Source: Streptomyces drozdowiczii (GTDB lineage Bacteria > Actinomycetota > Actinomycetes > Streptomycetales > Streptomycetaceae). From it: a DNA stretch of 64,000 nt. This document shows positions 1 to 64,000 of the stretch, piece by piece (the first letter of the stretch is position 1; each line of letters opens with the position of its first letter). Under the pieces are notes generated by a model. That model was not told the DNA's origin and searched no databases. It saw only the letters and a list, made by a program, of their open reading frames with translations. The position numbers and the translations under genes were made by a program. The DNA lies in contig NZ_CP098740.1 of assembly GCF_026167665.1 (NCBI RefSeq), positions 3,658,001 through 3,722,000 of the forward strand, given 5' to 3'.

Positions 1-938
1 CTCCTCGCCTACCTGGGCGACGGGTTCGGCGCCCTCTACACCGTGATGCTCGCGCAGTTCATCGTCTTCGTGGACAGCCCCCGGGGCGCCGTCCTCTTCA
101 CGGGGCTCGGGCCTTGGGGATCACGGTCGGCGGGAGCCTCAGGGAGGGCGGACAGCCGGAGGTCTTCCTCCACAACACCTACTCCTCGCTGGGCGTCTGG
201 GCGGTCGCCGTCCTGATGGCCGTGCTCACCCCCAGGGCCCTGGCCCAGCGCGACGAACGGGCGGCGCTGCGCGCCGAGTTGCAGAGCACCCAGCTCGAAC
301 TGGCCGAGAGCCAGCGGCGCCAGGGCGCGGCCGAGGAGCGCGAACGCCTCGCCCGGGAGATCCACGACACCCTCGCCCAGGGCTTCGCGTCGATCATCGT
401 CCTCGCCGAGGCGGCCAGGTCCCAGCTCGCCGCGGACCCGGCGCGCAGCGCCCAGCAGTTGCAGTCCATCGAGCAGACGGCCCGGGAGAACCTGGCCGAG
501 GCCCGGGTCCTGGTCGGGTCCGCCCCCAGCAGCGGGGTCGCCGCGGGCTCCGTCGCCGCGACGCTCCGCCGCACCCTGGACCGCTTCACCGAGGACACCG
601 GCCTCACGGTCACCGCCGAGCTGGCGGACATCGACTGCGACCAGCCGACCCGGGTCGCCCTGCTCCGCTGCACCCAGGAGTCCCTGGCCAACATACGTAA
701 ACACGCCGCCGCCACCACCGTGGGCGTCGTCCTCACCGCACACCCCGGCGGCGTCGAGCTGGAGATCACCGACGACGGCTGCGGCTTCGTCGTGGCGGAC
801 TCCCGGGGCTTCGGCCTGGACGGCATGCGACGCCGCCTCGCGGAGTTCGGCGGCGGGCTCACCGTCACCAGCTCGCTCGGCGACGGCACCCGCGTGCTCG
901 CCACCATCCCGCTCCACGAGAGGCCCCAGGTGCCATGA
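1..938 (+). CDS. NarL-family sensor histidine kinase, 5'-partial, apparent frameshift near 105-115
   Basis: Membrane histidine kinase partnering the response regulator that follows. The gene enters from outside the window. Frame 1 at 1-108 reads as membrane protein (LLAYLGDGFGALYTVMLAQF), while after about 112 the coding frame is frame 3 (LGITVGGSLREGG), which fits loss of one base in the G/C run near 105-115. Downstream there is one more membrane segment (about 140-235), a coiled coil, then the HisKA_3 box ERERLAREIHDTLAQG with the phospho-accepting His codon at 363-365. The C-terminal HATPase domain shows DDGCGF and GFGLDGMRRRL. The kinase core is intact. Its stop overlaps the next start by ATGA. 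Sequencing error or true disruption cannot be separated here. Confidence 0.85.
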   Translation, partial: PRLPGRRVRRPLHRDARAVHRLRGQPPGRRPLHGARALGITVGGSLREGGQPEVFLHNTYSSLGVWAVAVLMAVLTPRALAQRDERAALRAELQSTQLELAESQRRQGAAEERERLAREIHDTLAQGFASIIVLAEAARSQLAADPARSAQQLQSIEQTARENLAEARVLVGSAPSSGVAAGSVAATLRRTLDRFTEDTGLTVTAELADIDCDQPTRVALLRCTQESLANIRKHAAATTVGVVLTAHPGGVELEITDDGCGFVVADSRGFGLDGMRRRLAEFGGGLTVTSSLGDGTRVLATIPLHERPQVP

Positions 939-1579
939 CGCCCACCCCCGCACCCCTGCGGATCATCCTGGCCGACGACCACACCGTGATGCGTGCGGGG
1001 CTGGTCGCCCTGCTCGGCTCCGAGCCGACGCTCGACATCGTCGGCGAGGCGAGCAACGGCCGCGAGGCGGTCGACCTGGTCGGACGCCTCCGCCCGGACG
1101 TCGCCCTGCTCGACCTGCGCATGCCCGTCCTCGACGGCGTCGGCGCCACCACGGAGATCGTCGCGGGCCCCGCCCCGACCCGGGTGCTGATCCTCACCAC
1201 GTACGACACGGACGCGGACATCGAACGCGGCGTGGAGGCGGGCGCCACCGGCTATCTGCTCAAGGACGCCACCCGCGAACAGCTGGTGGACGCCATCCAC
1301 GCGGCCTCACGCGGCGAGACGGTCCTCGCCCCGCGCGTCGCCCAGCGCCTGGTGGCGAAGATGCGGCGGCCCGCTCCGGTCGCCCTGACCGCCCGCGAGT
1401 CGGACGTCCTGGAAGCGGTCGCGGACGGCCTGTCGAACGCGGAGATCGGCCGCCGCCTGTTCATCGGGGAGGCCACGGTGAAGACCCACCTCCTGCGCAT
1501 CTTCGCCAAACTCGACGTCAACGACCGCACCCACGCGGTGGTGGTAGCCCTGGACACGGGCCTGCTGAAACGCCGTTGA
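935..1579 (+). CDS. NarL/FixJ-type response regulator
   Basis: DNA-binding response regulator, 214 residues, cognate to the kinase directly upstream (ATGA overlap, so translationally coupled). The receiver domain has the acidic pair in LADDH near residue 14, phospho-acceptor D60 in VALLDLRMP and the conserved Lys in YLLKDAT near residue 109. A LuxR-type helix-turn-helix follows at about 150-195 (LTARESDVLEAVADGLSNAE, then EATVKTHL). The target genes are not evident. The gene converges on glnB with only 4 bases between the two stop codons, so a shared terminator would have to lie inside coding sequence. Confidence 0.93.
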   Translation: MTPTPAPLRIILADDHTVMRAGLVALLGSEPTLDIVGEASNGREAVDLVGRLRPDVALLDLRMPVLDGVGATTEIVAGPAPTRVLILTTYDTDADIERGVEAGATGYLLKDATREQLVDAIHAASRGETVLAPRVAQRLVAKMRRPAPVALTARESDVLEAVADGLSNAEIGRRLFIGEATVKTHLLRIFAKLDVNDRTHAVVVALDTGLLKRR

Positions 1580-1583
1580 CGCC

Positions 1584-3350
<1,767 letters not shown>

Positions 3351-3397
3351 TCACGGGGCGCCCCCGGGGCGCGGGGTGGGTGGAGGCCGCCCCGGCC

Positions 3398-5095
3398 TCA
3401 GCAGCCGTGCCCCGTGAAGCGGGCGAGCCCGTACGCCGAGTCCAGCCGGTACGTCCCCGGCCTCCGCACGGTCAGTCGCGTCCACTCGCCGTCCTGCCGC
3501 AGACAGGCCCCGCCCGGCCCGCGCACCCGGAGCCAGGGTGAATGCGCGACCCGTACGGTCGCCGAGCCGGCCCGCTCCATGCGCAGGACCAGCTCCGCGT
3601 CGCCGCCGCCGGTGACCGTGGCGGGCGGGGTCGCGAGCGGGGCGGCCTCCCGGACCCGGTAGACCGTCCAGCCGTCGTCCTCCCACACCTGCTCCAGCCA
3701 CGGCAACCCGCCCCTGACCAGGGCCGCTTCGGCCTCGGCGGGTCCGTCAGGGCGCCCGTGGTGCAGGACGACGAGGCCCACGGCCCAGCGGTCGAGCCAG
3801 GCGCGGTAGCGGTCCGGGGTGAGCTGCCCCTCGTAGAAGAGGCGCCCGCGCTCGACGTCCAGCTGGCGGTTCCAGCCCCGGGCCATGTTCACATGCGGGG
3901 CGAGGACGGTGGCCTCGCGGTGGTTGCGCGCGGGGACGACCTCGACGCGGACCCGGTCGGCCCCCAGCTGGTCGAGCGCGGCGACGACGCCCTCGGTGCG
4001 GGACGCCCAGGCCGGCACGGGGGTGGACACGCGCAGGTCGTCCACGGTCTTGTCGACGAGCCAGAGCCCGGAGAGCAGGAGGACGGCGGCCAGGAACCCC
4101 GTACGCACCCGGGCCCCGGCCCGGAGCGTGTCGAGGGCCGCCGCGCACAGCACGGGCACGGCGACCAGGCCGAGCAGCCGCTCGACGTTCGTGCCGATGG
4201 GGGACGCGACGAGGAACGTCAGCACCACGCCGACCGCGTACACCACGGCGCCGTACCGCGTCAGCCGCCACTCCCGCGTCCGGGGCGCCGCCGCCGCGAG
4301 CACCGCGCAGACGAGGACCGGCATCCACACCCGGTCCGCGTGGATGGGCTGCTCGCCCCGGAACGGGAACAGCCACGTCGTCGCGCCGACGACCACGAAG
4401 AACGGGACCGTCAGGACGGCGCCCGTGCGCCACCGCCGGTCGAGCAGGTGGGCCGCGCCCACGACGACCAGGAAGAGCCCGGCCACCGGGCTCGCCATGG
4501 TGGCCAGCGCCCCCGCGACGACGGCCGCCGCGGCCCGGTCCGCGTACCGGCAGGCGACGAGCCCGACGGCCACGCCGAGCGCGAAGGTCGTACGCCCCGA
4601 CGCGACGTTGCACCACAGCGCGAACGCGCCGAGCAGCGCGGGCGGGAGCGGGCTGCGCATCCCCTTACGGACGAAGAGCCGGGCCAGCAGCCAGGTGGCG
4701 GCGAGCCCGGAGAGAACGGAGACCGTGCGGACGCCGACCAGGGCCATGACGTACGAGGAGAAGACGCTGTAGTTCGCGGTGTGCGTCCCCCCGTACCAGG
4801 ACAGGTTGTACGCCGATCCCGGGTGGCGCGCGGTGAACCCGGACCAGGCGAGCTGCGCGGCGAGGTCGCCCCCGCCGGTGGCCAGGACGGCCGCCCACAC
4901 GGCGTACAGCGGCAGGACCGCCGCGACGGAGACCAGCGGGACACGGTGGACCCGCCACCACGGCTCGCACACCGACTCGCTTGCGCCCGCCCGTACTTCT
5001 TCACCGACCACCACCTGCCAAACCCTAGAGGCTGATCGACGGCCACGCCGACCCGAAACTTTCGAAATGACGGCCATTCGCTTCGACGGGATCAC
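3398..5095 (-). CDS. Polytopic membrane protein, GT-C/PMT-like architecture, unknown function
   Basis: Integral membrane protein. The reading frame is open from 5095, but the N-terminal stretch before about residue 28 is polar and unlike the rest, so I favour one of the clustered GTG codons near 5008-5014 (V28-V30), about 538 residues. About ten hydrophobic segments cover the first two thirds (LVSVAAVLPLYAVWAAVLA and others), followed by a soluble C-terminal domain of about 200 residues. This layout resembles GT-C glycosyltransferases or related uncharacterised Streptomyces membrane proteins, but I see no decisive catalytic motif. It is divergent from the xylanase gene; the intergenic xylanase box at 5054-5064 lies close to its start. 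Confidence 0.6.
   Translation of the reverse strand: MIPSKRMAVISKVSGRRGRRSASRVWQVVVGEEVRAGASESVCEPWWRVHRVPLVSVAAVLPLYAVWAAVLATGGGDLAAQLAWSGFTARHPGSAYNLSWYGGTHTANYSVFSSYVMALVGVRTVSVLSGLAATWLLARLFVRKGMRSPLPPALLGAFALWCNVASGRTTFALGVAVGLVACRYADRAAAAVVAGALATMASPVAGLFLVVVGAAHLLDRRWRTGAVLTVPFFVVVGATTWLFPFRGEQPIHADRVWMPVLVCAVLAAAAPRTREWRLTRYGAVVYAVGVVLTFLVASPIGTNVERLLGLVAVPVLCAAALDTLRAGARVRTGFLAAVLLLSGLWLVDKTVDDLRVSTPVPAWASRTEGVVAALDQLGADRVRVEVVPARNHREATVLAPHVNMARGWNRQLDVERGRLFYEGQLTPDRYRAWLDRWAVGLVVLHHGRPDGPAEAEAALVRGGLPWLEQVWEDDGWTVYRVREAAPLATPPATVTGGGDAELVLRMERAGSATVRVAHSPWLRVRGPGGACLRQDGEWTRLTVRRPGTYRLDSAYGLARFTGHGC
5054..5064. promoter_or_regulatory. Xylanase-type regulatory box CGAAACTTTCG
   Basis: Exact match to the CGAAA-N-TTTCG element known upstream of Streptomyces xylanase genes, where it is implicated in substrate-dependent repression. 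It lies 240 bases before the GH11 start, near the likely start of the divergent membrane gene. Confidence 0.65.
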
Positions 5096-5185
5096 CTGCT
5101 TCCGCTCGAATCGAGCCCGGGTTACTGGTGAGGCACCGGCCGTTGAGCTGCGAAGAACCTCAACTCCCTTTCTAAGTAAGGCAAT

Positions 5186-5220
5186 CGAAGCTTTCGCAAC
5201 TCATGCCGAAACTATTGACA
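5186..5220. promoter_or_regulatory. Second xylanase-type box and -35-like TTGACA
   Basis: CGAAGCTTTCG at 5186-5196 is a one-base variant of the box at 5054 and keeps perfect dyad symmetry. A third partial copy, CGAAACTATTG, starts at 5207. It runs into TTGACA at 5215-5220, a good -35 hexamer, though no convincing -10 is seen 17-18 bases on. Placement fits repression of the xylanase gene starting at 5305. Confidence 0.55.
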
Positions 5221-5304
5221 CCCCCAGGGGGCGGTCCAACACTGAGCGCCGTCGGCAGGCCCCCGCCGACGCCCACCTGCTCACGGGACGAGGAGGACAT
5301 CCCC

Positions 5305-6339
5305 ATGTACGCAAGCCCCGCACATCCGACGAGCCGCACCAGACCCCCGAACGGCCTACGGCTGTTCATCCGCAGCGCCTTCGCCCTGGTGATCGCGGTC
5401 GTCGCGGCGATCGCCCTGCCCGGCACGGCCACCGCCGACACGACCGTCACCTCGAACCAGACCGGGACGAACAACGGCTACTACTACTCCTTCTGGACCG
5501 ACAGCCCCGGCACCGTCTCCATGAACCTCGGCTCCGGCGGCAGTTACGGAACGTCCTGGAGCAACACCGGCAACTTCGTCGCCGGCAAGGGCTGGAGCAC
5601 GGGCGGCCGCCGCACCGTGACGTACTCCGGCTCCTTCAACCCGTCCGGCAACGCCTACTTGGCCCTCTACGGCTGGTCGCAGAACCCGCTGGTCGAGTAC
5701 TACATCGTCGACAACTGGGGCACGTACCGGCCCACCGGGACCTTCAAGGGCACGGTCACCAGCGACGGCGGCACGTACGACATCTACGAGACGACCCGGA
5801 CCAACGCCCCCTCGATCGAGGGCACCAAGACCTTCAAGCAGTACTGGAGCGTCCGCCAGTCCAAGCGGACCGGGGGCACCATCACCACCGGCAACCACTT
5901 CGACGCCTGGGCCCAGCACGGGATGAACCTCGGCAGCTTCAACTACATGATCATGGCCACCGAGGGCTACCAGAGCAGCGGCAGCTCCAGCATCACGCTG
6001 GGCAGCACGTCCGGCGGCGGCTCCGGCGGCTCCGGCGGTGACAATGGGGGCGGCGGAAACGGAGGCGGCGGCAACAACGGCTGCACAGCGACCCTCTCCG
6101 CGGGCGAGAAGTGGGGCGACCGCTACAACCTCAACGTGGCGGTCTCCGGCGCCGGCAACTGGACCGTGACCATGAACGTCCCCTCCCCGGAGAAGATCCT
6201 CTCCACCTGGAACATCAGCGCCAGTTACCCCAGCGCCCAGGTGCTGACCGCCAAGCCCAACGGCAGCGGCAACAACTTCGGCGTCACCATCCAGTCCAAC
6301 GGCAGCTGGACCTGGCCGACGGTCTCCTGCAAGGCGTGA
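5305..6339 (+). CDS. Secreted endo-1,4-beta-xylanase, GH11 with C-terminal CBM2-like domain
   Basis: Extracellular xylanase of 344 residues that hydrolyses beta-1,4-xylan. ATG 5305 is chosen because GAGGAGG lies 8-9 bases before it and a signal peptide follows immediately (basic n-region, hydrophobic 20-38, likely cleavage after TATA near 44). The GH11 jelly roll (about 46-235) shows both catalytic glutamates: E131 in [13 protein letters not shown] (nucleophile) and E220 in [12 protein letters not shown] (acid/base). A Gly/Ser/Asn linker (about 236-258) leads to a CBM2-type cellulose/xylan-binding domain bounded by two Cys with conserved Trp. A hairpin follows the stop. Confidence 0.95.
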
Positions 6340-6349
6340 CCCAACGGGT

Positions 6350-6379
6350 GCTCCGGGGTGGCGGCGGCCGCCCCGGAGC
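6350..6379 (+). terminator. Hairpin after xylanase
   Basis: GCTCCGGGG at 6350-6358 pairs with CCCCGGAGC at 6371-6379; the loop is itself GC-rich and partly self-complementary. It sits 11 bases after the xylanase stop and between convergent genes. Confidence 0.65.
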
Positions 6380-6482
6380 GCTTCCGCCGTCCACCTGTCT
6401 CACAGCACCGGCGGCCTTCCCAGCCGGGTCATCCGCCACACCGTCCGCCAGCTCATCGGCGCCCGCTCCCCGGCCGGCGTCC

Positions 6483-7312
6483 TCACCCCTCCGCGAACCC
6501 GCCCCACCACGCCTTCAACCCGGTCAGCGAGCGCATCCGCAGCATGGCCAGCGTGATCCACACCCCGAGGTAGACCGGGATCAGCGGCGCCGGGAGCCGC
6601 CTGCGCGCGAGCCACACCCGGTTCCGCGCGGTGAACCGGTAGTAGACGGCGTGCCGGGCCGGCGACGTCCGAGGATGCTGGAGGACGAGCGTCGGCACGT
6701 AATGGATGGCCCACCCCCCGTCCAGCGCCCGCCACGCCAGGTCCGACTCCTCGTGCCCGAAGAAGAACTCCCCGGCCACAGCCCGATCCGCCGGAGCATC
6801 GGTACCGAGAAGGCGTGCCCGCCGCCCAGGAACGCGGTCACCGGCCCCCCGTGCATCGGATCGCCCGCCCGCAGCCGGGGCACCCAGCGCCGCTCGGTCC
6901 GCCCGTGCTCGTCGGCGACCCGGAAGCCGATGATCCCCAGCCGCGGATCCTCCGCGAACCGCCGCCGCACCTCGCGGAACACGTCCGTCGCGATGAGCAG
7001 CCCGTCGTCGTCCAACTCGACCACGACGTCGACCTCGTCCGCCTCGCAGAGCATCCGAAGGCCCACGTTCCGCCCGCCGGGGCACCCCAGGTTCTCCGTG
7101 AGCGGCACCTTGGTCACCTCGGTCGCTCCGGGTGCGGCGGCCGCGCCGAGGACATCGGTCGATACGTCGTCCAGCGGGGTCGCGTTGCCCACCAGCACCA
7201 CGCGGGCGGCCGGCACATCCTGCTTCGCCACGGACGCGAGCAGCGCCTCCAACTCCCGGGGCCGGGTCCCCATGGTCACGATGACAACCCCGATACGCGG
7301 CGACAAGGTCAT
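6483..7312 (-). pseudogene. GT2-family glycosyltransferase, frameshifted
   Basis: Family 2 glycosyltransferase split over two frames. The first frame (from ATG 7312) holds the GT-A nucleotide-binding start IGVVIVTMGTRPRELEALL, NLGCPGGRNVG and the acidic VVVELDDDG metal-site region, up to RRIGLWPG. The second frame continues with EFFFGHEESDLAWRALDGGW and a hydrophobic C terminus to the stop at 6483. Adding one C to the CCCC run at 6770-6773 restores GLWPGEFFFGHEE. Combined length would be about 276 residues, normal for small GT2 enzymes. Acceptor unknown. Real decay or a homopolymer error; the rest is undamaged, which favours error. Confidence 0.8.
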
Positions 7313-7430
7313 GGCGGCTTACTCCAGTGATCGGTGGGCCACGATGCTAGGCCCTGTCCGCGGGCGCGCCGCCGCCCCGGGCGTCCGGAGCGCCGCCCTG
7401 CCGTCGGCCGCACCCCCTGTGGCGACCCCT

Positions 7431-8189
7431 TCACGCCGCCGCCCCGCTGTCGACGACCAGGTCCGTGCCGACGACCGCTCCAGCGGCGGGCGAGGCGAGA
7501 TACAGCACCGCGGCCGCCACCTCCTCGGCCCCCGCGAGCCTGCCGAGCGGGTTCTGCGACTTCACCCGCTCCGCCCGGTCGGCCTCCGTCTCGCCCGGGC
7601 GGAGGGACATCGGCGCGTCGGAGGCTCCCGGGCTGACGGCGTTGATGCGGACGCCCTCGTGGATGTGGTCGAGCGCCGCGGCGCGGCTCAGCGCGGAGAC
7701 GGCGGCCTTCGACGTGATGTAGGCGGCGGCATTCGGTATCCGCAGGTGCGCCCCGAGATTGGAGGCGATGTTGACGATGACGCCGCCCCCATGGGCACGC
7801 ATGTGGGCGATCTCGTGCTTCATCGCCAGCCAGACCCCGGTGACATTGGTCCGCAGCACCGCGTCCCAGTCCTCTTCGCTCACGTCCGCCGCCGGACCGG
7901 AACCCCGCAGTATTCCGGCGTTGTTGACCGCGATGTGAAGCCCTCCGAAGCGGTCCACGCTCTCTTCGACCAGGCGGCGGAGCTGCTCCGATTCGGTGAC
8001 GTCGGCGACGACCGGGGCGGCCGTGCCCCCGCTCGCCTCGATGAGCCGCACGGTCTCGTCGAGGGATGCCCGGGTCCGTCCCGCGACCACCACCGACGCG
8101 CCTTCGGCGGCGAAGGCGAGCGCGGTGGCACGGCCGAGGCCGGTCCCGGCGCCCGTGACGAGGACGGACCTGCCGATGAAGAGGTTCAT
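7431..8189 (-). CDS. SDR-family oxidoreductase
   Basis: Classical short-chain dehydrogenase, 252 residues, NAD(P)-dependent, substrate unknown. The Rossmann motif TGAGTGLG lies at residues 13-20, NNAG at 89-92, and the catalytic set is N115, S143, Y157, K161 (YITSK). ATG 8189 is preferred to the in-frame GTG 8195 because GAGGAG then lies 8 bases away instead of 2. The gene lies downstream of the same-strand TetR gene at 8330-8914, with a strong palindromic operator between them, so it is probably the regulator's target. Confidence 0.9.
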   Translation of the reverse strand: MNLFIGRSVLVTGAGTGLGRATALAFAAEGASVVVAGRTRASLDETVRLIEASGGTAAPVVADVTESEQLRRLVEESVDRFGGLHIAVNNAGILRGSGPAADVSEEDWDAVLRTNVTGVWLAMKHEIAHMRAHGGGVIVNIASNLGAHLRIPNAAAYITSKAAVSALSRAAALDHIHEGVRINAVSPGASDAPMSLRPGETEADRAERVKSQNPLGRLAGAEEVAAAVLYLASPAAGAVVGTDLVVDSGAAA

Positions 8190-8224
8190 TTCCACAGCTC
8201 CTCTGGAGAACAGCGCGAGTGATT

Positions 8225-8246
8225 TAATGGATCGATCGTTCCATTA
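8225..8246. promoter_or_regulatory. TetR-type operator upstream of SDR gene
   Basis: 22-bp inverted repeat: half TAATGGATCGA against TAATGGAACGA read from the other strand, 10 of 11 positions matching. It lies 36 bases before the SDR start, where it would block transcription. A related site precedes the TetR gene. Confidence 0.7.
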
Positions 8247-8329
8247 TTTGGCCATGCGAGAGCGGTGCCGGCTCGGCTCGGCTCGGCTCGGCCCGCGCCG
8301 GGGGCGGCGGGCCGTTCGGGCGGCAGGAT

Positions 8330-8914
8330 TCAGTCCAGCAGTGACAGGGCCTGCTCGGCGGCGTCCCGTACGCGGGCGGGATCGCTGGACGCCTTGCCGA
8401 CGACCCGTATGCCCTGGAGAAGGACGAGCAGCATGCGGGCCAGTGCGCGCGGGTCGCGGTCCTCCGGCAACTCGCCCTGGGCCTGGGCCCGTACGAGCGC
8501 GGAGTGCAGGGGGGTTTCGAGGTGCTCCCAGCTGATCTCGACCCGGCGGGCCGCTGCCGGGTCGTGCGGTGCCAGCTCGGCGGCGGTGTTGGTGATGAGG
8601 CATCCGTGCAGCCGCGCCTCCAGCGATGTGGCCTCCTGGGCCATGCGGCGCACCACGGCCCGGACCGCGGGCAGGGCGGGCCCCGGCTGGGACAGTTCGG
8701 CGAGAAGGAGCGGATCGCGCCCCTCCGCGTAACGGTCCATGGCCTTCAGGAACAGCTCGTGCTTGTTGCCGAAGGTGGCATAGATGCTGGCCCGACCGAT
8801 GCCGAGGTGCTCGACGAGGTCGGCCATCGACGTCGCTTCGTAGCCGCGCTGCCAGAACAGCTCAAGGGCCGCCTGAAGCGCGGCCTCCGGATCGAATTCC
8901 TTGGTCCTGGCCAC
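8330..8914 (-). CDS. TetR/AcrR-family transcriptional regulator
   Basis: TetR repressor of 194 residues if started at GTG 8914 (ARTKEFDPEAAL); an in-frame TTG two codons upstream is less likely. The N-terminal helix-turn-helix is clear (ATSMADLVEHLGIGRASIYA then TFGNKHELF, about 25-60), followed by a helical ligand-binding domain of the TetR_C type. No good ribosome site precedes the start, so leaderless translation is possible. Imperfect copies of one palindrome before this gene and before the SDR gene indicate autoregulation plus control of the SDR. Confidence 0.9.
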   Translation of the reverse strand: MARTKEFDPEAALQAALELFWQRGYEATSMADLVEHLGIGRASIYATFGNKHELFLKAMDRYAEGRDPLLLAELSQPGPALPAVRAVVRRMAQEATSLEARLHGCLITNTAAELAPHDPAAARRVEISWEHLETPLHSALVRAQAQGELPEDRDPRALARMLLVLLQGIRVVGKASSDPARVRDAAEQALSLLD

Positions 8915-8932
8915 ATCCAAGATCGTAGGCGA

Positions 8933-8954
8933 TATTGGAACGATCGGTCAATTA
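8933..8954. promoter_or_regulatory. Putative TetR autoregulatory operator
   Basis: 22-bp imperfect inverted repeat, half TATTGGAACGA, sharing the GGAACGATCG core with the site at 8225-8246. It sits 19 bases upstream of the TetR start. Symmetry is 8 of 11. Confidence 0.55.
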
Positions 8955-9038
8955 CCTCGTTCGGGTGACCGTCGGCCGAGGCCGGCCCCGTCTTCACGGC
9001 TCCGACCCAGCAACCCTGGGTCCCGGCCCGGCCCCCAG

Positions 9039-9206
9039 GCCAAGGACTTCAGCGTCCTGACCTCGCACGACAGCGCGGGCCGGAACCGGATGCAGCTGCT
9101 CGACCGGAACGGGAAGGTCCGCGCCCAGGTGCCGGAGGTGGGCGCGAAGCCGAACGGGCAGCCGGTCGAGGTCAACGCGGGGAAGTCCGAGGAGAGCTGT
9201 CCGTAG
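9039..9206 (+). pseudogene. Remnant: C-terminal end of an unidentified protein
   Basis: Frame ending at TAG 9204-9206 reads KDFSVLTSHDSAGRNRMQLL and continues with GKVRAQVPEVGAKPNGQPVE to the end. This is protein-like composition with no start codon or ribosome site; upstream the same frame becomes Arg/Pro-rich shadow sequence. It looks like the tail of a longer, probably secreted or lipoprotein gene lost by deletion. Family unknown. Confidence 0.35.
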
Positions 9207-9228
9207 AGCGTTGTCCGTATGCGTCCCG

Positions 9229-10008
9229 TCAGGCAGCCGGCATCTTCGTGACCAGGTCGATCCATGTCCGGGCCTCGGCCGCGAAGTCCACCCGCCCGAT
9301 GTCATGGTGGGCCGCGACCCAGCTGCCGGCCGGCGGCTTGTCCTCCCAGTCGTCCTGGGCGGGTGCGGCCCGGCGCAGATAGATCTCGCAGCCGACCCGG
9401 TTGGTGACGAAGCTCAGTTCCAGCCGGGACGGCCGGTCCCCGGTGCCGACGCGGTCGGCGAGCTGGAAGGTCTGCGTCAGGTACAGCCCGTACTCCACCG
9501 TGGGGATGCGGTCGTCCGTGACCTCGCAGGCGTCGCACAGGTACCCCTCGGCGGCGAACGCGTCGAAGACCGCCTCGTGCAGGGGGAGCGCGGCGACATG
9601 GACGAGGTCGTGGTCGCCGACCGCCTCGTCCTCCCCGATCCGCACCTTCGTGCCGAGCCCGAGAACGGCACCGACGGCCTGTCCGGACACCTCGGTCACC
9701 GGGACGTCCCAGGGCAGCCGGTGCTGGAAGGGCACCCGGCGCTCCTCGCCCTTGGCCAGCGTGAAGTAGGCGGAGGCGTCGGGCCAGCAGATCGTCTCCT
9801 GGGTCTCGCCTCCCTCGTAGGAGGGCGTCACCTCGGCGAACATCTTCAGCTCGATGCCGCCCACCTCGACCTCGCGATCGAGGGCGCGCAGGAGGACTTC
9901 ACCCTCCAGCAGCCCACCGGGCTGTACGAATCCGGCCGCCACCTGCGTGTCGACCTCCAGCGGCACAGAGCCGCCCCCGCCTATGCGCCGCAGGCGCTTG
10001 AACACCAT
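9229..10008 (-). CDS. Spo0M-family sporulation-control protein
   Basis: Cytoplasmic arrestin-like protein of 259 residues (SpoOM family, first known as a sporulation-control protein in Bacillus). The start matches family members: MVFKRLRRIGGGG, then the conserved VDT and GG.L.G.V.L strands and the FQHRLPWDVPVTE segment near the middle. The exact role in Streptomyces is not established. It is a single gene with its own start, and a hypothetical gene lies upstream on the same strand. Confidence 0.88.
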   Translation of the reverse strand: MVFKRLRRIGGGGSVPLEVDTQVAAGFVQPGGLLEGEVLLRALDREVEVGGIELKMFAEVTPSYEGGETQETICWPDASAYFTLAKGEERRVPFQHRLPWDVPVTEVSGQAVGAVLGLGTKVRIGEDEAVGDHDLVHVAALPLHEAVFDAFAAEGYLCDACEVTDDRIPTVEYGLYLTQTFQLADRVGTGDRPSRLELSFVTNRVGCEIYLRRAAPAQDDWEDKPPAGSWVAAHHDIGRVDFAAEARTWIDLVTKMPAA

Positions 10009-10083
10009 GTCCGTAGGCTAAACGCCCGGTGTGATCATGACTAGATACGAATGAGGCTGGTCTGTACGGGTCATGAGCCGCCG

Positions 10084-10431
10084 TCACCGCGGCGCCTCCA
10101 ACGCATCGGCCCGCTCCACCAGCCCGGCGGCCACGCCGTCCCAGTCCGGACCGTGCAGCCACAGGCTCCGAGCCGCCTCCCGCAGCAGCACCGGTTCGTC
10201 CGGCCGCTGCAACAGCACGAGCCGGTAAGCCAGGTTGCGTACCCACACGGGCAGATGGCCATCCACGATGTTCGGGGCCAGTTCACGCAGCATGGCGAGG
10301 ATGGCGCCCGCGTCGGCGAACGTCAGCTCCTCGATGAAGTAGTGCTGGTCGTGCTCCAGCCCGCACTCGGGCGTGGGCCGGAACTCGTCCCCGTAAAGGC
10401 ACCGCGCGTGTGCCGTCAGGCTGCTGTGCAT
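10084..10431 (-). CDS. Hypothetical protein, 115 residues
   Basis: Not recognised. Acidic, soluble, helical-looking small protein (YFIEELTFADAGAILAMLRE, then VWVRNLAYRLVLLQRPDEPV) with no membrane segment and no cysteine pairs. ATG start at 10431, 32 bases after the GPP34 stop on the same strand. Codon use is typical of the chromosome, so I accept it as real. Confidence 0.6.
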   Translation of the reverse strand: MHSSLTAHARCLYGDEFRPTPECGLEHDQHYFIEELTFADAGAILAMLRELAPNIVDGHLPVWVRNLAYRLVLLQRPDEPVLLREAARSLWLHGPDWDGVAAGLVERADALEAPR

Positions 10432-10463
10432 GGACGCGAGGCTACGACGCGGACCGCGCGCCC

Positions 10464-11201
10464 TCAGTCCCCGCCGCCGTCGCCGCCGTCCCCGTCGAAG
10501 ATCCAGCTCAGCGGGTTCCAGCCCGAGGACTCGGGCAGCGGCTCGGCCCCGCGTGTGCGCCCCGGTGCGGCCTGCCGCTCGCGGACCAGATCCCGTACGG
10601 TCCGGGCTATGGGGTCCCGTCCTGCGGAAGCCGTCACCTCACTGCGCGGCTCGGAGAGTTCGTCCCCCGGCAGTACGTTTCCGGCCAGCCGCGTCGCCCC
10701 GACGAGCGCCGCCAGCAGCCGGGCCCGCTCGTCGTCGGTCGTCCCGTGCCCCACGGCGGACACCCGTTCGCGCGCGGGGGACGTCCGGTCGTCCGGACCC
10801 ACGAGGTGGCGGCGCTGCGCGATGACCCCCAGGGCCCGGGTGCGTTCCTCGCGCAGGGCCCCGCGCGCGACGAGCCGGTGGCGCCACACCTCGTCCGTCC
10901 TGCCCGCAGTGGTCTTCACGCCCGCGGCCTCGCGCACCCACCGCTGGAGCTTGTGCCCCTTACGACGGCCGGCGACCCCGGCCAGGGCCGCGTCCAGAAA
11001 CGAGTCCCCGAGCGCCGGCGCACCGGTCGCGCTGATCTTCCCGTCCTGTACGACGACCCGCCCGGCCAGCACCAGCTCGGCGGCCACGGCCCCCGCGATC
11101 CCGAGCCGCAGAGAATACGGCCGGCACACGACCCGCCCCTCGACGGGGTCGTGCGCGAGCAACACCAACTCCTCGGGCAGCGTGAAGTGCGACACGAACA
11201 C
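10464..11201 (-). CDS. GPP34-family (GOLPH3-like) phosphoprotein
   Basis: About 245 residues with the GOLPH3/VPS74-like fold that in eukaryotes binds phosphatidylinositol 4-phosphate. Actinobacterial relatives are common and uncharacterised. The N-terminal signature is clear: FTLPEELVLLAHDPVEGRVV followed by LGIAGAVAAELVLAGRVVV; a Gly/Asp tail ends the protein. The start is uncertain: GTG 11201 has a G-rich ribosome site about 9 bases upstream, and GTG 11195 is also possible. The reading frame is open further upstream but without protein-like sequence. Confidence 0.8.
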   Translation of the reverse strand: MFVSHFTLPEELVLLAHDPVEGRVVCRPYSLRLGIAGAVAAELVLAGRVVVQDGKISATGAPALGDSFLDAALAGVAGRRKGHKLQRWVREAAGVKTTAGRTDEVWRHRLVARGALREERTRALGVIAQRRHLVGPDDRTSPARERVSAVGHGTTDDERARLLAALVGATRLAGNVLPGDELSEPRSEVTASAGRDPIARTVRDLVRERQAAPGRTRGAEPLPESSGWNPLSWIFDGDGGDGGGD

Positions 11202-11328
11202 GACGACATGACCCCCAGCACCCAACGACCAACACCTCATGCTCGCACGCACGCGCGAGTCACGGTGAGCGGCCGGGCGCACCAGCGCCGTGCGGCAGCG
11301 CGTGGTGCGACCCCTGTCCGAAGGCCCC

Positions 11329-12723
11329 TCAGCTGGTGAAGTAGCCGCCGTCGAGACCGACCCAGCCGGTGATCTGGCGCTCGTCGAAGAGCAGCAACGA
11401 ACCGTCGCTGAGGACCTCCCAGCGAACAGTGAGGGAACCGGACACCCCGGCACCTGTGACTTGGCCGACCAAGCCCTGGGTGCGGTTGGGACGGATGTGC
11501 GGCGGGAGAGTGAGGACCTTCTCGCCACTGGTCCACGGGACGCCGTCGATGCGGGACAGCCGAAGGTGGAGGTCGACGCGATTGCCGACCTGGCGGTACT
11601 GAGGGACGTAGGTGCTCCTGGGCGGGGTGTAGATCTCGGACTCGTAATTCAGGTCGGTCCACGGGACGTGGTCGCCGGTGCCGTCGGTGGTGGCGGTGAT
11701 GCCGAAGAGAGTCATCTGACGCGGTCCTGGTTCTCGGGTGGCGAAGCCGAAGACGAGCTGCGGCCCGTCAGGCGTCCGGCGAACGGTGATGGCTTCGGTC
11801 TCGCGGTGGGAGAGGCCGAGCGCGGTGGTGTTGAAGCGTCGCTCGATCGTGTGCCCGGTGGTGATGTCGTAGACGTTCCACCAGGAATTGCCGGGGAGCG
11901 GATTGGCGGCGCTGTAGGGGTTGCCCTCGTTCTGGTAGAGGAGATCCCCGTACAGGCACCATGCCTGGGTGCGGTAGACGGCCGGGAAGCGGAACAGCGG
12001 TGTGAAGCTGCGCCGTTTGAACGCTTCGAGGTCGTAGACGAGGTATTCCTCGGTATCGGGCACCCTCTGACGTACGCCGATGCGGCCGTGTTCGAGGTCC
12101 AGGGAGGGAGTGACGTGCGAGGCCCCCGGGGTCGGATCGAACACCTCGATGTCGGGACTCCCGGCATCCACGATGGCGCCGGGGGTGAAGGCGACACGGC
12201 CGATGCGCTTGCCGTACGCGAAGCCGCTGGTGACAGGATCCGCGTCGGTCTCCAGCCAGAGCCAGACCCGGTCATCGACGTGTTCGACGCCGAGCCCACC
12301 GCCGTGGCCGACGCCCCGCAGATACATGACGGCACGGACGGTTCCGTCGGGGGTGACCTCGTTGACGCAGAGATCACCCCGGTGGTCGCGCTCGACGCCG
12401 GGCACGACAGCGGGCTCATCGGCGAGTTGGCGCCCGTCGCTGATGAGTTGCGTCACGTACGCCAGACCGGTCACCGCATCGAAGGCGACCTGCTGATGCA
12501 CCTTGCCCTGAGCCAGCCGCAGTTCGCCGCCGAACAGATCGACGGGCTCGGCCGTGAGGTCGAACCTGTTCTGCGCGTGCACGGCTGCTGCCGGCTGAGC
12601 GGCGACAGGGTCGGCAGCGAGCGCGATCGGCTCGGGTGCTTGCGCGGAGCCGTGACGCGTGAACAGCGGGGCGGCGACGGCCGCGGTCGCAGCGGTCAGG
12701 ACGGTCCGCCGAGTCAGAGACAT
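11329..12723 (-). CDS. Tat-exported TagC/P68-RBP-like beta-propeller protein
   Basis: 464-residue secreted protein. The start at ATG 12723 gives a twin-arginine signal (LTRRTVLTAATAAVAAPLF). The body resembles the family annotated teichoic acid biosynthesis protein C / phage receptor-binding protein, with repeated blade-like stretches (AFDAVTGLAYVTQLI, GDLCVNEVTPDGTVRAVMYL, YLRGVGHGGGLGVEHVDDRV). A binding rather than catalytic role seems likely; the ligand is unknown. The frame stays open far upstream, but that part lacks protein-like composition. No strong ribosome site precedes ATG 12723. Confidence 0.75.
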   Translation of the reverse strand: MSLTRRTVLTAATAAVAAPLFTRHGSAQAPEPIALAADPVAAQPAAAVHAQNRFDLTAEPVDLFGGELRLAQGKVHQQVAFDAVTGLAYVTQLISDGRQLADEPAVVPGVERDHRGDLCVNEVTPDGTVRAVMYLRGVGHGGGLGVEHVDDRVWLWLETDADPVTSGFAYGKRIGRVAFTPGAIVDAGSPDIEVFDPTPGASHVTPSLDLEHGRIGVRQRVPDTEEYLVYDLEAFKRRSFTPLFRFPAVYRTQAWCLYGDLLYQNEGNPYSAANPLPGNSWWNVYDITTGHTIERRFNTTALGLSHRETEAITVRRTPDGPQLVFGFATREPGPRQMTLFGITATTDGTGDHVPWTDLNYESEIYTPPRSTYVPQYRQVGNRVDLHLRLSRIDGVPWTSGEKVLTLPPHIRPNRTQGLVGQVTGAGVSGSLTVRWEVLSDGSLLLFDERQITGWVGLDGGYFTS

Positions 12724-13219
12724 GAACGGCCGGCCGCTCTGCGTGACCGCGAGGGTCTGACGGATGTGGCGTGTCCCGTGAGGCATTTGAGCATGGACGC
12801 GCCTCCTTCCAAGATCGTCATTCAAATGGTGCCCAATTCTTGCACCGACCCGGAAAACCCCACAGAGGCAGCAGGACCTACTACGAAATGCACAAGACGC
12901 GGATGACTGCGATCGAGTGATGGTGGGAACAGGGGACCCTCCCTGTCCGGGACGCACTCCGCTACACCGACGGACGCTCCTACGAAGGACGGTCCGTCGT
13001 GGGTCTCCGCAGTCGACGGTCTGGCCGTCCCGGACCTGGGGGAGCGGGGGTTGGTTACTGTAGGGCGGCGAGGGCCCGTACGGATCGGAGGGCTTCCTCG
13101 CGCGGCTGACCGCCGACCGCGCCCTGATCTGGGCGCTGTTCTTCACCGAGTCCGATCCGTCCGACCGGATCCGGTCTCGGAAACCAGATGGGGGGCGGCG
13201 GCGTGACCGCCGCGCCGCC
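12724..13219. other. Gene-poor stretch with a possible gene remnant
   Basis: No complete gene found. At about 13068-13175 (+), after an in-frame TAG, the frame reads GPYGSEGFLARLTADRALIW and then ALFFTESDPSDRIR. This looks like an internal piece of a small globular protein with no start and no proper end, so probably a deletion remnant. The rest shows no clear hairpin or repeat. Confidence 0.35.
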
Positions 13220-13558
13220 TCAGGCCTCGCGCGGCGGGTCCGCCGACTCCGCCGCGCGGCGGTACTCGGCGTTGATGCGCTGCGCCTCTTCCAGCTGGTC
13301 TTCCAGTACGACGATGCGGCAGGCGGCCTCGATGGGCGTGCCCTGGTCGACCAGTTCGCGGGCGCGGGCGGCGACGCGCAGTTGGTAGCGGGAGTAGCGG
13401 CGGTGGCCGCCATCCGAACGCAGCGGGGTGATCAGACGGGCTTCGCCGATGGCGCGGAGGAAGCCTTGGCTCGTGCCGAGCATCTCGGCGGCCCGGCCCA
13501 TCGTGTAGGCGGGGTAGTCGTCGTCGTCAAGACGGCCGTACGAGTCGTCTGCTGTCAC
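13220..13558 (-). CDS. Small MerR-type helix-turn-helix regulator
   Basis: 112-residue DNA-binding protein with a MerR-like winged helix: YTMGRAAEMLGTSQGFLRAI then GGHRRYSRYQLRVAARAREL, followed by a short helix likely used for dimerisation and a polar tail. There is no effector domain, as in other short Streptomyces MerR proteins of this type. GTG 13558 is chosen over GTG 13564 because AGAGAGG then lies 7 bases upstream instead of 1. A long non-coding stretch precedes it. Confidence 0.85.
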   Translation of the reverse strand: MTADDSYGRLDDDDYPAYTMGRAAEMLGTSQGFLRAIGEARLITPLRSDGGHRRYSRYQLRVAARARELVDQGTPIEAACRIVVLEDQLEEAQRINAEYRRAAESADPPREA

Positions 13559-14245
13559 TTGCACCTCTCTTGTGGAACGCGTGGATCCGCTGGAACGCGT
13601 TGAGGGGCCCTGGCGCCAGACGGCACCAAGGCCCCGAAGGAACTACTACACCACCTGCCGGTCCGGACACGGCACCGGCCTTCTGTATCCGCGGCTCCGA
13701 CCCGGCTGCTGTCGGAAGTGCGGAGATCGCGGTTGCTTGACCGGAGACCACCTCACTATCGATGTCCTGCGGTACCCGGGAGGGCCGAAGGCTCCGTCCC
13801 CGGGCGATCCTGATGGCGCGGGCTCCTCCGTTCTTTCTTACGGTGATCAATCTCTTACCAGCGGGTACTGCCTACTGCTTGCACGGGCACCGCGACTGTC
13901 GTGTCGACGGTCCCGCTCGGCGGCCCCTCTCCGCGGGCCACCCGGTCCGGCTGTCAGTCCCGTCGCCGTCACGCAACAACCCTGGCTTCGGAACTCCACC
14001 GCCGCACCGTCCTGCGACTACGTCCACCACCGGCAGTCCGTCTCTGCCGGGTATCACTGTCTCTCTGGGTTACGGAAGGAACCCTAGCCACGCCAGCGCG
14101 CAATGTCTACCGTGGCCACGACAGATTTTCGGATTCACTCCAAGGAGGTAATCGACCGCGCCGGAGGAGTCGGCTGCCCCGTGGCCGACCGGCTTGTCCG
14201 ACGGCCGGGGGACGCCGGGCCGACCCGTGAATAAGATCGGCTCTC
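13559..14245. other. 687-base non-coding stretch with an orphan ribosome site
   Basis: No convincing gene on either strand. A perfect Shine-Dalgarno AAGGAGGT at 14142-14149 overlaps a small inverted repeat CTCC-AA-GGAG (14138-14147) but has no start codon at normal distance. Further on, GGAGGAG at 14163 precedes GTG 14181, which opens a 17-codon frame ending at TAA 14232-14234, 11 bases before the next gene. This could be a leader region or the scar of a deleted gene. Confidence 0.4.
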
Positions 14246-14605
14246 ATGTCGAAGCCTGACGAGCTGCTCGTAGACGTCGCCACGCTAGTGGAGTCCGGGC
14301 ACAGCAACCAGATGTCCCTCACCGTGGTCACCGGTGGTGCCGTCATCACCGGCCGCCTGGCGCCCGAAGCCGTGTGGCGGCAGCGGGTGTCGGAGGTCCT
14401 GACGGACTCGGCCCGGCTGGGCGAGTTCTCCGCCGTGTTCACCGCCACGGCCCGCAAGGAGAGCCCGCCGGAGTATCTGCACTTCCACATGGCGCGGATC
14501 CTCCAGGGTACGGTGGGGATCCCGGAGACGGGCGGGATGTACCGCGTCGCGATCGCGGACGTCAGCGCCTGGACCATGGGCGACTTCACGTACTCCGAGC
14601 ACTGA
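14246..14605 (+). CDS. Hypothetical protein, faintly GvpU-like
   Basis: 119 residues, soluble. The pattern of the first half (VESGHSNQMSLTVVTGGAVI then TGRLAPEAVWRQRVSEVL) recalls gas-vesicle accessory GvpU-type proteins, which share a beta-rich LTL-x-V-x-G-x-x-I-x-G segment. No other gas-vesicle gene is near, so this is only a resemblance. A textbook terminator follows. Confidence 0.6.
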   Translation: MSKPDELLVDVATLVESGHSNQMSLTVVTGGAVITGRLAPEAVWRQRVSEVLTDSARLGEFSAVFTATARKESPPEYLHFHMARILQGTVGIPETGGMYRVAIADVSAWTMGDFTYSEH

Positions 14606-14621
14606 CGGTCCCACCGGGTAC

Positions 14622-14663
14622 GCGGGAGGGCCCGACCGGCGTGTGCCGGTCGGGCCCTCCCGC
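14622..14663 (+). terminator. Strong intrinsic-type hairpin
   Basis: Perfect 19-bp inverted repeat (14622-14640 with 14645-14663) around a GTGT loop, 17 bases after the stop of the 14246 gene. No T tract, as usual in high-GC actinobacteria. Confidence 0.85.
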
Positions 14664-14988
14664 CTGCTCAGGCCGCGGCCCGCGCTTCCCGCCGGGCGCC
14701 CGGTATCGGACGGCCACCGCGCCGAGGATGTCGCGCAGCCGGATCCGGTCCGAGTAGCCGGGTCCGTTCCCGGGCAGTCCCGGTCGGCGGCACCGACATC
14801 CCGGACCAGCCGACGCCGGCGTCCGCCGAAGGCGTGGCGTGCGGGGCCGACAGGACCGGGTAACGTCCTCGGCACGTTCTTCCAGGCGCCGACTCACGGC
14901 TGAGAGCGTGACGGGCCCCGCCGACGTCCTGCGTCACAGCCCCCGTCCCCACCGTGGATCCTTGGATCCCTTCACACCGGGAGAACCC
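14664..14988. other. Intergenic stretch, nothing recognised
   Basis: About 325 bases between the terminator and the DUF6243 gene. Open frames here are Arg/Pro-rich shadows. No repeat or hairpin stands out. Confidence 0.3.
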
Positions 14989-15201
14989 GTGACCGACAGC
15001 AAGAACATCAACAACCCCGTGGGCCAGGGCGGCGGCCAGCGCAAGAAGCTGTCCCGGGCCGAACGGCAGAACAACGGCCCGCACCGCAACCTCGACCGTC
15101 AGGGTGCCGCCGACCGCAAGGCGGAGCTGGTACGCAAGATGCGCGAGAAGACTCGCGCGGCCGGGAGCACGGGGCAGACGGACGACGAAGCCCGGGGCTG
15201 A
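14989..15201 (+). CDS. DUF6243-like small basic protein
   Basis: 70-residue, strongly charged and probably disordered protein (NPVGQGGGQRKKLSRAERQN, then LVRKMREKTRAAG), of a type I recognise as widespread in Streptomyces and uncharacterised. Start GTG 14989 with GGGAG about 6 bases upstream. It converges with the VOC gene over a shared hairpin. Confidence 0.75.
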   Translation: MTDSKNINNPVGQGGGQRKKLSRAERQNNGPHRNLDRQGAADRKAELVRKMREKTRAAGSTGQTDDEARG

Positions 15202-15233
15202 AGCACCGCGCGGGCCGGGTCACAGGCACCGCC

Positions 15234-15267
15234 CGAGGACCGCGCTCCGCACGGAGTGCGGTCCTCG
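15234..15267. terminator. Bidirectional hairpin between convergent genes
   Basis: 16-bp stem (15234-15249 with 15252-15267), one G-T mismatch, tight loop. It serves the DUF6243 gene (+) and the VOC gene (-). Confidence 0.75.
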
Positions 15268-15277
15268 GCGCGTGCGG

Positions 15278-15667
15278 TTACGAGGCCCAGCCGCCGTACG
15301 GCACGGTGATGAGCTCCATGGCGTGGCCCGAAGGGTCCATGAAGTACACGCCGCGACCACCGTCGTTGTGATTGATCGCGCCCGGCTGCTTTCGCTGCGG
15401 GTCGGCGTAGTGCTCGATGCCGCGCTGTCCGATCTGCGCGTACGCCGCGTCGAACTCCTCCTCGGAGACCAAGAAGGCGTAGTGCTGCGGCGTGATGCTG
15501 TCCACCGGAACGGTGGCGAAATCCAGCGTGACGCCGTTGGCGAGACCGACCGCGATGAACGGGCCCCACTCGGCGGTGATCTCGAGGCTGAGCAGATTCG
15601 CGAAGAACTCTGCGGATTCCCGGTTGTTCCGGGCGTGGACGATCGTGTGATTCAACTCGACTGACAA
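15278..15667 (-). CDS. VOC-family (glyoxalase/bleomycin-resistance fold) protein
   Basis: 129-residue vicinal-oxygen-chelate protein with two beta-alpha-beta-beta-beta modules: LNHTIVHARNNRESAEFFAN at the start and GRGVYFMDPSGHAMELITVP at the end, holding the usual His and Glu metal positions. It could be a dioxygenase, isomerase or drug-binding protein; the substrate cannot be read. TTG 15667 is chosen because GGAGG lies exactly 6 bases upstream and no ATG/GTG fits. Confidence 0.85.
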   Translation of the reverse strand: MSVELNHTIVHARNNRESAEFFANLLSLEITAEWGPFIAVGLANGVTLDFATVPVDSITPQHYAFLVSEEEFDAAYAQIGQRGIEHYADPQRKQPGAINHNDGGRGVYFMDPSGHAMELITVPYGGWAS

Positions 15668-15861
15668 GGAATGCCTCCAAAGGCATGTCCCGACACCTCC
15701 ATGCCTCACCCAGCCGGTGACCGACACGCGATGCTGCCGTAGACCATATCCGTAACTACCCAATGGATCGAGGAAGTTACTGTGAACCGCACCTGGACGC
15801 CGCAACACGCCACCGCCGTCACCGCCGCCCCGACACGGGCCCCGCGCCTGGCGCCCACGCC

Positions 15862-16515
15862 ATGACCAGCTTCCTGACCCACCGAGCACACACGCACGAC
15901 GCCCGCCTCCCCCTCCACCGCCGGCACAGCGCGCTACGGACCTGCCTCACGCTCTTCGCTCCCTACGGTGTACGGGCCACGTACCACCACCTCACGCTCA
16001 GCGCCGCGATCCCCCGACGGCTGGAGGCGGACCCGGACGCGCTGGTACGAGCGGTGGAGGAACTGCACGAGGCGCGGGTGCTGTGGCTCGCACGAGCCGA
16101 GGAGTACGCCACGCAACGCCGGGCGGAGAAGCGGGCGGGGAGGCGAGCAGCGGCGGACCCGCGACCGTGGTGGCTGCGGCACCACAGGGAGGCCCCGAAC
16201 CGCGCCTGGTACGAGGACCCGCTCCGCCATCCGCCACTGCGGCTGCCCGAGTACGTCCGGCGCCAGAACGCGATCCTGGACGGCGCCGACCTCCCGGGCT
16301 GCCCCGCCTGCGGTGACGAGAGACCCCCGGTCTCGAACTCGACGGGTCACGGCTGGGTGGAACGGTGCCACGGCTGCGCGTGGACACTCTCACCGTGCCC
16401 GTGCGGGCAGCAGCACCGCGTCGTCCCGGAGACACCGATCACCTGGACAAGGCTCTGGCAGCGCGCCCACATGGGCCCCGACGGCCTGCCGAACCCCCAT
16501 TGGCCGACGAGCTGA
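15862..16515 (+). CDS. Hypothetical protein with C-terminal Cys-rich zinc-binding motif
   Basis: Not recognised. About 217 residues from ATG 15862; the frame is open to 15763, but that part is low complexity. The middle is basic and helical (EELHEARVLWLARAEEYATQ). The C-terminal part has CPAC, then CHGC and CPCG spaced like a zinc ribbon or treble clef, suggesting nucleic-acid or protein binding. It ends directly before the repeat at 16521-16602 that recurs at the left edge of the tRNA-linked island, so it may belong to an older insertion. Confidence 0.55.
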   Translation: MTSFLTHRAHTHDARLPLHRRHSALRTCLTLFAPYGVRATYHHLTLSAAIPRRLEADPDALVRAVEELHEARVLWLARAEEYATQRRAEKRAGRRAAADPRPWWLRHHREAPNRAWYEDPLRHPPLRLPEYVRRQNAILDGADLPGCPACGDERPPVSNSTGHGWVERCHGCAWTLSPCPCGQQHRVVPETPITWTRLWQRAHMGPDGLPNPHWPTS

Positions 16516-16520
16516 GCCGC

Positions 16521-16602
16521 ACAAAGAAGGGCCCCGGTCACCGAACAGGGCCTTGAGCCTCGTCCGGGAGCCGTATCCGACCGCCGTCGTCCGCTCTGCT
16601 CG
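16521..16602. repeat. Diverged partial copy of the sequence at 19901-20094
   Basis: Two blocks match the later locus. The first, 16521-16554, is an AAGGGCC...GGGCCTT terminator-like hairpin with the ACAAAGAAG lead-in, matching 19901-19932. The second, 16565 to about 16600 (starting GGGAGCCGTAT), matches 20058 onward with about 4 mismatches in 35. The tRNA-derived 42 bases and some further sequence between the blocks are absent here. It also acts as a hairpin after the 15862 gene. Confidence 0.65.
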
Positions 16603-16641
16603 GGGTGGTCGGCGCATCAGCGGGGGCCGATGCGGAATGTC

Positions 16642-16935
16642 TCAGCGGTCGACGGTGTGCCACGGGGCGTCCGGCCTGGTGCGGCGGGCGTCGGCGGCGA
16701 GCCGCAGCGCGTAGACCGACCGCCCGGAGGGGTCGGGGACCGCACCGAGGTAGTGGTGGCCGGTCATGTGGCACCAGGCGGGCAGGTCCAGCGGAGCGGC
16801 CGGGTCGGTGGCGATGACGTGGACGACGGTGCCCGGTTCCGCGCCGTCGATCTCCTTGCGCAGCTTCAGCAGGAGGGTGACGCAGAGCATGCCCGTGCCG
16901 TCGACGGTGAGGGCGGGCACGGGCGCGGTGCTCAT
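16642..16935 (-). CDS. TusA/SirA-like sulfur-carrier family protein
   Basis: 97 residues. TusA-family fold: short beta strand, GMLCVTLLLKLRKEIDGAEP helix, then GTVVHVIATDPAA and LPAWCHMTGHHYLG. The canonical Cys-Pro sulfur-transfer motif is Cys18-Val19 here, so the persulfide Cys is kept but the Pro is lost. A second Cys sits in PAWCHMTG. The start overlaps the stop of the upstream methyltransferase (ATGA), so the two are co-translated. Sulfur trafficking is the family role; the partner here may be the methyltransferase substrate or the nearby sulfite-type exporter. Confidence 0.8.
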   Translation of the reverse strand: MSTAPVPALTVDGTGMLCVTLLLKLRKEIDGAEPGTVVHVIATDPAAPLDLPAWCHMTGHHYLGAVPDPSGRSVYALRLAADARRTRPDAPWHTVDR

Positions 16936-17594
16936 CGGGGCACGCTCTGGGTGACGCGCCAGAGCCGACGCGGCAGGTCGCCCTCCTCGAAGGCGTGGAC
17001 ATCGTCCAGGGCCCATCCTGCGGCGAGGTCGTCGACCAGGGCGCGGTCGAAGAAGTGGACGGCGAAGCCTCCGTGTTCGTAGATGTCGTCACCGTGGGCG
17101 GTGCCGGCGCCGTAGTGCGCGTCGCCGGTGTGCCGGACGGTGTAGACGAACACGCCGCCGGGCCGCAGGACGCGGCGGACCTCGCGGACCGCCGCGTGGA
17201 TCTCCTCCGTGGAGAGAGCCATGCACAGCAGCATGTGGGCGAAGACCCCGTCCACGGAGGCGTCGGCCAGGGGCAGAGGGTCACGTACGTCGTGCACCGC
17301 CGTGCCGACCCGGCCGTCGACGTCCTGGGCGCGGGCGGACGCTCGCAACTGTTCAAGGCCGACGGTGGAGAAGTCGGTGGCCCGGACGGTGAACCCCTCG
17401 CGGGCGAAGTGCAGGGCGTCCCGGCCGTGCCCGGCGCCGAGTTCCAGCACGTCACGGGCACCGGCCGCACGGAACACGTCGGCCGCCCACGCGGCCGGGA
17501 CGGAGGGCCGCTCTCCGTACATGCCCGGATGGGCTGTGTAGGTGTCCTGCCAGTGCCGCTGCTGGATCTCGGCCAGTTCCTGCTCGTCCGCCAC
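16932..17594 (-). CDS. Class I SAM-dependent methyltransferase
   Basis: 220-residue methyltransferase (Methyltransf_11/25 type). Motif I is VLELGAGHGRDALHFAREGF, with motif II ATDFS, the acidic VHDVRDPLPLADASVDGVFA stretch and motif III RRVLRPGGVFVYTV. GTG 17594 is preceded by AGGAGG at 9 bases. Substrate unknown. Coupling to a TusA-like protein and closeness to arsR, CDF and TauE genes suggest a small-molecule thiol, sulfide or metalloid, like TehB-type enzymes; that is inference. Confidence 0.85.
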   Translation of the reverse strand: MADEQELAEIQQRHWQDTYTAHPGMYGERPSVPAAWAADVFRAAGARDVLELGAGHGRDALHFAREGFTVRATDFSTVGLEQLRASARAQDVDGRVGTAVHDVRDPLPLADASVDGVFAHMLLCMALSTEEIHAAVREVRRVLRPGGVFVYTVRHTGDAHYGAGTAHGDDIYEHGGFAVHFFDRALVDDLAAGWALDDVHAFEEGDLPRRLWRVTQSVPR

Positions 17595-17885
17595 GGTCCT
17601 CGACCTCCTGTTCGTGCCCCGGGGCAGCGTAGATGTGCCGTTGTCGTGGCTGCTCAGCGGCCCGCGCGGGGCGTACGTGATCACGGCCATGCCGACGAGA
17701 CGGACCAGGGCGCCGATGACGTCGTAGCGGCCGGGGCGACAACCGTCGGCGCCCCTGCCCAGGCGCGATCGACCCGGCGACCAAGATCCCCGCCGTGCGC
17801 GGCGAGGATGCGCCCGGAGTTGTCGGTCGGCCGACCGGCACGATCCATGCTTCCGTGAATTCAGGATCACCTGTACTGTCGGCGT

Positions 17886-18221
17886 GTGCTGACTGTTGCC
17901 TCCGACATCGAAGTGCTGGCCAGGTTCGGCCGCGCCCTCGCCGATCCGATCCGCTGCCGCATCCTGCTCGCCCTCCGGGAGTCTCCGGCCTACCCGGCCG
18001 ACCTCGCCGATGCGATCGGCGTCTCCCGTACCCGGCTGTCGAACCACCTCGCGTGCCTGCGCGACTGCGGCCTGGTCGTCGCCATCCCCGACGGCCGCCG
18101 CACCCGCTACGAGCTCGCCGACGAACGGCTCGGCCACGCCCTGGACGACCTGCGCACCGCCGTCGTGGCCGTCGAGACCGACCGCACCTGCCCGGATGCC
18201 GACGAGAAGAGTTGCTGCTGA
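17886..18221 (+). CDS. ArsR/SmtB-family metalloregulator
   Basis: 111-residue winged-helix repressor: FGRALADPIRCRILLALRES, recognition helix VSRTRLSNHLACLRDCGLVV, wing PDGRRTRYEL. Cys residues in RCRILL, the ACLRDCG helix and the C-terminal DEKSCC are candidate soft-metal ligands, as in CmtR/CadC-like sensors (Cd, Pb, Zn) rather than proven. GTG start. Its stop is 2 bases before the ATG of the transporter, so they form one operon with the regulator first. Confidence 0.88.
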   Translation: MLTVASDIEVLARFGRALADPIRCRILLALRESPAYPADLADAIGVSRTRLSNHLACLRDCGLVVAIPDGRRTRYELADERLGHALDDLRTAVVAVETDRTCPDADEKSCC

Positions 18222-18223
18222 TC

Positions 18224-18951
18224 ATGACCGCCGAGATATCGATATCCCTCGGTCCCTCCCCGGCCCGCCGCGACGCGCTCACCCGCCGGATACGGCTGCT
18301 GGTCGCGGCGACGATCACCTACAACGTCATCGAGGCGGTCGTCGCCCTCACGGCCGGCAGCCTCGCCTCCTCCACCGCCCTGATCGGCTTCGGCCTCGAC
18401 TCGATCATCGAGGTCTCCTCCGCCGCTGCGGTCGCCTGGAGTTCTCCGCCCGCGACCACGCCGTCCGCGAAGCGCGGGAGCAGCGCACCCTGCGCATCAT
18501 CGCCGTCTCCTTCTTCGCGCTCGCCGCGTACGTAGCCGTCGACGCCGTCCGCGCCCTGACCGGCACCGGCGAAGCCGAACGCTCCATCCTCGGCATCGTG
18601 ATCGCGGCCCTCTCCCTCGCGATCATGCCGTTCCTCTCCGCCGCCCAGCGCCGCGCCGGCCGCGAACTCGGCTCCGCCTCCGCCGTCGCCGATTCCAAGC
18701 AGACCCTCCTGTGCACCTACCTTTCAGGCGTCCTCCTGGTCGGCCTGGTCCTCAACGCCACCCTCGGCTGGTCCTGGGCCGACCCCATCGCCGCCCTCGC
18801 CATCGCCGCCATCGCCGTCAAGGAAGGCCGCGACGCCTGGCAGGGCAAGGGCTGCTGCGCGCCCACCGCCCACGGGCACACCCCGGACCCCGCGGTGGCG
18901 GCCGAGGCGGACGCGTGCGGCTGCAAGCCGGGATGCACCTGCTGTTCGTGA
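18224..18951 (+). pseudogene. Cation diffusion facilitator (CDF) transporter, frameshifted
   Basis: Metal cation/proton antiporter of the CDF family in two frames. The first part has the conserved membrane start TYNVIEAVVALTAGSLASST and the metal-site helix GFGLDSIIEVSSAAAVAW. After 18439 the other frame continues with SARDHAVREAREQRTLRIIA and four more membrane segments. Restoring one G at GCCTGGAGTTC gives AVAWEFSARDH. Total length would be about 243 residues. The C-terminal tail CGCKPGCTCC is a soft-metal-binding cluster. Co-operonic with arsR. It may be functional if the missing base is a sequencing artefact. Confidence 0.82.
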
Positions 18952-19030
18952 ACATCTCGTTGCCCGCCCCCGCCCATGTGGCCCGGTCCATCGATACTGA
19001 CCGGGCCATCGAGGGCGGACGGGGGCGGCG

Positions 19031-19813
19031 GTGGACTGGACGATCTGGGCAGGGCTCGCGGCCGGTCTGCTGATCTCGGTGGTGACCGCACCGGTCGGTG
19101 TGTCCGGCGCGGTCTTCCTCCTCCCGGTCCAGCTCAGCCTTCTCGGAGTGCCCAGCCCCGCCGTCACGCCGACGAACCTGCTCTTCAACGTAGTGGCCGG
19201 GCCCGGCGCACTCTGGCGCTACCGCCGCGACGGCGCCCTCCGCGACGGCCTGGCCCGGCGCCTCGTCCTGTGGACGCTGCCCGGTGTCGTCGCCGGCGCC
19301 GCCGTCCGCGTCTTCGCCCTCCCCGGCCCGGGCGTCTTCCGGCTGCTGGTCGCCGCTCTCCTTCTGCCACTGGGCACATGGCTGTGCCTGCGCACACTGC
19401 ACCCGGTTCGGCAGCGTCCCGACGCGGCCGAACCGTCGGCCCCCGCCCTCGCGGCCCTCGCCCTGATGGTCGGAACGGTGGGCGGGATCTACGGGATCGG
19501 CGGCGGTTCCCTGCTCGGCCCCGTCCTCGCCGCGCGCGGCATGCCGATGACCCGTATCGCACCGGCCACGCTCGCCACGACCTTCACCACGTCCATCGCC
19601 GGGGCCGCCGCGTACGCCGTGCTGGCCCTGGCAAGCCCGGGCCCCGTGGCACCCCACTGGTGGCTGGGCCTGGCCTGCGGCCTCGGCGGCCTGATCGGCG
19701 GCTATCTCGGCGCCCGGCTTCAACCCCGCCTGCCCGAAACCCTGCTCCGCCTCCTGCTCGGCACCCTAGCCGCCACCCTCGGCACGCTCTACGCCGCCCA
19801 GGCAGTGGCCTGA
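19031..19813 (+). CDS. TauE/SafE-family anion (sulfite-type) exporter
   Basis: 260 residues with about 8 membrane helices in two homologous halves, each with the family repeat: VVTAPVGVSGAVFLLPVQLS with TNLLFNV in the first, and VGGIYGIGGGSLLGPVL with TFTTSIAG in the second. Members move sulfite, sulfonates or related organic anions. GTG start. It follows the arsR-CDF operon by 79 bases; with the TusA-like and methyltransferase genes it suggests a combined metal/sulfur stress module. Confidence 0.85.
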   Translation: MDWTIWAGLAAGLLISVVTAPVGVSGAVFLLPVQLSLLGVPSPAVTPTNLLFNVVAGPGALWRYRRDGALRDGLARRLVLWTLPGVVAGAAVRVFALPGPGVFRLLVAALLLPLGTWLCLRTLHPVRQRPDAAEPSAPALAALALMVGTVGGIYGIGGGSLLGPVLAARGMPMTRIAPATLATTFTTSIAGAAAYAVLALASPGPVAPHWWLGLACGLGGLIGGYLGARLQPRLPETLLRLLLGTLAATLGTLYAAQAVA

Positions 19814-19905
19814 GGGATGCGGCGGTACGGTCTACGAGAGCCGCTTCTGGCGCCCCATCAGGACGCGCATAACACACGCATTCCGAAAGGCCCAGACAAC
19901 AAAGA

Positions 19906-19932
19906 AGGCCCCGGTCACTGACCAGGGCCTTC
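19906..19932. terminator. Hairpin beside tRNA copy
   Basis: AAGGCCC...GGGCCTT stem around a CTG loop. It stands in the same position relative to the tRNA copy as the hairpin at 22472-22500 does to the intact tRNA, so it is probably the original tRNA terminator displaced by insertion. Confidence 0.65.
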
Positions 19933-19939
19933 ATCAAAG

Positions 19940-19981
19940 AGCGGGTGACGAGCATCGAACTCGCGCTCTGGGCTTGGGAAT
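19940..19981 (-). repeat. att-like duplicate of tRNA-Gly 3' half
   Basis: 42 bases identical to 22508-22549 except two positions (19954 and 19972), in direct orientation. It spans the 3' end, T arm, variable region and anticodon loop of tRNA-Gly(CCC), then diverges abruptly. That is the usual extent of a tyrosine-integrase core in a tRNA gene. The 2.57 kb between the copies is the candidate inserted element. Confidence 0.8.
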
Positions 19982-20140
19982 CAACGGTTCCTAGGTGGTT
20001 GCAGGGGGCCCTGACCTGCGGTTTCGGATTGGCCAGGTGGGCGGCTCCCGCTCTCTGGGAGCCGTATCTGACCGCTGTTGTCCGCTCCGCTGGGCACGAG
20101 AGCCGACAGTGCGCCGCGTGATCCGGGTGGGCCCGACTGG

Positions 20141-20542
20141 TCAGAGAGGGATGATGCGAACCTGGCTGCCGCAGAGCTTGGCCATGTCGTCGCTGTCGGA
20201 GGTCAGCAGAGCGACGGGTTTCGGCTGGCGCAGGGCGACTTCGGCGACCGTGGCGTCGATGGCGTACTTGTGCCCGTGAAGTCCGGCACCTTTGAGAAGC
20301 TCAGCCGCCGCCTTCGCCGCCTGTTCGGTGACCGGCTCCACCTTTACGCGGGACAGAGCCCAGTTCAGGCGCGGCATATTGGTGCGGGAGTGGCTGACTT
20401 CAACGATGGTGTTGGCCCCGATAACCAGGTCGGCTCCCATGTCATGGAAGACCTGAAGCATCGCAAGTAGCTTGCGATCCTGCGCGATCCAGGCGGAGAG
20501 CCCTTCCGAGTCCAGGATGACGGTCTCGATGCGCTCGCTCAC
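20141..20542 (-). CDS. PIN-domain toxin (VapC-like)
   Basis: 133-residue PIN ribonuclease toxin. Acidic active-site set: D11 (VILDSEGL), E48 (NTIVEVSH), D96 (YAIDATVAEVAL) and D116/D118 (LLTSDSDDM), as expected for Mg-dependent RNA cleavage. GTG start overlaps the antitoxin stop (GTGA), the classic antitoxin-first coupling. The RNA target cannot be inferred. It lies inside the direct-repeat-bounded segment next to the Shedu gene and may stabilise it. Confidence 0.88.
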   Translation of the reverse strand: MSERIETVILDSEGLSAWIAQDRKLLAMLQVFHDMGADLVIGANTIVEVSHSRTNMPRLNWALSRVKVEPVTEQAAKAAAELLKGAGLHGHKYAIDATVAEVALRQPKPVALLTSDSDDMAKLCGSQVRIIPL

Positions 20543-20787
20543 GCGGCGTCCGCGTCCTGGGAGGAACCAGCGGAGTCGAAGATCTTTGCGCGGGCCTCAG
20601 CGAGCTCCTCGTTGCTGAAGGGGCCGTGATCTTCCTCGTGGCGGCGGAGGTCGCCGCCCAGGAGCTGGTGCCGAATCTGACGGGCCACGGCTTCCGCCAC
20701 GTAACCGGAGACGTTGTCCGTGAGCTTGCGGAGCTCCGCCACCTGGTCGCTAGGGAGGGTGACGGTGATGCGAGTCGTTGAGGACAT
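20539..20787 (-). CDS. Ribbon-helix-helix antitoxin
   Basis: 82 residues. N-terminal RHH DNA-binding part (RITVTLPSDQVAELRKLTDN, then VSGYVAEAVARQIRHQLL) and an acidic C-terminal tail that would wrap the PIN toxin. ATG start 8 bases from a perfect palindrome that is the likely operator; the spacing allows a very short leader. It forms a two-gene toxin-antitoxin operon with the PIN gene. Confidence 0.87.
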   Translation of the reverse strand: MSSTTRITVTLPSDQVAELRKLTDNVSGYVAEAVARQIRHQLLGGDLRRHEEDHGPFSNEELAEARAKIFDSAGSSQDADAA

Positions 20788-20794
20788 GAGCCAA

Positions 20795-20810
20795 GCATAC
20801 TGGAGTATGC
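20795..20810. promoter_or_regulatory. Operator of the toxin-antitoxin operon
   Basis: Perfect inverted repeat GCATACT-GG-AGTATGC immediately upstream of the antitoxin start. TATGCT within it on the coding strand can serve as a -10, so binding by the RHH protein would block transcription. Confidence 0.7.
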
Positions 20811-20909
20811 ACGTACCTGCCTACCGCTCCGCTGTCTGCTTGAGCCGGTCCGGCCGGCCGCGATCTACTGAACCCGGTCGTTGTCAGTGCCTCCTTCTAA
20901 GGTCACCGC

Positions 20910-22127
20910 ATGACGACATTCCGATCTAGTTCCACGCTCCGGGAGATGGTCAGCGGGGCTCGGGAGCTCACTAAGCACCCGAGCGTGCTGGAGCGCATCG
21001 ATGCAGTACTGCGCGTCATGGGCCCTGCCTTCGGCAGGACCGGGTACGGCAAAGGCAGGCCCCTGGTGGACACCTTGGAAGATGTCGCCCAAGAATCGCT
21101 CCTAGTCGGAGACTTTGCTCTTGCGCAGCGGTTCCAGCGCTTTGCCGCCTATGCCGGTGGTGAGCTGTTCCTCGAAATTCTGGAGAACTATTACGACGAG
21201 GACGCTCGGCGTAGTAGCGAGGAGGGCATGCGGAGGCTGGTGGCCATGGGCGCCGATCGAGCCGTGGCCGTTCTGGATGCTCTCTCCGAGAGCGACCCGG
21301 AGGCGACCGTAGCCGATGTGCGGGACCTCTTTCACGGTATAGCCCTGTCCGTGGACCACTTGGGCCTCGGTACAGAGGAGGGTGGGATCCGGCTTCCCAC
21401 TCGAGAAAGGAGGAGACTCCAGCAGTACGGGCACATGGAGCTTGTCCTGAGGGACCTGCCGCGACCGGCCTCGGCCGAGGCGGCGCGGATGGTGGGCGAT
21501 TTCCTCGCGGATGCCGACGCGGGGTTGCTGGCTCAGTTGCTGGAGTTGAAGGCCCGGCGAGCGGGTCTCGACGCTCTGCGTGCTGTGGTGGAGGACGGGA
21601 CGAGCTCGGAGAGTGCCCTCCACGCCCGTCTGAAGAATCAGGAGTGGATTTTCGGCGGTGCCTACGTGGCAGAGCTGGCACGCCGGCAGTACACCGCAGA
21701 CACGATTCTGGATATCCCGCTTCTGCGGGGTGACGGATCCCTTCATGTGGTGGAACTCAAGCGTGCCAACATCAAGGATCTGGTGATCCGGCGCAGTGGC
21801 CACCTCATGTTGGGCGCCCCGGCCCACCACGCGGTGTCGCAGGCCCAAAACTACCTCCGCACCATGGATGAGAACCGCGAGGCCATCCTCGCGGACCACG
21901 GAGTCGATACCCGTAGGGCCTCGGCAACGGTTGTGATCGGGCATCCGCGATTCGTCAGTGGTGGCATTACCCCCAAGGAGATCGCGGAGACACTCCGCAC
22001 CTACAACACACACGCGGCACGCATTGAAGTGATCACGTACGAGACCCTGCTGGAGTCAGCAGCCCGGATGCTGGCCCTCGCGTCGGCGCAGCAGGATCCT
22101 GACCAGGCCGAGGAGCCCACGGCATGA
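20910..22127 (+). CDS. Shedu-type anti-phage nuclease (DUF4263 C-terminal domain)
   Basis: 405 residues. The C-terminal region (about 230-385) matches the Shedu/DUF4263 PD-(D/E)xK-like nuclease: E234 and LHARLKNQEWIFGGAY, then D268 (DTILDIPLLRGDG), E282 and K284 (HVVELKR), and the downstream H...QAQNYLRTMDENREAIL helix. The N-terminal 220 residues are a separate helical domain that I do not recognise, consistent with the variable sensor domains of Shedu proteins. Members defend against phage by DNA nicking. ATG start with weak AAGG upstream. ATGA overlap couples it to the next small gene. Divergent from the toxin-antitoxin operon. Confidence 0.85.
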   Translation: MTTFRSSSTLREMVSGARELTKHPSVLERIDAVLRVMGPAFGRTGYGKGRPLVDTLEDVAQESLLVGDFALAQRFQRFAAYAGGELFLEILENYYDEDARRSSEEGMRRLVAMGADRAVAVLDALSESDPEATVADVRDLFHGIALSVDHLGLGTEEGGIRLPTRERRRLQQYGHMELVLRDLPRPASAEAARMVGDFLADADAGLLAQLLELKARRAGLDALRAVVEDGTSSESALHARLKNQEWIFGGAYVAELARRQYTADTILDIPLLRGDGSLHVVELKRANIKDLVIRRSGHLMLGAPAHHAVSQAQNYLRTMDENREAILADHGVDTRRASATVVIGHPRFVSGGITPKEIAETLRTYNTHAARIEVITYETLLESAARMLALASAQQDPDQAEEPTA

Positions 22128-22450
22128 CCGAAGACAACCAGCCTGCGATCGAGCGGCTGTTGGCCCGCTTGTGCGGGGGTGCGATTACAGGAAAGGACTA
22201 CGTCGGCTACTTCCTCAACGAGCACGGAGAGGAACTCGTCTTCGCCCAGCGCCGGGGAGAGAAGACCGCCCGGTTCTGGCACAGCGACGCCGACTGGCAG
22301 ATGTTCCGCGTCGGCGACCACTCAGTACGGGTCGGCAGCGTGATGGACGGAGTGATCACCGTCGGCGACTTGATCATAAATCGCCATGAGGCGACGTGGC
22401 TGTCCTCGTGCCTTGCTGCCTCCCGCCACCTACGCCAGAAGCACAGCTGA
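22124..22450 (+). CDS. Small protein coupled to the Shedu gene, unknown
   Basis: Not recognised. 108 residues, overlapping the Shedu stop by ATGA. Sequence suggests a small beta-rich soluble domain (YVGYFLNEHGEELVFAQRRG, then ARFWHSDADWQMFRVGD, GVITVGDLIINRHEATWLS) with conserved-looking Trp residues. As Shedu is usually described as a single-gene system, a coupled partner is unusual: candidate regulator, inhibitor or accessory subunit. The gene ends just before the tRNA terminator at the island's right edge. Confidence 0.7.
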   Translation: MTEDNQPAIERLLARLCGGAITGKDYVGYFLNEHGEELVFAQRRGEKTARFWHSDADWQMFRVGDHSVRVGSVMDGVITVGDLIINRHEATWLSSCLAASRHLRQKHS

Positions 22451-22471
22451 CACGCGGCTCGGGTAACAACG

Positions 22472-22500
22472 AAGCTCCCAGGTCTCTGACCTGGGAGCTT
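22472..22500 (-). terminator. Terminator of tRNA-Gly
   Basis: Perfect 13-bp stem (22472-22484 with 22488-22500) with TCT loop, followed on the minus strand by the 3' end of the Shedu-partner gene. It can terminate both the tRNA (-) and the defence genes (+). Confidence 0.8.
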
Positions 22501-22508
22501 GTTTCAAG

Positions 22509-22579
22509 AGCGGGTGACGAGAATCGAACTCGCGCTCTGAGCTTGGGAAGCTCATGTTCTACCATTAAACTACACCCGC
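22509..22579 (-). tRNA. tRNA-Gly (anticodon CCC)
   Basis: Cloverleaf read on the minus strand: acceptor GCGGGTG (22573-22579) pairs with CACCCGC (22510-22516); anticodon stem TGAGC/GCTCA with loop TTCCCAA gives CCC (22545-22547); T loop TTCGATT. CCA is not encoded. Its 3' half is duplicated at 19940-19981, marking it as an integration site. Confidence 0.93.
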
Positions 22580-22782
22580 GAAAATGACCGACGCTGTATC
22601 CAGCGGCGCATCCTCGGACACTGTACCCCATTGCGATCCGCTCGCGGAGACGTCCCGGATCCGCTGTGCGTGGGGCGGGAGTTGGGGGCGTAGCGTGGGT
22701 GGTCGGAGTGCCGCGTGGAGTGGCGTCCTGTTCATCCCCTAATGTGGCGGTCTCGTCCACGGCTTGATGGGGAAGGGACTTG

Positions 22783-22956
22783 ATGGACTCCATGGAGCGC
22801 ACCGTCGTCCGCTGTGCCGAAGGGCACGTTTTCGCTACCAGCTCGTTTCCGATGCAGCAGCTCGGGGCAGGGCGGATCGGGCCCGGGCGGCTCATCCGGT
22901 GTCCCCGGTGCGCCCGGTTGCGGCATGCCGTGCCCGTGGTGTTCGAGCAGCGGTAG
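22783..22956 (+). CDS. 57-residue zinc-ribbon-like protein
   Basis: Short gene easily missed. ATG 22783 with GGAAGGG 6 bases upstream. The protein begins [20 protein letters not shown] and has Cys11 with His14, then the CPRC pair in [14 protein letters not shown], likely one zinc site of the C-x2-H...C-x2-C kind. Similar small proteins sit next to dcd in Streptomyces. Function unknown. Confidence 0.7.
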
Positions 22957-23033
22957 CGGCGGCGGGTGACGGACGACAGGCGCGCGGGCGGCCCGATGAG
23001 GGCGGGTCCGCGCGTTCTGCGTATCCTCGGTGG

Positions 23034-23609
23034 GTGCTTCTCTCAGACAAGGACATCCGCGCCGAGATCGACGCCGGACGCGTACGCATTGATCCATTCG
23101 ACGCGTCGATGGTGCAGCCGTCGAGCATCGACGTGCGGCTCGACCGCTATTTCCGGGTGTTCGAGAACCACCGCTACCCGCACATCGACCCCGCCGTCGA
23201 GCAGGTGGACCTGACCCGCACCGTCGAACCGGAGGGGGACGACGCGTTCATCCTGCACCCCGGGGAGTTCGTGCTGGCGTCGACGTACGAGGTCATCTCG
23301 CTGCCCGACGATCTCGCGTCGCGGCTGGAGGGGAAGAGCTCGCTCGGCCGGCTCGGGCTGGTCACGCATTCCACGGCCGGCTTCATCGACCCGGGCTTCT
23401 CCGGGCATGTGACCCTGGAGCTGTCGAATCTCGCGACGCTGCCGATAAAGCTCTGGCCGGGAATGAAGATCGGCCAGCTGTGCATGTTCCGGCTGAGTTC
23501 TCCGTCCGAGTTCCCTTACGGCTCCGAGCGGTACGGGTCGCGCTATCAGGGGCAGCGCGGTCCCACCGCGTCGCGCTCCTTCATGAATTTCCACCGGACG
23601 CAGGTGTGA
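23034..23609 (+). CDS. dcd: dCTP deaminase
   Basis: 191-residue trimeric enzyme converting dCTP to dUTP for thymidylate synthesis. Motifs: [14 protein letters not shown] at about 30, [20 protein letters not shown] at 99-118, and catalytic E129 in GHVTLEL. Start GTG 23034: no ribosome site is present, but TATCCT at 23021-23026 is a good -10 hexamer 7 bases from the start codon, so the mRNA is probably leaderless. The phosphoribosyltransferase gene follows after 7 bases, forming an operon. Confidence 0.95.
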
Positions 23610-23616
23610 GGGCCCG

Positions 23617-24117
23617 ATGACCGACGATGTACGCGAGAATCTGACGTACGACGGCTTCGGCCACGCCGTACGCGAGCTGGCGCAGGCCGTGGCCGACGAC
23701 GGGTACGAGCCGGACGTGGTGCTGAGCATCGCGCGCGGCGGGGTGTTCGTCGCGGGCGGGCTGGCGTACGCACTGGACTGCAAGAACATCCACCTGGTGA
23801 ACGTGGAGTTCTACACCGGCGTGGGTACCACCCTGGAGATGCCGGTCATGCTGGCACCCGTGCCCAACGCGATCGACTTCTCGGACAAGAAGGTCCTGAT
23901 CGCCGACGACGTCGCCGACACCGGCAAGACGCTGAAGCTGGTGCGCGACTTCTGCATCGACCACGTCGCCGAGGTGCGCTCCGCGGTCATCTACGAGAAG
24001 TCCCACTCGCTCGTGAAGTGCGAGTACGTGTGGAAGAAGACCGACCGCTGGATCAACTTCCCGTGGAGTGTCGAGAAGCCCGTCGTGCGGCGCAGTGGGC
24101 AGGTTCTCGACGCGTGA
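23617..24117 (+). CDS. Phosphoribosyltransferase, HPRT/Gpt-like
   Basis: 166 residues, type I PRTase fold. PRPP loop KKVLIADDVADTGKTLKL at about 91-108 and PPi loop VLSIARGGVFVAGGLA at about 35-50. The hood is short, so purine salvage (xanthine/guanine/hypoxanthine) is the likely but unproven activity. Start ATG 23617, 7 bases after dcd. A hairpin follows. Confidence 0.85.
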   Translation: MTDDVRENLTYDGFGHAVRELAQAVADDGYEPDVVLSIARGGVFVAGGLAYALDCKNIHLVNVEFYTGVGTTLEMPVMLAPVPNAIDFSDKKVLIADDVADTGKTLKLVRDFCIDHVAEVRSAVIYEKSHSLVKCEYVWKKTDRWINFPWSVEKPVVRRSGQVLDA

Positions 24118-24132
24118 CAACAGGCGTGCGGC

Positions 24133-24169
24133 GCGAAAAGGGCTCCGGTCGTCCCGGGGCCCTTTTCGC
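24133..24169. terminator. Bidirectional hairpin between PRTase and Yip1 genes
   Basis: GCGAAAAGGGC pairs with GCCCTTTTCGC, extended by inner TCCGG/CCGG pairing; A- and T-rich flanks of the stem serve both directions. Confidence 0.8.
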
Positions 24170-24186
24170 TGTACGCCGCGCGGCCG

Positions 24187-25131
24187 TCAGATCGTGCCCA
24201 GCTTCAGGATCGACACCAGCGCCAGCAGCTGGATCGCCGACGCGCCCAGCGCCTTCGGCCACGGCAGGTCGTGCGACTTGCTCACCATCGAGGTGAGGAG
24301 CGCCGCCGCGGCCAGCCAGGTGACCCAGCCGAGGATGACGACCAGCGCGTTCTCGCCGCCCAGGAACATCGCGAAGACCAGGCGCGGGACGTCCGTGATC
24401 GACATGATCAGCATGGACAGGCCGACCGTCGGCTGCCACGCGCCGTCGCCGCCGAGCTGGCGGGCCAGCGTGTGGGTGACCGCGCCGAGTACCAGGCCGC
24501 CGAGCACGAAGCAGACGCCCGTGAGGACGACGTAGGGCACGGCGCTGGAGACCGGGGCGTGGATCGCGTCGTCGCGCGCCTGGTCGAAGCCGAAGAGCGC
24601 CAGCAGGCCGTAGAGGAACGTCACGATCAGGGCGGGGCCCCAGACCGCGTAGTCGCGCATCTGCCAGAACGTCGGGCCGGGGCGCGTCACGATGCCGCTC
24701 AGCAGCTGCTTCCAGTGCAGGCGCGGGCCCATGGGAGCCGCGGGCGCGTGGCCGGCGCGGTAGGCGCTGCCGTCGCTGTACGGCTCCTCGTCCACGCGGA
24801 ACGCCTGCGTGTGCCCCGGGTTGTTCGCGTACGGGTCGCCGTGGTTGGGGCTCTGGGGATACGGGTACGGCGCCGGGTCGGTGAAGTACTCCGGCTCGTC
24901 CGGGCCGGCGCCCGTGTAGCCGCCGCCCGGGTGGCCGCCGCCCCCTTGGTGCCCGCCGTGGTAGCCCGGTGCGGCGTGGTGCGGGGCGCCCTGTCCTCCC
25001 GACGGCGGCCATTGCTGCTGCCCGTACGGCGGCGGCGGTGCCTGATTGCCGTACGGCTGCTGCCGCGGTTGCTGTTGCCCTTGCTGCGGGGTGCGGTTGT
25101 CCCGGCCGCGTCCGATCCTGAATCCAGCCAC
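24187..25131 (-). CDS. Yip1-domain membrane protein
   Basis: 314 residues. The first 125 are Gln/Pro/Gly-rich and disordered (QQGQQQPRQQPYGNQ); then comes a Yip1-type domain with five membrane helices beginning at WKQLLSGIVTRPGPTFWQMR, the conserved segment of bacterial Yip1 proteins. Function unknown. GTG 25131 fits the protein start MAGFRIGRGR, but no ribosome site is visible. Confidence 0.85.
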   Translation of the reverse strand: MAGFRIGRGRDNRTPQQGQQQPRQQPYGNQAPPPPYGQQQWPPSGGQGAPHHAAPGYHGGHQGGGGHPGGGYTGAGPDEPEYFTDPAPYPYPQSPNHGDPYANNPGHTQAFRVDEEPYSDGSAYRAGHAPAAPMGPRLHWKQLLSGIVTRPGPTFWQMRDYAVWGPALIVTFLYGLLALFGFDQARDDAIHAPVSSAVPYVVLTGVCFVLGGLVLGAVTHTLARQLGGDGAWQPTVGLSMLIMSITDVPRLVFAMFLGGENALVVILGWVTWLAAAALLTSMVSKSHDLPWPKALGASAIQLLALVSILKLGTI

Positions 25132-25327
25132 GTCATCGAACGTACCCGGTCCGCCGGTTACGAGGGCCCGGGGCCGGGGAAGTGCGGGCCTTTGACGCCC
25201 AGCTGTGACATCCCCTAAGGGAACCCCGGGGGGCTTTCCCCACCCTCCCGGCGGGCAAACGCGGAAGCGGCCGGTCCTGCCCCCGAGGCAGGTCCGACCG
25301 CTTCACCGCGCCGTGACGCCGGTCCGG

Positions 25328-27595
25328 CTACTTCGCCGGTTCCGGCTCCGGTTCGTCCGCCGTCTCCGGGTCGCCCGCCGGATCGGCCGGGGTCTTCACG
25401 GAGTCGAGCAGCAGCTGGGAGACGTCCACGACCTGGACCGACTCCTTCGCCTTGCCGTCGTTCTTCTTGCCGTTGACCGAGTCGGTCAGCATGACCAGGC
25501 AGAACGGGCAGGCCGTCGAGACGATGTCCGGGTTGAGGGAGAGGGCTTCGTCCACGCGCTCGTTGTTGATGCGCTTGCCGATCCGCTCCTCCATCCACAT
25601 CCGGGCACCACCGGCGCCGCAGCAGAAGCCGCGCTCCTTGTGGCGGTGCATCTCCTCGTTCCGGAGGCCCGGCACCTTCGCGATGATCTCGCGCGGGGGC
25701 GTGTAGATCTTGTTGTGACGGCCCAGGTAGCAGGGGTCGTGGTACGTGATCAGGCCCTCGACCGGGGTCACCGGGATCAGCTTGCCCTCGTCGATGAGGT
25801 GCTGGAGCAGCTGGGTGTGGTGGATGACCTCGTACTCGCCGCCGAGCTGCGGGTACTCGTTCGCGATCGTGTTGAAGCAGTGCGGGCAGGTCGCGACGAT
25901 CTTCTTCGCGGCCTTGGCCTTCTTGGTCGAGTCGTCCTCATCGTCCTCGCCGAAGGCCATGTTCAGCATCGCCACGTTCTCCGCGCCGAGCTGCTGGAAC
26001 AGCGGCTCGTTGCCGAGACGGCGGGCCGAGTCACCGGTGCACTTCTCGTCGCCGCCCATGATCGCGAACTTGACGCCCGCGATGTGCAGCAGCTCCGCGA
26101 AGGCCTTGGTGGTCTTCTTGGCGCGGTCCTCCAGGGCGCCGGCGCAGCCGACCCAGTAGAGGTAGTCGACCTCGGTGAGGTCCTCGACGTCCTTGCCGAC
26201 GATCGGGACCTCGAAGTCGACCTCCTTGGTCCACTCGACGCGCTGCTTCTTGGCGAGCCCCCAGGGGTTGCCCTTCTTCTCCAGGTTCTTGAGCATGGTC
26301 CCCGCCTCGGACGGGAACGCCGACTCGATCATCACCTGGTAGCGGCGCATGTCGACGATGTGGTCGATGTGCTCGATGTCGACCGGGCACTGCTCCACGC
26401 ACGCACCGCAGGTGGTGCAGGACCAGAGGACGTCCGGGTCGATGACGCCGTTCTCCTCGACCGTGCCGATCAGCGGGCGCTCGGCCTCCGCGAGGGCGGC
26501 CGCGGGGACGTCCTTCAGCTGCTCCTCGGTCGCCTTCTCCTCGCCCTCCATGTCCTTGCCGCCACCGGCCAGCAGGTACGGGGCCTTGGCGTGCGCGTGG
26601 TCGCGCAGCGACATGATCAGGAGCTTCGGCGAGAGCGGCTTGCCGGTGTTCCAGGCGGGGCACTGCGACTGGCAGCGGCCGCACTCGGTGCAGGTGGAGA
26701 AGTCGAGGATGCCCTTCCAGGAGAACTGCTCGACCTGGGAGACACCGAAGACGGCGTCCTCGGCCGGGTCCTCCCAGTCGATCTCCTTGCCGCCGGTCGT
26801 CATCGGCTGGAGGGCGCCGAGCGCCACCGCGCCGTCGGCGTTCCGCTTGAACCAGATGTTCGGGAAGGCCAGGAAGCGGTGCCAGGCGACACCCATGTTG
26901 GTGTTGAGGCCGACGGTGATCGCCCAGGTCATGGTGACGCCGAGCTTGATCATGGCGGTGAGGTAGACGAGGTTCTGGAGGGTGCCGAGGCTGAGCCCCT
27001 TGAACGCCGCGACCAGCGGGTACGAGGCGAAGTACGCGGCCTCGTAACCGTCGACGTGGTGCAGCGCGCCCTCGAGGCCGCGGAGCGTCATGATCGCGAG
27101 ACCGATGACGAGGATGACGGCCTCGACGAAGTACGCCTGGCCCATCTTCGAACCCGCGAAACGCGACTTGCGGCCGGCCCGGGAGGGCAGGTTCAGCTGG
27201 CGGATCGCGATGAGGACGAGGATGCCCACGGTGGTCGCGAGCGCGATGAACTCCGTGTACACCTCGTACGGCAGCCAGCCGCCGAGGACGGGCAGGACCC
27301 AGTCGGCCTTGAACAGCTGACCGTACGCCGTGACGATGGTCAGGCCCAGGGTCAGGAAGCCGACGGCGACGAACCAGTGGGCGACGCCGATGATGCCCCA
27401 TCGGTTCATCCTGGTGTGGCCGACGAACTCCTTGGCCAAAGTGATCGTGCGCTGTTTCACGGAGTCGGTGCGGCTGCCGGCCGGGACCGGCTGTCCGAGC
27501 GTGACGAACCGGTAGATCTGCGCGACGGCTCGGGCGATGAGCGCAACGCCGACCACGGTCAGCACCAGCGACACGATGATCGCGGCGAGTTGCAT
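25328..27595 (-). CDS. Membrane-anchored Fe-S oxidoreductase (HdrD/GlpC-like)
   Basis: 755 residues. The N-terminal 270 carry about five to six membrane helices with His residues suited to haem b (AHWFVAVGFLTLGL). Two 4Fe-4S motifs follow, CTECGRCQSQCP near 300 and CTTCGACVEQCP near 395. Two CCG domains come after, with CYLGRHNKIY and FCCGAGGARMWMEE. The tail is Pro/Glu-rich. The build matches quinone-linked heterodisulfide-reductase or lactate/glycolate oxidase Fe-S subunits widespread in actinobacteria; donor unknown. ATG with GAGGAG 6 bases upstream. Confidence 0.88.
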   Translation of the reverse strand: MQLAAIIVSLVLTVVGVALIARAVAQIYRFVTLGQPVPAGSRTDSVKQRTITLAKEFVGHTRMNRWGIIGVAHWFVAVGFLTLGLTIVTAYGQLFKADWVLPVLGGWLPYEVYTEFIALATTVGILVLIAIRQLNLPSRAGRKSRFAGSKMGQAYFVEAVILVIGLAIMTLRGLEGALHHVDGYEAAYFASYPLVAAFKGLSLGTLQNLVYLTAMIKLGVTMTWAITVGLNTNMGVAWHRFLAFPNIWFKRNADGAVALGALQPMTTGGKEIDWEDPAEDAVFGVSQVEQFSWKGILDFSTCTECGRCQSQCPAWNTGKPLSPKLLIMSLRDHAHAKAPYLLAGGGKDMEGEEKATEEQLKDVPAAALAEAERPLIGTVEENGVIDPDVLWSCTTCGACVEQCPVDIEHIDHIVDMRRYQVMIESAFPSEAGTMLKNLEKKGNPWGLAKKQRVEWTKEVDFEVPIVGKDVEDLTEVDYLYWVGCAGALEDRAKKTTKAFAELLHIAGVKFAIMGGDEKCTGDSARRLGNEPLFQQLGAENVAMLNMAFGEDDEDDSTKKAKAAKKIVATCPHCFNTIANEYPQLGGEYEVIHHTQLLQHLIDEGKLIPVTPVEGLITYHDPCYLGRHNKIYTPPREIIAKVPGLRNEEMHRHKERGFCCGAGGARMWMEERIGKRINNERVDEALSLNPDIVSTACPFCLVMLTDSVNGKKNDGKAKESVQVVDVSQLLLDSVKTPADPAGDPETADEPEPEPAK

Positions 27596-27713
27596 TGGGG
27601 GCTCCTCGGGCCTGCGAGGTGGGATCGATCCAGCGTCTTCCAGTGACCGCCGGGACTACGAGTATCGCTACTACTAAGCAGTAACTTAATCAGTCCGTGC
27701 CGACACTACCCAC

Positions 27714-28331
27714 TTATTCCGCTGTGCTGTAGCCGGGCAGGCGGTGATCTGTGTCGCTCAGGCGTGCCTTGCCGGGCCACGGCAGGGTGTGGGCCGCCTC
27801 GCGCAGGGGTACGCGTACGGCCTCGGCGAGGACCGCGAGGTCCAGCCGCAGCCCTCGGTGCTCGGCGTAGTGCTGGTCCAGGAGGTCCGCCTCGTCCCAC
27901 GGCATCGTCGAGCGGTGCCGCACCTGGGCGAGACCGGTCAGCCCGGGCTTCAGCTCCTGGCGCCAGTGCCGGGCGCCCCCGGTGCCGTTCCGGGCGTCGC
28001 CCGGGGCGAGCGGGGCGGGCCCGACGAGCGAGAGCTCACCGCGCACCACATGGTGTAGGCGCGAAACCACGTCCAGCTTCAGCCACCGGGTGTCCAGGGA
28101 GCGCAGGACGAAGGGGGCGCCGTGCAGTCCGGTGCGCGTGGAGCGCCGCGTCACGCGGCGGCCCCGTACGGCCAGCGCGAGGGCGGCGGCGGCCAGTAAA
28201 GGGGAGGCGAGGAGCAGCAGGACCGAACCGAGGGCCAGATCGAGGGTGCGTTCGGCGCTCGGGAGGGGGATCCGGGGTGGTCGCCAGAGGGGCGGCCGGG
28301 GTCCTCTTCCCCACTGCTTCTGCGTACGCAT
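27714..28331 (-). CDS. Bacterial sugar transferase (undecaprenyl-phosphate hexose-1-P transferase family)
   Basis: About 205 residues from ATG 28331. One N-terminal membrane anchor (LDLALGSVLLLLASPLLAAA), then the hallmark motifs GELSLVGPAPLAPGD and KPGLTGLAQVRHRSTMPWDE. The region around the usual catalytic basic/acidic residues before SLVGP is shorter and more divergent than in WcaJ/EpsL-type enzymes, so activity is uncertain. It stands alone without other exopolysaccharide genes, and is divergent from dnaK. Confidence 0.8.
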   Translation of the reverse strand: MRTQKQWGRGPRPPLWRPPRIPLPSAERTLDLALGSVLLLLASPLLAAAALALAVRGRRVTRRSTRTGLHGAPFVLRSLDTRWLKLDVVSRLHHVVRGELSLVGPAPLAPGDARNGTGGARHWRQELKPGLTGLAQVRHRSTMPWDEADLLDQHYAEHRGLRLDLAVLAEAVRVPLREAAHTLPWPGKARLSDTDHRLPGYSTAE

Positions 28332-28486
28332 CGTTCGCACCTGCCTGCAATCGGCGGACCGAATGCCACTTTTGTGCTGCTCGCGGCATTTTGTGACAGA
28401 ACGATCCCATGCGGCCATGATGGGGGAGGGTTGTGCGGCGCGTGGGGCGCCTGGTGTCGTCGGTGGCGCGGGGCGGGTGCACGTAA

Positions 28487-28507
28487 GTTGAGTCGAGTCG
28501 ACTCAGG
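28487..28507. promoter_or_regulatory. HspR operator (HAIR), upstream copy
   Basis: GTTGAGT-N7-ACTCAGG, two end mismatches from the HAIR consensus CTTGAGT-N7-ACTCAAG. It lies 5 bases before a TTGACT -35 (28512-28517). Confidence 0.75.
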
Positions 28508-28538
28508 TCTGTTGACTCCGGGAGGGGAGTCGTGCATC

Positions 28539-28559
28539 CTTGAGTCAGATCCACTCAAG
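28539..28559. promoter_or_regulatory. HspR operator (HAIR), perfect copy
   Basis: Exact CTTGAGT-N7-ACTCAAG. Overlaps the predicted -10 (CATCCT, 28535-28540, 17 bases after TTGACT), so HspR binding occludes the dnaK promoter. ATG of dnaK is 22 bases downstream. Confidence 0.9.
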
Positions 28560-28580
28560 TAGTCAGTTGGAGGAATCGAA

Positions 28581-30440
28581 ATGGCACGTGCGGTCGGCAT
28601 CGACCTGGGCACGACTAACTCCGTCGTCAGCGTTCTCGAAGGCGGCGAGCCCACCGTCATCACCAACGCAGAGGGCGCCAGGACCACGCCGTCCGTCGTC
28701 GCCTTCGCGAAGAACGGCGAGGTGCTGGTCGGCGAGGTCGCCAAGCGCCAGGCTGTGACCAACGTCGACAGGACCATCCGCTCCGTCAAGCGCCACATGG
28801 GCACTGACTGGAAGATCGACCTGGACGGCAAGAGCTTCAACCCGCAGCAGATGAGCGCCTTCATCCTGCAGAAGCTGAAGCGTGACGCGGAGTCCTACCT
28901 GGGCGAGAAGGTCACCGACGCGGTGATCACCGTCCCGGCGTACTTCAACGACTCCGAGCGTCAGGCGACCAAGGAGGCCGGCGAGATCGCGGGCCTGAAC
29001 GTCCTGCGCATCGTCAACGAGCCGACCGCCGCCGCGCTGGCGTACGGGCTCGACAAGGACGACCAGACGATCCTCGTCTTCGACCTCGGTGGCGGCACCT
29101 TCGACGTGTCGCTCCTGGAGATCGGCGACGGCGTCGTCGAGGTGAAGGCCACCAACGGTGACAACCACCTCGGTGGTGACGACTGGGACCAGCGCGTCGT
29201 CGACTACCTGGTGAAGCAGTTCGCCAACGGCCACGGCGTGGACCTGTCCAAGGACAAGATGGCTCTCCAGCGTCTCCGCGAGGCCGCGGAGAAGGCGAAG
29301 ATCGAGCTGTCCTCCTCGACGGAGACCACGATCAACCTGCCGTACATCACGGCGTCGGCCGAGGGCCCGCTGCACCTGGACGAGAAGCTCACGCGCTCGC
29401 AGTTCCAGCAGCTCACCGCGGACCTCCTGGACCGCTGCAAGACCCCGTTCCACAACGTCATCAAGGACGCGGGCATCCAGCTCTCCGAGATCGACCACGT
29501 CGTTCTCGTCGGTGGCTCCACCCGCATGCCGGCCGTCGCCGAGCTCGTCAAGGAGCTGACCGGCGGCCAGGAGGCCAACAAGGGTGTCAACCCGGACGAG
29601 GTCGTCGCCATCGGCGCCTCGCTCCAGGCCGGTGTCCTCAAGGGCGAGGTCAAGGACGTCCTGCTCCTCGACGTCACCCCGCTGTCCCTCGGTATCGAGA
29701 CCAAGGGCGGCATCATGACCAAGCTCATCGAGCGCAACACCACGATCCCGACCAAGCGGTCCGAGATCTTCACGACGGCCGAGGACAACCAGCCGTCCGT
29801 GCAGATCCAGGTCTACCAGGGCGAGCGCGAGATCGCGGCGTACAACAAGAAGCTCGGGATGTTCGAGCTGACCGGTCTGCCGCCGGCCCCGCGCGGTGTC
29901 CCGCAGATCGAGGTCTCCTTCGACATCGACGCCAACGGCATCATGCATGTGACGGCCAAGGACCTCGGCACCGGCAAGGAGCAGAAGATGACCGTCACCG
30001 GCGGCTCCTCGCTGCCGAAGGACGAGGTCAACCGGATGCGTGAGGAGGCCGAGAAGTACGCGGAGGAGGACCACGCCCGCCGCGAGGCCGCCGAGTCGCG
30101 CAACCAGGGCGAGCAGCTCGTCTACCAGACCGAGAAGTTCCTCAAGGACAACGAGGACAAGGTCCCGGCCGACGTGAAGACGGAGGTGGAGACCGCGGTC
30201 ACCGAGCTGAAGGAGAAGCTCAAGGGCGAGGACTCCGCCGAGATCCGCACGGCCACCGAGAAGGTCGCGGCCGTCTCCCAGAAGCTGGGCCAGGCGATGT
30301 ACGCCAACGCCCAGGCCGAGGGCGGCCCGCAGGGTGACGCGCAGCCCGGTGCCGAGCAGGCCCAGGGCGACGCCCAGGACGATGTCGTCGACGCCGAGAT
30401 CGTGGACGACGAGAAGGACTCCAAGGGCGGTGCGGCGTGA
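28581..30440 (+). CDS. dnaK: Molecular chaperone DnaK
   Basis: 619-residue Hsp70. ATPase signatures: [20 protein letters not shown] at the N terminus, [20 protein letters not shown] near 170 and [20 protein letters not shown] near 310. The substrate-binding domain starts after the [20 protein letters not shown] linker near 365, and the tail is Gln/Gly/Asp-rich. GGAGG 8 bases before ATG. First gene of dnaK-grpE-dnaJ-hspR, repressed by HspR through two HAIR sites. DnaK itself acts as HspR co-repressor in Streptomyces, closing a feedback loop. Confidence 0.98.
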
Positions 30441-31087
30441 CCGAGGAGACTCCGGGCTTCGAGGAGAAGCCCGACGTCCCCTCCGGCGCCACCTCTGACG
30501 ACGCCGAGCCGAAGGCCGCCACCCCCTCCGAGGAGGAGGCGGCGGCCCCGGCCGGGGACGCGAACGAGACCACGGCCCTGACCGCGCAGCTGGACCAGGT
30601 CCGCACCGCGCTCAACGAGCGCACCGGCGACCTCCAGCGGCTTCAGGCCGAGTACCAGAACTACCGCCGCCGTGTGGAGCGGGACCGGGTCACGGTCAAG
30701 GAGATCGCCGTCGCGAACCTCCTGTCCGAGCTGCTGCCCGTCCTGGACGACGTCGGCCGGGCCCGGGAGCACGGCGAGCTCGTGGGCGGGTTCAAGTCGG
30801 TGGCCGAATCGCTGGAGACGGTCGTCGCGAAGCTGGGCCTCCAGCAGTTCGGCAAGGAGGGCGAGCCCTTCGACCCGACGGTCCACGAGGCCCTGATGCA
30901 CAGCTACGCGCCGGACGTCACGGAGACGACCTGCGTGGCGATCCTGCAGCCCGGTTACCGGATCGGCGAGCGCACCATCCGCCCCGCGCGGGTCGCGGTC
31001 GCCGAACCCCAGCCGGGGGCGGCTCCCGCGGCCGCGAAGGAAGAGAAGGCAGACGACGAGGAGAGCGGTGGCGGCGAGGAGGTCTGA
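30437..31087 (+). CDS. grpE: Nucleotide exchange factor GrpE
   Basis: 216 residues. Acidic, disordered first 50 residues, long dimerising helix ([20 protein letters not shown]), then the conserved [20 protein letters not shown] and [12 protein letters not shown] core and C-terminal beta domain. An additional Glu/Ala tail follows. GTG start overlaps the dnaK stop (GTGA). It accelerates ADP release from DnaK. Confidence 0.97.
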
Positions 31088-31219
31088 CATTCCGTCCGAT
31101 CACCTGGCAACACACCGCCTGGCCACCAGGGCCTCCCGCCCGGCCGGTGCCAGGGCCTGCGGGCCCGGCGCCGCCCGGACGGGGGGCTCCCGGCCGGTCG
31201 TCCGGAAGGAGGGACGTCG

Positions 31220-32407
31220 ATGAGTACGAAGGACTTCGTCGAGAAGGACTACTACAAGGTTCTCGGCGTCCCCAAGGACGCCACCGACGCCGAGATCAAG
31301 AAGGCGTACCGGAAGCTCGCCCGCGAGTTCCACCCGGACGCCAACAAGGGCGACGACAAGGCGGAGGAGCGCTTCAAGGAGATCTCCGAGGCGAATGACG
31401 TCCTCGGCGACGCCAAGAGGCGCAAGGAGTACGACGAGGCGCGCGCCCTCTTCGGCAACGGCGGCTTCCGGGCCGGGCCGGGCGGCGCCCAGGGCAACTT
31501 CAACTTCGACCTGGGGGACCTCTTCGGAGGCGCCCCGGGCGGGGGCCAGGGCGGCGGCGCCGGCGGTTTCGGCGGCGGCGGCCTCGGCGACGTGTTCGGC
31601 GGCCTCTTCAACCGCGGCGGCGGCGCCGGTACGAGGGTGCAGCCGCGGCGCGGCCAGGACATCGAGTCCGAGGTGACGCTCAGCTTCACCGAGGCGGTCG
31701 ACGGGGCCACGGTCCCGCTCCGGATGTCCAGCCAGGCCCCCTGCAAGGCGTGTTCCGGCACCGGCGACAAGAACGGCACCCCCAGGGTCTGCCCGACCTG
31801 TGTCGGCACCGGTCAGGTCTCGCGCGGCAGCGGCGGCGGCTTCTCGCTGACCGACCCGTGCGTGGACTGCAAGGGCCGCGGCCTCATCGCCCAGGACCCC
31901 TGCGACGTCTGCAAGGGCAGCGGCCGGGCCCGCTCCTCGAAGACCATGCAGGTGCGCATCCCGGCGGGCGTCTCGGACGGGCAGCGCATCCGGCTGCGCG
32001 GCAAGGGCGCCCCCGGCGAGCGCGGCGGACCGGCCGGCGATCTGTACGTCGTGGTCCATGTCGACGCCCACCCGGTCTTCGGCCGCAAGGGCGACAACCT
32101 CACCGTCACGGTGCCCGTCACCTTCACGGAGGCGGCGCTCGGCGGCGAGGTGAAGGTGCCGACGCTCGGCGGACCGTCCGTGACGCTCAAGCTACCGGCC
32201 GGTACGCCGAATGGGCGTACGATGCGGGCCCGCGGCAAGGGCGCGGTCCGCAAGGACGGCACCCGGGGCGACCTCCTGGTCACCGTCGAGGTGACCGTGC
32301 CGACCGACCTCGGTACCGAGGCCCGGGACGCGCTGGAGGCATACCGCAAGGCGACCGCGGGGCATGACCCGAGGGCGGAGCTGTTCCAGGCGGCGAAGGG
32401 AGCTTGA
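31220..32407 (+). CDS. dnaJ: Co-chaperone DnaJ
   Basis: 395 residues, type I DnaJ. J domain with H38-P39-D40 (REFHPDANKGDD), a long Gly/Phe region (about 85-140), four CxxCxGxG zinc repeats (CKACSGTG, CPTCVGTG, CVDCKGRG, CDVCKGSG) and C-terminal client-binding domains. 132 bases separate it from grpE without a clear promoter. It delivers clients to DnaK. Streptomyces normally has a second dnaJ elsewhere; this is the dnaK-linked one. Confidence 0.96.
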   Translation: MSTKDFVEKDYYKVLGVPKDATDAEIKKAYRKLAREFHPDANKGDDKAEERFKEISEANDVLGDAKRRKEYDEARALFGNGGFRAGPGGAQGNFNFDLGDLFGGAPGGGQGGGAGGFGGGGLGDVFGGLFNRGGGAGTRVQPRRGQDIESEVTLSFTEAVDGATVPLRMSSQAPCKACSGTGDKNGTPRVCPTCVGTGQVSRGSGGGFSLTDPCVDCKGRGLIAQDPCDVCKGSGRARSSKTMQVRIPAGVSDGQRIRLRGKGAPGERGGPAGDLYVVVHVDAHPVFGRKGDNLTVTVPVTFTEAALGGEVKVPTLGGPSVTLKLPAGTPNGRTMRARGKGAVRKDGTRGDLLVTVEVTVPTDLGTEARDALEAYRKATAGHDPRAELFQAAKGA

Positions 32408-32408
32408 G

Positions 32409-32855
32409 GTGGACGGCCGACGGCGTAATCCTTATGAACTGACCGACGAGTCCCCGGTGTACGTGATCTCGATCGCGGCCCAGCTCTCGGGCCTGCATCC
32501 GCAGACACTGCGCCAGTACGACCGCCTCGGCCTGGTGTCGCCCGACCGCACGGCCGGACGCGGCCGGCGCTACTCGGCCCGCGACATCGAGCTGCTGCGT
32601 ACGGTGCAGCAGCTGTCGCAGGACGAGGGCATCAACCTCGCCGGCATCAAGCGCATCATCGAGCTGGAGAACCAGGTCGCGGCGCTCCAGCAGCGCGTCG
32701 CCGAACTCTCGGCGGCCGTGGACGGAGCCGCAGCGGCCATGCAGCAGCGCGAGGCCCAGGTCCACGCGTCGTACCGGCGCGATCTGGTCCCGTACCAGGA
32801 CGTGCAGCAGACCAGCGCCCTGGTGGTCTGGCGCCCCAAGCGCCCCAAGGACTGA
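32409..32855 (+). CDS. hspR: Heat-shock repressor HspR
   Basis: 148-residue MerR-family repressor. GTG 32409, one base after the dnaJ stop, gives the familiar start DGRRRNPYELTDESPVYVIS. The winged helix is AAQLSGLHPQTLRQYDRLGL with wing GRGRRYSARDIELL, then a coiled coil and a hydrophobic C-terminal end VVWRPKRPKD. It binds HAIR inverted repeats, found here before dnaK and before clpB, so both target operons are inside this window. Confidence 0.96.
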   Translation: MDGRRRNPYELTDESPVYVISIAAQLSGLHPQTLRQYDRLGLVSPDRTAGRGRRYSARDIELLRTVQQLSQDEGINLAGIKRIIELENQVAALQQRVAELSAAVDGAAAAMQQREAQVHASYRRDLVPYQDVQQTSALVVWRPKRPKD

Positions 32856-32867
32856 CCCCGCGCCCAG

Positions 32868-32906
32868 GCGGCCCGCCACCCCGGTCAACCGGGGGCGGCG
32901 GGCCGC
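32868..32906 (+). terminator. Terminator of the dnaK operon
   Basis: Long GC stem: GCGGCCCGCC and ACCCCGGT pair with ACCGGGG and GGCGGGCCGC around a CA centre, 12 bases after hspR. It also faces the convergent regulator gene. Confidence 0.8.
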
Positions 32907-32922
32907 TTCGCGTTGTCCGCCG

Positions 32923-33903
32923 TCATCGGGCGGGCTCCGCGATGCCGGACCGGACGAGCAGGGCGCCGAGGTGGGTGCGGCTGGTGGCGTCGAGGGTGTG
33001 CATGAGTTTGGCGATGTGGGCACGGCAGGTGCGGACGCTGATGCCGAGCTTGCGGGCCACCATCTGGTCGGTGTTCCCCTCGACGAGGAGGCGGGCGACG
33101 CTCAGCTGGGCGGCGGTGACCGGGGTATCGTGCGCGGGCGCCTGAAGGGGAGAGGTGAGCGGCTTGGCCTGGGCCCACAGCACCTCGTACACCTGGATCA
33201 GGTAGCGCACGAGGGCGGGGTGGCGGATCTCCAAGGCGGCGTCGCGGTTGGCGCTGGCGGGGATCAGGGCGACGGCGCGGTCGAAGATGATGAGCCGTTC
33301 GGCCGTCTGCTCGATGGTGCGGACCTGGATGTTGGCGGGCGGGATCTCATCCAGATACGCCTTGATGGGCTGGTTGTAGCGCGCGGGGTGCTGGTAGATG
33401 TGGCGCAGAGACACGCCGCGTTCGGCCATGGCGAGGGCACGGCCCAGCGCCTTCGAGAGCCTCTCCTCCTCCCGTCCGGTCCCGCCGGGTTGCAGCGTCA
33501 GGACCTCTTCCCGCGTGTTGCCCAGAGCGTTCTCGATGGCCGTGTCGATCAGTGGAAGGCCCTCGAGGACGGTGATCGCGAGGTTGGGGTCGGTGCTGGC
33601 GACGGAGGCCAGGGGTGCCAGGGAGTCGGCGAGGGCGGCGGAGAGCCGGATGCGTTCGTGGATCTCGCGGGTGACCGGCTGGAGCAGATGGGCGAGCGCC
33701 GCGGACGGAGGCACCGGTCGGATCCAGCCATCGTCCTGTGGATCGGGATGGACGAGAGCCAACTCGATGAGGCACGGGGCGGGTTCGAGAGCGTAGCGGG
33801 GCAGCCGGCCGGCTCTGAGCGCTTCGCTGTACGTCGTGACGCCGGCCTCGCACAGTTCCAGATCACCGTGCGGCTGATGCGATATGCCCTCGTGCTTGCC
33901 CAT
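32923..33903 (-). CDS. LuxR-type regulator with TrmB/PLD-like sensor domain (paralogue 1)
   Basis: 326 residues from ATG 33903. The N-terminal 220 residues form an unknown sensor domain with landmarks EVLTLQPGG, then LRHIYQHPARYNQPIKAYLD and RTIEQTAERLIIFDRAVALI. This layout is shared with TrmB-type/PLD-like effector regions. A C-terminal LuxR helix-turn-helix follows (AARLLVEGNTDQMVARKLG then ISVRTCRAHIAKLMHTLDAT). The neighbouring gene at 34088 is a clear paralogue. There is no receiver domain, so the signal is not phosphorylation; the nearby peptide gene is a candidate signal source (inference). Confidence 0.85.
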   Translation of the reverse strand: MGKHEGISHQPHGDLELCEAGVTTYSEALRAGRLPRYALEPAPCLIELALVHPDPQDDGWIRPVPPSAALAHLLQPVTREIHERIRLSAALADSLAPLASVASTDPNLAITVLEGLPLIDTAIENALGNTREEVLTLQPGGTGREEERLSKALGRALAMAERGVSLRHIYQHPARYNQPIKAYLDEIPPANIQVRTIEQTAERLIIFDRAVALIPASANRDAALEIRHPALVRYLIQVYEVLWAQAKPLTSPLQAPAHDTPVTAAQLSVARLLVEGNTDQMVARKLGISVRTCRAHIAKLMHTLDATSRTHLGALLVRSGIAEPAR

Positions 33904-34083
33904 TTGTGACCCCCCACTTTTGGCAATGCAGCAAGATGACGGTGGTGCCAGCCTAGTTCCCGGGCCAGTGTGGACGTGTCGGGGGAGCCGGGAACTCCCC
34001 CGGCTGATCTGGGGCGTGGCCATGCTCTCCCCCATTGCGTGGCACGCCCGCCCGGCCCGGGGGGTGGGGATCTTTGGGGCCGG

Positions 34084-34118
34084 CCGGTCAGGAATCCTGG
34101 TCCAGGATTCCTGACCGG
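34084..34118 (-). terminator. Hairpin overlapping the stop of regulator paralogue 2
   Basis: 17-bp perfect inverted repeat (34084-34100 with 34102-34118) with a one-base centre. It includes the last codons and stop of the gene, so the final residues ILDQDS are written in the stem. Confidence 0.7.
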
Positions 34119-35098
34119 GCGATCAGATAGCCGAGTTGGGCGCGACTGGTGCTGCCGAGAACGGCGGACAGCTTCGCGACGTGGGCACGGCAGGTACGCA
34201 CATTCATGCCGAGACGGCGGGCTATGGCTTCATCGACGTGGCCCTCCACCAGGAGTTGGGCGATGGAGCGCTGCACGCCCGTGATGCCGTCGCGCGCTGG
34301 ATCGTAGGGCGCCGCCTCGTTCAGTGGGACAGCCCTGCTCCAGAGCTGTTCGAATACCTTCGTCAGGTACGCGACCAGCCCGGGGTGCCGCAGCTCCAGG
34401 GCGATGGGCGGATCGTCCCTGGCCGGAATGAACGCCACAGTGTCATCGCAGATGATGAGGCGCTCGATGAGTTCCTCCAGCGTCCGGATCTCCATACGCG
34501 CGCCGGCCATGAGGTCCACGTACGCGTAGGTGCGCTGACTGTGCCTGACAGTGTGCTGGTATAGCGTGCGTACGCTGATCCCGGAATCGATGAGAGGTTT
34601 GCTGCGTGCCAGGGCCTCGCTCAGGACCTCCTCGCTGCGCTTGCCGCCGGGCTGGACGGTCAGCACTTCCGTCCGACTCTCGGAGATGGCCAGATCCAGA
34701 GCCCCGTTGATCCGGTCGATGCCTTCCAGCACCGTGATCGCATGGGTGGCCGCAGGCCGCTGCGCGCTGATCGCCATGAACGGTTCGAACGCGTCGGTCA
34801 GTTCCACCGACGTCCGCCTACGGTCCTGGATCTCGCGCTCCAGGGGATGAAGCCGCTGGGCGAGGGCGGCGGACGGCGGCACTGGCCGGAGCCAGGAATC
34901 ATCGTCGGGGTCGGGCAGCAATAGGCCGAATTCGAGCAGGCACGGAGCCGGTTCCACCTCGGTTCGGGCGATGCGTCCGACGCCCAGCGCGGCCGAGTAC
35001 AGCCTGACCCCATCGGTGCATAGATTCGCGACCGAGTGAGTATGTGCCGTTTTGGCGTCGATTGCGGGCAAAGCTCCACCCCCCAGGGTCCTGAACAT
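34088..35098 (-). CDS. LuxR-type regulator with TrmB/PLD-like sensor domain (paralogue 2)
   Basis: 336 residues from ATG 35098; the true start may be slightly downstream. Shares with paralogue 1 the blocks EVLTVQPGGKRSEEVLSEAL, VRTLYQHTVRHSQRTYAYVD and RTLEELIERLIICDDTVAFI, plus the LuxR domain MNVRTCRAHVAKLSAVLGST. It is divergent from the small peptide gene at 35205 with about 106 bases between them, so it likely controls that peptide operon. Tandem paralogues suggest duplication with split signal or target specificity. Confidence 0.85.
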   Translation of the reverse strand: MFRTLGGGALPAIDAKTAHTHSVANLCTDGVRLYSAALGVGRIARTEVEPAPCLLEFGLLLPDPDDDSWLRPVPPSAALAQRLHPLEREIQDRRRTSVELTDAFEPFMAISAQRPAATHAITVLEGIDRINGALDLAISESRTEVLTVQPGGKRSEEVLSEALARSKPLIDSGISVRTLYQHTVRHSQRTYAYVDLMAGARMEIRTLEELIERLIICDDTVAFIPARDDPPIALELRHPGLVAYLTKVFEQLWSRAVPLNEAAPYDPARDGITGVQRSIAQLLVEGHVDEAIARRLGMNVRTCRAHVAKLSAVLGSTSRAQLGYLIARSGILDQDS

Positions 35099-35204
35099 TC
35101 AGGAACATGATGCATCGGTTCTGTGGCTTTGACGTGTCCGAATGAGCCATCGTCTTCAAGTGGAGCGGGGGAGACGATTCCATCAGGTGAGGACGAAGCC
35201 GGCT

Positions 35205-35381
35205 ATGTACAAGAGATTGCTTCGCTCAGTGCTTGGCACTGTCGTTGCGGCTGCTGCGCTACTGCTCATGGCGCAGGTCTCTCCGTCAGACCTCGCGTGG
35301 GGCCGCGACTCTGCAGCCGTCGGTAATCTGCCGCAGGCTGATGTGGGGTGGGGTTACTCGATTCCGCAGGACAAAGCATGA
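35205..35381 (+). CDS. 58-residue peptide with N-terminal hydrophobic leader, unknown
   Basis: Not recognised. ATG 35205 with GAGGA about 10-11 bases upstream. Basic n-region MYKRLLR, a hydrophobic stretch SVLGTVVAAAALLLMAQV, then about 33 polar residues containing two Asp-x-Gly/Trp-Gly patches (DLAWGRDSAAVG, QADVGWGYSIPQDKA). It is like a signal peptide plus short exported peptide, or a single-pass membrane peptide. The stop overlaps an ATG of the next gene (ATGA). Divergent from two paralogous LuxR regulators. Candidate signalling or modified peptide; no family assignment. Confidence 0.6.
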   Translation: MYKRLLRSVLGTVVAAAALLLMAQVSPSDLAWGRDSAAVGNLPQADVGWGYSIPQDKA

Positions 35382-35697
35382 CCACCCCCCGGACGACCGG
35401 ACCTTCCGGCGTGAGATGGCGACCGCCTACCGGTCAGGGTGGCATTTCATCGATCTCGTCACGGCGCTGCCGCACCGTGGTGACTCGTTGATGGTCACTC
35501 TGTTCGGCGACCCGGTCGTCGTCGCCCGCGAGGACGACGGGGAGGTCCGCGCCTACCGGTGCCTCCGCAAGCCGCGGGGCGCGCCGCAGCCGGTGCGCTG
35601 TGCCATCCGCTACGACATGATCTTTGTGAATCTCGCACAGCGTGACCACCAGCTGTTCGAGCCCGAAACCATTGCCGCCACCCCCCACAGTGCCTGA
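35378..35697 (+). CDS. Short Rieske-fold protein lacking His ligands; start frameshifted
   Basis: The uninterrupted frame from ATG 35415 encodes 94 residues (MATAYRSGWHFIDLVTALPH...). A coupled ATG at 35378 (ATGA with the peptide stop) is in another frame, but one extra C in the C6 run at 35386-35391 would join it and give MTTPPDDRTFRREMATAYRS. The domain resembles the N-terminal Rieske fold of aromatic dioxygenases (GDSLMVTLFGDPVVVARED, then GEVRAYRCLRKPRG and PVRCAIRYDMIFVNL). The CxH and CxxH ligand pairs retain Cys only, so a normal 2Fe-2S cluster is unlikely. No catalytic domain follows. Confidence 0.6.
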
Positions 35698-35738
35698 GCG
35701 ATCCCCCGTCGTTCCACGTCGCTCAGTCACTTCCCCCA

Positions 35739-35781
35739 CACAACGGCGCCACCGTGACCTGAACACGGTGGCGCCGTTGTG
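35739..35781. terminator. Bidirectional hairpin
   Basis: 18-bp perfect stem (35739-35756 with 35764-35781), 7-base loop, between the convergent Rieske-like and PPOX-class genes. Confidence 0.85.
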
Positions 35782-35802
35782 CTGTGCCCGGGGGCACCAC
35801 GC

Positions 35803-36207
35803 TCAGCCCCGGCCGAGCGCCCGGTCGAGGGTGATCTCGATGACGACCCGGTCCGGGTTGGGCGACGGCACCCGGTCGTAGCGCTCCGTGTGGCGGCGTA
35901 CGGCCTCCGCGACCCGCTCCGGGTCCGCGCTGATCCGGGCCACGCCCTCCAGGGTCGCCCAGCGGCGGCGGTGCACCTGGCACGCCGCGACCCGGGCGCC
36001 GTCCGGGCCCGCGGCCAGGATGTTGGCCACCTTGCGGCTGTTCTTGTTGGTGATGACCCGGGCGAGGCCCGCCTCGGGGTCGTACGTCACGCACACCGGG
36101 ACGACGTGCGGCGTGCCGTCCGGGCGGGGTGTCGTGAGCGTGCACACATGGCTCTCGCGCCAGAACGCGAGGTACTCGGGGCTCGGCTGGTGTACGTCGA
36201 CTGCCAT
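35803..36207 (-). CDS. Pyridoxamine-5'-phosphate-oxidase-fold (PPOX, F420/FMN) protein
   Basis: 134 residues, split-barrel flavin fold. Motifs: FWRESHVCTLTTPRPDGTPH, VPVCVTYDPEAGLARVITNK and WATLEGVARISADPERVAEA. This subfamily often binds F420 or FMN and reduces small molecules; it is not a true PdxH. ATG 36207 gives the best start (MAVDVHQPSPEYLAF). Divergent from clpB. Confidence 0.85.
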   Translation of the reverse strand: MAVDVHQPSPEYLAFWRESHVCTLTTPRPDGTPHVVPVCVTYDPEAGLARVITNKNSRKVANILAAGPDGARVAACQVHRRRWATLEGVARISADPERVAEAVRRHTERYDRVPSPNPDRVVIEITLDRALGRG

Positions 36208-36298
36208 GCGCCCCAGCGTATGCGGGCGGGAACGGCCTGCGGTGGCGGGTGCCCGCGACGGCCGGTTCACTCGGAAGAGGGGCAGGGGCGCGTTTCGC

Positions 36299-36319
36299 CT
36301 TGAGTGGGATGCGCTCAAC
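36299..36319. promoter_or_regulatory. HspR operator (HAIR-like) upstream of clpB, copy 1
   Basis: CTTGAGT-N7-GCTCAAC: perfect left half, right half with two end mismatches to the HAIR consensus. Confidence 0.75.
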
Positions 36320-36335
36320 TTTGGCCGCGGCCAGC

Positions 36336-36356
36336 CTTGAGTGGAATAGACTCAAC
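36336..36356. promoter_or_regulatory. HspR operator (HAIR) upstream of clpB, copy 2
   Basis: CTTGAGT-N7-ACTCAAC, one mismatch, 37 bases centre to centre from copy 1. The flanks CTTTG after each copy are also repeated, so the element looks duplicated as a unit. Confidence 0.82.
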
Positions 36357-36421
36357 TTTGTACACGTTGACCGTGTCAGTAGTGGGAACGGACTCGTCAT
36401 CGCAAGGAGGAGACAGCGCAC

Positions 36422-39016
36422 GTGGACGCCGAGCTGACCAACAGGAGCAGGGACGCCATCAACGCGGCCACCAGCAGGGCCGTGAAGGACGGGCACCCCG
36501 ATCTGACCCCGGGGCATCTGCTGCTGGCGCTGCTCTCGGGCGAGGACAACGAGAATCTGGTCGATCTGCTGGCCGCCGTCGAGGCCGACCAGATCGCCGT
36601 ACGCACCGGGACGGAACGGCTCCTGGCCGCGCAGCCCAGCGTGACCGGGTCGACCGTCGCACCGCCCCAGCCCAACCGCGAACTGCTCGCCGTCATCGCG
36701 GACGCCGCGCAGCGCGCCAAGGAGCTGGGCGACGACTACGTCTCCACCGAGCACCTGCTGATCGGGATCGCCGCGAAGGGCGGCCGTGCCGGTGAGATCC
36801 TCGACGGGCAGGGGGCCAGTGCGAAGAAGCTGCTGGACGCGTTCGAGAAGAGCAGGGGAGGGCGCCGGGTGACCACTCCCGACCCGGAGGGCCAGTACAA
36901 GGCCCTGGAGAAATTCGGCACGGACTTCACCGCCGCCGCGCGCGAGGGCAAGCTCGACCCGGTCATCGGCCGGGACCAGGAGATCCGCCGCGTCGTCCAG
37001 GTGCTCTCGCGGCGCACCAAGAACAACCCGGTGCTCATCGGTGAGCCGGGCGTCGGCAAGACCGCCGTGGTCGAAGGGCTCGCCCAGCGCATCGTGAAGG
37101 GCGACGTTCCCGAATCCCTCAAGGACAAACGGCTCGTCTCGCTCGACCTGGGCGCCATGGTCGCGGGCGCGAAGTACCGCGGCGAGTTCGAGGAGCGCCT
37201 GAAGACCGTCCTCTCCGAGATCAAGGAGAGCGACGGCCAGATCATCACGTTCATCGACGAGCTGCACACCGTCGTGGGCGCGGGCGCCGGCGGCGACTCC
37301 GCGATGGACGCGGGCAACATGCTCAAGCCGATGCTGGCCCGCGGCGAGCTGCGGATGGTCGGCGCGACCACGCTGGACGAGTACCGCGAGCGGATCGAGA
37401 AGGACCCCGCCCTGGAGCGCCGCTTCCAGCAGGTGCTGGTCGCCGAGCCGTCCGTCGAGGACACCATCGCGATCCTCCGCGGCCTCAAGGGGAGGTACGA
37501 GGCCCACCACAAGGTCCAGATCGCGGACGCGTCCCTGGTCGCCGCCGCGACCCTGTCCGACCGGTACATCACCTCCCGCTTCCTGCCCGACAAGGCCATC
37601 GACCTCGTGGACGAGGCGGCCTCCCGGCTGCGCATGGAGATCGATTCCTCGCCCGTCGAGATCGACGAGCTCCAGCGCTCCGTCGACCGGCTGCACATGG
37701 AGGAGCTGGCCCTCCGGAACGAGACCGACGCCGCCTCCAAGCAGCGTCTGGAGAAGCTGCGCCGCGACCTCGCCGACAAGGAGGAGGAGCTGCGCGGCCT
37801 CAACGCCCGCTGGGAGAAGGAGAAGCAGGGCCTCAACCGGGTCGGTGAGCTGAAGGAACGCCTGGACGACCTGCGCGGCCAGGCCGAACGCGCCCAGCGC
37901 GACGGCGACTTCGACACCGCGTCGAAGCTGCTGTACGGGGAGATCCCCGGCCTGGAACGCGAGCTGGCCGAGGCCGACGAGGCCGAGCAGGAGGCCGCCC
38001 GCGAGCCCAAGGAGACCCTGGTCAAGGAAGAGGTCGGGCCGGACGACATCGCGGATGTCGTGGGCGCCTGGACCGGCATCCCGGCCGGCCGCCTCCTGGA
38101 GGGCGAGACGCAGAAGCTGCTGCGCATGGAGTCGGAGCTGGGCAAGCGGCTGATCGGCCAGACCGAGGCCGTGCAGGCCGTCTCGGACGCGGTACGCCGC
38201 ACCCGCGCCGGCATCGCCGACCCCGACCGCCCCACCGGCTCGTTCCTGTTCCTCGGCCCGACCGGTGTCGGCAAGACCGAGCTGGCGAAGGCCCTCGCGG
38301 ACTTCCTCTTCGACGACGAGCGGGCCATGGTCCGCATCGACATGAGCGAGTACAGCGAGAAGCACAGCGTCGCCCGGCTGGTCGGCGCCCCGCCCGGTTA
38401 CGTCGGTTACGAGGAGGGCGGCCAGCTCACGGAGGCGGTCCGCCGCCGCCCGTACACCGTCGTCCTGCTGGACGAGGTCGAGAAGGCCCACCCCGAGGTC
38501 TTCGACATCCTGCTCCAGGTCCTGGACGACGGCCGGCTCACCGACGGGCAGGGCCGGACGGTGGACTTCCGGAACACCATCCTGATCCTGACGTCCAACC
38601 TCGGCAGCCAGTTCCTGACCGATCCGCTGACGAAACCGGAAGAGAAGAAGAGCCAGGTCCTGGAGGTCGTCCGGGCCTCCTTCAAGCCGGAGTTCCTGAA
38701 CCGCCTTGACGACCTGGTGGTCTTCTCCGCGCTGTCCGGCGACGAGCTGGCGCACATCGCGGGCCTCCAGATCGACCGGCTCGCCAAGCGCCTGGCCGAC
38801 CGGCGGCTCACCCTGGACGTCACCCCGGAGGCCCTGGCCTGGCTGGCCGAGGAGGGCAACGACCCGGCGTACGGCGCCCGGCCGCTGCGCCGCCTCATCC
38901 AGACGGCGATCGGCGACCGCCTCGCGAAGGAGATCCTGGCGGGCGAGATCAGGGACGGCGACACGGTCCGCGTGGACCGCTTCGAGGACGGCCTGATCGT
39001 GGGCGCGGCGAGCTGA
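36422..39016 (+). CDS. clpB: Disaggregase ClpB
   Basis: 864-residue Hsp100. N domain (GTG start, [20 protein letters not shown]), first AAA+ module with Walker A GEPGVGKT at about 207, a coiled-coil middle domain (about 400-520) typical of ClpB rather than ClpC, and a second AAA+ module with Walker A GPTGVGKT at about 612. There is no ClpP-binding loop, as expected. AAGGAGGAG upstream. Controlled by HspR through two HAIR sites. It works with DnaK/DnaJ/GrpE to dissolve aggregates. Confidence 0.97.
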
Positions 39017-39187
39017 GACCAGCAGCCGCCGCGTCATAAGCGGAATCCGTACGGCGTAGTCGGAACGCCCCGGCCCCGGTCCCCGCCGGCTGAATATCAG
39101 CTTGTGGCGGATCGGGGCCTTCCGGGCTTGCCATGCCCCGCCCGCGATAAGAGAGGATGGCAGTCAACCGCACGAAGGGAAATAACG

Positions 39188-39751
39188 GTGAGCATCGATC
39201 CGTCCTCGATTCCTAACTTCGGGGCTCAGCCCGAACCGCAGGCGGCAGGACCGGAGGGCCCCGTCGTCCCTGACCAGGACCTCGTCAAGCAGCTGCTGGA
39301 CCAGATGGAGCTGAAGTACGTCGTCGACGACGAGGGCGACCTCGCCGCGCCGTGGGAGGAATTCCGCACGTACTTCATGTTCCGCGGCGAGGGCGAGCAG
39401 CAGGTCTTCTCGGTCCGTACGTTCTACGACCGCCCGCACGCCACGGACCAGCGTCCGGTCCTCCTCGACGCGATCGACGACTGGAACCGCCGCACCCTGT
39501 GGCCCAAGGTCTACACGCACACCCACGAGCCCGAGGAGGGCTCCGAGGAGGCCGGCCCGTCGGTCCGCCTGATCGGTGAGGCGCAGATGCTCATCGGCAC
39601 CGGCGTCTCCCTGGAGCACTTCGTCTCCTCGACGGTCAGCTGGGTGCGCGCCTCGATCGAGTTCGACAAGTGGCTGCTGGAGCGCCTGGGCCTGGCCCCG
39701 GCCGAGCAGAAGTCCGAGGACGGCACGGAGCAGTCCGCTCCGGACGCCTGA
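39188..39751 (+). CDS. YbjN-domain protein
   Basis: 187 residues. The YbjN fold resembles type III secretion chaperones: LLDQMELKYVVDDEGDLAAP, FMFRGEGEQQVFSVRTFYDR, then the helix with DDWNRRTLWPKVY and the C-terminal GVSLEHFVSSTVSWVRASIE. Likely a protein-binding adaptor; role unknown. GTG 39188 with GAAGGG 8 bases upstream. Confidence 0.85.
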   Translation: MSIDPSSIPNFGAQPEPQAAGPEGPVVPDQDLVKQLLDQMELKYVVDDEGDLAAPWEEFRTYFMFRGEGEQQVFSVRTFYDRPHATDQRPVLLDAIDDWNRRTLWPKVYTHTHEPEEGSEEAGPSVRLIGEAQMLIGTGVSLEHFVSSTVSWVRASIEFDKWLLERLGLAPAEQKSEDGTEQSAPDA

Positions 39752-39764
39752 GCCGCAGGCGTTT

Positions 39765-39805
39765 CGACGAGGCCCGGTGCGGGAATCCCGCACCGGGCCT
39801 CGTCG
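39765..39805. terminator. Bidirectional hairpin
   Basis: Perfect 19-bp stem (39765-39783 with 39787-39805), AAT loop, between convergent YbjN and aminotransferase genes. Confidence 0.88.
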
Positions 39806-39809
39806 TGCG

Positions 39810-40997
39810 TCACAGCTGCTTGAGCCGGGTGACGGCCTCTTCGAGCACGTCCGTCCTCTTGCAGAACGTGAAGCGGACGAAGGGTGCGCCCTGGTCGCGG
39901 TGGTCGTAGAAGACGGCGTTGGGGACGGCCACCACCCCGCAGCGTTCCGGCAGTGCCCGGCAGAACGCGATGCCGTCGCCGGTCGCGTCGAGCGGGCGGA
40001 TGTCGGTGGTGACGAAGTACGTGCCGGCCGGCCGGTACACGGCGAAACCGGCCTCGGCGAGGCCCGTGCAGAGCAGGTCCCGCTTGGCGCGCAGGTCCGC
40101 GCGCAGCTCCTCGTAGAAGCTGTCGGGCAGCCGCAGCGCCTCGGCGACGGCGTACTGGAGGGGGCCGCCGGAGACGTACGTCAGGTACTGCTTCGCCGAG
40201 CGCACCGCCGTCACCAGCTCCGCGCTTCCGGTGACCCAGCCGATCTTCCAGCCGGTGTACGAGAATGTCTTGCCGGCGGAAGAAATGGTGACCGTGCGGT
40301 CGCGCATGCCGGGGAAGCCGGCCAGTGGCAGGTGTTCGCCCTCGAAGACCAGGTGCTCGTACACCTCGTCGGTGACGACGAGCAGGTCGTGCTCGCGGGC
40401 CAGCTCCGCGATCGCGTGCAGTTCCTCGCGGCTGAGGACGGTGCCGGTGGGGTTGTGCGGGGTGTTGATCAGCAGCAGCCGGGTACGCCGGGTGACCGCC
40501 GCGCGCAGTTCGTCGAGATCCAGCCGATAGGTGCCTGCGGAGGTGTCGGGGCGCAGGGTGACGGGAACGCGTGTCGCGCCCGCCATCGCGATGCAGGCGG
40601 CGTACGAGTCGTAGTACGGCTCCAGCGCGATGACCTCGTCGCCGGGCTCCAGGAGCGCCAGGAGCGAGGCGGCGATGGCCTCGGTGGCGCCCGCGGTGAC
40701 CAGTACCTCCGTGTCGGGGTCGTACGCCAGGCCGTAGCGCCGCTGCTGGTGGCCGGTGATCGCGGTGCGCAGCTCGGGGACGCCGGGGCCGGGCGGGTAC
40801 TGGTTTCCGTGTCCGGCGCGCAGGGCACGCACCGCGGCCTCGCGGACCTCCTCGGGGCCGTCGGTGTCCGGGAAGCCCTGGCCGAGGTTGATGGCTCCGG
40901 TGCGGACGGCCAGCGCGGACATCTCCGCGAAGATCGTCGTGCCGAACTCGGCGAGGCGGCGGTTGAGCAGCGGTCGTCCGTGTGTCATGGCCGCCAT
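39810..40997 (-). CDS. PLP-dependent class I/II aminotransferase
   Basis: 395 residues, fold type I aminotransferase. GQGFPDTDGPEEV at 39-51, NTPHNPTG at 178-185, D210 in VVTDEVYEHL and PLP Lys243 in SSAGKTFSYTGWKIGW, with the C-terminal substrate Arg in FVRFTFCK. It is closest in pattern to the kynurenine/methionine/N-succinyl-DAP (DapC) group; substrate not fixed. ATG 40988 has AGGA at about 8 bases, so the protein may begin three codons later than 40997. Confidence 0.88.
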   Translation of the reverse strand: MAAMTHGRPLLNRRLAEFGTTIFAEMSALAVRTGAINLGQGFPDTDGPEEVREAAVRALRAGHGNQYPPGPGVPELRTAITGHQQRRYGLAYDPDTEVLVTAGATEAIAASLLALLEPGDEVIALEPYYDSYAACIAMAGATRVPVTLRPDTSAGTYRLDLDELRAAVTRRTRLLLINTPHNPTGTVLSREELHAIAELAREHDLLVVTDEVYEHLVFEGEHLPLAGFPGMRDRTVTISSAGKTFSYTGWKIGWVTGSAELVTAVRSAKQYLTYVSGGPLQYAVAEALRLPDSFYEELRADLRAKRDLLCTGLAEAGFAVYRPAGTYFVTTDIRPLDATGDGIAFCRALPERCGVVAVPNAVFYDHRDQGAPFVRFTFCKRTDVLEEAVTRLKQL

Positions 40998-41121
40998 CCT
41001 GCGCGCAAGCTCTGGACTTGCTCAAGTCTGCTTTGGCCGTACGGCGGCTGGGGCATCTCCCCTGCACGCCGGAAGGGCGCGGAGCGGGGGCCTCGCTTCG
41101 GGGACGGAAGGGAGTGAGGTC

Positions 41122-41424
41122 ATGGGCGGTGCAGTGGTCGGGGTGGTGCTGATCGTGCTGGTGTTCGCGCTCGTCGCGGTGCTGTCGAAGGGCGGCGGAC
41201 GGGGGCGTGCGCCGGCGCGCGGCAGGCGGCGGGGTGCGGCGCGCGGCTCGGCCGCCGGGGGCAGCTGGTGGGCCGGGGACGGCGGCGGCTCGTCCTGCGG
41301 GAGCGGGGGGCACTCGGGCGGCCACTCGGGCGGCCACTCGGGCGGCCACTCCTGCGGCGGGGGTTCTTCGTGCGGAGGGGGTTCCTCCTGCGGCGGCGGA
41401 GGCGGATGCGGCGGAGGCAGCTGA
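41122..41424 (+). CDS. Single-pass membrane protein with Gly/His/Cys repeat tail
   Basis: 100 residues. One membrane helix (VVGVVLIVLVFALVAVL), a basic stretch, then a Gly-rich tail with four GGHS-like units followed by CGGGSS units, ending in GGCGGGS. About five His and six Cys in regular spacing look suited to metal binding. The DNA shows an in-frame tandem repeat of 12 bases (CACTCGGGCGGC) at about 41310-41350. ATG 41122 with GGAG upstream. Function unknown. Confidence 0.75.
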   Translation: MGGAVVGVVLIVLVFALVAVLSKGGGRGRAPARGRRRGAARGSAAGGSWWAGDGGGSSCGSGGHSGGHSGGHSGGHSCGGGSSCGGGSSCGGGGGCGGGS

Positions 41425-41471
41425 CACGGGGCAGTTGGTCCGCGAGGGCGTGTCCCGCACACGCCCCGGAG

Positions 41472-41518
41472 CCCGGCGGGACGCACGGCGCACGCGCCAA
41501 GTCCCGCCGGGTTCCTTT
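41472..41518 (+). terminator. Terminator with T tract
   Basis: CCCGGCGGGA (41472-41481) pairs with TCCCGCCGGG (41502-41511), followed by TTCCTTTTT. The rest of the 41425-41761 gap shows no gene. Confidence 0.82.
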
Positions 41519-41761
41519 TTGTTGGGGCCTCCCACGGGTCTGCGGTGAACAGGTGAGCGGAAGGCCCCCCGAGGGGGATGGAAACCCCGGCAAGTTGGGC
41601 AAAAACGCTGTGAGTGCGGCGTAGTTCGTGATTCCCTCATGGGAGAGAACATCCAGCCCTCGGACCCCAGTTGGACCTGATCGGGCGCTTCCCACCTCCC
41701 ACGCGTACGACGCGGGGGCGTCCCCTGTCCATGTGTCCACGCGTGTTTGCGGAGCCGACCC

Positions 41762-42283
41762 ATGCTCACGACCCTTCATACGGCCTATTCCGATACCCGT
41801 GCCGCCGATCTGGCCTGGGCGCTGGGGCGCGAGCCGCTCCCCGCGCTGGCCGTCCTCGACCTCGAACTCGCCGGCGCCACCCTGCAACTGCGGCTGCTCG
41901 GCGCCTCCCACCAGGTGCTCCTCGAGGAGGAGCAGGGCAGCTGTTCCGAGACCGTCGCCTGCATGCCCGGCAGCAGCACCCCGCTGCCGCTGGGCGTCGC
42001 CAAGCGGATCGGCGACTGGGAGTACGAGTTCGCGGCCCGCGTCGAGACGCTGAACGCGGGTTCGTTCGCCGGGCGCGCACAGGAGTTGCTGGCGCTCGTC
42101 GCCGACCACCCCCACGGCCTGGCCGGAACGTTTCCGGGCAGCCCGGACGCCTTCACGGCCATGCTCGCCCAGCGGACGGAGGGCCAGGTGCGGTGGCGCA
42201 CCTGGCACGCGTACCCGCAGGAGGGCCAGCTCGTCGTGACGCGGACCCGGGTGGGCGTACGGACGCCCGCGGTGGCGGTGTGA
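41762..42283 (+). CDS. DUF2617-family protein
   Basis: 173 residues, soluble. ATG 41762 (LTTLHTAYSDTRAADLAWAL). The family signature is followed by LELAGATLQLRLLGASHQVL and a C-terminal WRTWHAYPQEGQLVVTRTR. Uncharacterised actinobacterial family. It lies ahead of the spermidine-synthase-like gene with 84 bases between, a neighbourhood I recall as conserved in Streptomyces. Confidence 0.85.
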   Translation: MLTTLHTAYSDTRAADLAWALGREPLPALAVLDLELAGATLQLRLLGASHQVLLEEEQGSCSETVACMPGSSTPLPLGVAKRIGDWEYEFAARVETLNAGSFAGRAQELLALVADHPHGLAGTFPGSPDAFTAMLAQRTEGQVRWRTWHAYPQEGQLVVTRTRVGVRTPAVAV

Positions 42284-42367
42284 CGCACAACCGCTGCGCC
42301 TCGGGTGCGCCAGTTACACCCTTGTGGGTGACAAGCGGCAAGCGATCAGTGACGTAGCGTTCGCGGC

Positions 42368-43966
42368 ATGATCGACCAGCAGGTGTCGCTGCGAGGGGGC
42401 GCGGCGCGGCTTCCCGTCCGGCCGAGGACAGGTCGGTACCTCGTGCTGGCCGCCGTCTTCGTCTGTGCCGCCTGCGGACTGGTGTACGAACTCGAACTGG
42501 TGGCGCTCGCCTCCTATCTGATCGGTGACTCGGTCACCCAGGCGTCCGTCGTGCTCTCCGTGATGGTGTTCGCGATGGGGATCGGCTCGCTGCTCGCGAA
42601 ACGTTTACGCAACCGGGCGGCGGTGGGGTTCGGGCTGATCGAGGCGGCGCTCGCCCTGGTGGGCGGCTTCTCGGCGCTGGTGCTCTACGCGTCGTTCGCC
42701 TGGTTCGGAGAGTCGCGGTACGCGCTGGTCGGTTTCTCGCTGACGATCGGCATCCTGATCGGCGCGGAGATCCCCCTGCTGATGACGCTGATCCAGCGGG
42801 TGGACCGGCAGGACGCGGGCGGGGCCGTCGCCGATCTGTTCGCGGCGGACTACGTGGGCGCGCTCGTCGGCGGCCTGGCCTTCCCGTTCCTACTGCTGCC
42901 GATGCTGGGCCAGCTCACCGGCGCGCTGCTGACCGGCGCGGTGAACGCGGCGGCGGGCGGGGCGCTGGTGCTGTGGGTGTTCCGGCGGGACCTGACCCCG
43001 AGAACCCGGTGGCTGCTGATCGCCGCCAACGTCACGGTGATCGCGGTGCTGGCCACGGCCGCGCTGTTGGCCGACGACTTCGAGCGCGCGGCGCGCCGCG
43101 CGGTGTACGGGGACCAGGTGCGGGTCGCCGTGCAGACCGATGTGCAGGAGGTCGTGCTGACCGGGGCAGGCCGCAGCTCCCTGGACCTCTATCTGGACGG
43201 GCGGCTGCGGGTCAGCTCCCGCGACGAGTACCGGTACCACGAGGCGCTGGTGCACCCGGCGATGAACGGGACGCACGCCCGGGTGCTGATCCTGGGCGGC
43301 GGGGACGGGCTGGCAGCGCGGGAGGTGCTGCGCTACCCGGACGTGCGGAGCGTGACCCTGGTCGAGCTGGACCCGGCCGTCACCCGACTGGCCCGTACGG
43401 ACCGCGCGCTCTCCGCGCTGAACGCGCACGCACTGGACGACCCCCGCGTGACGACGGTGACCGGGGACGCGTTCACCTGGCTGCGGACCGCCCGCGGCCG
43501 CTACGACGTGGTGATCTCCGACCTTCCCGACCCCGGGATCTCCGCCAGCACGAAGCTCTACTCGGCGGAGTTCTACGGCCTGGTCGCCGAGGCCCTGGCA
43601 CCCGGCGGACGGCTCGTGGTGCACGCGGGACCGCCCGTCGTACGGCCGCGCACCTACTGGACGGTCGAGGCGTCCATGCGGGCCGCCGGGCTGCGTCCGC
43701 GCCCCTATCGGATCAGCGGCCGCCGGACGGGCTTCGCTCCCGGCCCCGACCGGGCCGGGAGCGGTTCGGACGGGGACCGCGGCTGGGGGTTCCTGCTGGC
43801 CGGGAGGGCGGCGACGCCTCCGCTCGGCCTGGCCCCGGACGCGCCCGCGCTGCGCTCCCTGAGCGGGCCGGGGCTGCTGGATGCGGGGCGCGGGGCGGAG
43901 GCCGGGCGGCTGTCCGGCCTCGCGCCGTCGACGCTGGTGCACCCGCGCTACTGGGAGGAGCGGTGA
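42368..43966 (+). CDS. Membrane-fused spermidine-synthase-like aminopropyltransferase
   Basis: 532 residues. The N-terminal 230 form about seven membrane helices ([20 protein letters not shown], then [20 protein letters not shown]); the C-terminal part is a polyamine-synthase Rossmann domain: [46 protein letters not shown] and the [20 protein letters not shown] active-site loop. Such fusions are common in bacteria; whether the product is spermidine is unproven. GC-rich tail after about 460 is low complexity. Confidence 0.87.
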
Positions 43967-44073
43967 GGTGCGGCGAGCGGGCGCTCACGGGCGATGGCGG
44001 TGACGGGGTGCGGGAGCGGTCGCGGGCGCGGAAGCGCTGACGGGACGGCCGGGGCTGAGTAGGCTCGTTCACC

Positions 44074-45183
44074 ATGGAGCATGAGGTGTTCGTTCCGGTT
44101 CCGGTCCCGGCCCTGCGGCGGACGCTGGGCGACCCCGTCCGGGTCGCCCGCTGTGTACCGGGGTTCCAGCAGGACGCCGACGCGTCGGCGGGCCCCCTGG
44201 CGGGCCGGCTCAGAATCCGGGCCGGCGGCCACACCATCACGTACCGGGGCACCCTGCGCCTCACGCCGTTGCCGGGCGACCCGGACGTGGACTCCGTGCA
44301 CGCCGTCCTGGTGGAGGGCGAGGGCACGGAGGCCCGGGGCGGCGGCTCGGCGAAGCTGTCCCTGACCCTTCGGCTGACGGAGGGCGACGAGGGCACATCG
44401 ATCGCCTTCGAGGGCGGCGCGACCGGTGACGGCCGCCTGCGGGACCTGGAGCCGGCCGCGGCGCTGTCGACGGCCCACCGCCTGCTGGACCGGTTCGCCC
44501 AGCAGCTCGTGACGGAGTCGCTGGCCGCCCAGGGCGAGGGCGCGGCCGACGAGGCGTGGGGAGGCGCCGGGGCGGGAGACGCCGGGGCGGAGGGCGCCGG
44601 GGCGTCCGCCGGTGCACCCGGGACGCCGGGCGCCGCCGAGGTCACCGCCGACGAGCTGGCCGTCGGGGAGGCCGTGGAGAAGGCGCTCGAAGAGGCCGCC
44701 GAGGAGGCGGACCAGACCGGCCCCGAGCCCTCGGCCGGCTCCCCGCTCAGCGGCTCCGGTCCGCTGAGCGGCGCCGAGGAGTCGCTGCCGACGCACGAGG
44801 CCGCCCCCGACGAGGCGCCGGGCGTGGAGCAGCCGGGGCAGCGGGGCGCGGAGCCGGAAGGGGCGCAGGACGACGAGGAGCCGTCGCAGGACCAGGAGTC
44901 CCTGTTCGACGCGCCCGTCCCGCCGTCGTCGCTGGACCCGGTCGCCGGGATCGAGTTCACCGTGCCGGACGAGCCGCCGGCCGAGGCCGCGCATGCCCGG
45001 CGCACCATGATCGGGCGCAGTGCGGAGGAGGTCGACCACGCTCCGCCGCGCGGCCGGTACGCCCCCGTGCCCTCGCCGGACTCGGGCGGTGCGGGTGCGA
45101 CGTTGCGCTGGGTCGCCCCGGCCGCCGCGCTGGCCCTCGCCTCGGCGGTGGTCGTCAGCCGGGCGTTGCGGCGCCGGAGGTAG
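44074..45183 (+). CDS. CoxG/SRPBCC-domain protein with C-terminal membrane anchor
   Basis: 369 residues. The N-terminal 150 form a START-like CoxG domain (VFVPVPVPALRRTLGDPVRV, then ARCVPGF and IAFEGGATGDGRLRDL). This is followed by about 180 acidic Glu/Ala/Gly-rich disordered residues and a final membrane helix WVAPAAALALASAVVVSRAL with basic end. CoxG proteins help install CO dehydrogenase at the membrane, but no cox genes are present, so the role here is open. Confidence 0.8.
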   Translation: MEHEVFVPVPVPALRRTLGDPVRVARCVPGFQQDADASAGPLAGRLRIRAGGHTITYRGTLRLTPLPGDPDVDSVHAVLVEGEGTEARGGGSAKLSLTLRLTEGDEGTSIAFEGGATGDGRLRDLEPAAALSTAHRLLDRFAQQLVTESLAAQGEGAADEAWGGAGAGDAGAEGAGASAGAPGTPGAAEVTADELAVGEAVEKALEEAAEEADQTGPEPSAGSPLSGSGPLSGAEESLPTHEAAPDEAPGVEQPGQRGAEPEGAQDDEEPSQDQESLFDAPVPPSSLDPVAGIEFTVPDEPPAEAAHARRTMIGRSAEEVDHAPPRGRYAPVPSPDSGGAGATLRWVAPAAALALASAVVVSRALRRRR

Positions 45184-45204
45184 CGGCGCCAGTAGGGTCG
45201 TCCC

Positions 45205-46002
45205 GTGAGCAGTAGCGAGAAGGACGTCCGGCTCTCCGTCGGCGACACAGAGTTGACCGTGAACCCCGCCAACGGCTGCCGGATCAGCAGCCTGCGGATC
45301 GGCGGTAGCGAACTGCTGCGGCAGGGGGAGCGGTACGGCTGCTTCCCGATGGTGCCGTGGTGCGGGCGGACCGAGAACGGGCAGTTCCGCGACGGCGGTG
45401 TCCTCCATCAGCTGCCGCTGACTGCCCCACCGCACGCCATCCACGGCACCGGCCGCGACACGGCGTGGCACACCGCCCTGGCGACCGGGACCCAGGCGTC
45501 GTTCTATTACGACCTGACGGACCCCTGGCCGTACCCGGGCCGGGTGACCCAGACCTTCGAACTGGCCGAGGAGTCCCTCACGCTGGCCTTCGGCATCGAG
45601 ACGTACGGGGACTCCTTCCCGGCCCAGGCGGGCTGGCACCCGTGGTTCCGCCGCCACCTCGACACCGGCGAGGAGGTCCGTATCGACTTCGACGCCGCCT
45701 GGCAGGAGGAGCGCGGCGAGAACCACCTGCCGACCGGGCGCCGGATCCCGCCCCTGCCCGGCCCGTGGGACGACTGCTTCGGGATGCCGGACGGTGTCGA
45801 CGTCACGCTCACCTGGCCGGAACGCCTGGAGCTGACGGTGAAGAGCCGGTCCGAGTGGGTCGTGATCTACGACGAGCAGGACGAGGCGGTCTGCGTGGAG
45901 CCGCAGTCGGGCCCGCCGAACGGGCTGAACACCGACCCCCGCTATGTCACCCCGATCGAGCCGCTGGAGATCGCCACCACCTGGAGCTGGCGCCGGCTCT
46001 GA
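45205..46002 (+). CDS. Aldose 1-epimerase-family protein
   Basis: 265 residues, galactose-mutarotase beta-sandwich. Substrate and catalytic positions are visible: PWCGRTENGQF, APPHAIHGTGRDTAWH (His), AGWHPWFRRHL (catalytic His) and AVCVEPQSGPPNGLN (catalytic Glu). GTG 45205, 21 bases after the CoxG-like gene. Interconverts sugar anomers; natural sugar unknown. Confidence 0.88.
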   Translation: MSSSEKDVRLSVGDTELTVNPANGCRISSLRIGGSELLRQGERYGCFPMVPWCGRTENGQFRDGGVLHQLPLTAPPHAIHGTGRDTAWHTALATGTQASFYYDLTDPWPYPGRVTQTFELAEESLTLAFGIETYGDSFPAQAGWHPWFRRHLDTGEEVRIDFDAAWQEERGENHLPTGRRIPPLPGPWDDCFGMPDGVDVTLTWPERLELTVKSRSEWVVIYDEQDEAVCVEPQSGPPNGLNTDPRYVTPIEPLEIATTWSWRRL

Positions 46003-46080
46003 GCGCGGGGCCCCGGCCGGCGGGCGGGTCTCAGCCTCGGGCGGGCCGCCGCGGAAAACGCGCGCCTTATCCTCGTAGCC

Positions 46081-46620
46081 ATGACTGACGTACGTGCTGA
46101 GCTGCTCCAGCAGATCAAGGACAAGGCCGTGGTTCACGGCAAGGTGACGCTCTCCTCCGGCCTGGAGGCCGACTGGTACATCGATCTGCGCCGCATCACG
46201 CTGGACGGCAAGGCCGCCCCGATGGTCGGTCAGGTCATGCTCGACGCGACGGCCGAGCTGGACTACGACTGCGTGGGCGGGCTGACGCTCGGCGCCGACC
46301 CGGTCGCCACGTCGATGCTCCACGCCTCCGCGGCCCGGGGCCAGGAGCTGGACGCCTTCGTCGTCCGCAAGGCGCAGAAGGCCCACGGGATGCAGCGCCG
46401 GATCGAGGGCGCGGACGTGAAGGGCCGTCGCTGCCTCGTCGTCGAGGACACCTCGACCACCGGCGGCTCGCCGCTGACCGCCGTCGAGGCCGTGCGCGAG
46501 GCCGGTGGCGAGGTCGTGGCCGTGGCCGTGATCGTGGAGCGCGGTGCCGCCCCGGCCATCGCCGAGGCGGGCCTTCCGTACGTCCACGTTTACACGGTCC
46601 CGGACCTCGACCTGGCGTGA
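46081..46620 (+). CDS. pyrE: Orotate phosphoribosyltransferase
   Basis: 179 residues, pyrimidine biosynthesis: orotate + PRPP to OMP. The PRPP loop RCLVVEDTSTTGGSPLTAVE lies at about 119-138 with FVVRKAQKAHGMQRRIEG before it. It starts HGKVTLSSGLEADWYIDLRR, typical of OPRTase. ATG 46081. The stop is followed 19 bases later by the palindrome that contains parS. Confidence 0.94.
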   Translation: MTDVRAELLQQIKDKAVVHGKVTLSSGLEADWYIDLRRITLDGKAAPMVGQVMLDATAELDYDCVGGLTLGADPVATSMLHASAARGQELDAFVVRKAQKAHGMQRRIEGADVKGRRCLVVEDTSTTGGSPLTAVEAVREAGGEVVAVAVIVERGAAPAIAEAGLPYVHVYTVPDLDLA

Positions 46621-46638
46621 CCTGCGGGTTTCTTCGGA

Positions 46639-46668
46639 GGCGGTCGGTTTCACGTGAAACCGACCGCC
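46639..46668. terminator. 30-bp perfect palindrome after pyrE
   Basis: Self-complementary over 46639-46668, followed by TTTG, so it can act as the pyrE terminator. Its centre is a parS site. Confidence 0.7.
46647..46660. promoter_or_regulatory. parS centromere site (ParB binding)
   Basis: GTTTCACGTGAAAC, exact 14-bp match to the Streptomyces parS consensus. Streptomyces chromosomes carry around twenty parS copies clustered around oriC; the surrounding genes (pyrE, fba, dnaK region) lie in that arm region. The site would load ParB for chromosome segregation in sporulating hyphae. Confidence 0.88.
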
Positions 46669-46821
46669 TTTGTCGTATCCCTGCGAAGGGGCACCGCCGA
46701 TCCTGGGGGACACCGCCGGGTGGAGCCGGAACCAGAGTCTGGGAAGATGGGGGCGACGATGACGTCGCCCCCAGGTCAGGGACCCAGCAACGCACACCCG
46801 CACATCCCAAGGAGCGGACAG

Positions 46822-47844
46822 ATGCCCATCGCAACCCCCGAGGCATACGCCGAGATGCTCGACCGGGCGAAGGCAGGCAAGTTCGCCTACCCGGCCATCA
46901 ATGTGACGTCGACCCAGACCCTGCACGCCGCCCTGCGCGGCTTCGCGGAGGCCGAGAGCGACGGCATCGTGCAGATCTCGACCGGCGGCGCGGAGTTCCT
47001 GGGCGGCCAGTACAACAAGGACATGGTCACGGGCGCCGTCGCCCTCGCCGAGTTCGCGCACATCGTCGCCGCCAAGTACGACGTCACCGTCGCGCTGCAC
47101 ACCGACCACTGCCCCAAGGACAAGCTGGACGGCTACGTCCGCCCGCTGCTCGACATCTCCGCCGAGCGCGTCGCCAAGGGTCTGAACCCGCTGTTCCAGT
47201 CGCACATGTGGGACGGCTCGGCCGAGACGCTGGCCGACAACCTGGCCATCGGCCAGGAGCTGCTGGCCAAGGCCGCCGCCGCCAAGATCATCCTTGAGGT
47301 CGAGATCACCCCGACCGGTGGCGAGGAGGACGGCGTCACCCACGAGATCAACGACGAGCTCTACACGACCGTGGACGACGCGCTGCGCACCGCCGAGGCG
47401 CTGGGTCTGGGCGAGAAGGGCCGTTACCTGCTGGCCGCCTCGTTCGGCAACGTGCACGGCGTCTACAAGCCGGGCAACGTCGTCCTGCGTCCGGAGCTCC
47501 TCAAGGACCTCCAGGAGGGCGTCGGCGCCAAGTACGGCAAGACGTCGCCGTTCGACTTCGTCTTCCACGGCGGCTCCGGCTCCACCGCCGAGGAGATCAC
47601 CACCGCGCTGGAGAACGGCGTCGTGAAGATGAACCTCGACACCGACACCCAGTACGCCTTCACCCGCCCGATCGTGGACCACATGTTCCGCAACTACGAC
47701 GGTGTGCTGAAGGTCGACGGCGAGGTCGGCAACAAGAAGGTCTACGACCCGCGCAGCTGGGGCAAGTCCGCCGAGGGCGGCATGGCCAAGCGCGTCACGG
47801 AGGCGTGCGCCAACCTGCGCTCCACCGGCACCAAGCTGAAGTAA
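46822..47844 (+). CDS. fbaA: Class II fructose-bisphosphate aldolase
   Basis: 340 residues, zinc-dependent aldolase of glycolysis/gluconeogenesis. ATG 46822 with AAGGAG at 8-9 bases. Motifs: FAYPAINVTSTQTLHAALRG, ALHTDHCPKDKLDGYVRP (catalytic Asp and zinc His), EVEITPTGGEEDGV, ASFGNVHGVYKPGNVVLRP (zinc His) and FVFHGGSGS with NLDTDTQYAFTRP. Full family length. Hairpin follows. Confidence 0.96.
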   Translation: MPIATPEAYAEMLDRAKAGKFAYPAINVTSTQTLHAALRGFAEAESDGIVQISTGGAEFLGGQYNKDMVTGAVALAEFAHIVAAKYDVTVALHTDHCPKDKLDGYVRPLLDISAERVAKGLNPLFQSHMWDGSAETLADNLAIGQELLAKAAAAKIILEVEITPTGGEEDGVTHEINDELYTTVDDALRTAEALGLGEKGRYLLAASFGNVHGVYKPGNVVLRPELLKDLQEGVGAKYGKTSPFDFVFHGGSGSTAEEITTALENGVVKMNLDTDTQYAFTRPIVDHMFRNYDGVLKVDGEVGNKKVYDPRSWGKSAEGGMAKRVTEACANLRSTGTKLK

Positions 47845-47863
47845 TCCGGTACGGATGTGTGGC

Positions 47864-47897
47864 GTGGGCCCGTCACCCCTCGGGGTGCCGGGCCCAC
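47864..47897 (+). terminator. Hairpin after fbaA
   Basis: GTGGGCCCG (47864-47872) pairs with CGGGCCCAC (47889-47897); an inner ACCCC/GGGGT pair extends the stem. Confidence 0.75.
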
Positions 47898-47938
47898 GGC
47901 ATGTCCGGATCCGTCACGCACGACCCGAGGGAACAGCT

Positions 47939-49105
47939 GTGAGCACGTCCTACGACTTCGACACCGTGATCGACCGCCGCGGAACCTGGTGCGTCCAGTG
48001 GGACGGGGTCGCGGACCGCTTCGGGGTGGACGGGCTGCTGCCGTTCACCATCTCCGACATGGACTTCGAGACCGCCCCCGAGGTGCTGGCCGCCCTGCGG
48101 ACGCGGCTCGAACACGGGGTGCTCGGCTACACCGACTGGCGGCTGGGCGACTTCCGGTCGGCCGTCGCCCACTGGTACGCGACGCGCTACGACACCGAGA
48201 TCGACACCGGGAGCCTGGTGTACGGGCCGTCCGTGCTCAGCCAGCTCTCGCAGCTGCTCCAGATGTGGACGGCCGAGGGTGACGGCGTGGTCCTGCACAC
48301 GCCCACGTACGACGGTTTCCGCAAGGCGATCCACGGGCTCGGGCGGGAGCTGCGGGGCGTGCCGCTGGGGGACACGGAGGTGCTGGAGCGGGAGCTCGCG
48401 CGGCCGGACAGCAAGGTCCTCGTGGTCTGCTCCCCGCACAATCCGTCCGGCCGGGTGTGGACGGAGGCGGAGCTGGCCGAGATGGCCGAGCGCGCCGCGC
48501 GCCACGGCGTGGCCGTGATCAGCGACGAGATCCACGCGGACTTCGTGCACGACGGACGCCCGCACGTCCCGTGGACCCGGGTGGGCGGAGACGCGCGCTG
48601 GGCGGTCATCAGCTCGGCCTCGAAGTCGTTCAACTTCCCCGCGCTGACCGGTTCGTACGGCCTCATCGGGCGGCCGGAGGACCGGACCGAGTATCTGCGC
48701 CGGATGGAGACGGCGGAGGGCCTCGCCTCACCGGCGGTGCTCTCGCTGACCGCGCACATCGCCGCGTACCGGGAGGGCGGGCCGTGGCTGGACGCGGTGC
48801 GTGCGTACGTCGCGGAGAACCTGGCCCTGGTCGCAGAGCGGCTGAACACCGCGTTCCCGGCCCTGGAGTGGGAGCCACCGCAGGCCGGGTACCTGGCCTG
48901 GATCGATCTGCGGCGCGCGGGCGTCCGGGACGACGAGGCGTTGCAGCGCGTCCTGATCGAGCGGGAGCGCGTCGCGGTGATGCCGGGCAGCACGTACGGG
49001 GCCGAGGGCTTCGTGCGGCTGAACGTCGGGTGCGCGCGGAGCAAGGTCGAGGCGGGGCTCGACGCGCTGATCCGGGGCATCGAGGCGGTACGGGCCGCCG
49101 ATTGA
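47939..49105 (+). CDS. MalY/PatB-type PLP aminotransferase (putative C-S lyase)
   Basis: 388 residues. MalY/PatB subgroup marks: PFTISDMDFETAPEVLAALR near 34-53, YGPSVLSQLSQLLQMW, CSPHNPSGRVWTEAEL, D196 in VISDEIHADF and PLP Lys229 in SSASKSFNFPALTGSYG. Members cleave cystathionine or cysteine conjugates, or act as aminotransferases. GTG 47939 with GAGGGA 6-7 bases upstream. Confidence 0.88.
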   Translation: MSTSYDFDTVIDRRGTWCVQWDGVADRFGVDGLLPFTISDMDFETAPEVLAALRTRLEHGVLGYTDWRLGDFRSAVAHWYATRYDTEIDTGSLVYGPSVLSQLSQLLQMWTAEGDGVVLHTPTYDGFRKAIHGLGRELRGVPLGDTEVLERELARPDSKVLVVCSPHNPSGRVWTEAELAEMAERAARHGVAVISDEIHADFVHDGRPHVPWTRVGGDARWAVISSASKSFNFPALTGSYGLIGRPEDRTEYLRRMETAEGLASPAVLSLTAHIAAYREGGPWLDAVRAYVAENLALVAERLNTAFPALEWEPPQAGYLAWIDLRRAGVRDDEALQRVLIERERVAVMPGSTYGAEGFVRLNVGCARSKVEAGLDALIRGIEAVRAAD

Positions 49106-49150
49106 GGGCTCCCGGTGGCCCTTCGGCCGGGTGCCGACGATGCTGAGGCC

Positions 49151-50671
49151 ATGGAGAAGAGCGAGGCGGACGGGCCCGCGATCAGGGTGGCCTCCGCAAC
49201 CGGGCGCTGGGTCGTCCTGACGACGGTGCTCGGGTCGAGCATGGCCATGCTCGACTCCACGGTCATCAACGTCGCCCTGCCCCGCATCGGCGACGACCTG
49301 GGCACCGATCTGGCCGCGCTCCAGTGGACCGTCAACGCCTACATGCTGACCCTCGCCGGGCTCATCCTGCTCGGCGGGGCGCTCGGCGACCGCTACGGGC
49401 GGAGGCGGGTCTTCGTGGTCGGCGTCATCTGGTTCGCCGCCGCCTCGCTGGTCTGCGGCCTCGCGCCGAACGCCCCCGTCCTCATCGCCGCCCGCGCCCT
49501 CCAGGGGGTCGGCGGCGCACTGCTCACACCGGGCTCGCTGGCCCTGATCCAGGCGAGCTTCCATCCCGACGACCGGGCCCGCGCGGTCGGGCTGTGGTCC
49601 GGATTCGGCGGGGTCGGCGCCGCTGTCGGGCCGTTCCTGGGCGGCTGGCTCGTCGACGGACCGGGCTGGCGCTGGGTGTTCCTGCTCAACCTGCCGCTCG
49701 CCGCCGTCTGCGTGCCCGTCGCGCTGCGCCACGTACCTGAGTCCCGCGATCCGAATGCCCAGGGGCGCTTCGACGTCGCCGGGGCGGCCCTCGGCGCCCT
49801 CGCGCTCGCACTGGTGACGTACGCGCTGATCGGCGCGCCGGGGCAGGGCGCCTCCCCGGCCGTGATCGGGTCGGCGGCGGGCGGGGTGCTCCTCGGTGCC
49901 GCCTTCGTGCGGCTCGAACGGCGGCGGGCCCATCCGATGCTGCCGCCGTCGGTGTTCGCGTCCCGGCAGTTCACCGCCGTCAACGTCGTCACCCTGTGCG
50001 TGTACGCGGCGCTCGGCGGCTACTTCTTCCTCTCGGCGATCCAGCTCCAGGTCGTCGCCGGCTACTCGGCGCTGGGCGCCGGCACCGCGCTGCTGCCGAC
50101 CACCCTCCTGATGCTGCTGTTCTCGGCCGCTTCGGGCGAGCTGGGCCAGCGCATCGGGCCGCGTATCCCGCTCACCGCAGGGCCGCTGATCGCCGCCGTC
50201 GGCATGCTGCTGATGCTGCGGGTGGGGGAGGGCTCGAACTCCGTCACCGGCTACCTGACCGACGTTCTGCCCGCCGTGGCCGTCCTGGGCGTCGGGCTCG
50301 TCACCGTCGTGGCGCCCCTCACCGCGACCGTCCTGGCCTCCGTGGACACGGGCAGGGCCGGGCTCGCGAGCGGCATCAACAACGCCGCCGCACGCGCCGC
50401 CGGACTGATCGCGGTCGCCGCGCTGCCGCTGCTCGCCGGGATGGGGCCGGAGGCGTACCGGGACGCCGGGGAGTTCGCCGCGACGTTCCGGCGGGCGATG
50501 CCGATGTGCGCCGGGCTGCTGGTGCTCGGCGCGCTGATCGCCTGGGCGACCGTACGCACACCCGCCCCCGTGGAGGACACCGCGCGGCCCGAGTGCGCGG
50601 TGCACTGCGGCGTCACGAGCCCGCCGCTGGAACCCGCACCGGAGGCCGCCCCGCCGGACACCACGGCCTGA
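49151..50671 (+). CDS. MFS multidrug transporter, DHA2 (14-TM) family
   Basis: 506 residues, about 14 membrane helices. Family motifs: LDSTVINVALPRIGDDLGTD, WTVNAYMLTLAGLILLGGAL with GDRYGRRR (motif A) and the antiporter motif C-like GVGAAVGPFLGGWLVDGPGW. Proton-coupled drug export is expected; substrate unknown. ATG 49151 is 45 bases after the MalY gene; the same frame is open to 49115. Confidence 0.88.
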   Translation: MEKSEADGPAIRVASATGRWVVLTTVLGSSMAMLDSTVINVALPRIGDDLGTDLAALQWTVNAYMLTLAGLILLGGALGDRYGRRRVFVVGVIWFAAASLVCGLAPNAPVLIAARALQGVGGALLTPGSLALIQASFHPDDRARAVGLWSGFGGVGAAVGPFLGGWLVDGPGWRWVFLLNLPLAAVCVPVALRHVPESRDPNAQGRFDVAGAALGALALALVTYALIGAPGQGASPAVIGSAAGGVLLGAAFVRLERRRAHPMLPPSVFASRQFTAVNVVTLCVYAALGGYFFLSAIQLQVVAGYSALGAGTALLPTTLLMLLFSAASGELGQRIGPRIPLTAGPLIAAVGMLLMLRVGEGSNSVTGYLTDVLPAVAVLGVGLVTVVAPLTATVLASVDTGRAGLASGINNAAARAAGLIAVAALPLLAGMGPEAYRDAGEFAATFRRAMPMCAGLLVLGALIAWATVRTPAPVEDTARPECAVHCGVTSPPLEPAPEAAPPDTTA

Positions 50672-50763
50672 GGGACGCGGCGGGTCCGTGGGCCGCACGG
50701 GCCGGGGCCGGATTCGGGCCCACCGGGTCCTCGGCGGAGCCCCGTGCCAGGCACACTGGGGGC

Positions 50764-51177
50764 ATGTCGATCCACGAGAACCTGCTCGGGGGCCCGCCCC
50801 CGACCCACCTGCCCGACGACCCGGAGCCGCGCGAACTGCTCGCCGCCGGCACCGCGCCCGCCGACGTCGCGGCGAAGTACCCGACCTCCTCGCTGGCCTG
50901 GGCGCAGCTCGCCGACGAGGCGTTCGAGGGCGGCCGGGTCATCGAGTCGTACGCCTACGCCCGCACCGGCTACCACCGCGGCCTCGACGCGCTGCGCCGG
51001 GCCGGCTGGAAGGGCCACGGCCCCGTGCCGTTCGAGCACGAGCCGAACCGCGGCTTCCTCCGCGCCCTGCACGCCCTCGCCCGGGCCGCGCAGGCCATCG
51101 GCGAGCAGGAGGAGTACGAGCGCTGCTCGACGTTCCTGCGCGACTCCTCGCCGACCGCCGCCGAAACCCTCGGCTAG
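50764..51177 (+). CDS. DUF3151-family protein
   Basis: 137 residues, soluble, all-helical: starts SIHENLLGGPPPTHLPDDPE, contains YPTSSLAWAQLADEAFEGGR and VIESYAYARTGYHRGLDALR, resembling a short TPR-like unit. Widespread in actinobacteria and uncharacterised. ATG 50764; terminator after the stop. Confidence 0.85.
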   Translation: MSIHENLLGGPPPTHLPDDPEPRELLAAGTAPADVAAKYPTSSLAWAQLADEAFEGGRVIESYAYARTGYHRGLDALRRAGWKGHGPVPFEHEPNRGFLRALHALARAAQAIGEQEEYERCSTFLRDSSPTAAETLG

Positions 51178-51190
51178 CCGACGCCGTACC

Positions 51191-51230
51191 GCAGGCCCCG
51201 CAGTTCCGCATCCGCGGCTGCGGGGCCTGC
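51191..51230 (+). terminator. Hairpin after DUF3151 gene
   Basis: GCAGGCCCCGCAG (51191-51203) pairs with CTGCGGGGCCTGC (51218-51230). Confidence 0.78.
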
Positions 51231-51334
51231 GCGCGTCCGGAGCAGGCGTTTAGTATGCGAACAGGGGACCGGGGCTCCACTTCCGAGGGGAAGGGGCGGA
51301 CCGCTACCCGGAAGCTCGTGTCGAGGAGACAGCG

Positions 51335-52183
51335 ATGTCGACGATTCACCCCGACCCCGAAGCCACCGGTGCGGCGACCCCGCACCTCGACTTCGCGGGC
51401 ACGACTCCGTACGAGGACTATGTCCAGGCGGATGTCCTGACCCACCTCCAGCACCTCCGCTCGGACGATCCCGGCGAGATGGTCTTCCTGGTCACCACCC
51501 AGGTCATGGAGCTGTGGTTCACCGTCATCGTCCATGAGTGGGAGACCGCCGCGCACGCGATGCGCGAGGACCGCCTGGACGTCGCGCAGGACGCGCTGAA
51601 GCGGTCGCTGCGCGAACTGGAGGCCCTGAACGCCTCGTGGACGCCGCTCGCCCAGCTCACCCCCGCCCAGTTCAACTCCTACCGGTCCTCGCTCGGCGAG
51701 GGTTCCGGTTTCCAGTCGGCGATGTACCGGCGGATGGAGTTCCTGCTCGGCGACAAGTCCGCGTCCATGCTGGTGCCGCACCGGGGCGCGCCCCGCGTCC
51801 ACGCGGAGCTGGAGAAGGCCCTCGCGGAGCCCGGCCTCTACGACGAGGCCCTCGCCCTGCTCGCCCGGCGCGGGCACGCGATCCCGGAATCCGTGCTGGG
51901 CCGTGACCTGACCCGGAAGTACGAGCCGTCGCCCGAGGTCGAGGCCGTCTGGGCGGAGATCTACGCCAACCCGGACCAGAACGACGAGCTGGTCCGCCTC
52001 GGCGAGGTGCTCACCGATGTGGGCGAGCTGGTGTGGCGATGGCGCAACGACCATCTCCTCGCGACCCGGCGGGCCATGGGCTCCAAGACCGGCACCGGCG
52101 GCTCGGCGGGCGTGGCCTGGCTGGAGAAGCGCGCCACGAAGAACGTGTTCCCCGAGCTCTGGACGGCCCGCAGCCATGTCTGA
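51335..52183 (+). CDS. kynA: Tryptophan 2,3-dioxygenase
   Basis: 282-residue haem enzyme opening the indole ring of L-tryptophan to N-formylkynurenine. Conserved start TPYEDYVQADVLTHLQHLRS, helix VTTQVMELWFTVIVHEWE, GEGSGFQSAMYRRMEFLLGD and the C-terminal WRWRNDHLLATRRAMGSKTG. ATG 51335. Overlaps kynU by 8 bases. First step of a tryptophan-to-anthranilate pathway. Confidence 0.95.
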   Translation: MSTIHPDPEATGAATPHLDFAGTTPYEDYVQADVLTHLQHLRSDDPGEMVFLVTTQVMELWFTVIVHEWETAAHAMREDRLDVAQDALKRSLRELEALNASWTPLAQLTPAQFNSYRSSLGEGSGFQSAMYRRMEFLLGDKSASMLVPHRGAPRVHAELEKALAEPGLYDEALALLARRGHAIPESVLGRDLTRKYEPSPEVEAVWAEIYANPDQNDELVRLGEVLTDVGELVWRWRNDHLLATRRAMGSKTGTGGSAGVAWLEKRATKNVFPELWTARSHV

Positions 52184-53372
52184 CCTGCGGGAGCGCGCAC
52201 AGGCGCTCGACACCGAGGACGCTCTCGCACCGCTGCGCGAGCTGTTCACCCTGGACGACACCGTCTACCTCGACGGCAACTCGCTCGGCGCGCTGCCGCG
52301 CCATGTGCCCGCCCGGGTGCAGGAGGTCATCACCCGCGAGTGGGGCGAGCTGCGCATCCGGTCCTGGGGCGAGAGCGGCTGGTGGACGGCGCCGGAACGG
52401 ATCGGTGACCGCATCGCCCCGATCGTCGGTGCGGCGGCCGGCCAGATCGTCGTCGGGGACTCGACCAGCGTGAACGTCTTCAAGGCGCTCGTCGCCGCGA
52501 CCCGGCTGGCGCCGGAGGGCCGCGACGAGATCCTGGTCGACGCGCGGACGTTCCCCACCGACGGCTACATCGCCGCTTCGGCGGCCCGGATGACCGGCCA
52601 CCGGATCGTGCCGGTCGCCCCCGCAGACGTGCCGGACGCGCTCGGTCCGCGGACCGCCGCCGTCCTGCTCAACCACGTCGACTACCGCTCGGGCCGGCTG
52701 CACGACCTGCCGGGGCTGACCGCCGCGGCGCGGGCCGCGGGCGCGATCGCCGTCTGGGACCTGTGCCACAGCGCGGGCGCGCTCCCCGTCGGCCTGGACG
52801 AGCACGGCGTGGACCTGGCGGTCGGCTGCACGTACAAGTACCTCAACGGCGGCCCCGGTTCGCCCGCCTACCTGTACGTCGCCGAGCGCCACCAGGCGTC
52901 CTTCGACTCGCCCCTTCCGGGGTGGACGTCGCATGCGGACCCGTTCGCGATGACGCCCGGGTACAGCCCGGCGGACGGTGCGGTCCGGGGCCGGGTCGGC
53001 ACGCCCGACATCCTGTCCATGCTGGCCCTGGAGGCGTCCCTCGACGTCTGGGACGGCGTCGGGATCGAGGCGGTCAGGGCCAAGTCCCTGGCCCTGACGG
53101 ACTTCTTCCTGGAGTGCGTCGAGGCGTACGCCCCCGAGGGGCGGGTCACCTCGGTCACCCCGGCCGCCCACGCGGAACGGGGCAGCCAGGTCGCGCTGCG
53201 GTGCGACGACGCCGAGCCCGTGATGGCCGAACTGATCGCGCGCGGTGTCGTCGGGGACCTGCGCCGGCCCGATGTGCTGCGGTTCGGTTTCACACCGCTG
53301 TACGTGGGGTTCGCGGACGCGGAACGCGCGGCGCGGGTGCTCGCGGAGGTTCTGGGCGCTCCGGCGGCGTAG
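52176..53372 (+). CDS. kynU: Kynureninase
   Basis: 398-residue PLP enzyme splitting kynurenine into anthranilate and alanine. Motifs: DTVYLDGNSLGALPRHVPAR, VGDSTSVNVFKAL, WDLCHSAGALPVGL, PLP Lys221 in GCTYKYLNGGPGSPAYLYV and LRFGFTPLYVGF. ATG 52176 lies inside the end of kynA. Anthranilate can feed antibiotic precursors in Streptomyces; no such cluster is seen here. Confidence 0.95.
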   Translation: MSDLRERAQALDTEDALAPLRELFTLDDTVYLDGNSLGALPRHVPARVQEVITREWGELRIRSWGESGWWTAPERIGDRIAPIVGAAAGQIVVGDSTSVNVFKALVAATRLAPEGRDEILVDARTFPTDGYIAASAARMTGHRIVPVAPADVPDALGPRTAAVLLNHVDYRSGRLHDLPGLTAAARAAGAIAVWDLCHSAGALPVGLDEHGVDLAVGCTYKYLNGGPGSPAYLYVAERHQASFDSPLPGWTSHADPFAMTPGYSPADGAVRGRVGTPDILSMLALEASLDVWDGVGIEAVRAKSLALTDFFLECVEAYAPEGRVTSVTPAAHAERGSQVALRCDDAEPVMAELIARGVVGDLRRPDVLRFGFTPLYVGFADAERAARVLAEVLGAPAA

Positions 53373-53382
53373 GCTGCCGCAT

Positions 53383-53418
53383 CCGTCCGGTGACCGGCTC
53401 GCCCCGGTCACCGGACGG
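53383..53418 (+). terminator. Hairpin between kynU and hydrolase gene
   Basis: 15-bp perfect stem (53383-53397 with 53404-53418), suggesting the hydrolase gene is not simply co-transcribed with kynU. Confidence 0.75.
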
Positions 53419-53559
53419 CGCCGTGCGGGGGCTCGCGCGGGGCGGGGCCGACGCGGTGCGCGGGGCGCCGATTCCCGGTGGGCGGGGCGCTCCGCCGTAC
53501 TGGTACCGTCCCCGCAGGTCAGGCCAGTTGGGCCGGACGACAGGGAGGGTGGGAGCAGG

Positions 53560-54435
53560 ATGTCGGATTCCGCCGCGCGCGAGCGGGACGCCGCCGAGAC
53601 CGAGTCGGCCTTCTCGCATCCGGCCGTCGCCCCCGACGCGTCCGCCGCCTACGGCAGCCATCCCGACCAGGTCATCGACTTCTACGCCCCGCGCGGGGGC
53701 CGCACCGGCGCGCCGGTCGTGGTGGTGCTGCACGGCGGCGCGTGGCGGGCTCCGTACGACCGGGCCCATGTGTCGCCGTTCGCGGACTTCCTGGCGCGGC
53801 GCGGGTTCGCCGTGGCCAGTGTCGAGTACCGGCGCGGCAGCGAGCTTCCGCAGCAGCGCGGGACCGGTCCGGTGGCGGGGCGCTGGCCGGAGACCTTCGA
53901 CGATGTCGCCGCCGCGATGGACGCGCTGCCGGAGCTGCTGGCGCGGGAGCTGCCCGCGGCGGACGTCCGCCGGATCGTCGTCACCGGGCACTCGGCGGGC
54001 GGGCAGCTGGCCCTGTGGGCCGCCGCCCGGCACGTCCTGCCGGAGGGGTCGCCGTGGCGGCTCCCGAGGCCGCCCGCGCTGCGGGGCGTGGTGGCGCTGG
54101 CGCCGATCGCGGACTTCGGCTCGGCGGTCGCGCTCGACGTGTGCTCGGGGGCGATCGGGCAGCTCCTGGGGGCGGCGGAGGACTTCGCCGAGCGGAGCGC
54201 GTACGCCGACCCGTCCCGGCTGCTGCCCACGGGCATCGCGACCGTGGTCGTCCAGGGCACGACGGACCTCACGGTCCCGGCGGCCGTCTCCGAGGCGTTC
54301 GTGGACGCGGCGGCGAAGGAGGGCGAGACGGTGGGGCTGACCCTGCTGCCGGACGTCGGCCACTTCCCCCTGATCGACCCGGCCGCCGACGCGTGCGCGG
54401 TGGTCGCGGAGGAGATCGCCCAGCTCGCCTGGTAG
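53560..54435 (+). CDS. Alpha/beta hydrolase, candidate kynurenine formamidase
   Basis: 291 residues. Oxyanion-hole HGGAWRAPYD near 70 and nucleophile S145 in VVTGHSAGGQLALW; acid/base candidates are the late Asp (QGTTDLTVP) and GHFPLI His. This esterase/lipase-like type includes kynurenine formamidases of the non-KynB class. Position right after kynA-kynU supplies the missing middle step (N-formylkynurenine to kynurenine). Inference from context, as motif alone is generic. ATG 53560 with GGAG upstream. Confidence 0.8.
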   Translation: MSDSAARERDAAETESAFSHPAVAPDASAAYGSHPDQVIDFYAPRGGRTGAPVVVVLHGGAWRAPYDRAHVSPFADFLARRGFAVASVEYRRGSELPQQRGTGPVAGRWPETFDDVAAAMDALPELLARELPAADVRRIVVTGHSAGGQLALWAAARHVLPEGSPWRLPRPPALRGVVALAPIADFGSAVALDVCSGAIGQLLGAAEDFAERSAYADPSRLLPTGIATVVVQGTTDLTVPAAVSEAFVDAAAKEGETVGLTLLPDVGHFPLIDPAADACAVVAEEIAQLAW

Positions 54436-54530
54436 CCGCGTGGCGGCGGGCGCGTAGTACTTGCGACGGACGGCCGGGAATCCGCAACACTGCTGACGAC
54501 CCGGCCCGCCGCCCCGCCTACCGTTGAGGC

Positions 54531-55841
54531 GTGACCGAGACCAAGACCAGAAGCCCCGAGCTACGGCTCGCCGCGCGTGCGGTGGACGACCTCTGGGAAG
54601 ACCTCTTCGACGACGCCTTCGCCTACCGGCCGATGTCACCGATGCGCACGGACGGGCCGCTGACCGGGCGGCTGCCGCGACGGCTCGCGGCGCGGGCCGC
54701 GTGGACCCCGCACGCGGTGGTGCTGGGCGTCGCGCTGATCACCTTCATGGCGGGGTTCGCCGTCAGCGGCAACGCCGGGGTCCTGCTGTCCGGGCTGCTG
54801 CCCGCCGTCTGTGTGGCGACGACGCTGATCAGGCCGGTCGGGGCGTTCTGGATGTCGATGGTCCTGATGCCGGTGAGCGTGGTGGTGGGCGGCTACGAAC
54901 CGTGGTCGCCGAGCGTCTTCGTCTCCCACCTGGTGGTGCTGTTCGTCGTCGCGGCCAGGACCCGGCCGCGCACCGCCGCCTGGATGTGGGTGCTCACACT
55001 GCTGCTGGGCCTGGTCGTGGAGGGCGTCGTCACCGGCGGGGCCGGCGGGCCGAACACCGCGGGCATGGCGGTGGTCTCGGCGTTCGCGCTGCTCGTGGTG
55101 AGCCTGGTCCAGGTCCGGCGGGAGGCGCAGCACGAGGTCACCGTGCAGCGCACCGTCACCGCCGTCGAGCGCGACCGGCGCACGCTGCTGGAGGAGCGCA
55201 CCACGATCGCCCGCGAACTGCACGACGTGGTCGCCCACCACATGTCCGTCGTCGCCATCCAGGCCGAGGCCGCCCCGTACCGGGTGGAGAACCCGCCACC
55301 CGAGCTGGAGCAGGCGTTCGTCACGATCCGCGAGAACGCCGTGGCCGCGCTCACCGAACTGCGCCGGGTGCTCGGCGTCGTCCGGGCCGACGACTACGAG
55401 GCACCGGACGCGCCGCAGCCCACCCTCGCCGACCTCGACCGGCTGCTCGCCAACGTCGGGGACGCGGGCCTGGTGACGGAGAAGGCGGTGACCGGCGCGG
55501 TCCGCGAACTCCCCCAGGGCGTCGAGCTGTCGGCGTACCGGATCATCCAGGAGGCGCTCAGCAACAGCCTGCGGCACGCCCCGGGCGCCACGGCCAGGGT
55601 CGAGATCGGCTACGTCCTCGGCGGGCTCGGCCTGCGCGTGGTCAACGGGCCGCCGACCGCTCCGGTGAAGCCGTCGCCGGGGGCCGGGCACGGGATCACC
55701 GGCATGCGGGAACGGGTCGCGATGCTGAACGGCGAGATGACCGCCGAGGCCACCGAGGAGGGCGGTTACGAGGTCACGGCCTTCATCCCGGCCCAGCAGA
55801 CGGCGCCCGGTGCGCCCGGCGCCTTCAAGGAGCAGGCATGA
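54531..55841 (+). CDS. NarL-family sensor histidine kinase
   Basis: 436 residues. Four to six membrane helices in the first 200 residues (VVLGVALITFMAGFAVSG, ASHLVVLFVVAARTRP-like), then the HisKA_3 box ERTTIARELHDVVAHHMSVV with phospho-acceptor His231 and a HATPase domain ending GHGITGMRERVAMLNGEM. GTG 54531. ATGA overlap with its regulator. Signal unknown; no periplasmic sensor domain is visible. Confidence 0.93.
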   Translation: MTETKTRSPELRLAARAVDDLWEDLFDDAFAYRPMSPMRTDGPLTGRLPRRLAARAAWTPHAVVLGVALITFMAGFAVSGNAGVLLSGLLPAVCVATTLIRPVGAFWMSMVLMPVSVVVGGYEPWSPSVFVSHLVVLFVVAARTRPRTAAWMWVLTLLLGLVVEGVVTGGAGGPNTAGMAVVSAFALLVVSLVQVRREAQHEVTVQRTVTAVERDRRTLLEERTTIARELHDVVAHHMSVVAIQAEAAPYRVENPPPELEQAFVTIRENAVAALTELRRVLGVVRADDYEAPDAPQPTLADLDRLLANVGDAGLVTEKAVTGAVRELPQGVELSAYRIIQEALSNSLRHAPGATARVEIGYVLGGLGLRVVNGPPTAPVKPSPGAGHGITGMRERVAMLNGEMTAEATEEGGYEVTAFIPAQQTAPGAPGAFKEQA

Positions 55842-56518
55842 CCACGCAGCCCGCCGCCCCGCCGATCCGGGTCCTGATCGTGGACGACCAGATGATGGTC
55901 CGCGAGGGCTTCTCGGTCCTGCTCAACGCCATGCCGGGCATCGAGGTCGTCGGCGAGGCGGTGAACGGCCGTGAGGCCGTCTCCCAGGTCGCCGCGCTCC
56001 GCCCCGACGTGGTGCTGATGGACATCCGCATGCCGGAGCTCAACGGCATCGAGGCGACCCGCGAGATCGTCACCGCGGACGAGGACGCGAAGGTCCTGGT
56101 GCTCACCACCTTCGATCTCGACGAATACGTCTACCAGGCCCTGCGGGCAGGAGCCTCCGGCTTCCTGCTCAAGGACGCCTCGGCCCGCCAGCTCGCCGAC
56201 GGCGTACGTGTGGTCGCCGCCGGCGAGGCGCTGCTGGCCCCCACCGTGACCCGGCGCCTGATCACCGAGTTCTCCAGACTCGCCTCCGCTCCCCGCCCTC
56301 CGGCCCTGGCCCGGGTCGGCGAGCTCACCGAGCGCGAGACGGAGGTGCTCGTCCTCATCGCCCAGGGCCTGTCGAACGCGGAGATCGCCGGACACCTCGT
56401 CGTCGCCGAGTCGACCATCAAGACCCACGTCAGCCGCATCCTGGTGAAGCTCGGCCTCCGCGACCGCACCCAGGCCGCCGTCTTCGCCTATGAGGCCCGC
56501 CTGGTCACCCCTTCCTGA
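55838..56518 (+). CDS. NarL-type response regulator
   Basis: 226 residues. Receiver domain with LIVDDQMMVREGF, phospho-acceptor D62 (VVLMDIRMPELNG) and Lys in GFLLKDASA; LuxR helix-turn-helix LTERETEVLVLIAQGLSNAE then ESTIKTHVSRIL. Pairs with the upstream kinase. A P450 gene starts 23 bases downstream and could be a target. Confidence 0.94.
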   Translation: MTTQPAAPPIRVLIVDDQMMVREGFSVLLNAMPGIEVVGEAVNGREAVSQVAALRPDVVLMDIRMPELNGIEATREIVTADEDAKVLVLTTFDLDEYVYQALRAGASGFLLKDASARQLADGVRVVAAGEALLAPTVTRRLITEFSRLASAPRPPALARVGELTERETEVLVLIAQGLSNAEIAGHLVVAESTIKTHVSRILVKLGLRDRTQAAVFAYEARLVTPS

Positions 56519-56541
56519 GCACCGTGGTCTAGCGTCGGCCC

Positions 56542-57765
56542 ATGGACCAGCCCACCACCTCTCCCGCCCCGTTCGACCCCTGGTCGGCGGCGTTCGTCGC
56601 CGACCCGTACCCCGCCTACGCCGAGCTGCGGGCCACCGGCCGGGCGCACTACTTCGAGACCACCGACCAATGGCTCGTCCCGCACTACGCCGACGTGTCG
56701 GCCCTGCTGCGGGACCGGCGGCTGGGCCGCACCTACCTCCACCGGTTCACGCACGAGGAGTTCGGCCGGACGCCCCCGCCTCCGGAGCACGAGCCGTTCG
56801 AGACGCTCAACGGGCAGGGGCTGCTGGACCTCGAACCGCCGGACCACACCCGCATCCGGCGCCTGGTGTCCAAGGCGTTCACCCCGCGCACCGTCGAACA
56901 GCTCGTCCCCACCGTCCAGCGACTGGCCGCCGGACTCGTGGACGACTTCGTCGAGCAGGGCGGAGGCGACCTGCTGGCGGCCGTCGCCGAGCCGCTGCCC
57001 GTGGCCGTGATCGCCGAGATGCTCGGCATCCCGGAGTCCGACCGGGCCCCGCTGCGGCCGTGGTCCGCGGCGATCTGCGGGATGTTCGAGCTCAACCCGT
57101 CCGAGGACACCGCCCGCGCAGCCGTCCGCGCCTCCCTCGAGTTCTCCGCGTATCTGCGCGAGCTGATCGCCGAGCGGCGCGCACACCCGGGCACCGATCT
57201 CATTTCCGCCCTCGTCGCCGCCCACGACGAGGGCGAGCGGCTGACCGAGCAGGAGATGGTCTCCACCTGCGTCCTCCTCCTGAATGCCGGGCACGAGGCG
57301 ACCGTCAACACCACGGTCAACGGCTGGTGGACGCTGCTGCGCCACCCCGAGCAGCTGGCCGCCCTCCGCGCCGACCACGGGCTTCTGCCCACGGCGCTGG
57401 AAGAACTGATGCGGTACGACACCCCCCTCCAGATGTTCGAGCGCTGGGTCCTGGACGACATCGAGATCGACGGCACGGTCATTCCGCGGGGCTCCGAGGT
57501 GGCCCTGCTCTTCGGCTCGGCCAACCGCGATCCCGCCCGATTCGAGGCCCCGGACACCTTGGACCTCGCCCGGCGGGAGAACCCGCACATCACCTTCGGC
57601 GCCGGTATCCACTTCTGCCTGGGCGCCCCGCTCGCCCGGGTCGAGCTGGCCGCCTCCTTCGGCGAGCTGCTGCGCAAGGCACCCGGCCTGCGACTGGCCT
57701 CGGAGCCCGAGTGGAACCCGGGCTATGTCATCAGGGGCCTCAAGGAGCTGCGGGTCGAGGTGTGA
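56542..57765 (+). CDS. Cytochrome P450
   Basis: 407-residue class I bacterial P450. I-helix oxygen motif LLLNAGHEATVNTT (residues about 247-260), ExxR in ALEELMRYDTPLQMFERWV, haem ligand Cys359 in HITFGAGIHFCLGAPLARVE. ATG 56542. Soluble monooxygenase needing ferredoxin and reductase, neither encoded nearby. Substrate unknown; the pattern is CYP107/105-like in general terms only. Confidence 0.93.
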   Translation: MDQPTTSPAPFDPWSAAFVADPYPAYAELRATGRAHYFETTDQWLVPHYADVSALLRDRRLGRTYLHRFTHEEFGRTPPPPEHEPFETLNGQGLLDLEPPDHTRIRRLVSKAFTPRTVEQLVPTVQRLAAGLVDDFVEQGGGDLLAAVAEPLPVAVIAEMLGIPESDRAPLRPWSAAICGMFELNPSEDTARAAVRASLEFSAYLRELIAERRAHPGTDLISALVAAHDEGERLTEQEMVSTCVLLLNAGHEATVNTTVNGWWTLLRHPEQLAALRADHGLLPTALEELMRYDTPLQMFERWVLDDIEIDGTVIPRGSEVALLFGSANRDPARFEAPDTLDLARRENPHITFGAGIHFCLGAPLARVELAASFGELLRKAPGLRLASEPEWNPGYVIRGLKELRVEV

Positions 57766-57806
57766 GGCCGTGGGCGGGCGGTCCTTGCGTGCGCGCCCGC
57801 CCCGCC

Positions 57807-59432
57807 TCACGTCACCAGGTCCCGGCGGCGCAACGCCGCCGAGGCCGCGGCCACCAGCGCCGCCGACAGCGCGGTGAGGAGCAGCACCGGCCCCCACTCC
57901 ATCCCCGCTCCCGGCAGCTTCGGCAGATGCGTGAACGGCGAGGCGTCCATCACCGGCTGCGGCAGGTCCAGAGCGGGCCCGATCCAGCCGAGCGCCAGGC
58001 AGAGCCCCACCACGCCCCAGCTCGCCGGAGCCGCCTTCGGTATCGCCCCGTGGAGCAGGGCCGTGATCCCGCCGAGCAGCCAGACGGCGGGCAGTTGCAC
58101 CAGACAGGCGCCGAGCACGGCCGGGAGCGCGTGGCCGTATCCCGCGGCCAGGCCGAGACCGCCGACCACCATGATCAGGGCCGCCCCGCCGAAGGCGATG
58201 AGCAGATGGCCCCCCGCCCAGCGGAGCCGGCCGACCCCGCCCGCGAGCACCGGCTCCGCGCGTCCGGCGGTCTCCTCACCGTGCAGCCGGAGCACCGACG
58301 CGGCGATGTACAGAGCGGCGACCGTGCCGAGCACGGAGACCATCGAGGCGAGGAACGCATCGGTGAGGCCGGACTGCCCACCCATCCGCTCGAAGATGTC
58401 CCGCGCCTTCTCGTTGTCCCCGACCAGGTCCGCCGCCCCGTCGGCCAGTCCGCCGAAGACGAAGCCGACCACGGCGAAGGACGCCGTCCACCCCAGGAGC
58501 GCACCGCGTTGCAGCCGTATCGCGAGATCCCAGGCGGTGGACATCCGTCCCCGCGCCGGCCCGGGACGCGCCGCCAGGAAGCTCATGCCGACGTCCCGTC
58601 GCCCGGTCAGCGCGTACGCCACGAGGCATTGCACCGCCACCGCGCCGCCGATCAGGAGGAGCACCCACCAGCGCTCGTCCGCGTACGGCCGGACGTTCTC
58701 CGCCCAGCCGAGCGGGGAGAGCCAGGTGAGGAGGGAGGAGCCGTCGTCCGTCGCCGAGTCGCCCGCCGCCTTCAGGACGAACGCGGCACCCACCACCGCC
58801 GCCGTGACCCCCTTCGCGAGGCGCCCGCTCTCGGTGAACTGGGCGGCGATCGCAGCGGTGCAGGCGAACAGCAACCCGACCCCGGCGACGGCCGTCGCGA
58901 GCGCCACCGCTCCCGCGCCCCCCGCACCCGAGCCGGCCATTCCGGCCGCGATCACCAGTGCCAGCCCGGCGTTGGCGATCAGCGCCGTGAGCAGTGCGGC
59001 GGTGAGCGGAGCGCGGCGCCCCACCATTGCCGAGGAGAGCATCTCCTGGCGACCCGTCTCCTCTTCCTCCCGGGTGTGGCGCACGACGACGACCAGGCTC
59101 ATCACCGCCGCCAGCGCCGCGCCGAAGGCGAGCATGCGCCAGCTGACGAGCCCTCCGACGGAGTCGCCGAACACGGGCCCGTACATCACCCGCACGGAGC
59201 TGTTGCCGTTCATCGACGCGGCGAGCTCGGCTCGTTGGGCCGGGGATTCGTAGAGCGAGGAGATGGACGTACCGACGGAGGAGAAGGAGCCGCCGAGAAC
59301 GAGCACCCAGACGGGGACGACGATGCGGTCGCGCCGCAGGGCGAGCCTGAGCAGGGCCCAGGTACCGGTGAGCTGCCCGGTGGAGGCCCGGCGCCGCACA
59401 CCCGCCTTCGTCGCGAGAGGTACGGCGGTCAT
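57807..59432 (-). CDS. ABC exporter permease (two fused halves)
   Basis: 541 residues, about 12 membrane helices in two homologous six-helix halves ([20 protein letters not shown]; then [20 protein letters not shown]), like the TetAB/ABC-2 permeases of polyketide-antibiotic exporters. ATG 59432 overlaps the ATPase stop (ATGA). Works with the ATPase upstream on the same strand. Confidence 0.88.
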
Positions 59433-60343
59433 CGCGCCACCACCCCCGACGACTGCCCGGCGTCCGCCGTGTAGTGGCGGAGGAACAGCTCCTCCAGGGT
59501 GGGCGGGGTGCACGTCAGTGAGCGGACACCGGACGTGGAGAGGGACTTGAGGACGGCGTCCAGCTGGTCCGTGTCCACCTGGAGCGAGACCCGCCGCCCT
59601 TCGACATCGAGGTCATGGACACCGGGGAGCCGTGTCAGGCCGTCCGGATCGCGTATCAGCTCGGCGCTGATGTGCGTCCGTGTCAGATGGCGCATGTCCG
59701 CCAGCGATCCGGTCTCCACCGTCCGGCCCTGGCGGATGATGCTGACCCGGTCGCAGAGCGACTCGACCTCGCTCAGGATGTGGCTGGAGAGCAGCACCGT
59801 CCGGCCGCGCTCACGCTCCTCGGCCACGCAGCTCTGGAACACCTCCTCCATCAACGGGTCGAGCCCGCTGGTCGGTTCGTCCAGGATCAGCAGATCGACC
59901 TCCGACGCGAAGGCCGCGACCAGGGCCACCTTCTGCCGGTTCCCCTTGGAGTACGTCCGCCCCTTCTTCGTCGGGTCGAGCTCGAAGCGGTCCACGAGCT
60001 CCGCCCGCCGGGCCCCGTCGAGACCGCCGCGCAGCCGCCCGTACAGGTCGATCACCTCGCCGCCGGAGAGGTTGCGCCACAGCGTGACGTCCCCGGGCAC
60101 GTACGCCACGCGCCGGTGCAGCTCGACCGCGTCGCGCCAGGGGTCGCCGCCGAGCAGCTGGGCCGCACCGGAGTCGGCTCTGAGCAGCCCCAGCAGGACC
60201 CGGATGGTGGTGGACTTCCCCGATCCGTTCGGCCCGAGGAAGCCGTGGACCTCACCGGTCTCGACGGCCAGGTCGAGCCCGTCCAGCGCTTGCGTCCGGC
60301 CGAACGACTTGCACAGTCCGGCCACGGTGATTGCCTTCGTCAT
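59429..60343 (-). CDS. ABC transporter ATP-binding protein
   Basis: 304 residues, DrrA-like. Walker [21 protein letters not shown], signature [16 protein letters not shown] (a variant of LSGGQ), Walker [18 protein letters not shown] and switch His in [13 protein letters not shown]; the C-terminal 70 residues are the DrrA-type regulatory extension. ATG 60343, 100 bases from the divergent regulator, with an operator between. Confidence 0.92.
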
Positions 60344-60363
60344 GATTTTGAACGTAGGCTACT

Positions 60364-60379
60364 TTCACAAAATTGTGAA
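60364..60379. promoter_or_regulatory. Operator between ABC exporter and GbsR/MarR regulator
   Basis: TTCACAA-AA-TTGTGAA, perfect 7-bp arms, A/T-rich against a GC-rich background, centred in the divergent region. Likely site of the regulator at 60443. Confidence 0.7.
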
Positions 60380-60442
60380 GTTAAAGAACCGTATAAACTC
60401 GAAGGAGTGACATGCATTGGCGCACGGAGGAAGAGGAGTGGG

Positions 60443-60997
60443 ATGAGCGGCGAATCCGCGGAGGAGAGCGCGGCCGAGGGCGCGGTCCGGGGCCCCGGGG
60501 ACCGGGACGCCGAGGCCGTCGCCCGGTTTGTCGAGCGGTTCGCGTCCGAGATGACCGAGGCGGGCATGCAGCGCATGGCCTCGCGCGTCTTCGCGGCCCT
60601 GCTCGCGGACGACGACGCCTCGATGACCTCGGCGGAGCTGGCCCTGGCCCTGCAGATCAGTCCCGCCGCCGTATCCGGCGCGATCAACTACCTCACGCAG
60701 GTCAGCATGGTCGGCCGCGAACGCGAACCGGGCTCGCGCCGCGACCGGTACCGCCTGCACAACGAGATCTGGTACACCACCTTCGCCAGCCGCGACCAGG
60801 TCCTCACCCGCTGGGAGCGCACCCTCAAGGAAGGCGCGCGCACGCTCGGCGAGCACACCCCGGCCGGCGCCCGGATCGCCGAGACGGCGGCGTTCTTCGA
60901 GTTCCTGCAGTCGGAGCTGGAGGGGCTGATGGGTCGCTGGGAGGAGCACCGCAAGACCCTCGACCTGCCGGCAGGCAGCCCCGGCGCGGGCACCTGA
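60443..60997 (+). CDS. GbsR/MarR-family transcriptional regulator
   Basis: 184 residues, winged helix of the GbsR/MarR type: ERFASEMTEAGMQRMASRVF, DDDASMTSAELALALQISPA, recognition helix AAVSGAINYLTQVSMVGR and wing PGSRRDRYRL. ATG 60443 with GGAAGAGGAG upstream. Divergent from a DrrAB-like exporter, so a local repressor of that pump. Confidence 0.9.
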   Translation: MSGESAEESAAEGAVRGPGDRDAEAVARFVERFASEMTEAGMQRMASRVFAALLADDDASMTSAELALALQISPAAVSGAINYLTQVSMVGREREPGSRRDRYRLHNEIWYTTFASRDQVLTRWERTLKEGARTLGEHTPAGARIAETAAFFEFLQSELEGLMGRWEEHRKTLDLPAGSPGAGT

Positions 60998-61010
60998 CCG
61001 CCCGCGCCCG

Positions 61011-61862
61011 CTATCCCGCCGGGAGCATCAGCCCCCAGGCCCCGGCCCGGACCGTCCACGTCCGGGTCCGCACCGGCCCCGCGACCTGTATGTCCGCCCG
61101 GTAGCGGAAGTCCGCCCCCGAGACCGTGACCGCCTTGGCCTCCGTGGTGACCGGGGCGGTGTCCGGCGCGTCGATCGTCACGGCGGCCAAGCCGTCGTCG
61201 CCGCAGCCCGACGTCACCGTCACGGAGGCGACCGGGCGGTCGAGGTCGTTCAGCACGACGCCGTCGGCCTCCACGCGCAGCCGGTGCGTCGGCGGCACGG
61301 CGGGCGGTTCCGGAGGTGCGGGGCGCACCAGGGTGCGGACCAGGGAGCGGCAGGCGTCCCAGACGGAGGACACGCCCGGGCGGTCCGCGCCCGTGCCGGG
61401 GGCGCCGTTCAGCGCGGGGATGCGCAGCGCGCCCAGGACCACGCCGTCGCTGTCGTCCACGAGCAGGTCGAGCCGCCGTACCGCCCCGTCCAGCGCCGTC
61501 CGCGCCGCCGCCACGGCACTGTTCGGCACGCCGAGCGAGTGGGCGAGTTCCAGCGCACCCGACGCGCCGACGGGGACGAGCGACAGCGCGCTCATGGCGG
61601 GCTCCCGCTCCCGGTGCAGCAGCGACACGGCGCGCCGCAGCGCCCGGTCGTCGCCGATCACCACCGGCCGCCGGCCGCCGCGGCGGGACAGGGCCCGGGC
61701 GAACTCGCCGGGGCTGTCCGGGAGGCAGATCTTGGCGTGCGAGCCCGCGCTCAGCACGTCCTTCGCGATGCGGACGGACTCGCCGTCCGTCCGGCGGGCG
61801 ACCGGATCGATCACCACCAGCAGGTGGGGCGCACCGTTACCGGGGGGCTGGGCAGCCGACAC
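61011..61862 (-). CDS. Diacylglycerol-kinase-like protein, degenerate active site
   Basis: 283 residues from GTG 61862 (GAGGAAGGA 5 bases upstream). Overall DagK/lipid-kinase layout: HLLVVIDPVARRTDGESVRI at the start, SLVPVGASGALELAHSLGVP where family members have P.GTGND.A, then the beta-sandwich (LRVEADGVVLNDLDRPVASV). The nucleotide-binding GGDGT is replaced by VVIGDDRALR and the GTGND motif by GASGALE, so catalysis is doubtful. Divergent from purA. Confidence 0.75.
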   Translation of the reverse strand: MSAAQPPGNGAPHLLVVIDPVARRTDGESVRIAKDVLSAGSHAKICLPDSPGEFARALSRRGGRRPVVIGDDRALRRAVSLLHREREPAMSALSLVPVGASGALELAHSLGVPNSAVAAARTALDGAVRRLDLLVDDSDGVVLGALRIPALNGAPGTGADRPGVSSVWDACRSLVRTLVRPAPPEPPAVPPTHRLRVEADGVVLNDLDRPVASVTVTSGCGDDGLAAVTIDAPDTAPVTTEAKAVTVSGADFRYRADIQVAGPVRTRTWTVRAGAWGLMLPAG

Positions 61863-61898
61863 CTCGGTCCTTCCTCGGGTAGCATCTTGGTGCAAGAG

Positions 61899-61922
61899 CC
61901 CCTTGCGCTATTGCGCCAGGGG
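61899..61922. promoter_or_regulatory. Hairpin in the dagK-like/purA divergent region
   Basis: CCCCTTGCGC pairs with GCGCCAGGGG, one mismatch, TATT loop, followed by TTT. It lies ahead of both divergent genes, so a leader or attenuator role for purA is possible. Confidence 0.4.
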
Positions 61923-62048
61923 TTTCGTCTATTCCGGGGCACCCGGTTCGACGGTTCGGACTGTGCCGTACAACGACGTACGGCATGTACGGCGTTTTCG
62001 TACGCCCCCTGACCTTGGACATGCCCCGCCCGGAAGGGGTGTACGCCT

Positions 62049-63332
62049 GTGCCCGCACTTGTGCTGCTCGGTGCTCAGTGGGGTGACGAGGGCAAGGGAA
62101 AGGCCACCGACCTCCTCGGTGGATCCGTGGACTATGTGGTGCGCTACCAGGGCGGCAACAACGCCGGCCACACGGTGGTCGTCGGTGACCAGAAGTACGC
62201 ACTGCATCTCCTCCCCTCCGGCATCCTGTCACCCGGATGTACTCCGGTGATCGGTAATGGTGTCGTCGTCGACCCGGCGGTCCTGCTCTCCGAGCTGAGT
62301 GGGCTGAACGACCGCGGCGTGGACACGTCGAAGCTGCTGATCAGCGGCAACGCTCATTTGATCACCCCGTACAACGTCACCGTCGACAAGGTGACGGAAC
62401 GGTTCCTCGGGAAGCGCAAGATCGGCACCACCGGGCGCGGCATCGGCCCGACGTACGCCGACAAGATCAACCGGGTCGGCATCCGCGTCCAGGACCTCTA
62501 CGACGAGTCGATCCTGGAGCAGAAGGTCGAGGCGGCCCTGGAGCAGAAGAACCAGCTTCTGGCCAAGGTCTTCAACCGGCGCGCCATCGAGGCCGGCAAG
62601 GTCGTCGAGGACATGCTCCAGTACGCGGAGCAGCTCAAGCCCTACGTGGCCGACACGACGCTCGTCCTGAACAACGCCATCGACGCGGGCAAGGTCGTCC
62701 TGTTCGAGGGCGGCCAGGGCACGCTGCTCGACGTCGACCACGGCACGTACCCCTTCGTGACCTCCTCGAACCCGACCGCGGGCGGCGCCTGCACCGGTGC
62801 CGGCGTCGGGCCGACCAAGATCAGCCGGGTCATCGGCATCCTCAAGGCGTACACGACCCGTGTCGGCGCCGGCCCGTTCCCGACGGAGCTGCACGACGAG
62901 GACGGCGAGGCGCTGCGGCGGATCGGCGGCGAGCGCGGTGTCACCACCGGCCGTGACCGCCGGTGCGGCTGGTTCGACGCGGTCATCGCGCGGTACGCGA
63001 CCCGGGTCAACGGCCTCACCGACTTCTTCCTCACCAAGCTGGACGTGCTGACCGGCTGGGAGCAGATCCCGGTATGCGTCGCGTACGAGATCGACGGCAA
63101 GCGCGTCGAGGAGCTCCCGTACAGCCAGACCGACTTCCACCACGCGAAGCCGGTGTACGAGATGCTTCCGGGCTGGTCCGAGGACATCACCAAGGCGAAG
63201 ACGTTCGCCGACCTGCCGAAGAACGCGCAGGCGTACGTGAAGGCGCTGGAGGAGATGTCCGGCGCCCCGATCTCCGCGATCGGCGTCGGCCCCGGCCGCA
63301 CCGAGACCATCGAGATCAACTCGTTCCTGTAG
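62049..63332 (+). CDS. purA: Adenylosuccinate synthetase
   Basis: 427 residues, GTP-dependent first step from IMP to AMP. GTG 62049. Motifs: [20 protein letters not shown] (P-loop-like), [13 protein letters not shown] with catalytic His, [37 protein letters not shown] and [16 protein letters not shown]. Full length. Terminator follows. Confidence 0.97.
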
Positions 63333-63347
63333 TCGTACAGGCGCACA

Positions 63348-63382
63348 GGAGGGCCGGGGCGGCGGTTGAGCCCCGGCCCTCC
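63348..63382 (+). terminator. Hairpin after purA
   Basis: GGAGGGCCGGGGC (63348-63360) pairs with GCCCCGGCCCTCC (63370-63382). Confidence 0.82.
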
Positions 63383-63409
63383 GGCATGTTCGCGCCCGAC
63401 GGGGCCGCC

Positions 63410-63436
63410 TGGTCTAGACCTTGACAGGTTCAGACC
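63410..63436 (+). promoter_or_regulatory. Chitinase promoter: DasR-like site and direct repeat around -35
   Basis: TGGTCTAGACC at 63410-63420 is the core of the DasR responsive element; GGTTCAGACC at 63427-63436 repeats it imperfectly, as in the paired direct repeats of Streptomyces chitinase promoters. TTGACA at 63421-63426 between them is a good -35. Confidence 0.72.
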
Positions 63437-63525
63437 AGCGACGGTTGGGTGCAGGGATGCCCGCACGGCCCGCCCGCCGAGGTGTGCGGCGCACCATGCC
63501 CGTCCTGTCGAAGGAGTGAGCAGCG

Positions 63526-64000
63526 CTGAACCGCATCAAGAGCATCCTGACCGTACTGAGCGCGGTCGTCGCCACGGCAGCCTTCCTGCCCGGCGCCGCC
63601 ACCGCCGCACCGGCCGCCGCGGACTCCGCGTCGTGCGCGCCCCTGTGGGACTCCTCGACCGCCTACAAGGCCGGCGGCACGGTCTCGCACCACGGCCGCA
63701 ACTGGACGGCGAAGTGGTGGACGCAGAACGAGAATCCGGGCGCCACCACGGTCTGGGCGGACGCGGGCGCCTGTACGGGAGGGGTTTCCGACTTCGTCAT
63801 CAGCGAGGCGGAGTTCGACGAGATCTTCCCCGAGCGCGATGCCTTCTACACCTACCAGGGCCTGATCGACGCGCTGCACGCGTATCCCCGCTTCGCCAAC
63901 ACCGGGACCGAGGAGACCAGGAGCCGGGAGGCCGCGGCGTTCCTGACGCACGCCGACTTCGAGTCGGTCGGCCTGCGGTACGTGAAGGAGATCAACGAGG
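63526..64000 (+). CDS. Secreted GH19-type chitinase with N-terminal chitin-binding domain, 3'-partial
   Basis: Runs off the window. The frame opens at CTG 63526, with AAGGAG 9 bases upstream and an in-frame TGA just before; no ATG/GTG/TTG occurs in frame. The signal peptide begins right there (NRIKSILTVLSAVVATAAFL, then AATAAPA). Next comes a CBM5/12-type domain (LWDSSTAYKAGGTVSHHGRN, then WWTQNENPG) and the start of GH19 (FVISEAEFDEIFPERDAFYT). Where family members have HET with catalytic Glu, this protein has ADFESVGL, keeping Glu but losing His. Either a CTG start or a small frameshift after GTG 63516. Confidence 0.82.
   Translation, partial: MNRIKSILTVLSAVVATAAFLPGAATAAPAAADSASCAPLWDSSTAYKAGGTVSHHGRNWTAKWWTQNENPGATTVWADAGACTGGVSDFVISEAEFDEIFPERDAFYTYQGLIDALHAYPRFANTGTEETRSREAAAFLTHADFESVGLRYVKEINE

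Follow-up and report, generated by a model that had tools for sequence, protein, structure and literature searches.

Actinomycete integrative and conjugative elements (AICEs) of the pSAM2 type are known to accrete in Streptomyces, and the cited accounts report, for tRNA-Arg, several elements stacked at one tRNA gene (PMC9513070, PMC3218068). Related arrangements include cis-mobilizable elements (CIMEs), presented in their source as elements that lost their integration and transfer genes (PMC5704250), the rows of genomic islands at ssrA in Dehalococcoides, with a serine recombinase, a 20-bp repeat and a tmRNA target (PMC3146451), and integrons with their integrase-less CALIN rows (PMC11389934). 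How defence and toxin-antitoxin genes come to cluster with no mobility gene of their own is an open question, and in Streptomyces drozdowiczii such a cluster at a tRNA-Gly(CCC) gene has precise ends and a likely helper that can be named. From a window of 64,000 nucleotides, the whole stretch of DNA that was analysed, together with related genomes, we consider it probable that integrase-free cassettes were placed into tRNA-Gly(CCC) by AICE integrases acting in trans, and that the interval beside this gene is a composite of two of them; the locus is best read as a variant of two known arrangements, AICE accretion and cis-mobilizable elements, in the form of a cassette array. No description of tRNA-Gly(CCC) cassette arrays in Streptomyces was recognised in the open-access literature searched.

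The only tRNA that ARAGORN finds in the window is the intact tRNA-Gly(CCC) at 22508-22579 on the minus strand, the putative insertion target, and a displaced copy of its 3' half, hereafter the core, lies in the same orientation at 19939-19980 (minus strand). As a preliminary description of this DNA had stated, the copy is 42 nt long with two mismatches; it corresponds to tRNA nt 31-72, beginning at the anticodon loop, and the starts of the two cores are 2,569 nt apart. When the whole window was scanned with a core matrix built from 61 fragments, including the window's own, the displaced copy scored 87 bits and the tRNA 71 bits with the next best site at -38, so the displaced half is not a chance match. 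Each tRNA segment had also been said to keep its own terminator, and terminator-like hairpins do stand behind both the displaced half (19904-19932, minus strand, -25.9 kcal/mol) and the intact tRNA (22468-22503, minus strand, -26.2 kcal/mol), with 0/200 shuffles as good in either case, though a simple terminator scan lists just the former and missed the latter. A cassette left arm, recognised from arm counts in the array fragments described below, occupies 19981-20020 (minus strand) and reads GCAGGTCAG ... ACCGTTGA immediately before the core, and the interval's left flank holds ArsR, cation efflux and TauE genes. On our reading, the 3' half of the intact tRNA (22508-22549) derives from the element, as does the hairpin behind it, and the 5' half (22550-22579) is chromosomal.

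Neither an integrase nor a Rep or FtsK-type Tra protein was found among the open reading frames of 19939-22549, in keeping with the preliminary description as regards the integrase, and the interval is thus not itself an AICE. It resembles a CIME in having att-like sites at both ends (the cores at 19939-19980 and 22508-22549) without integration or transfer genes, and in belonging to a set of elements found beside functional ones (PMC5704250). Unlike CIMEs as that source describes them, most of the units sampled here lack any trace of the AICE genes searched for, and they recur as units in varied contexts.

The gene content given in the preliminary description was recovered from open reading frames and Pfam and PADLOC profiles. 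A predicted VapC-like PIN-domain toxin (20141-20542, minus strand) falls 0.7 bits short of the Pfam cut-off for PF01850 (22.9 bits against 23.6, E 1.4e-4), and its gene overlaps by 4 nt that of a small ribbon-helix-helix, CcdA-like protein (20539-20787, minus strand; PF07362, 22.7 bits, cut-off 22.4), the arrangement in one operon expected of a VapBC-type PIN/RHH toxin-antitoxin pair. Beside this pair lies a gene for a predicted Shedu protein, SduA (20910-22127, plus strand), whose DUF4263 nuclease domain matches SduA_C (PF14082) at 54.8 bits against a cut-off of 27, confirming the earlier assignment, and whose match to the PADLOC SduA model PDLC00401 reaches 479 bits (E 3.8e-144); a search by sequence against solved structures returned no relative at E<=1. 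Shedu is a one-gene system. Here, in contrast, the SduA gene overlaps by 4 nt a second gene (22124-22450, plus strand) for a 108-aa protein with no family match in Pfam, PADLOC or NCBIfam, a homologue of which adjoins SduA in 35 of 39 loci.

The interval had been taken for a single minimal defence cassette. It is instead a composite of two joined cassettes, judging from where matches to other genomes end: those of the PIN cassette stop at 20810-20813 of the window in 11 regions, and those of loci with SduA only begin at 20834 or later, which places the joint at 20814-20833, where no core is left and where the matrix scan of the window finds none. Both parts also occur separately, the PIN/RHH cassette by itself between two cores (loci L066 and L088) and SduA with its small partner by themselves (L070, L073, L075) or, in Streptomyces catenulae, between a core and the tRNA (L152), and the same composite is present in Streptomyces sp. 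CB02366 (L147) with a left flank that has no match to the window's. At the other end, the matches of SduA cassettes from other arrays to the window break off precisely at 22549, the first core base (L149 and L078, the latter locus being identical with L148), or 2 nt from it (L150), as expected from the earlier proposal that the element inserted at the anticodon loop and replaced the 3' half of the tRNA. A core is present in 22 of the 39 SduA loci; against our reading, the other 17 have none in the retrieved DNA, in some cases since contigs end.

The nearest relative of this genome, G116, is 96% identical in the stretch from the tRNA to dcd, with none nearer among 392 genomes. By the pattern of the genus scan it has no core anywhere in its genome, and its locus (L058, 8.9 kb retrieved) contains an intact tRNA and neither SduA nor PIN; it shares positions 14811-15778 of the window further left, and the DNA in between differs. 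The terminator behind the displaced copy is closer to that of the intact tRNA in G116 than is the window's own tRNA terminator (alignment scores of 31 and 18), which further supports 3'-end replacement. Comparison with relatives thus bears out the proposed insertion in part: it is not the case that all carry the same genes and both tRNA segments, because G116 is without core, SduA and PIN, but none of the relatives compared offers a clean empty site in which both flanks are conserved, and the ArsR/cation efflux/TauE flank is not conserved at this site.

Further cassettes between such copies, which the preliminary description had suggested looking for, are widespread in the genus: tRNA halves with core and arm occur in 135 of 199 same-genus genomes, whereas a reversed-pattern control gave 0/199. 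The regions that we analysed in detail were mostly the 20 kb adjoining the tRNA and came from near relatives and SduA holders, a non-random sample. Among 64 fragments in them, TGA immediately precedes the core in 54 (1% of random sites), a hairpin below -15 kcal/mol follows in 62 (30% of shuffles), and 44 have GGTCA 33-38 nt ahead of the core (1.4% of random sites); that the exact motif is missing at the expected position in the other 20 counts against our reading. The left arm, outside the core, is common to cassettes with differing cargo. Cores fit their own host's tRNA variant (0.09 mismatches over 64 cores, against 1.47 with shuffled hosts). Whole cassettes, AICEs excluded, recur at 84-94% identity beside different neighbours, and two pairs are more alike than their hosts' dcd genes (93.9 vs 86.0% and 94.4 vs 90.4%); the remaining 7 of 9 non-AICE pairs, like 6 of 6 AICE pairs, are less alike than host dcd, and no recent transfer is therefore demonstrated for them. 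Cargo goes beyond defence. The non-AICE proteins form 122 clusters, of which 104 were scanned through their representatives, and two family listings cover 25 of 102 and 25 of 85 entries; the cargo list is approximate because heuristic gene calls can mis-start or add open reading frames, as they did for the window's SduA and for one spurious frame.

These arrays are like the ssrA rows of Dehalococcoides, so far as those are described, in that islands stand in a row downstream of one RNA gene with direct repeats of its 3' end between them and some lack an integration module (PMC3146451); they differ in their tyrosine integrase, 42-nt repeat, tRNA-Gly target and cargo of defence, toxin and other genes. 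In working they would recall integrons, with small cassettes, one entry site and an ordered row, and CALINs in that integrase-less rows could be served by another element's integrase (PMC11389934), but what is repeated here is half of a tRNA, which is not known to be an attC site, and the recombinase is that of an AICE.

A candidate helper is encoded in the arrays themselves. In relatives (e.g., L092), an AICE adjoining the tRNA carries, by Pfam, a tyrosine integrase, an Xis-like protein, RepSA and an FtsK-type Tra, and shares with described AICEs both the tRNA 3'-end target and stacking; the difference is that most units sampled here are cargo alone, down to 1.0 kb, and that the window's unit lacks AICE genes altogether. 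Of 58 core-to-core intervals sampled, 44 (the shortest 1.0-1.3 kb, the longest 16 kb) contain no homologue of the L092 AICE's int, xis, rep or tra, although some, chiefly the longest, may carry another integrase or backbone because the queries were the genes of one AICE. The other 14 comprise 6 with full int and rep, which are pSAM2-like AICEs, 1 with full int alone and 7 with pieces of int. Full-length integrases occur in 7 of 25 tRNA-proximal intervals and in 0 of 33 more distant ones (Fisher P=0.0016). The array integrase, which matches Phage_integrase, Phage_int_SAM_3 and Phage_int_M, was found at E<=1e-60 in 86 of 199 genomes, and in 37 genomes picked by eye for having it near the tRNA on one contig, it lies on the array side in all 37 and within 400 nt in 27, of which 15 have it at 57-64 nt. 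The window's own genome lacks a match at E<=1e-60; its five Phage_integrase matches outside the interval are 26-35% identical to the array integrase over the better aligned pieces. The earlier suggestion that the element may move in trans is plausible from such comparisons, because a fitting integrase is present at this tRNA elsewhere and absent from the window's genome.

In the mechanism that we favour, a cassette opens with a core that equals the 3' half of the tRNA, beginning at the anticodon loop. Behind it come a hairpin resembling a terminator, the cargo and, ahead of the next core, a left arm made up of GCAGGTCAG, about 20 nt and CCGTTGA. The tyrosine integrase of pSAM2-like AICEs with the same target would recombine the core of a circular cassette with the tRNA at a point inside the 7-nt anticodon loop, such that the tRNA retains its 5' half and acquires a new 3' half and terminator, while the old half and its terminator are displaced outward. 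Serial insertion would then build an array with the newest unit adjoining the tRNA, conjugation of AICEs may carry cassettes between hosts, and in the window the toxin-antitoxin and Shedu cassettes would have fused through loss of the intervening core, in a genome that contains nothing closely related to the helper integrase. The cargo may protect its host against phages.

The 44 intervals with no homologue of the AICE genes, some as short as 1.0-1.3 kb, are difficult to reconcile with the view that the units are decayed AICEs, or classic CIMEs, whose cargo remained after loss of int, rep and tra and moves in cis with a new AICE only. AICE decay and accretion are reported in Streptomyces, as far as the cited source goes (PMC9513070), and the 7 intervals with integrase pieces, as well as the confinement of full-length integrases to the tRNA-proximal position, as if older AICEs decay, are what this view predicts; yet cassettes are found again in other genomes with the same ends but other neighbours, and decay would therefore still need later movement, leaving it in our judgment an unlikely account.

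Movement could also have come from homologous exchange between arrays, with site-specific insertion being ancient, given that homology is offered by the tRNA halves, as repeats, and by the conserved dcd side, that the fit of cores to their own host's tRNA is as expected from gene conversion, and that the similarity of most recurrent cassettes does not exceed that of host dcd. Exchange does not require, however, an arm beyond the core common to cassettes with different cargo, nor SduA cassettes of different arrays whose matches end no more than 2 nt from the core edge, and we regard it as quite improbable. That the displaced half is a chance tRNA pseudogene beside ordinary chromosomal genes, an older gene order being unreadable where the left flank is not conserved, has next to no probability: the genus scan and its control rule it out, the arm and hairpins are shared, and the retrieved stretch of G116 has the tRNA intact but lacks all of the genes.

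Insertion of integrase-free cassettes by AICE integrases in trans, if true, would account for the building and joining of defence islands, and the short signature of arm, core and terminator would serve as a search tool for unknown defence genes in Streptomyces, a very large genus. More tentatively, and with less confidence than we place in the insertion itself, tRNA-Gly(CCC) might be the entry site of an integron-like gene-capture system across the genus, in which AICE integrases serve as the common recombinase and small cassettes that have no integrase but a standard arm, core and terminator are captured, lined up in the sequence in which they arrived, reshuffled and merged into defence islands. 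As to where the helper integrase came from, a phage origin was rejected, all 685 matching phage records being below 60% identity, as was a plasmid source, with 60 matching records, 4 at 60-80%, and no near copy; the plasmid match listed first is 64% identical over 72% of the query. Outside Streptomyces, a small sample of 16 genomes that share its family or order was scanned, and among the matches listed a tRNA-like AGC or TGC precedes the core.

In the single-contig, 7.39-Mb genome that holds the window, the tRNA-Gly(CCC) gene (22508-22579, minus strand) is accompanied by a 42-nt copy of its 3' half (tRNA nt 31-72; 19939-19980), also on the minus strand, and the content between the two consists of a PIN/RHH pair, the Shedu DUF4263 nuclease SduA, and a gene for a 108-aa protein whose start overlaps the end of the SduA gene. 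A strong hairpin stands behind both tRNA segments, intact and displaced, of which a simple terminator scan of the window reported the distal one alone. The 108-aa protein (22124-22450), without known family, accompanies SduA in 35 of 39 loci and is a candidate second Shedu component; it has 167 relatives, the 120 listed occurring in Streptomyces, Kitasatospora, Embleya and Actinomadura, among others.

Such tRNA halves (cores) are found at the same gene across the genus (compared genomes carry G numbers, fetched loci L numbers). DNA left of tRNA-Gly(CCC) was fetched from 34 genomes and analysed for 33, a non-random sample comprising the nearest by match over the tRNA and the conserved host gene dcd plus some with SduA nearby; additional halves lay within the stretch read in 27 of these 33, and no further halves were seen there in G116, G052, G149, G006, G094 and G187. 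A genus-wide pattern that includes the arm, a conserved stretch (GGTCA ... TGA) before the core, and hence excludes the intact tRNA, matched at least once in 135 of 199 genomes (reversed control, 0 of 199), with the highest counts in G104 (11, both strands) and G166 (10, single strand, extending ~48 kb up to the tRNA). Cores fit their own host's tRNA variant (0.09 mismatches vs 1.47 with shuffled hosts, over five host-variable positions in 64 cores), a fit that either gene conversion or a compatibility filter may explain. Left of the site, the DNA varies greatly: the genes that flank the window's element on this side (17886-19813; ArsR, cation efflux, TauE) were not found at this tRNA in any fetched region, and in G015 the ArsR/efflux pair lies ~12 kb from tRNA-Gly.

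The ends of the proposed unit (core, hairpin, cargo and arm) were examined for 64 tRNA halves, the window's included. GGTCA stands 33-38 nt before the core in 44 of 64 (1.4% of random sites), TGA immediately before it in 54 (1% of random sites), and a hairpin below -15 kcal/mol behind 62 (30% of shuffles). Many of these terminator hairpins contain the left-arm motif AGGTCAG, which may give them a second role as arm sites for the integrase. The 7-nt anticodon loop, where the core begins, would suit a tyrosine-recombinase overlap. The match of the window to SduA cassettes of other arrays ends at 22549, the core edge, in L149 and L148 (the same locus as L078) and at 22547 in L150. Insertion with displacement predicts that the displaced terminator should be nearer to the intact-tRNA terminator of G116, as is seen: it scores 31, against 18 for the window's own tRNA terminator.

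A tyrosine integrase adjoins tRNA-Gly(CCC) in many genomes, and relatives of the G173 integrase (E<=1e-60) occur in 86 of 199. Among 37 genomes hand-picked for having integrase and tRNA near each other on one contig, the distance was <400 nt in 27 and 1.5-21.6 kb in 10, always on the array side (37/37). Neighbours of the L092 integrase include an HTH_17 Xis-like protein, RepSA (501 bits), DUF2637, FtsK/SpoIIIE, GntR and an AAA_21 protein; this element is a pSAM2-like actinomycete integrative and conjugative element (AICE). The window's genome has no match to the G173-type integrase at E<=1e-60, and its five Phage_integrase matches are all remote from it. In G166, an integrase relative (C1:4367382-4368389) lies ~22 kb from the tRNA and ~300 nt from an inner core, and looks like an older AICE displaced by later insertions.

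Homologues of the int, xis, rep and tra of the L092 AICE were sought in 58 core-to-core intervals, one of them the window's. None was found in 44 (median 3.4 kb), some of which, the two of 16 kb in particular, may be elements whose integrase is unrelated; full int plus rep occurred in six, full int alone in one and int pieces in seven, and all seven intervals with full int adjoin the tRNA. Anatomy gives good support to insertion through an AICE-type integrase, with exchange in the anticodon loop, and we infer that cassettes likely move freely in trans. Passages of earlier papers describe AICE accretion and decay in Streptomyces (PMC9513070), tandem AICEs (PMC3218068), cis-mobilizable elements (PMC5704250), rows of islands at ssrA in Dehalococcoides (PMC3146451) and CALINs (PMC11389934); no published description of a tRNA-Gly cassette array was found in the open-access literature searched.

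Whole cassettes, AICEs apart, recur across genomes at 84-94% in varying order; 2 of 9 non-AICE pairs, and no AICE pair, are more alike than the host dcd genes, and 7 of 9 are not. A 6.9-kb cassette encoding a 1518-1588-aa protein is common to three genomes (92-93%) at different array places (read towards the tRNA, L083 11790-18658, L084 5375-12216 and L086 10358-17226). Profile scans of 104 cassette proteins gave matches that include SduA, type I restriction-modification, BrxHI-type, mad2, mad5 and PDC-S27 models and RHS-repeat, T7SS-signal, CdiA-type RNase and CdiI-immunity domains, as well as dehydrogenases and other metabolic families.

Both parts of the window's element occur separately: in L066 and L088, PIN/RHH is all that a 1.0-kb cassette holds, SduA and the small gene are the sole content in L070, L073 and L075, and the same two genes lie between core and tRNA in S. 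catenulae (L152). In the DNA examined, at least one core was found at 22 of 39 named SduA loci and none at 17; the reversed control gave no match in 712 kb. Six loci have their left core 266-276 nt before SduA and three have it at 368-371 nt; in five, a right core or the tRNA follows SduA at a distance of 388-391 nt. Streptomyces sp. CB02366 (L147) carries the same composite as the window (87% over 3.2 kb); the match runs to 19863, a short way left of the distal terminator, with no match found to the window's left flank. At the joint, compared by eye, L147 retains more DNA from the SduA side than the window does. In G071, a distant SduA (47% identical; L071:17450-18061) has a degenerate core on one side and the tRNA on the other, and is a predicted second Shedu type with this arrangement.
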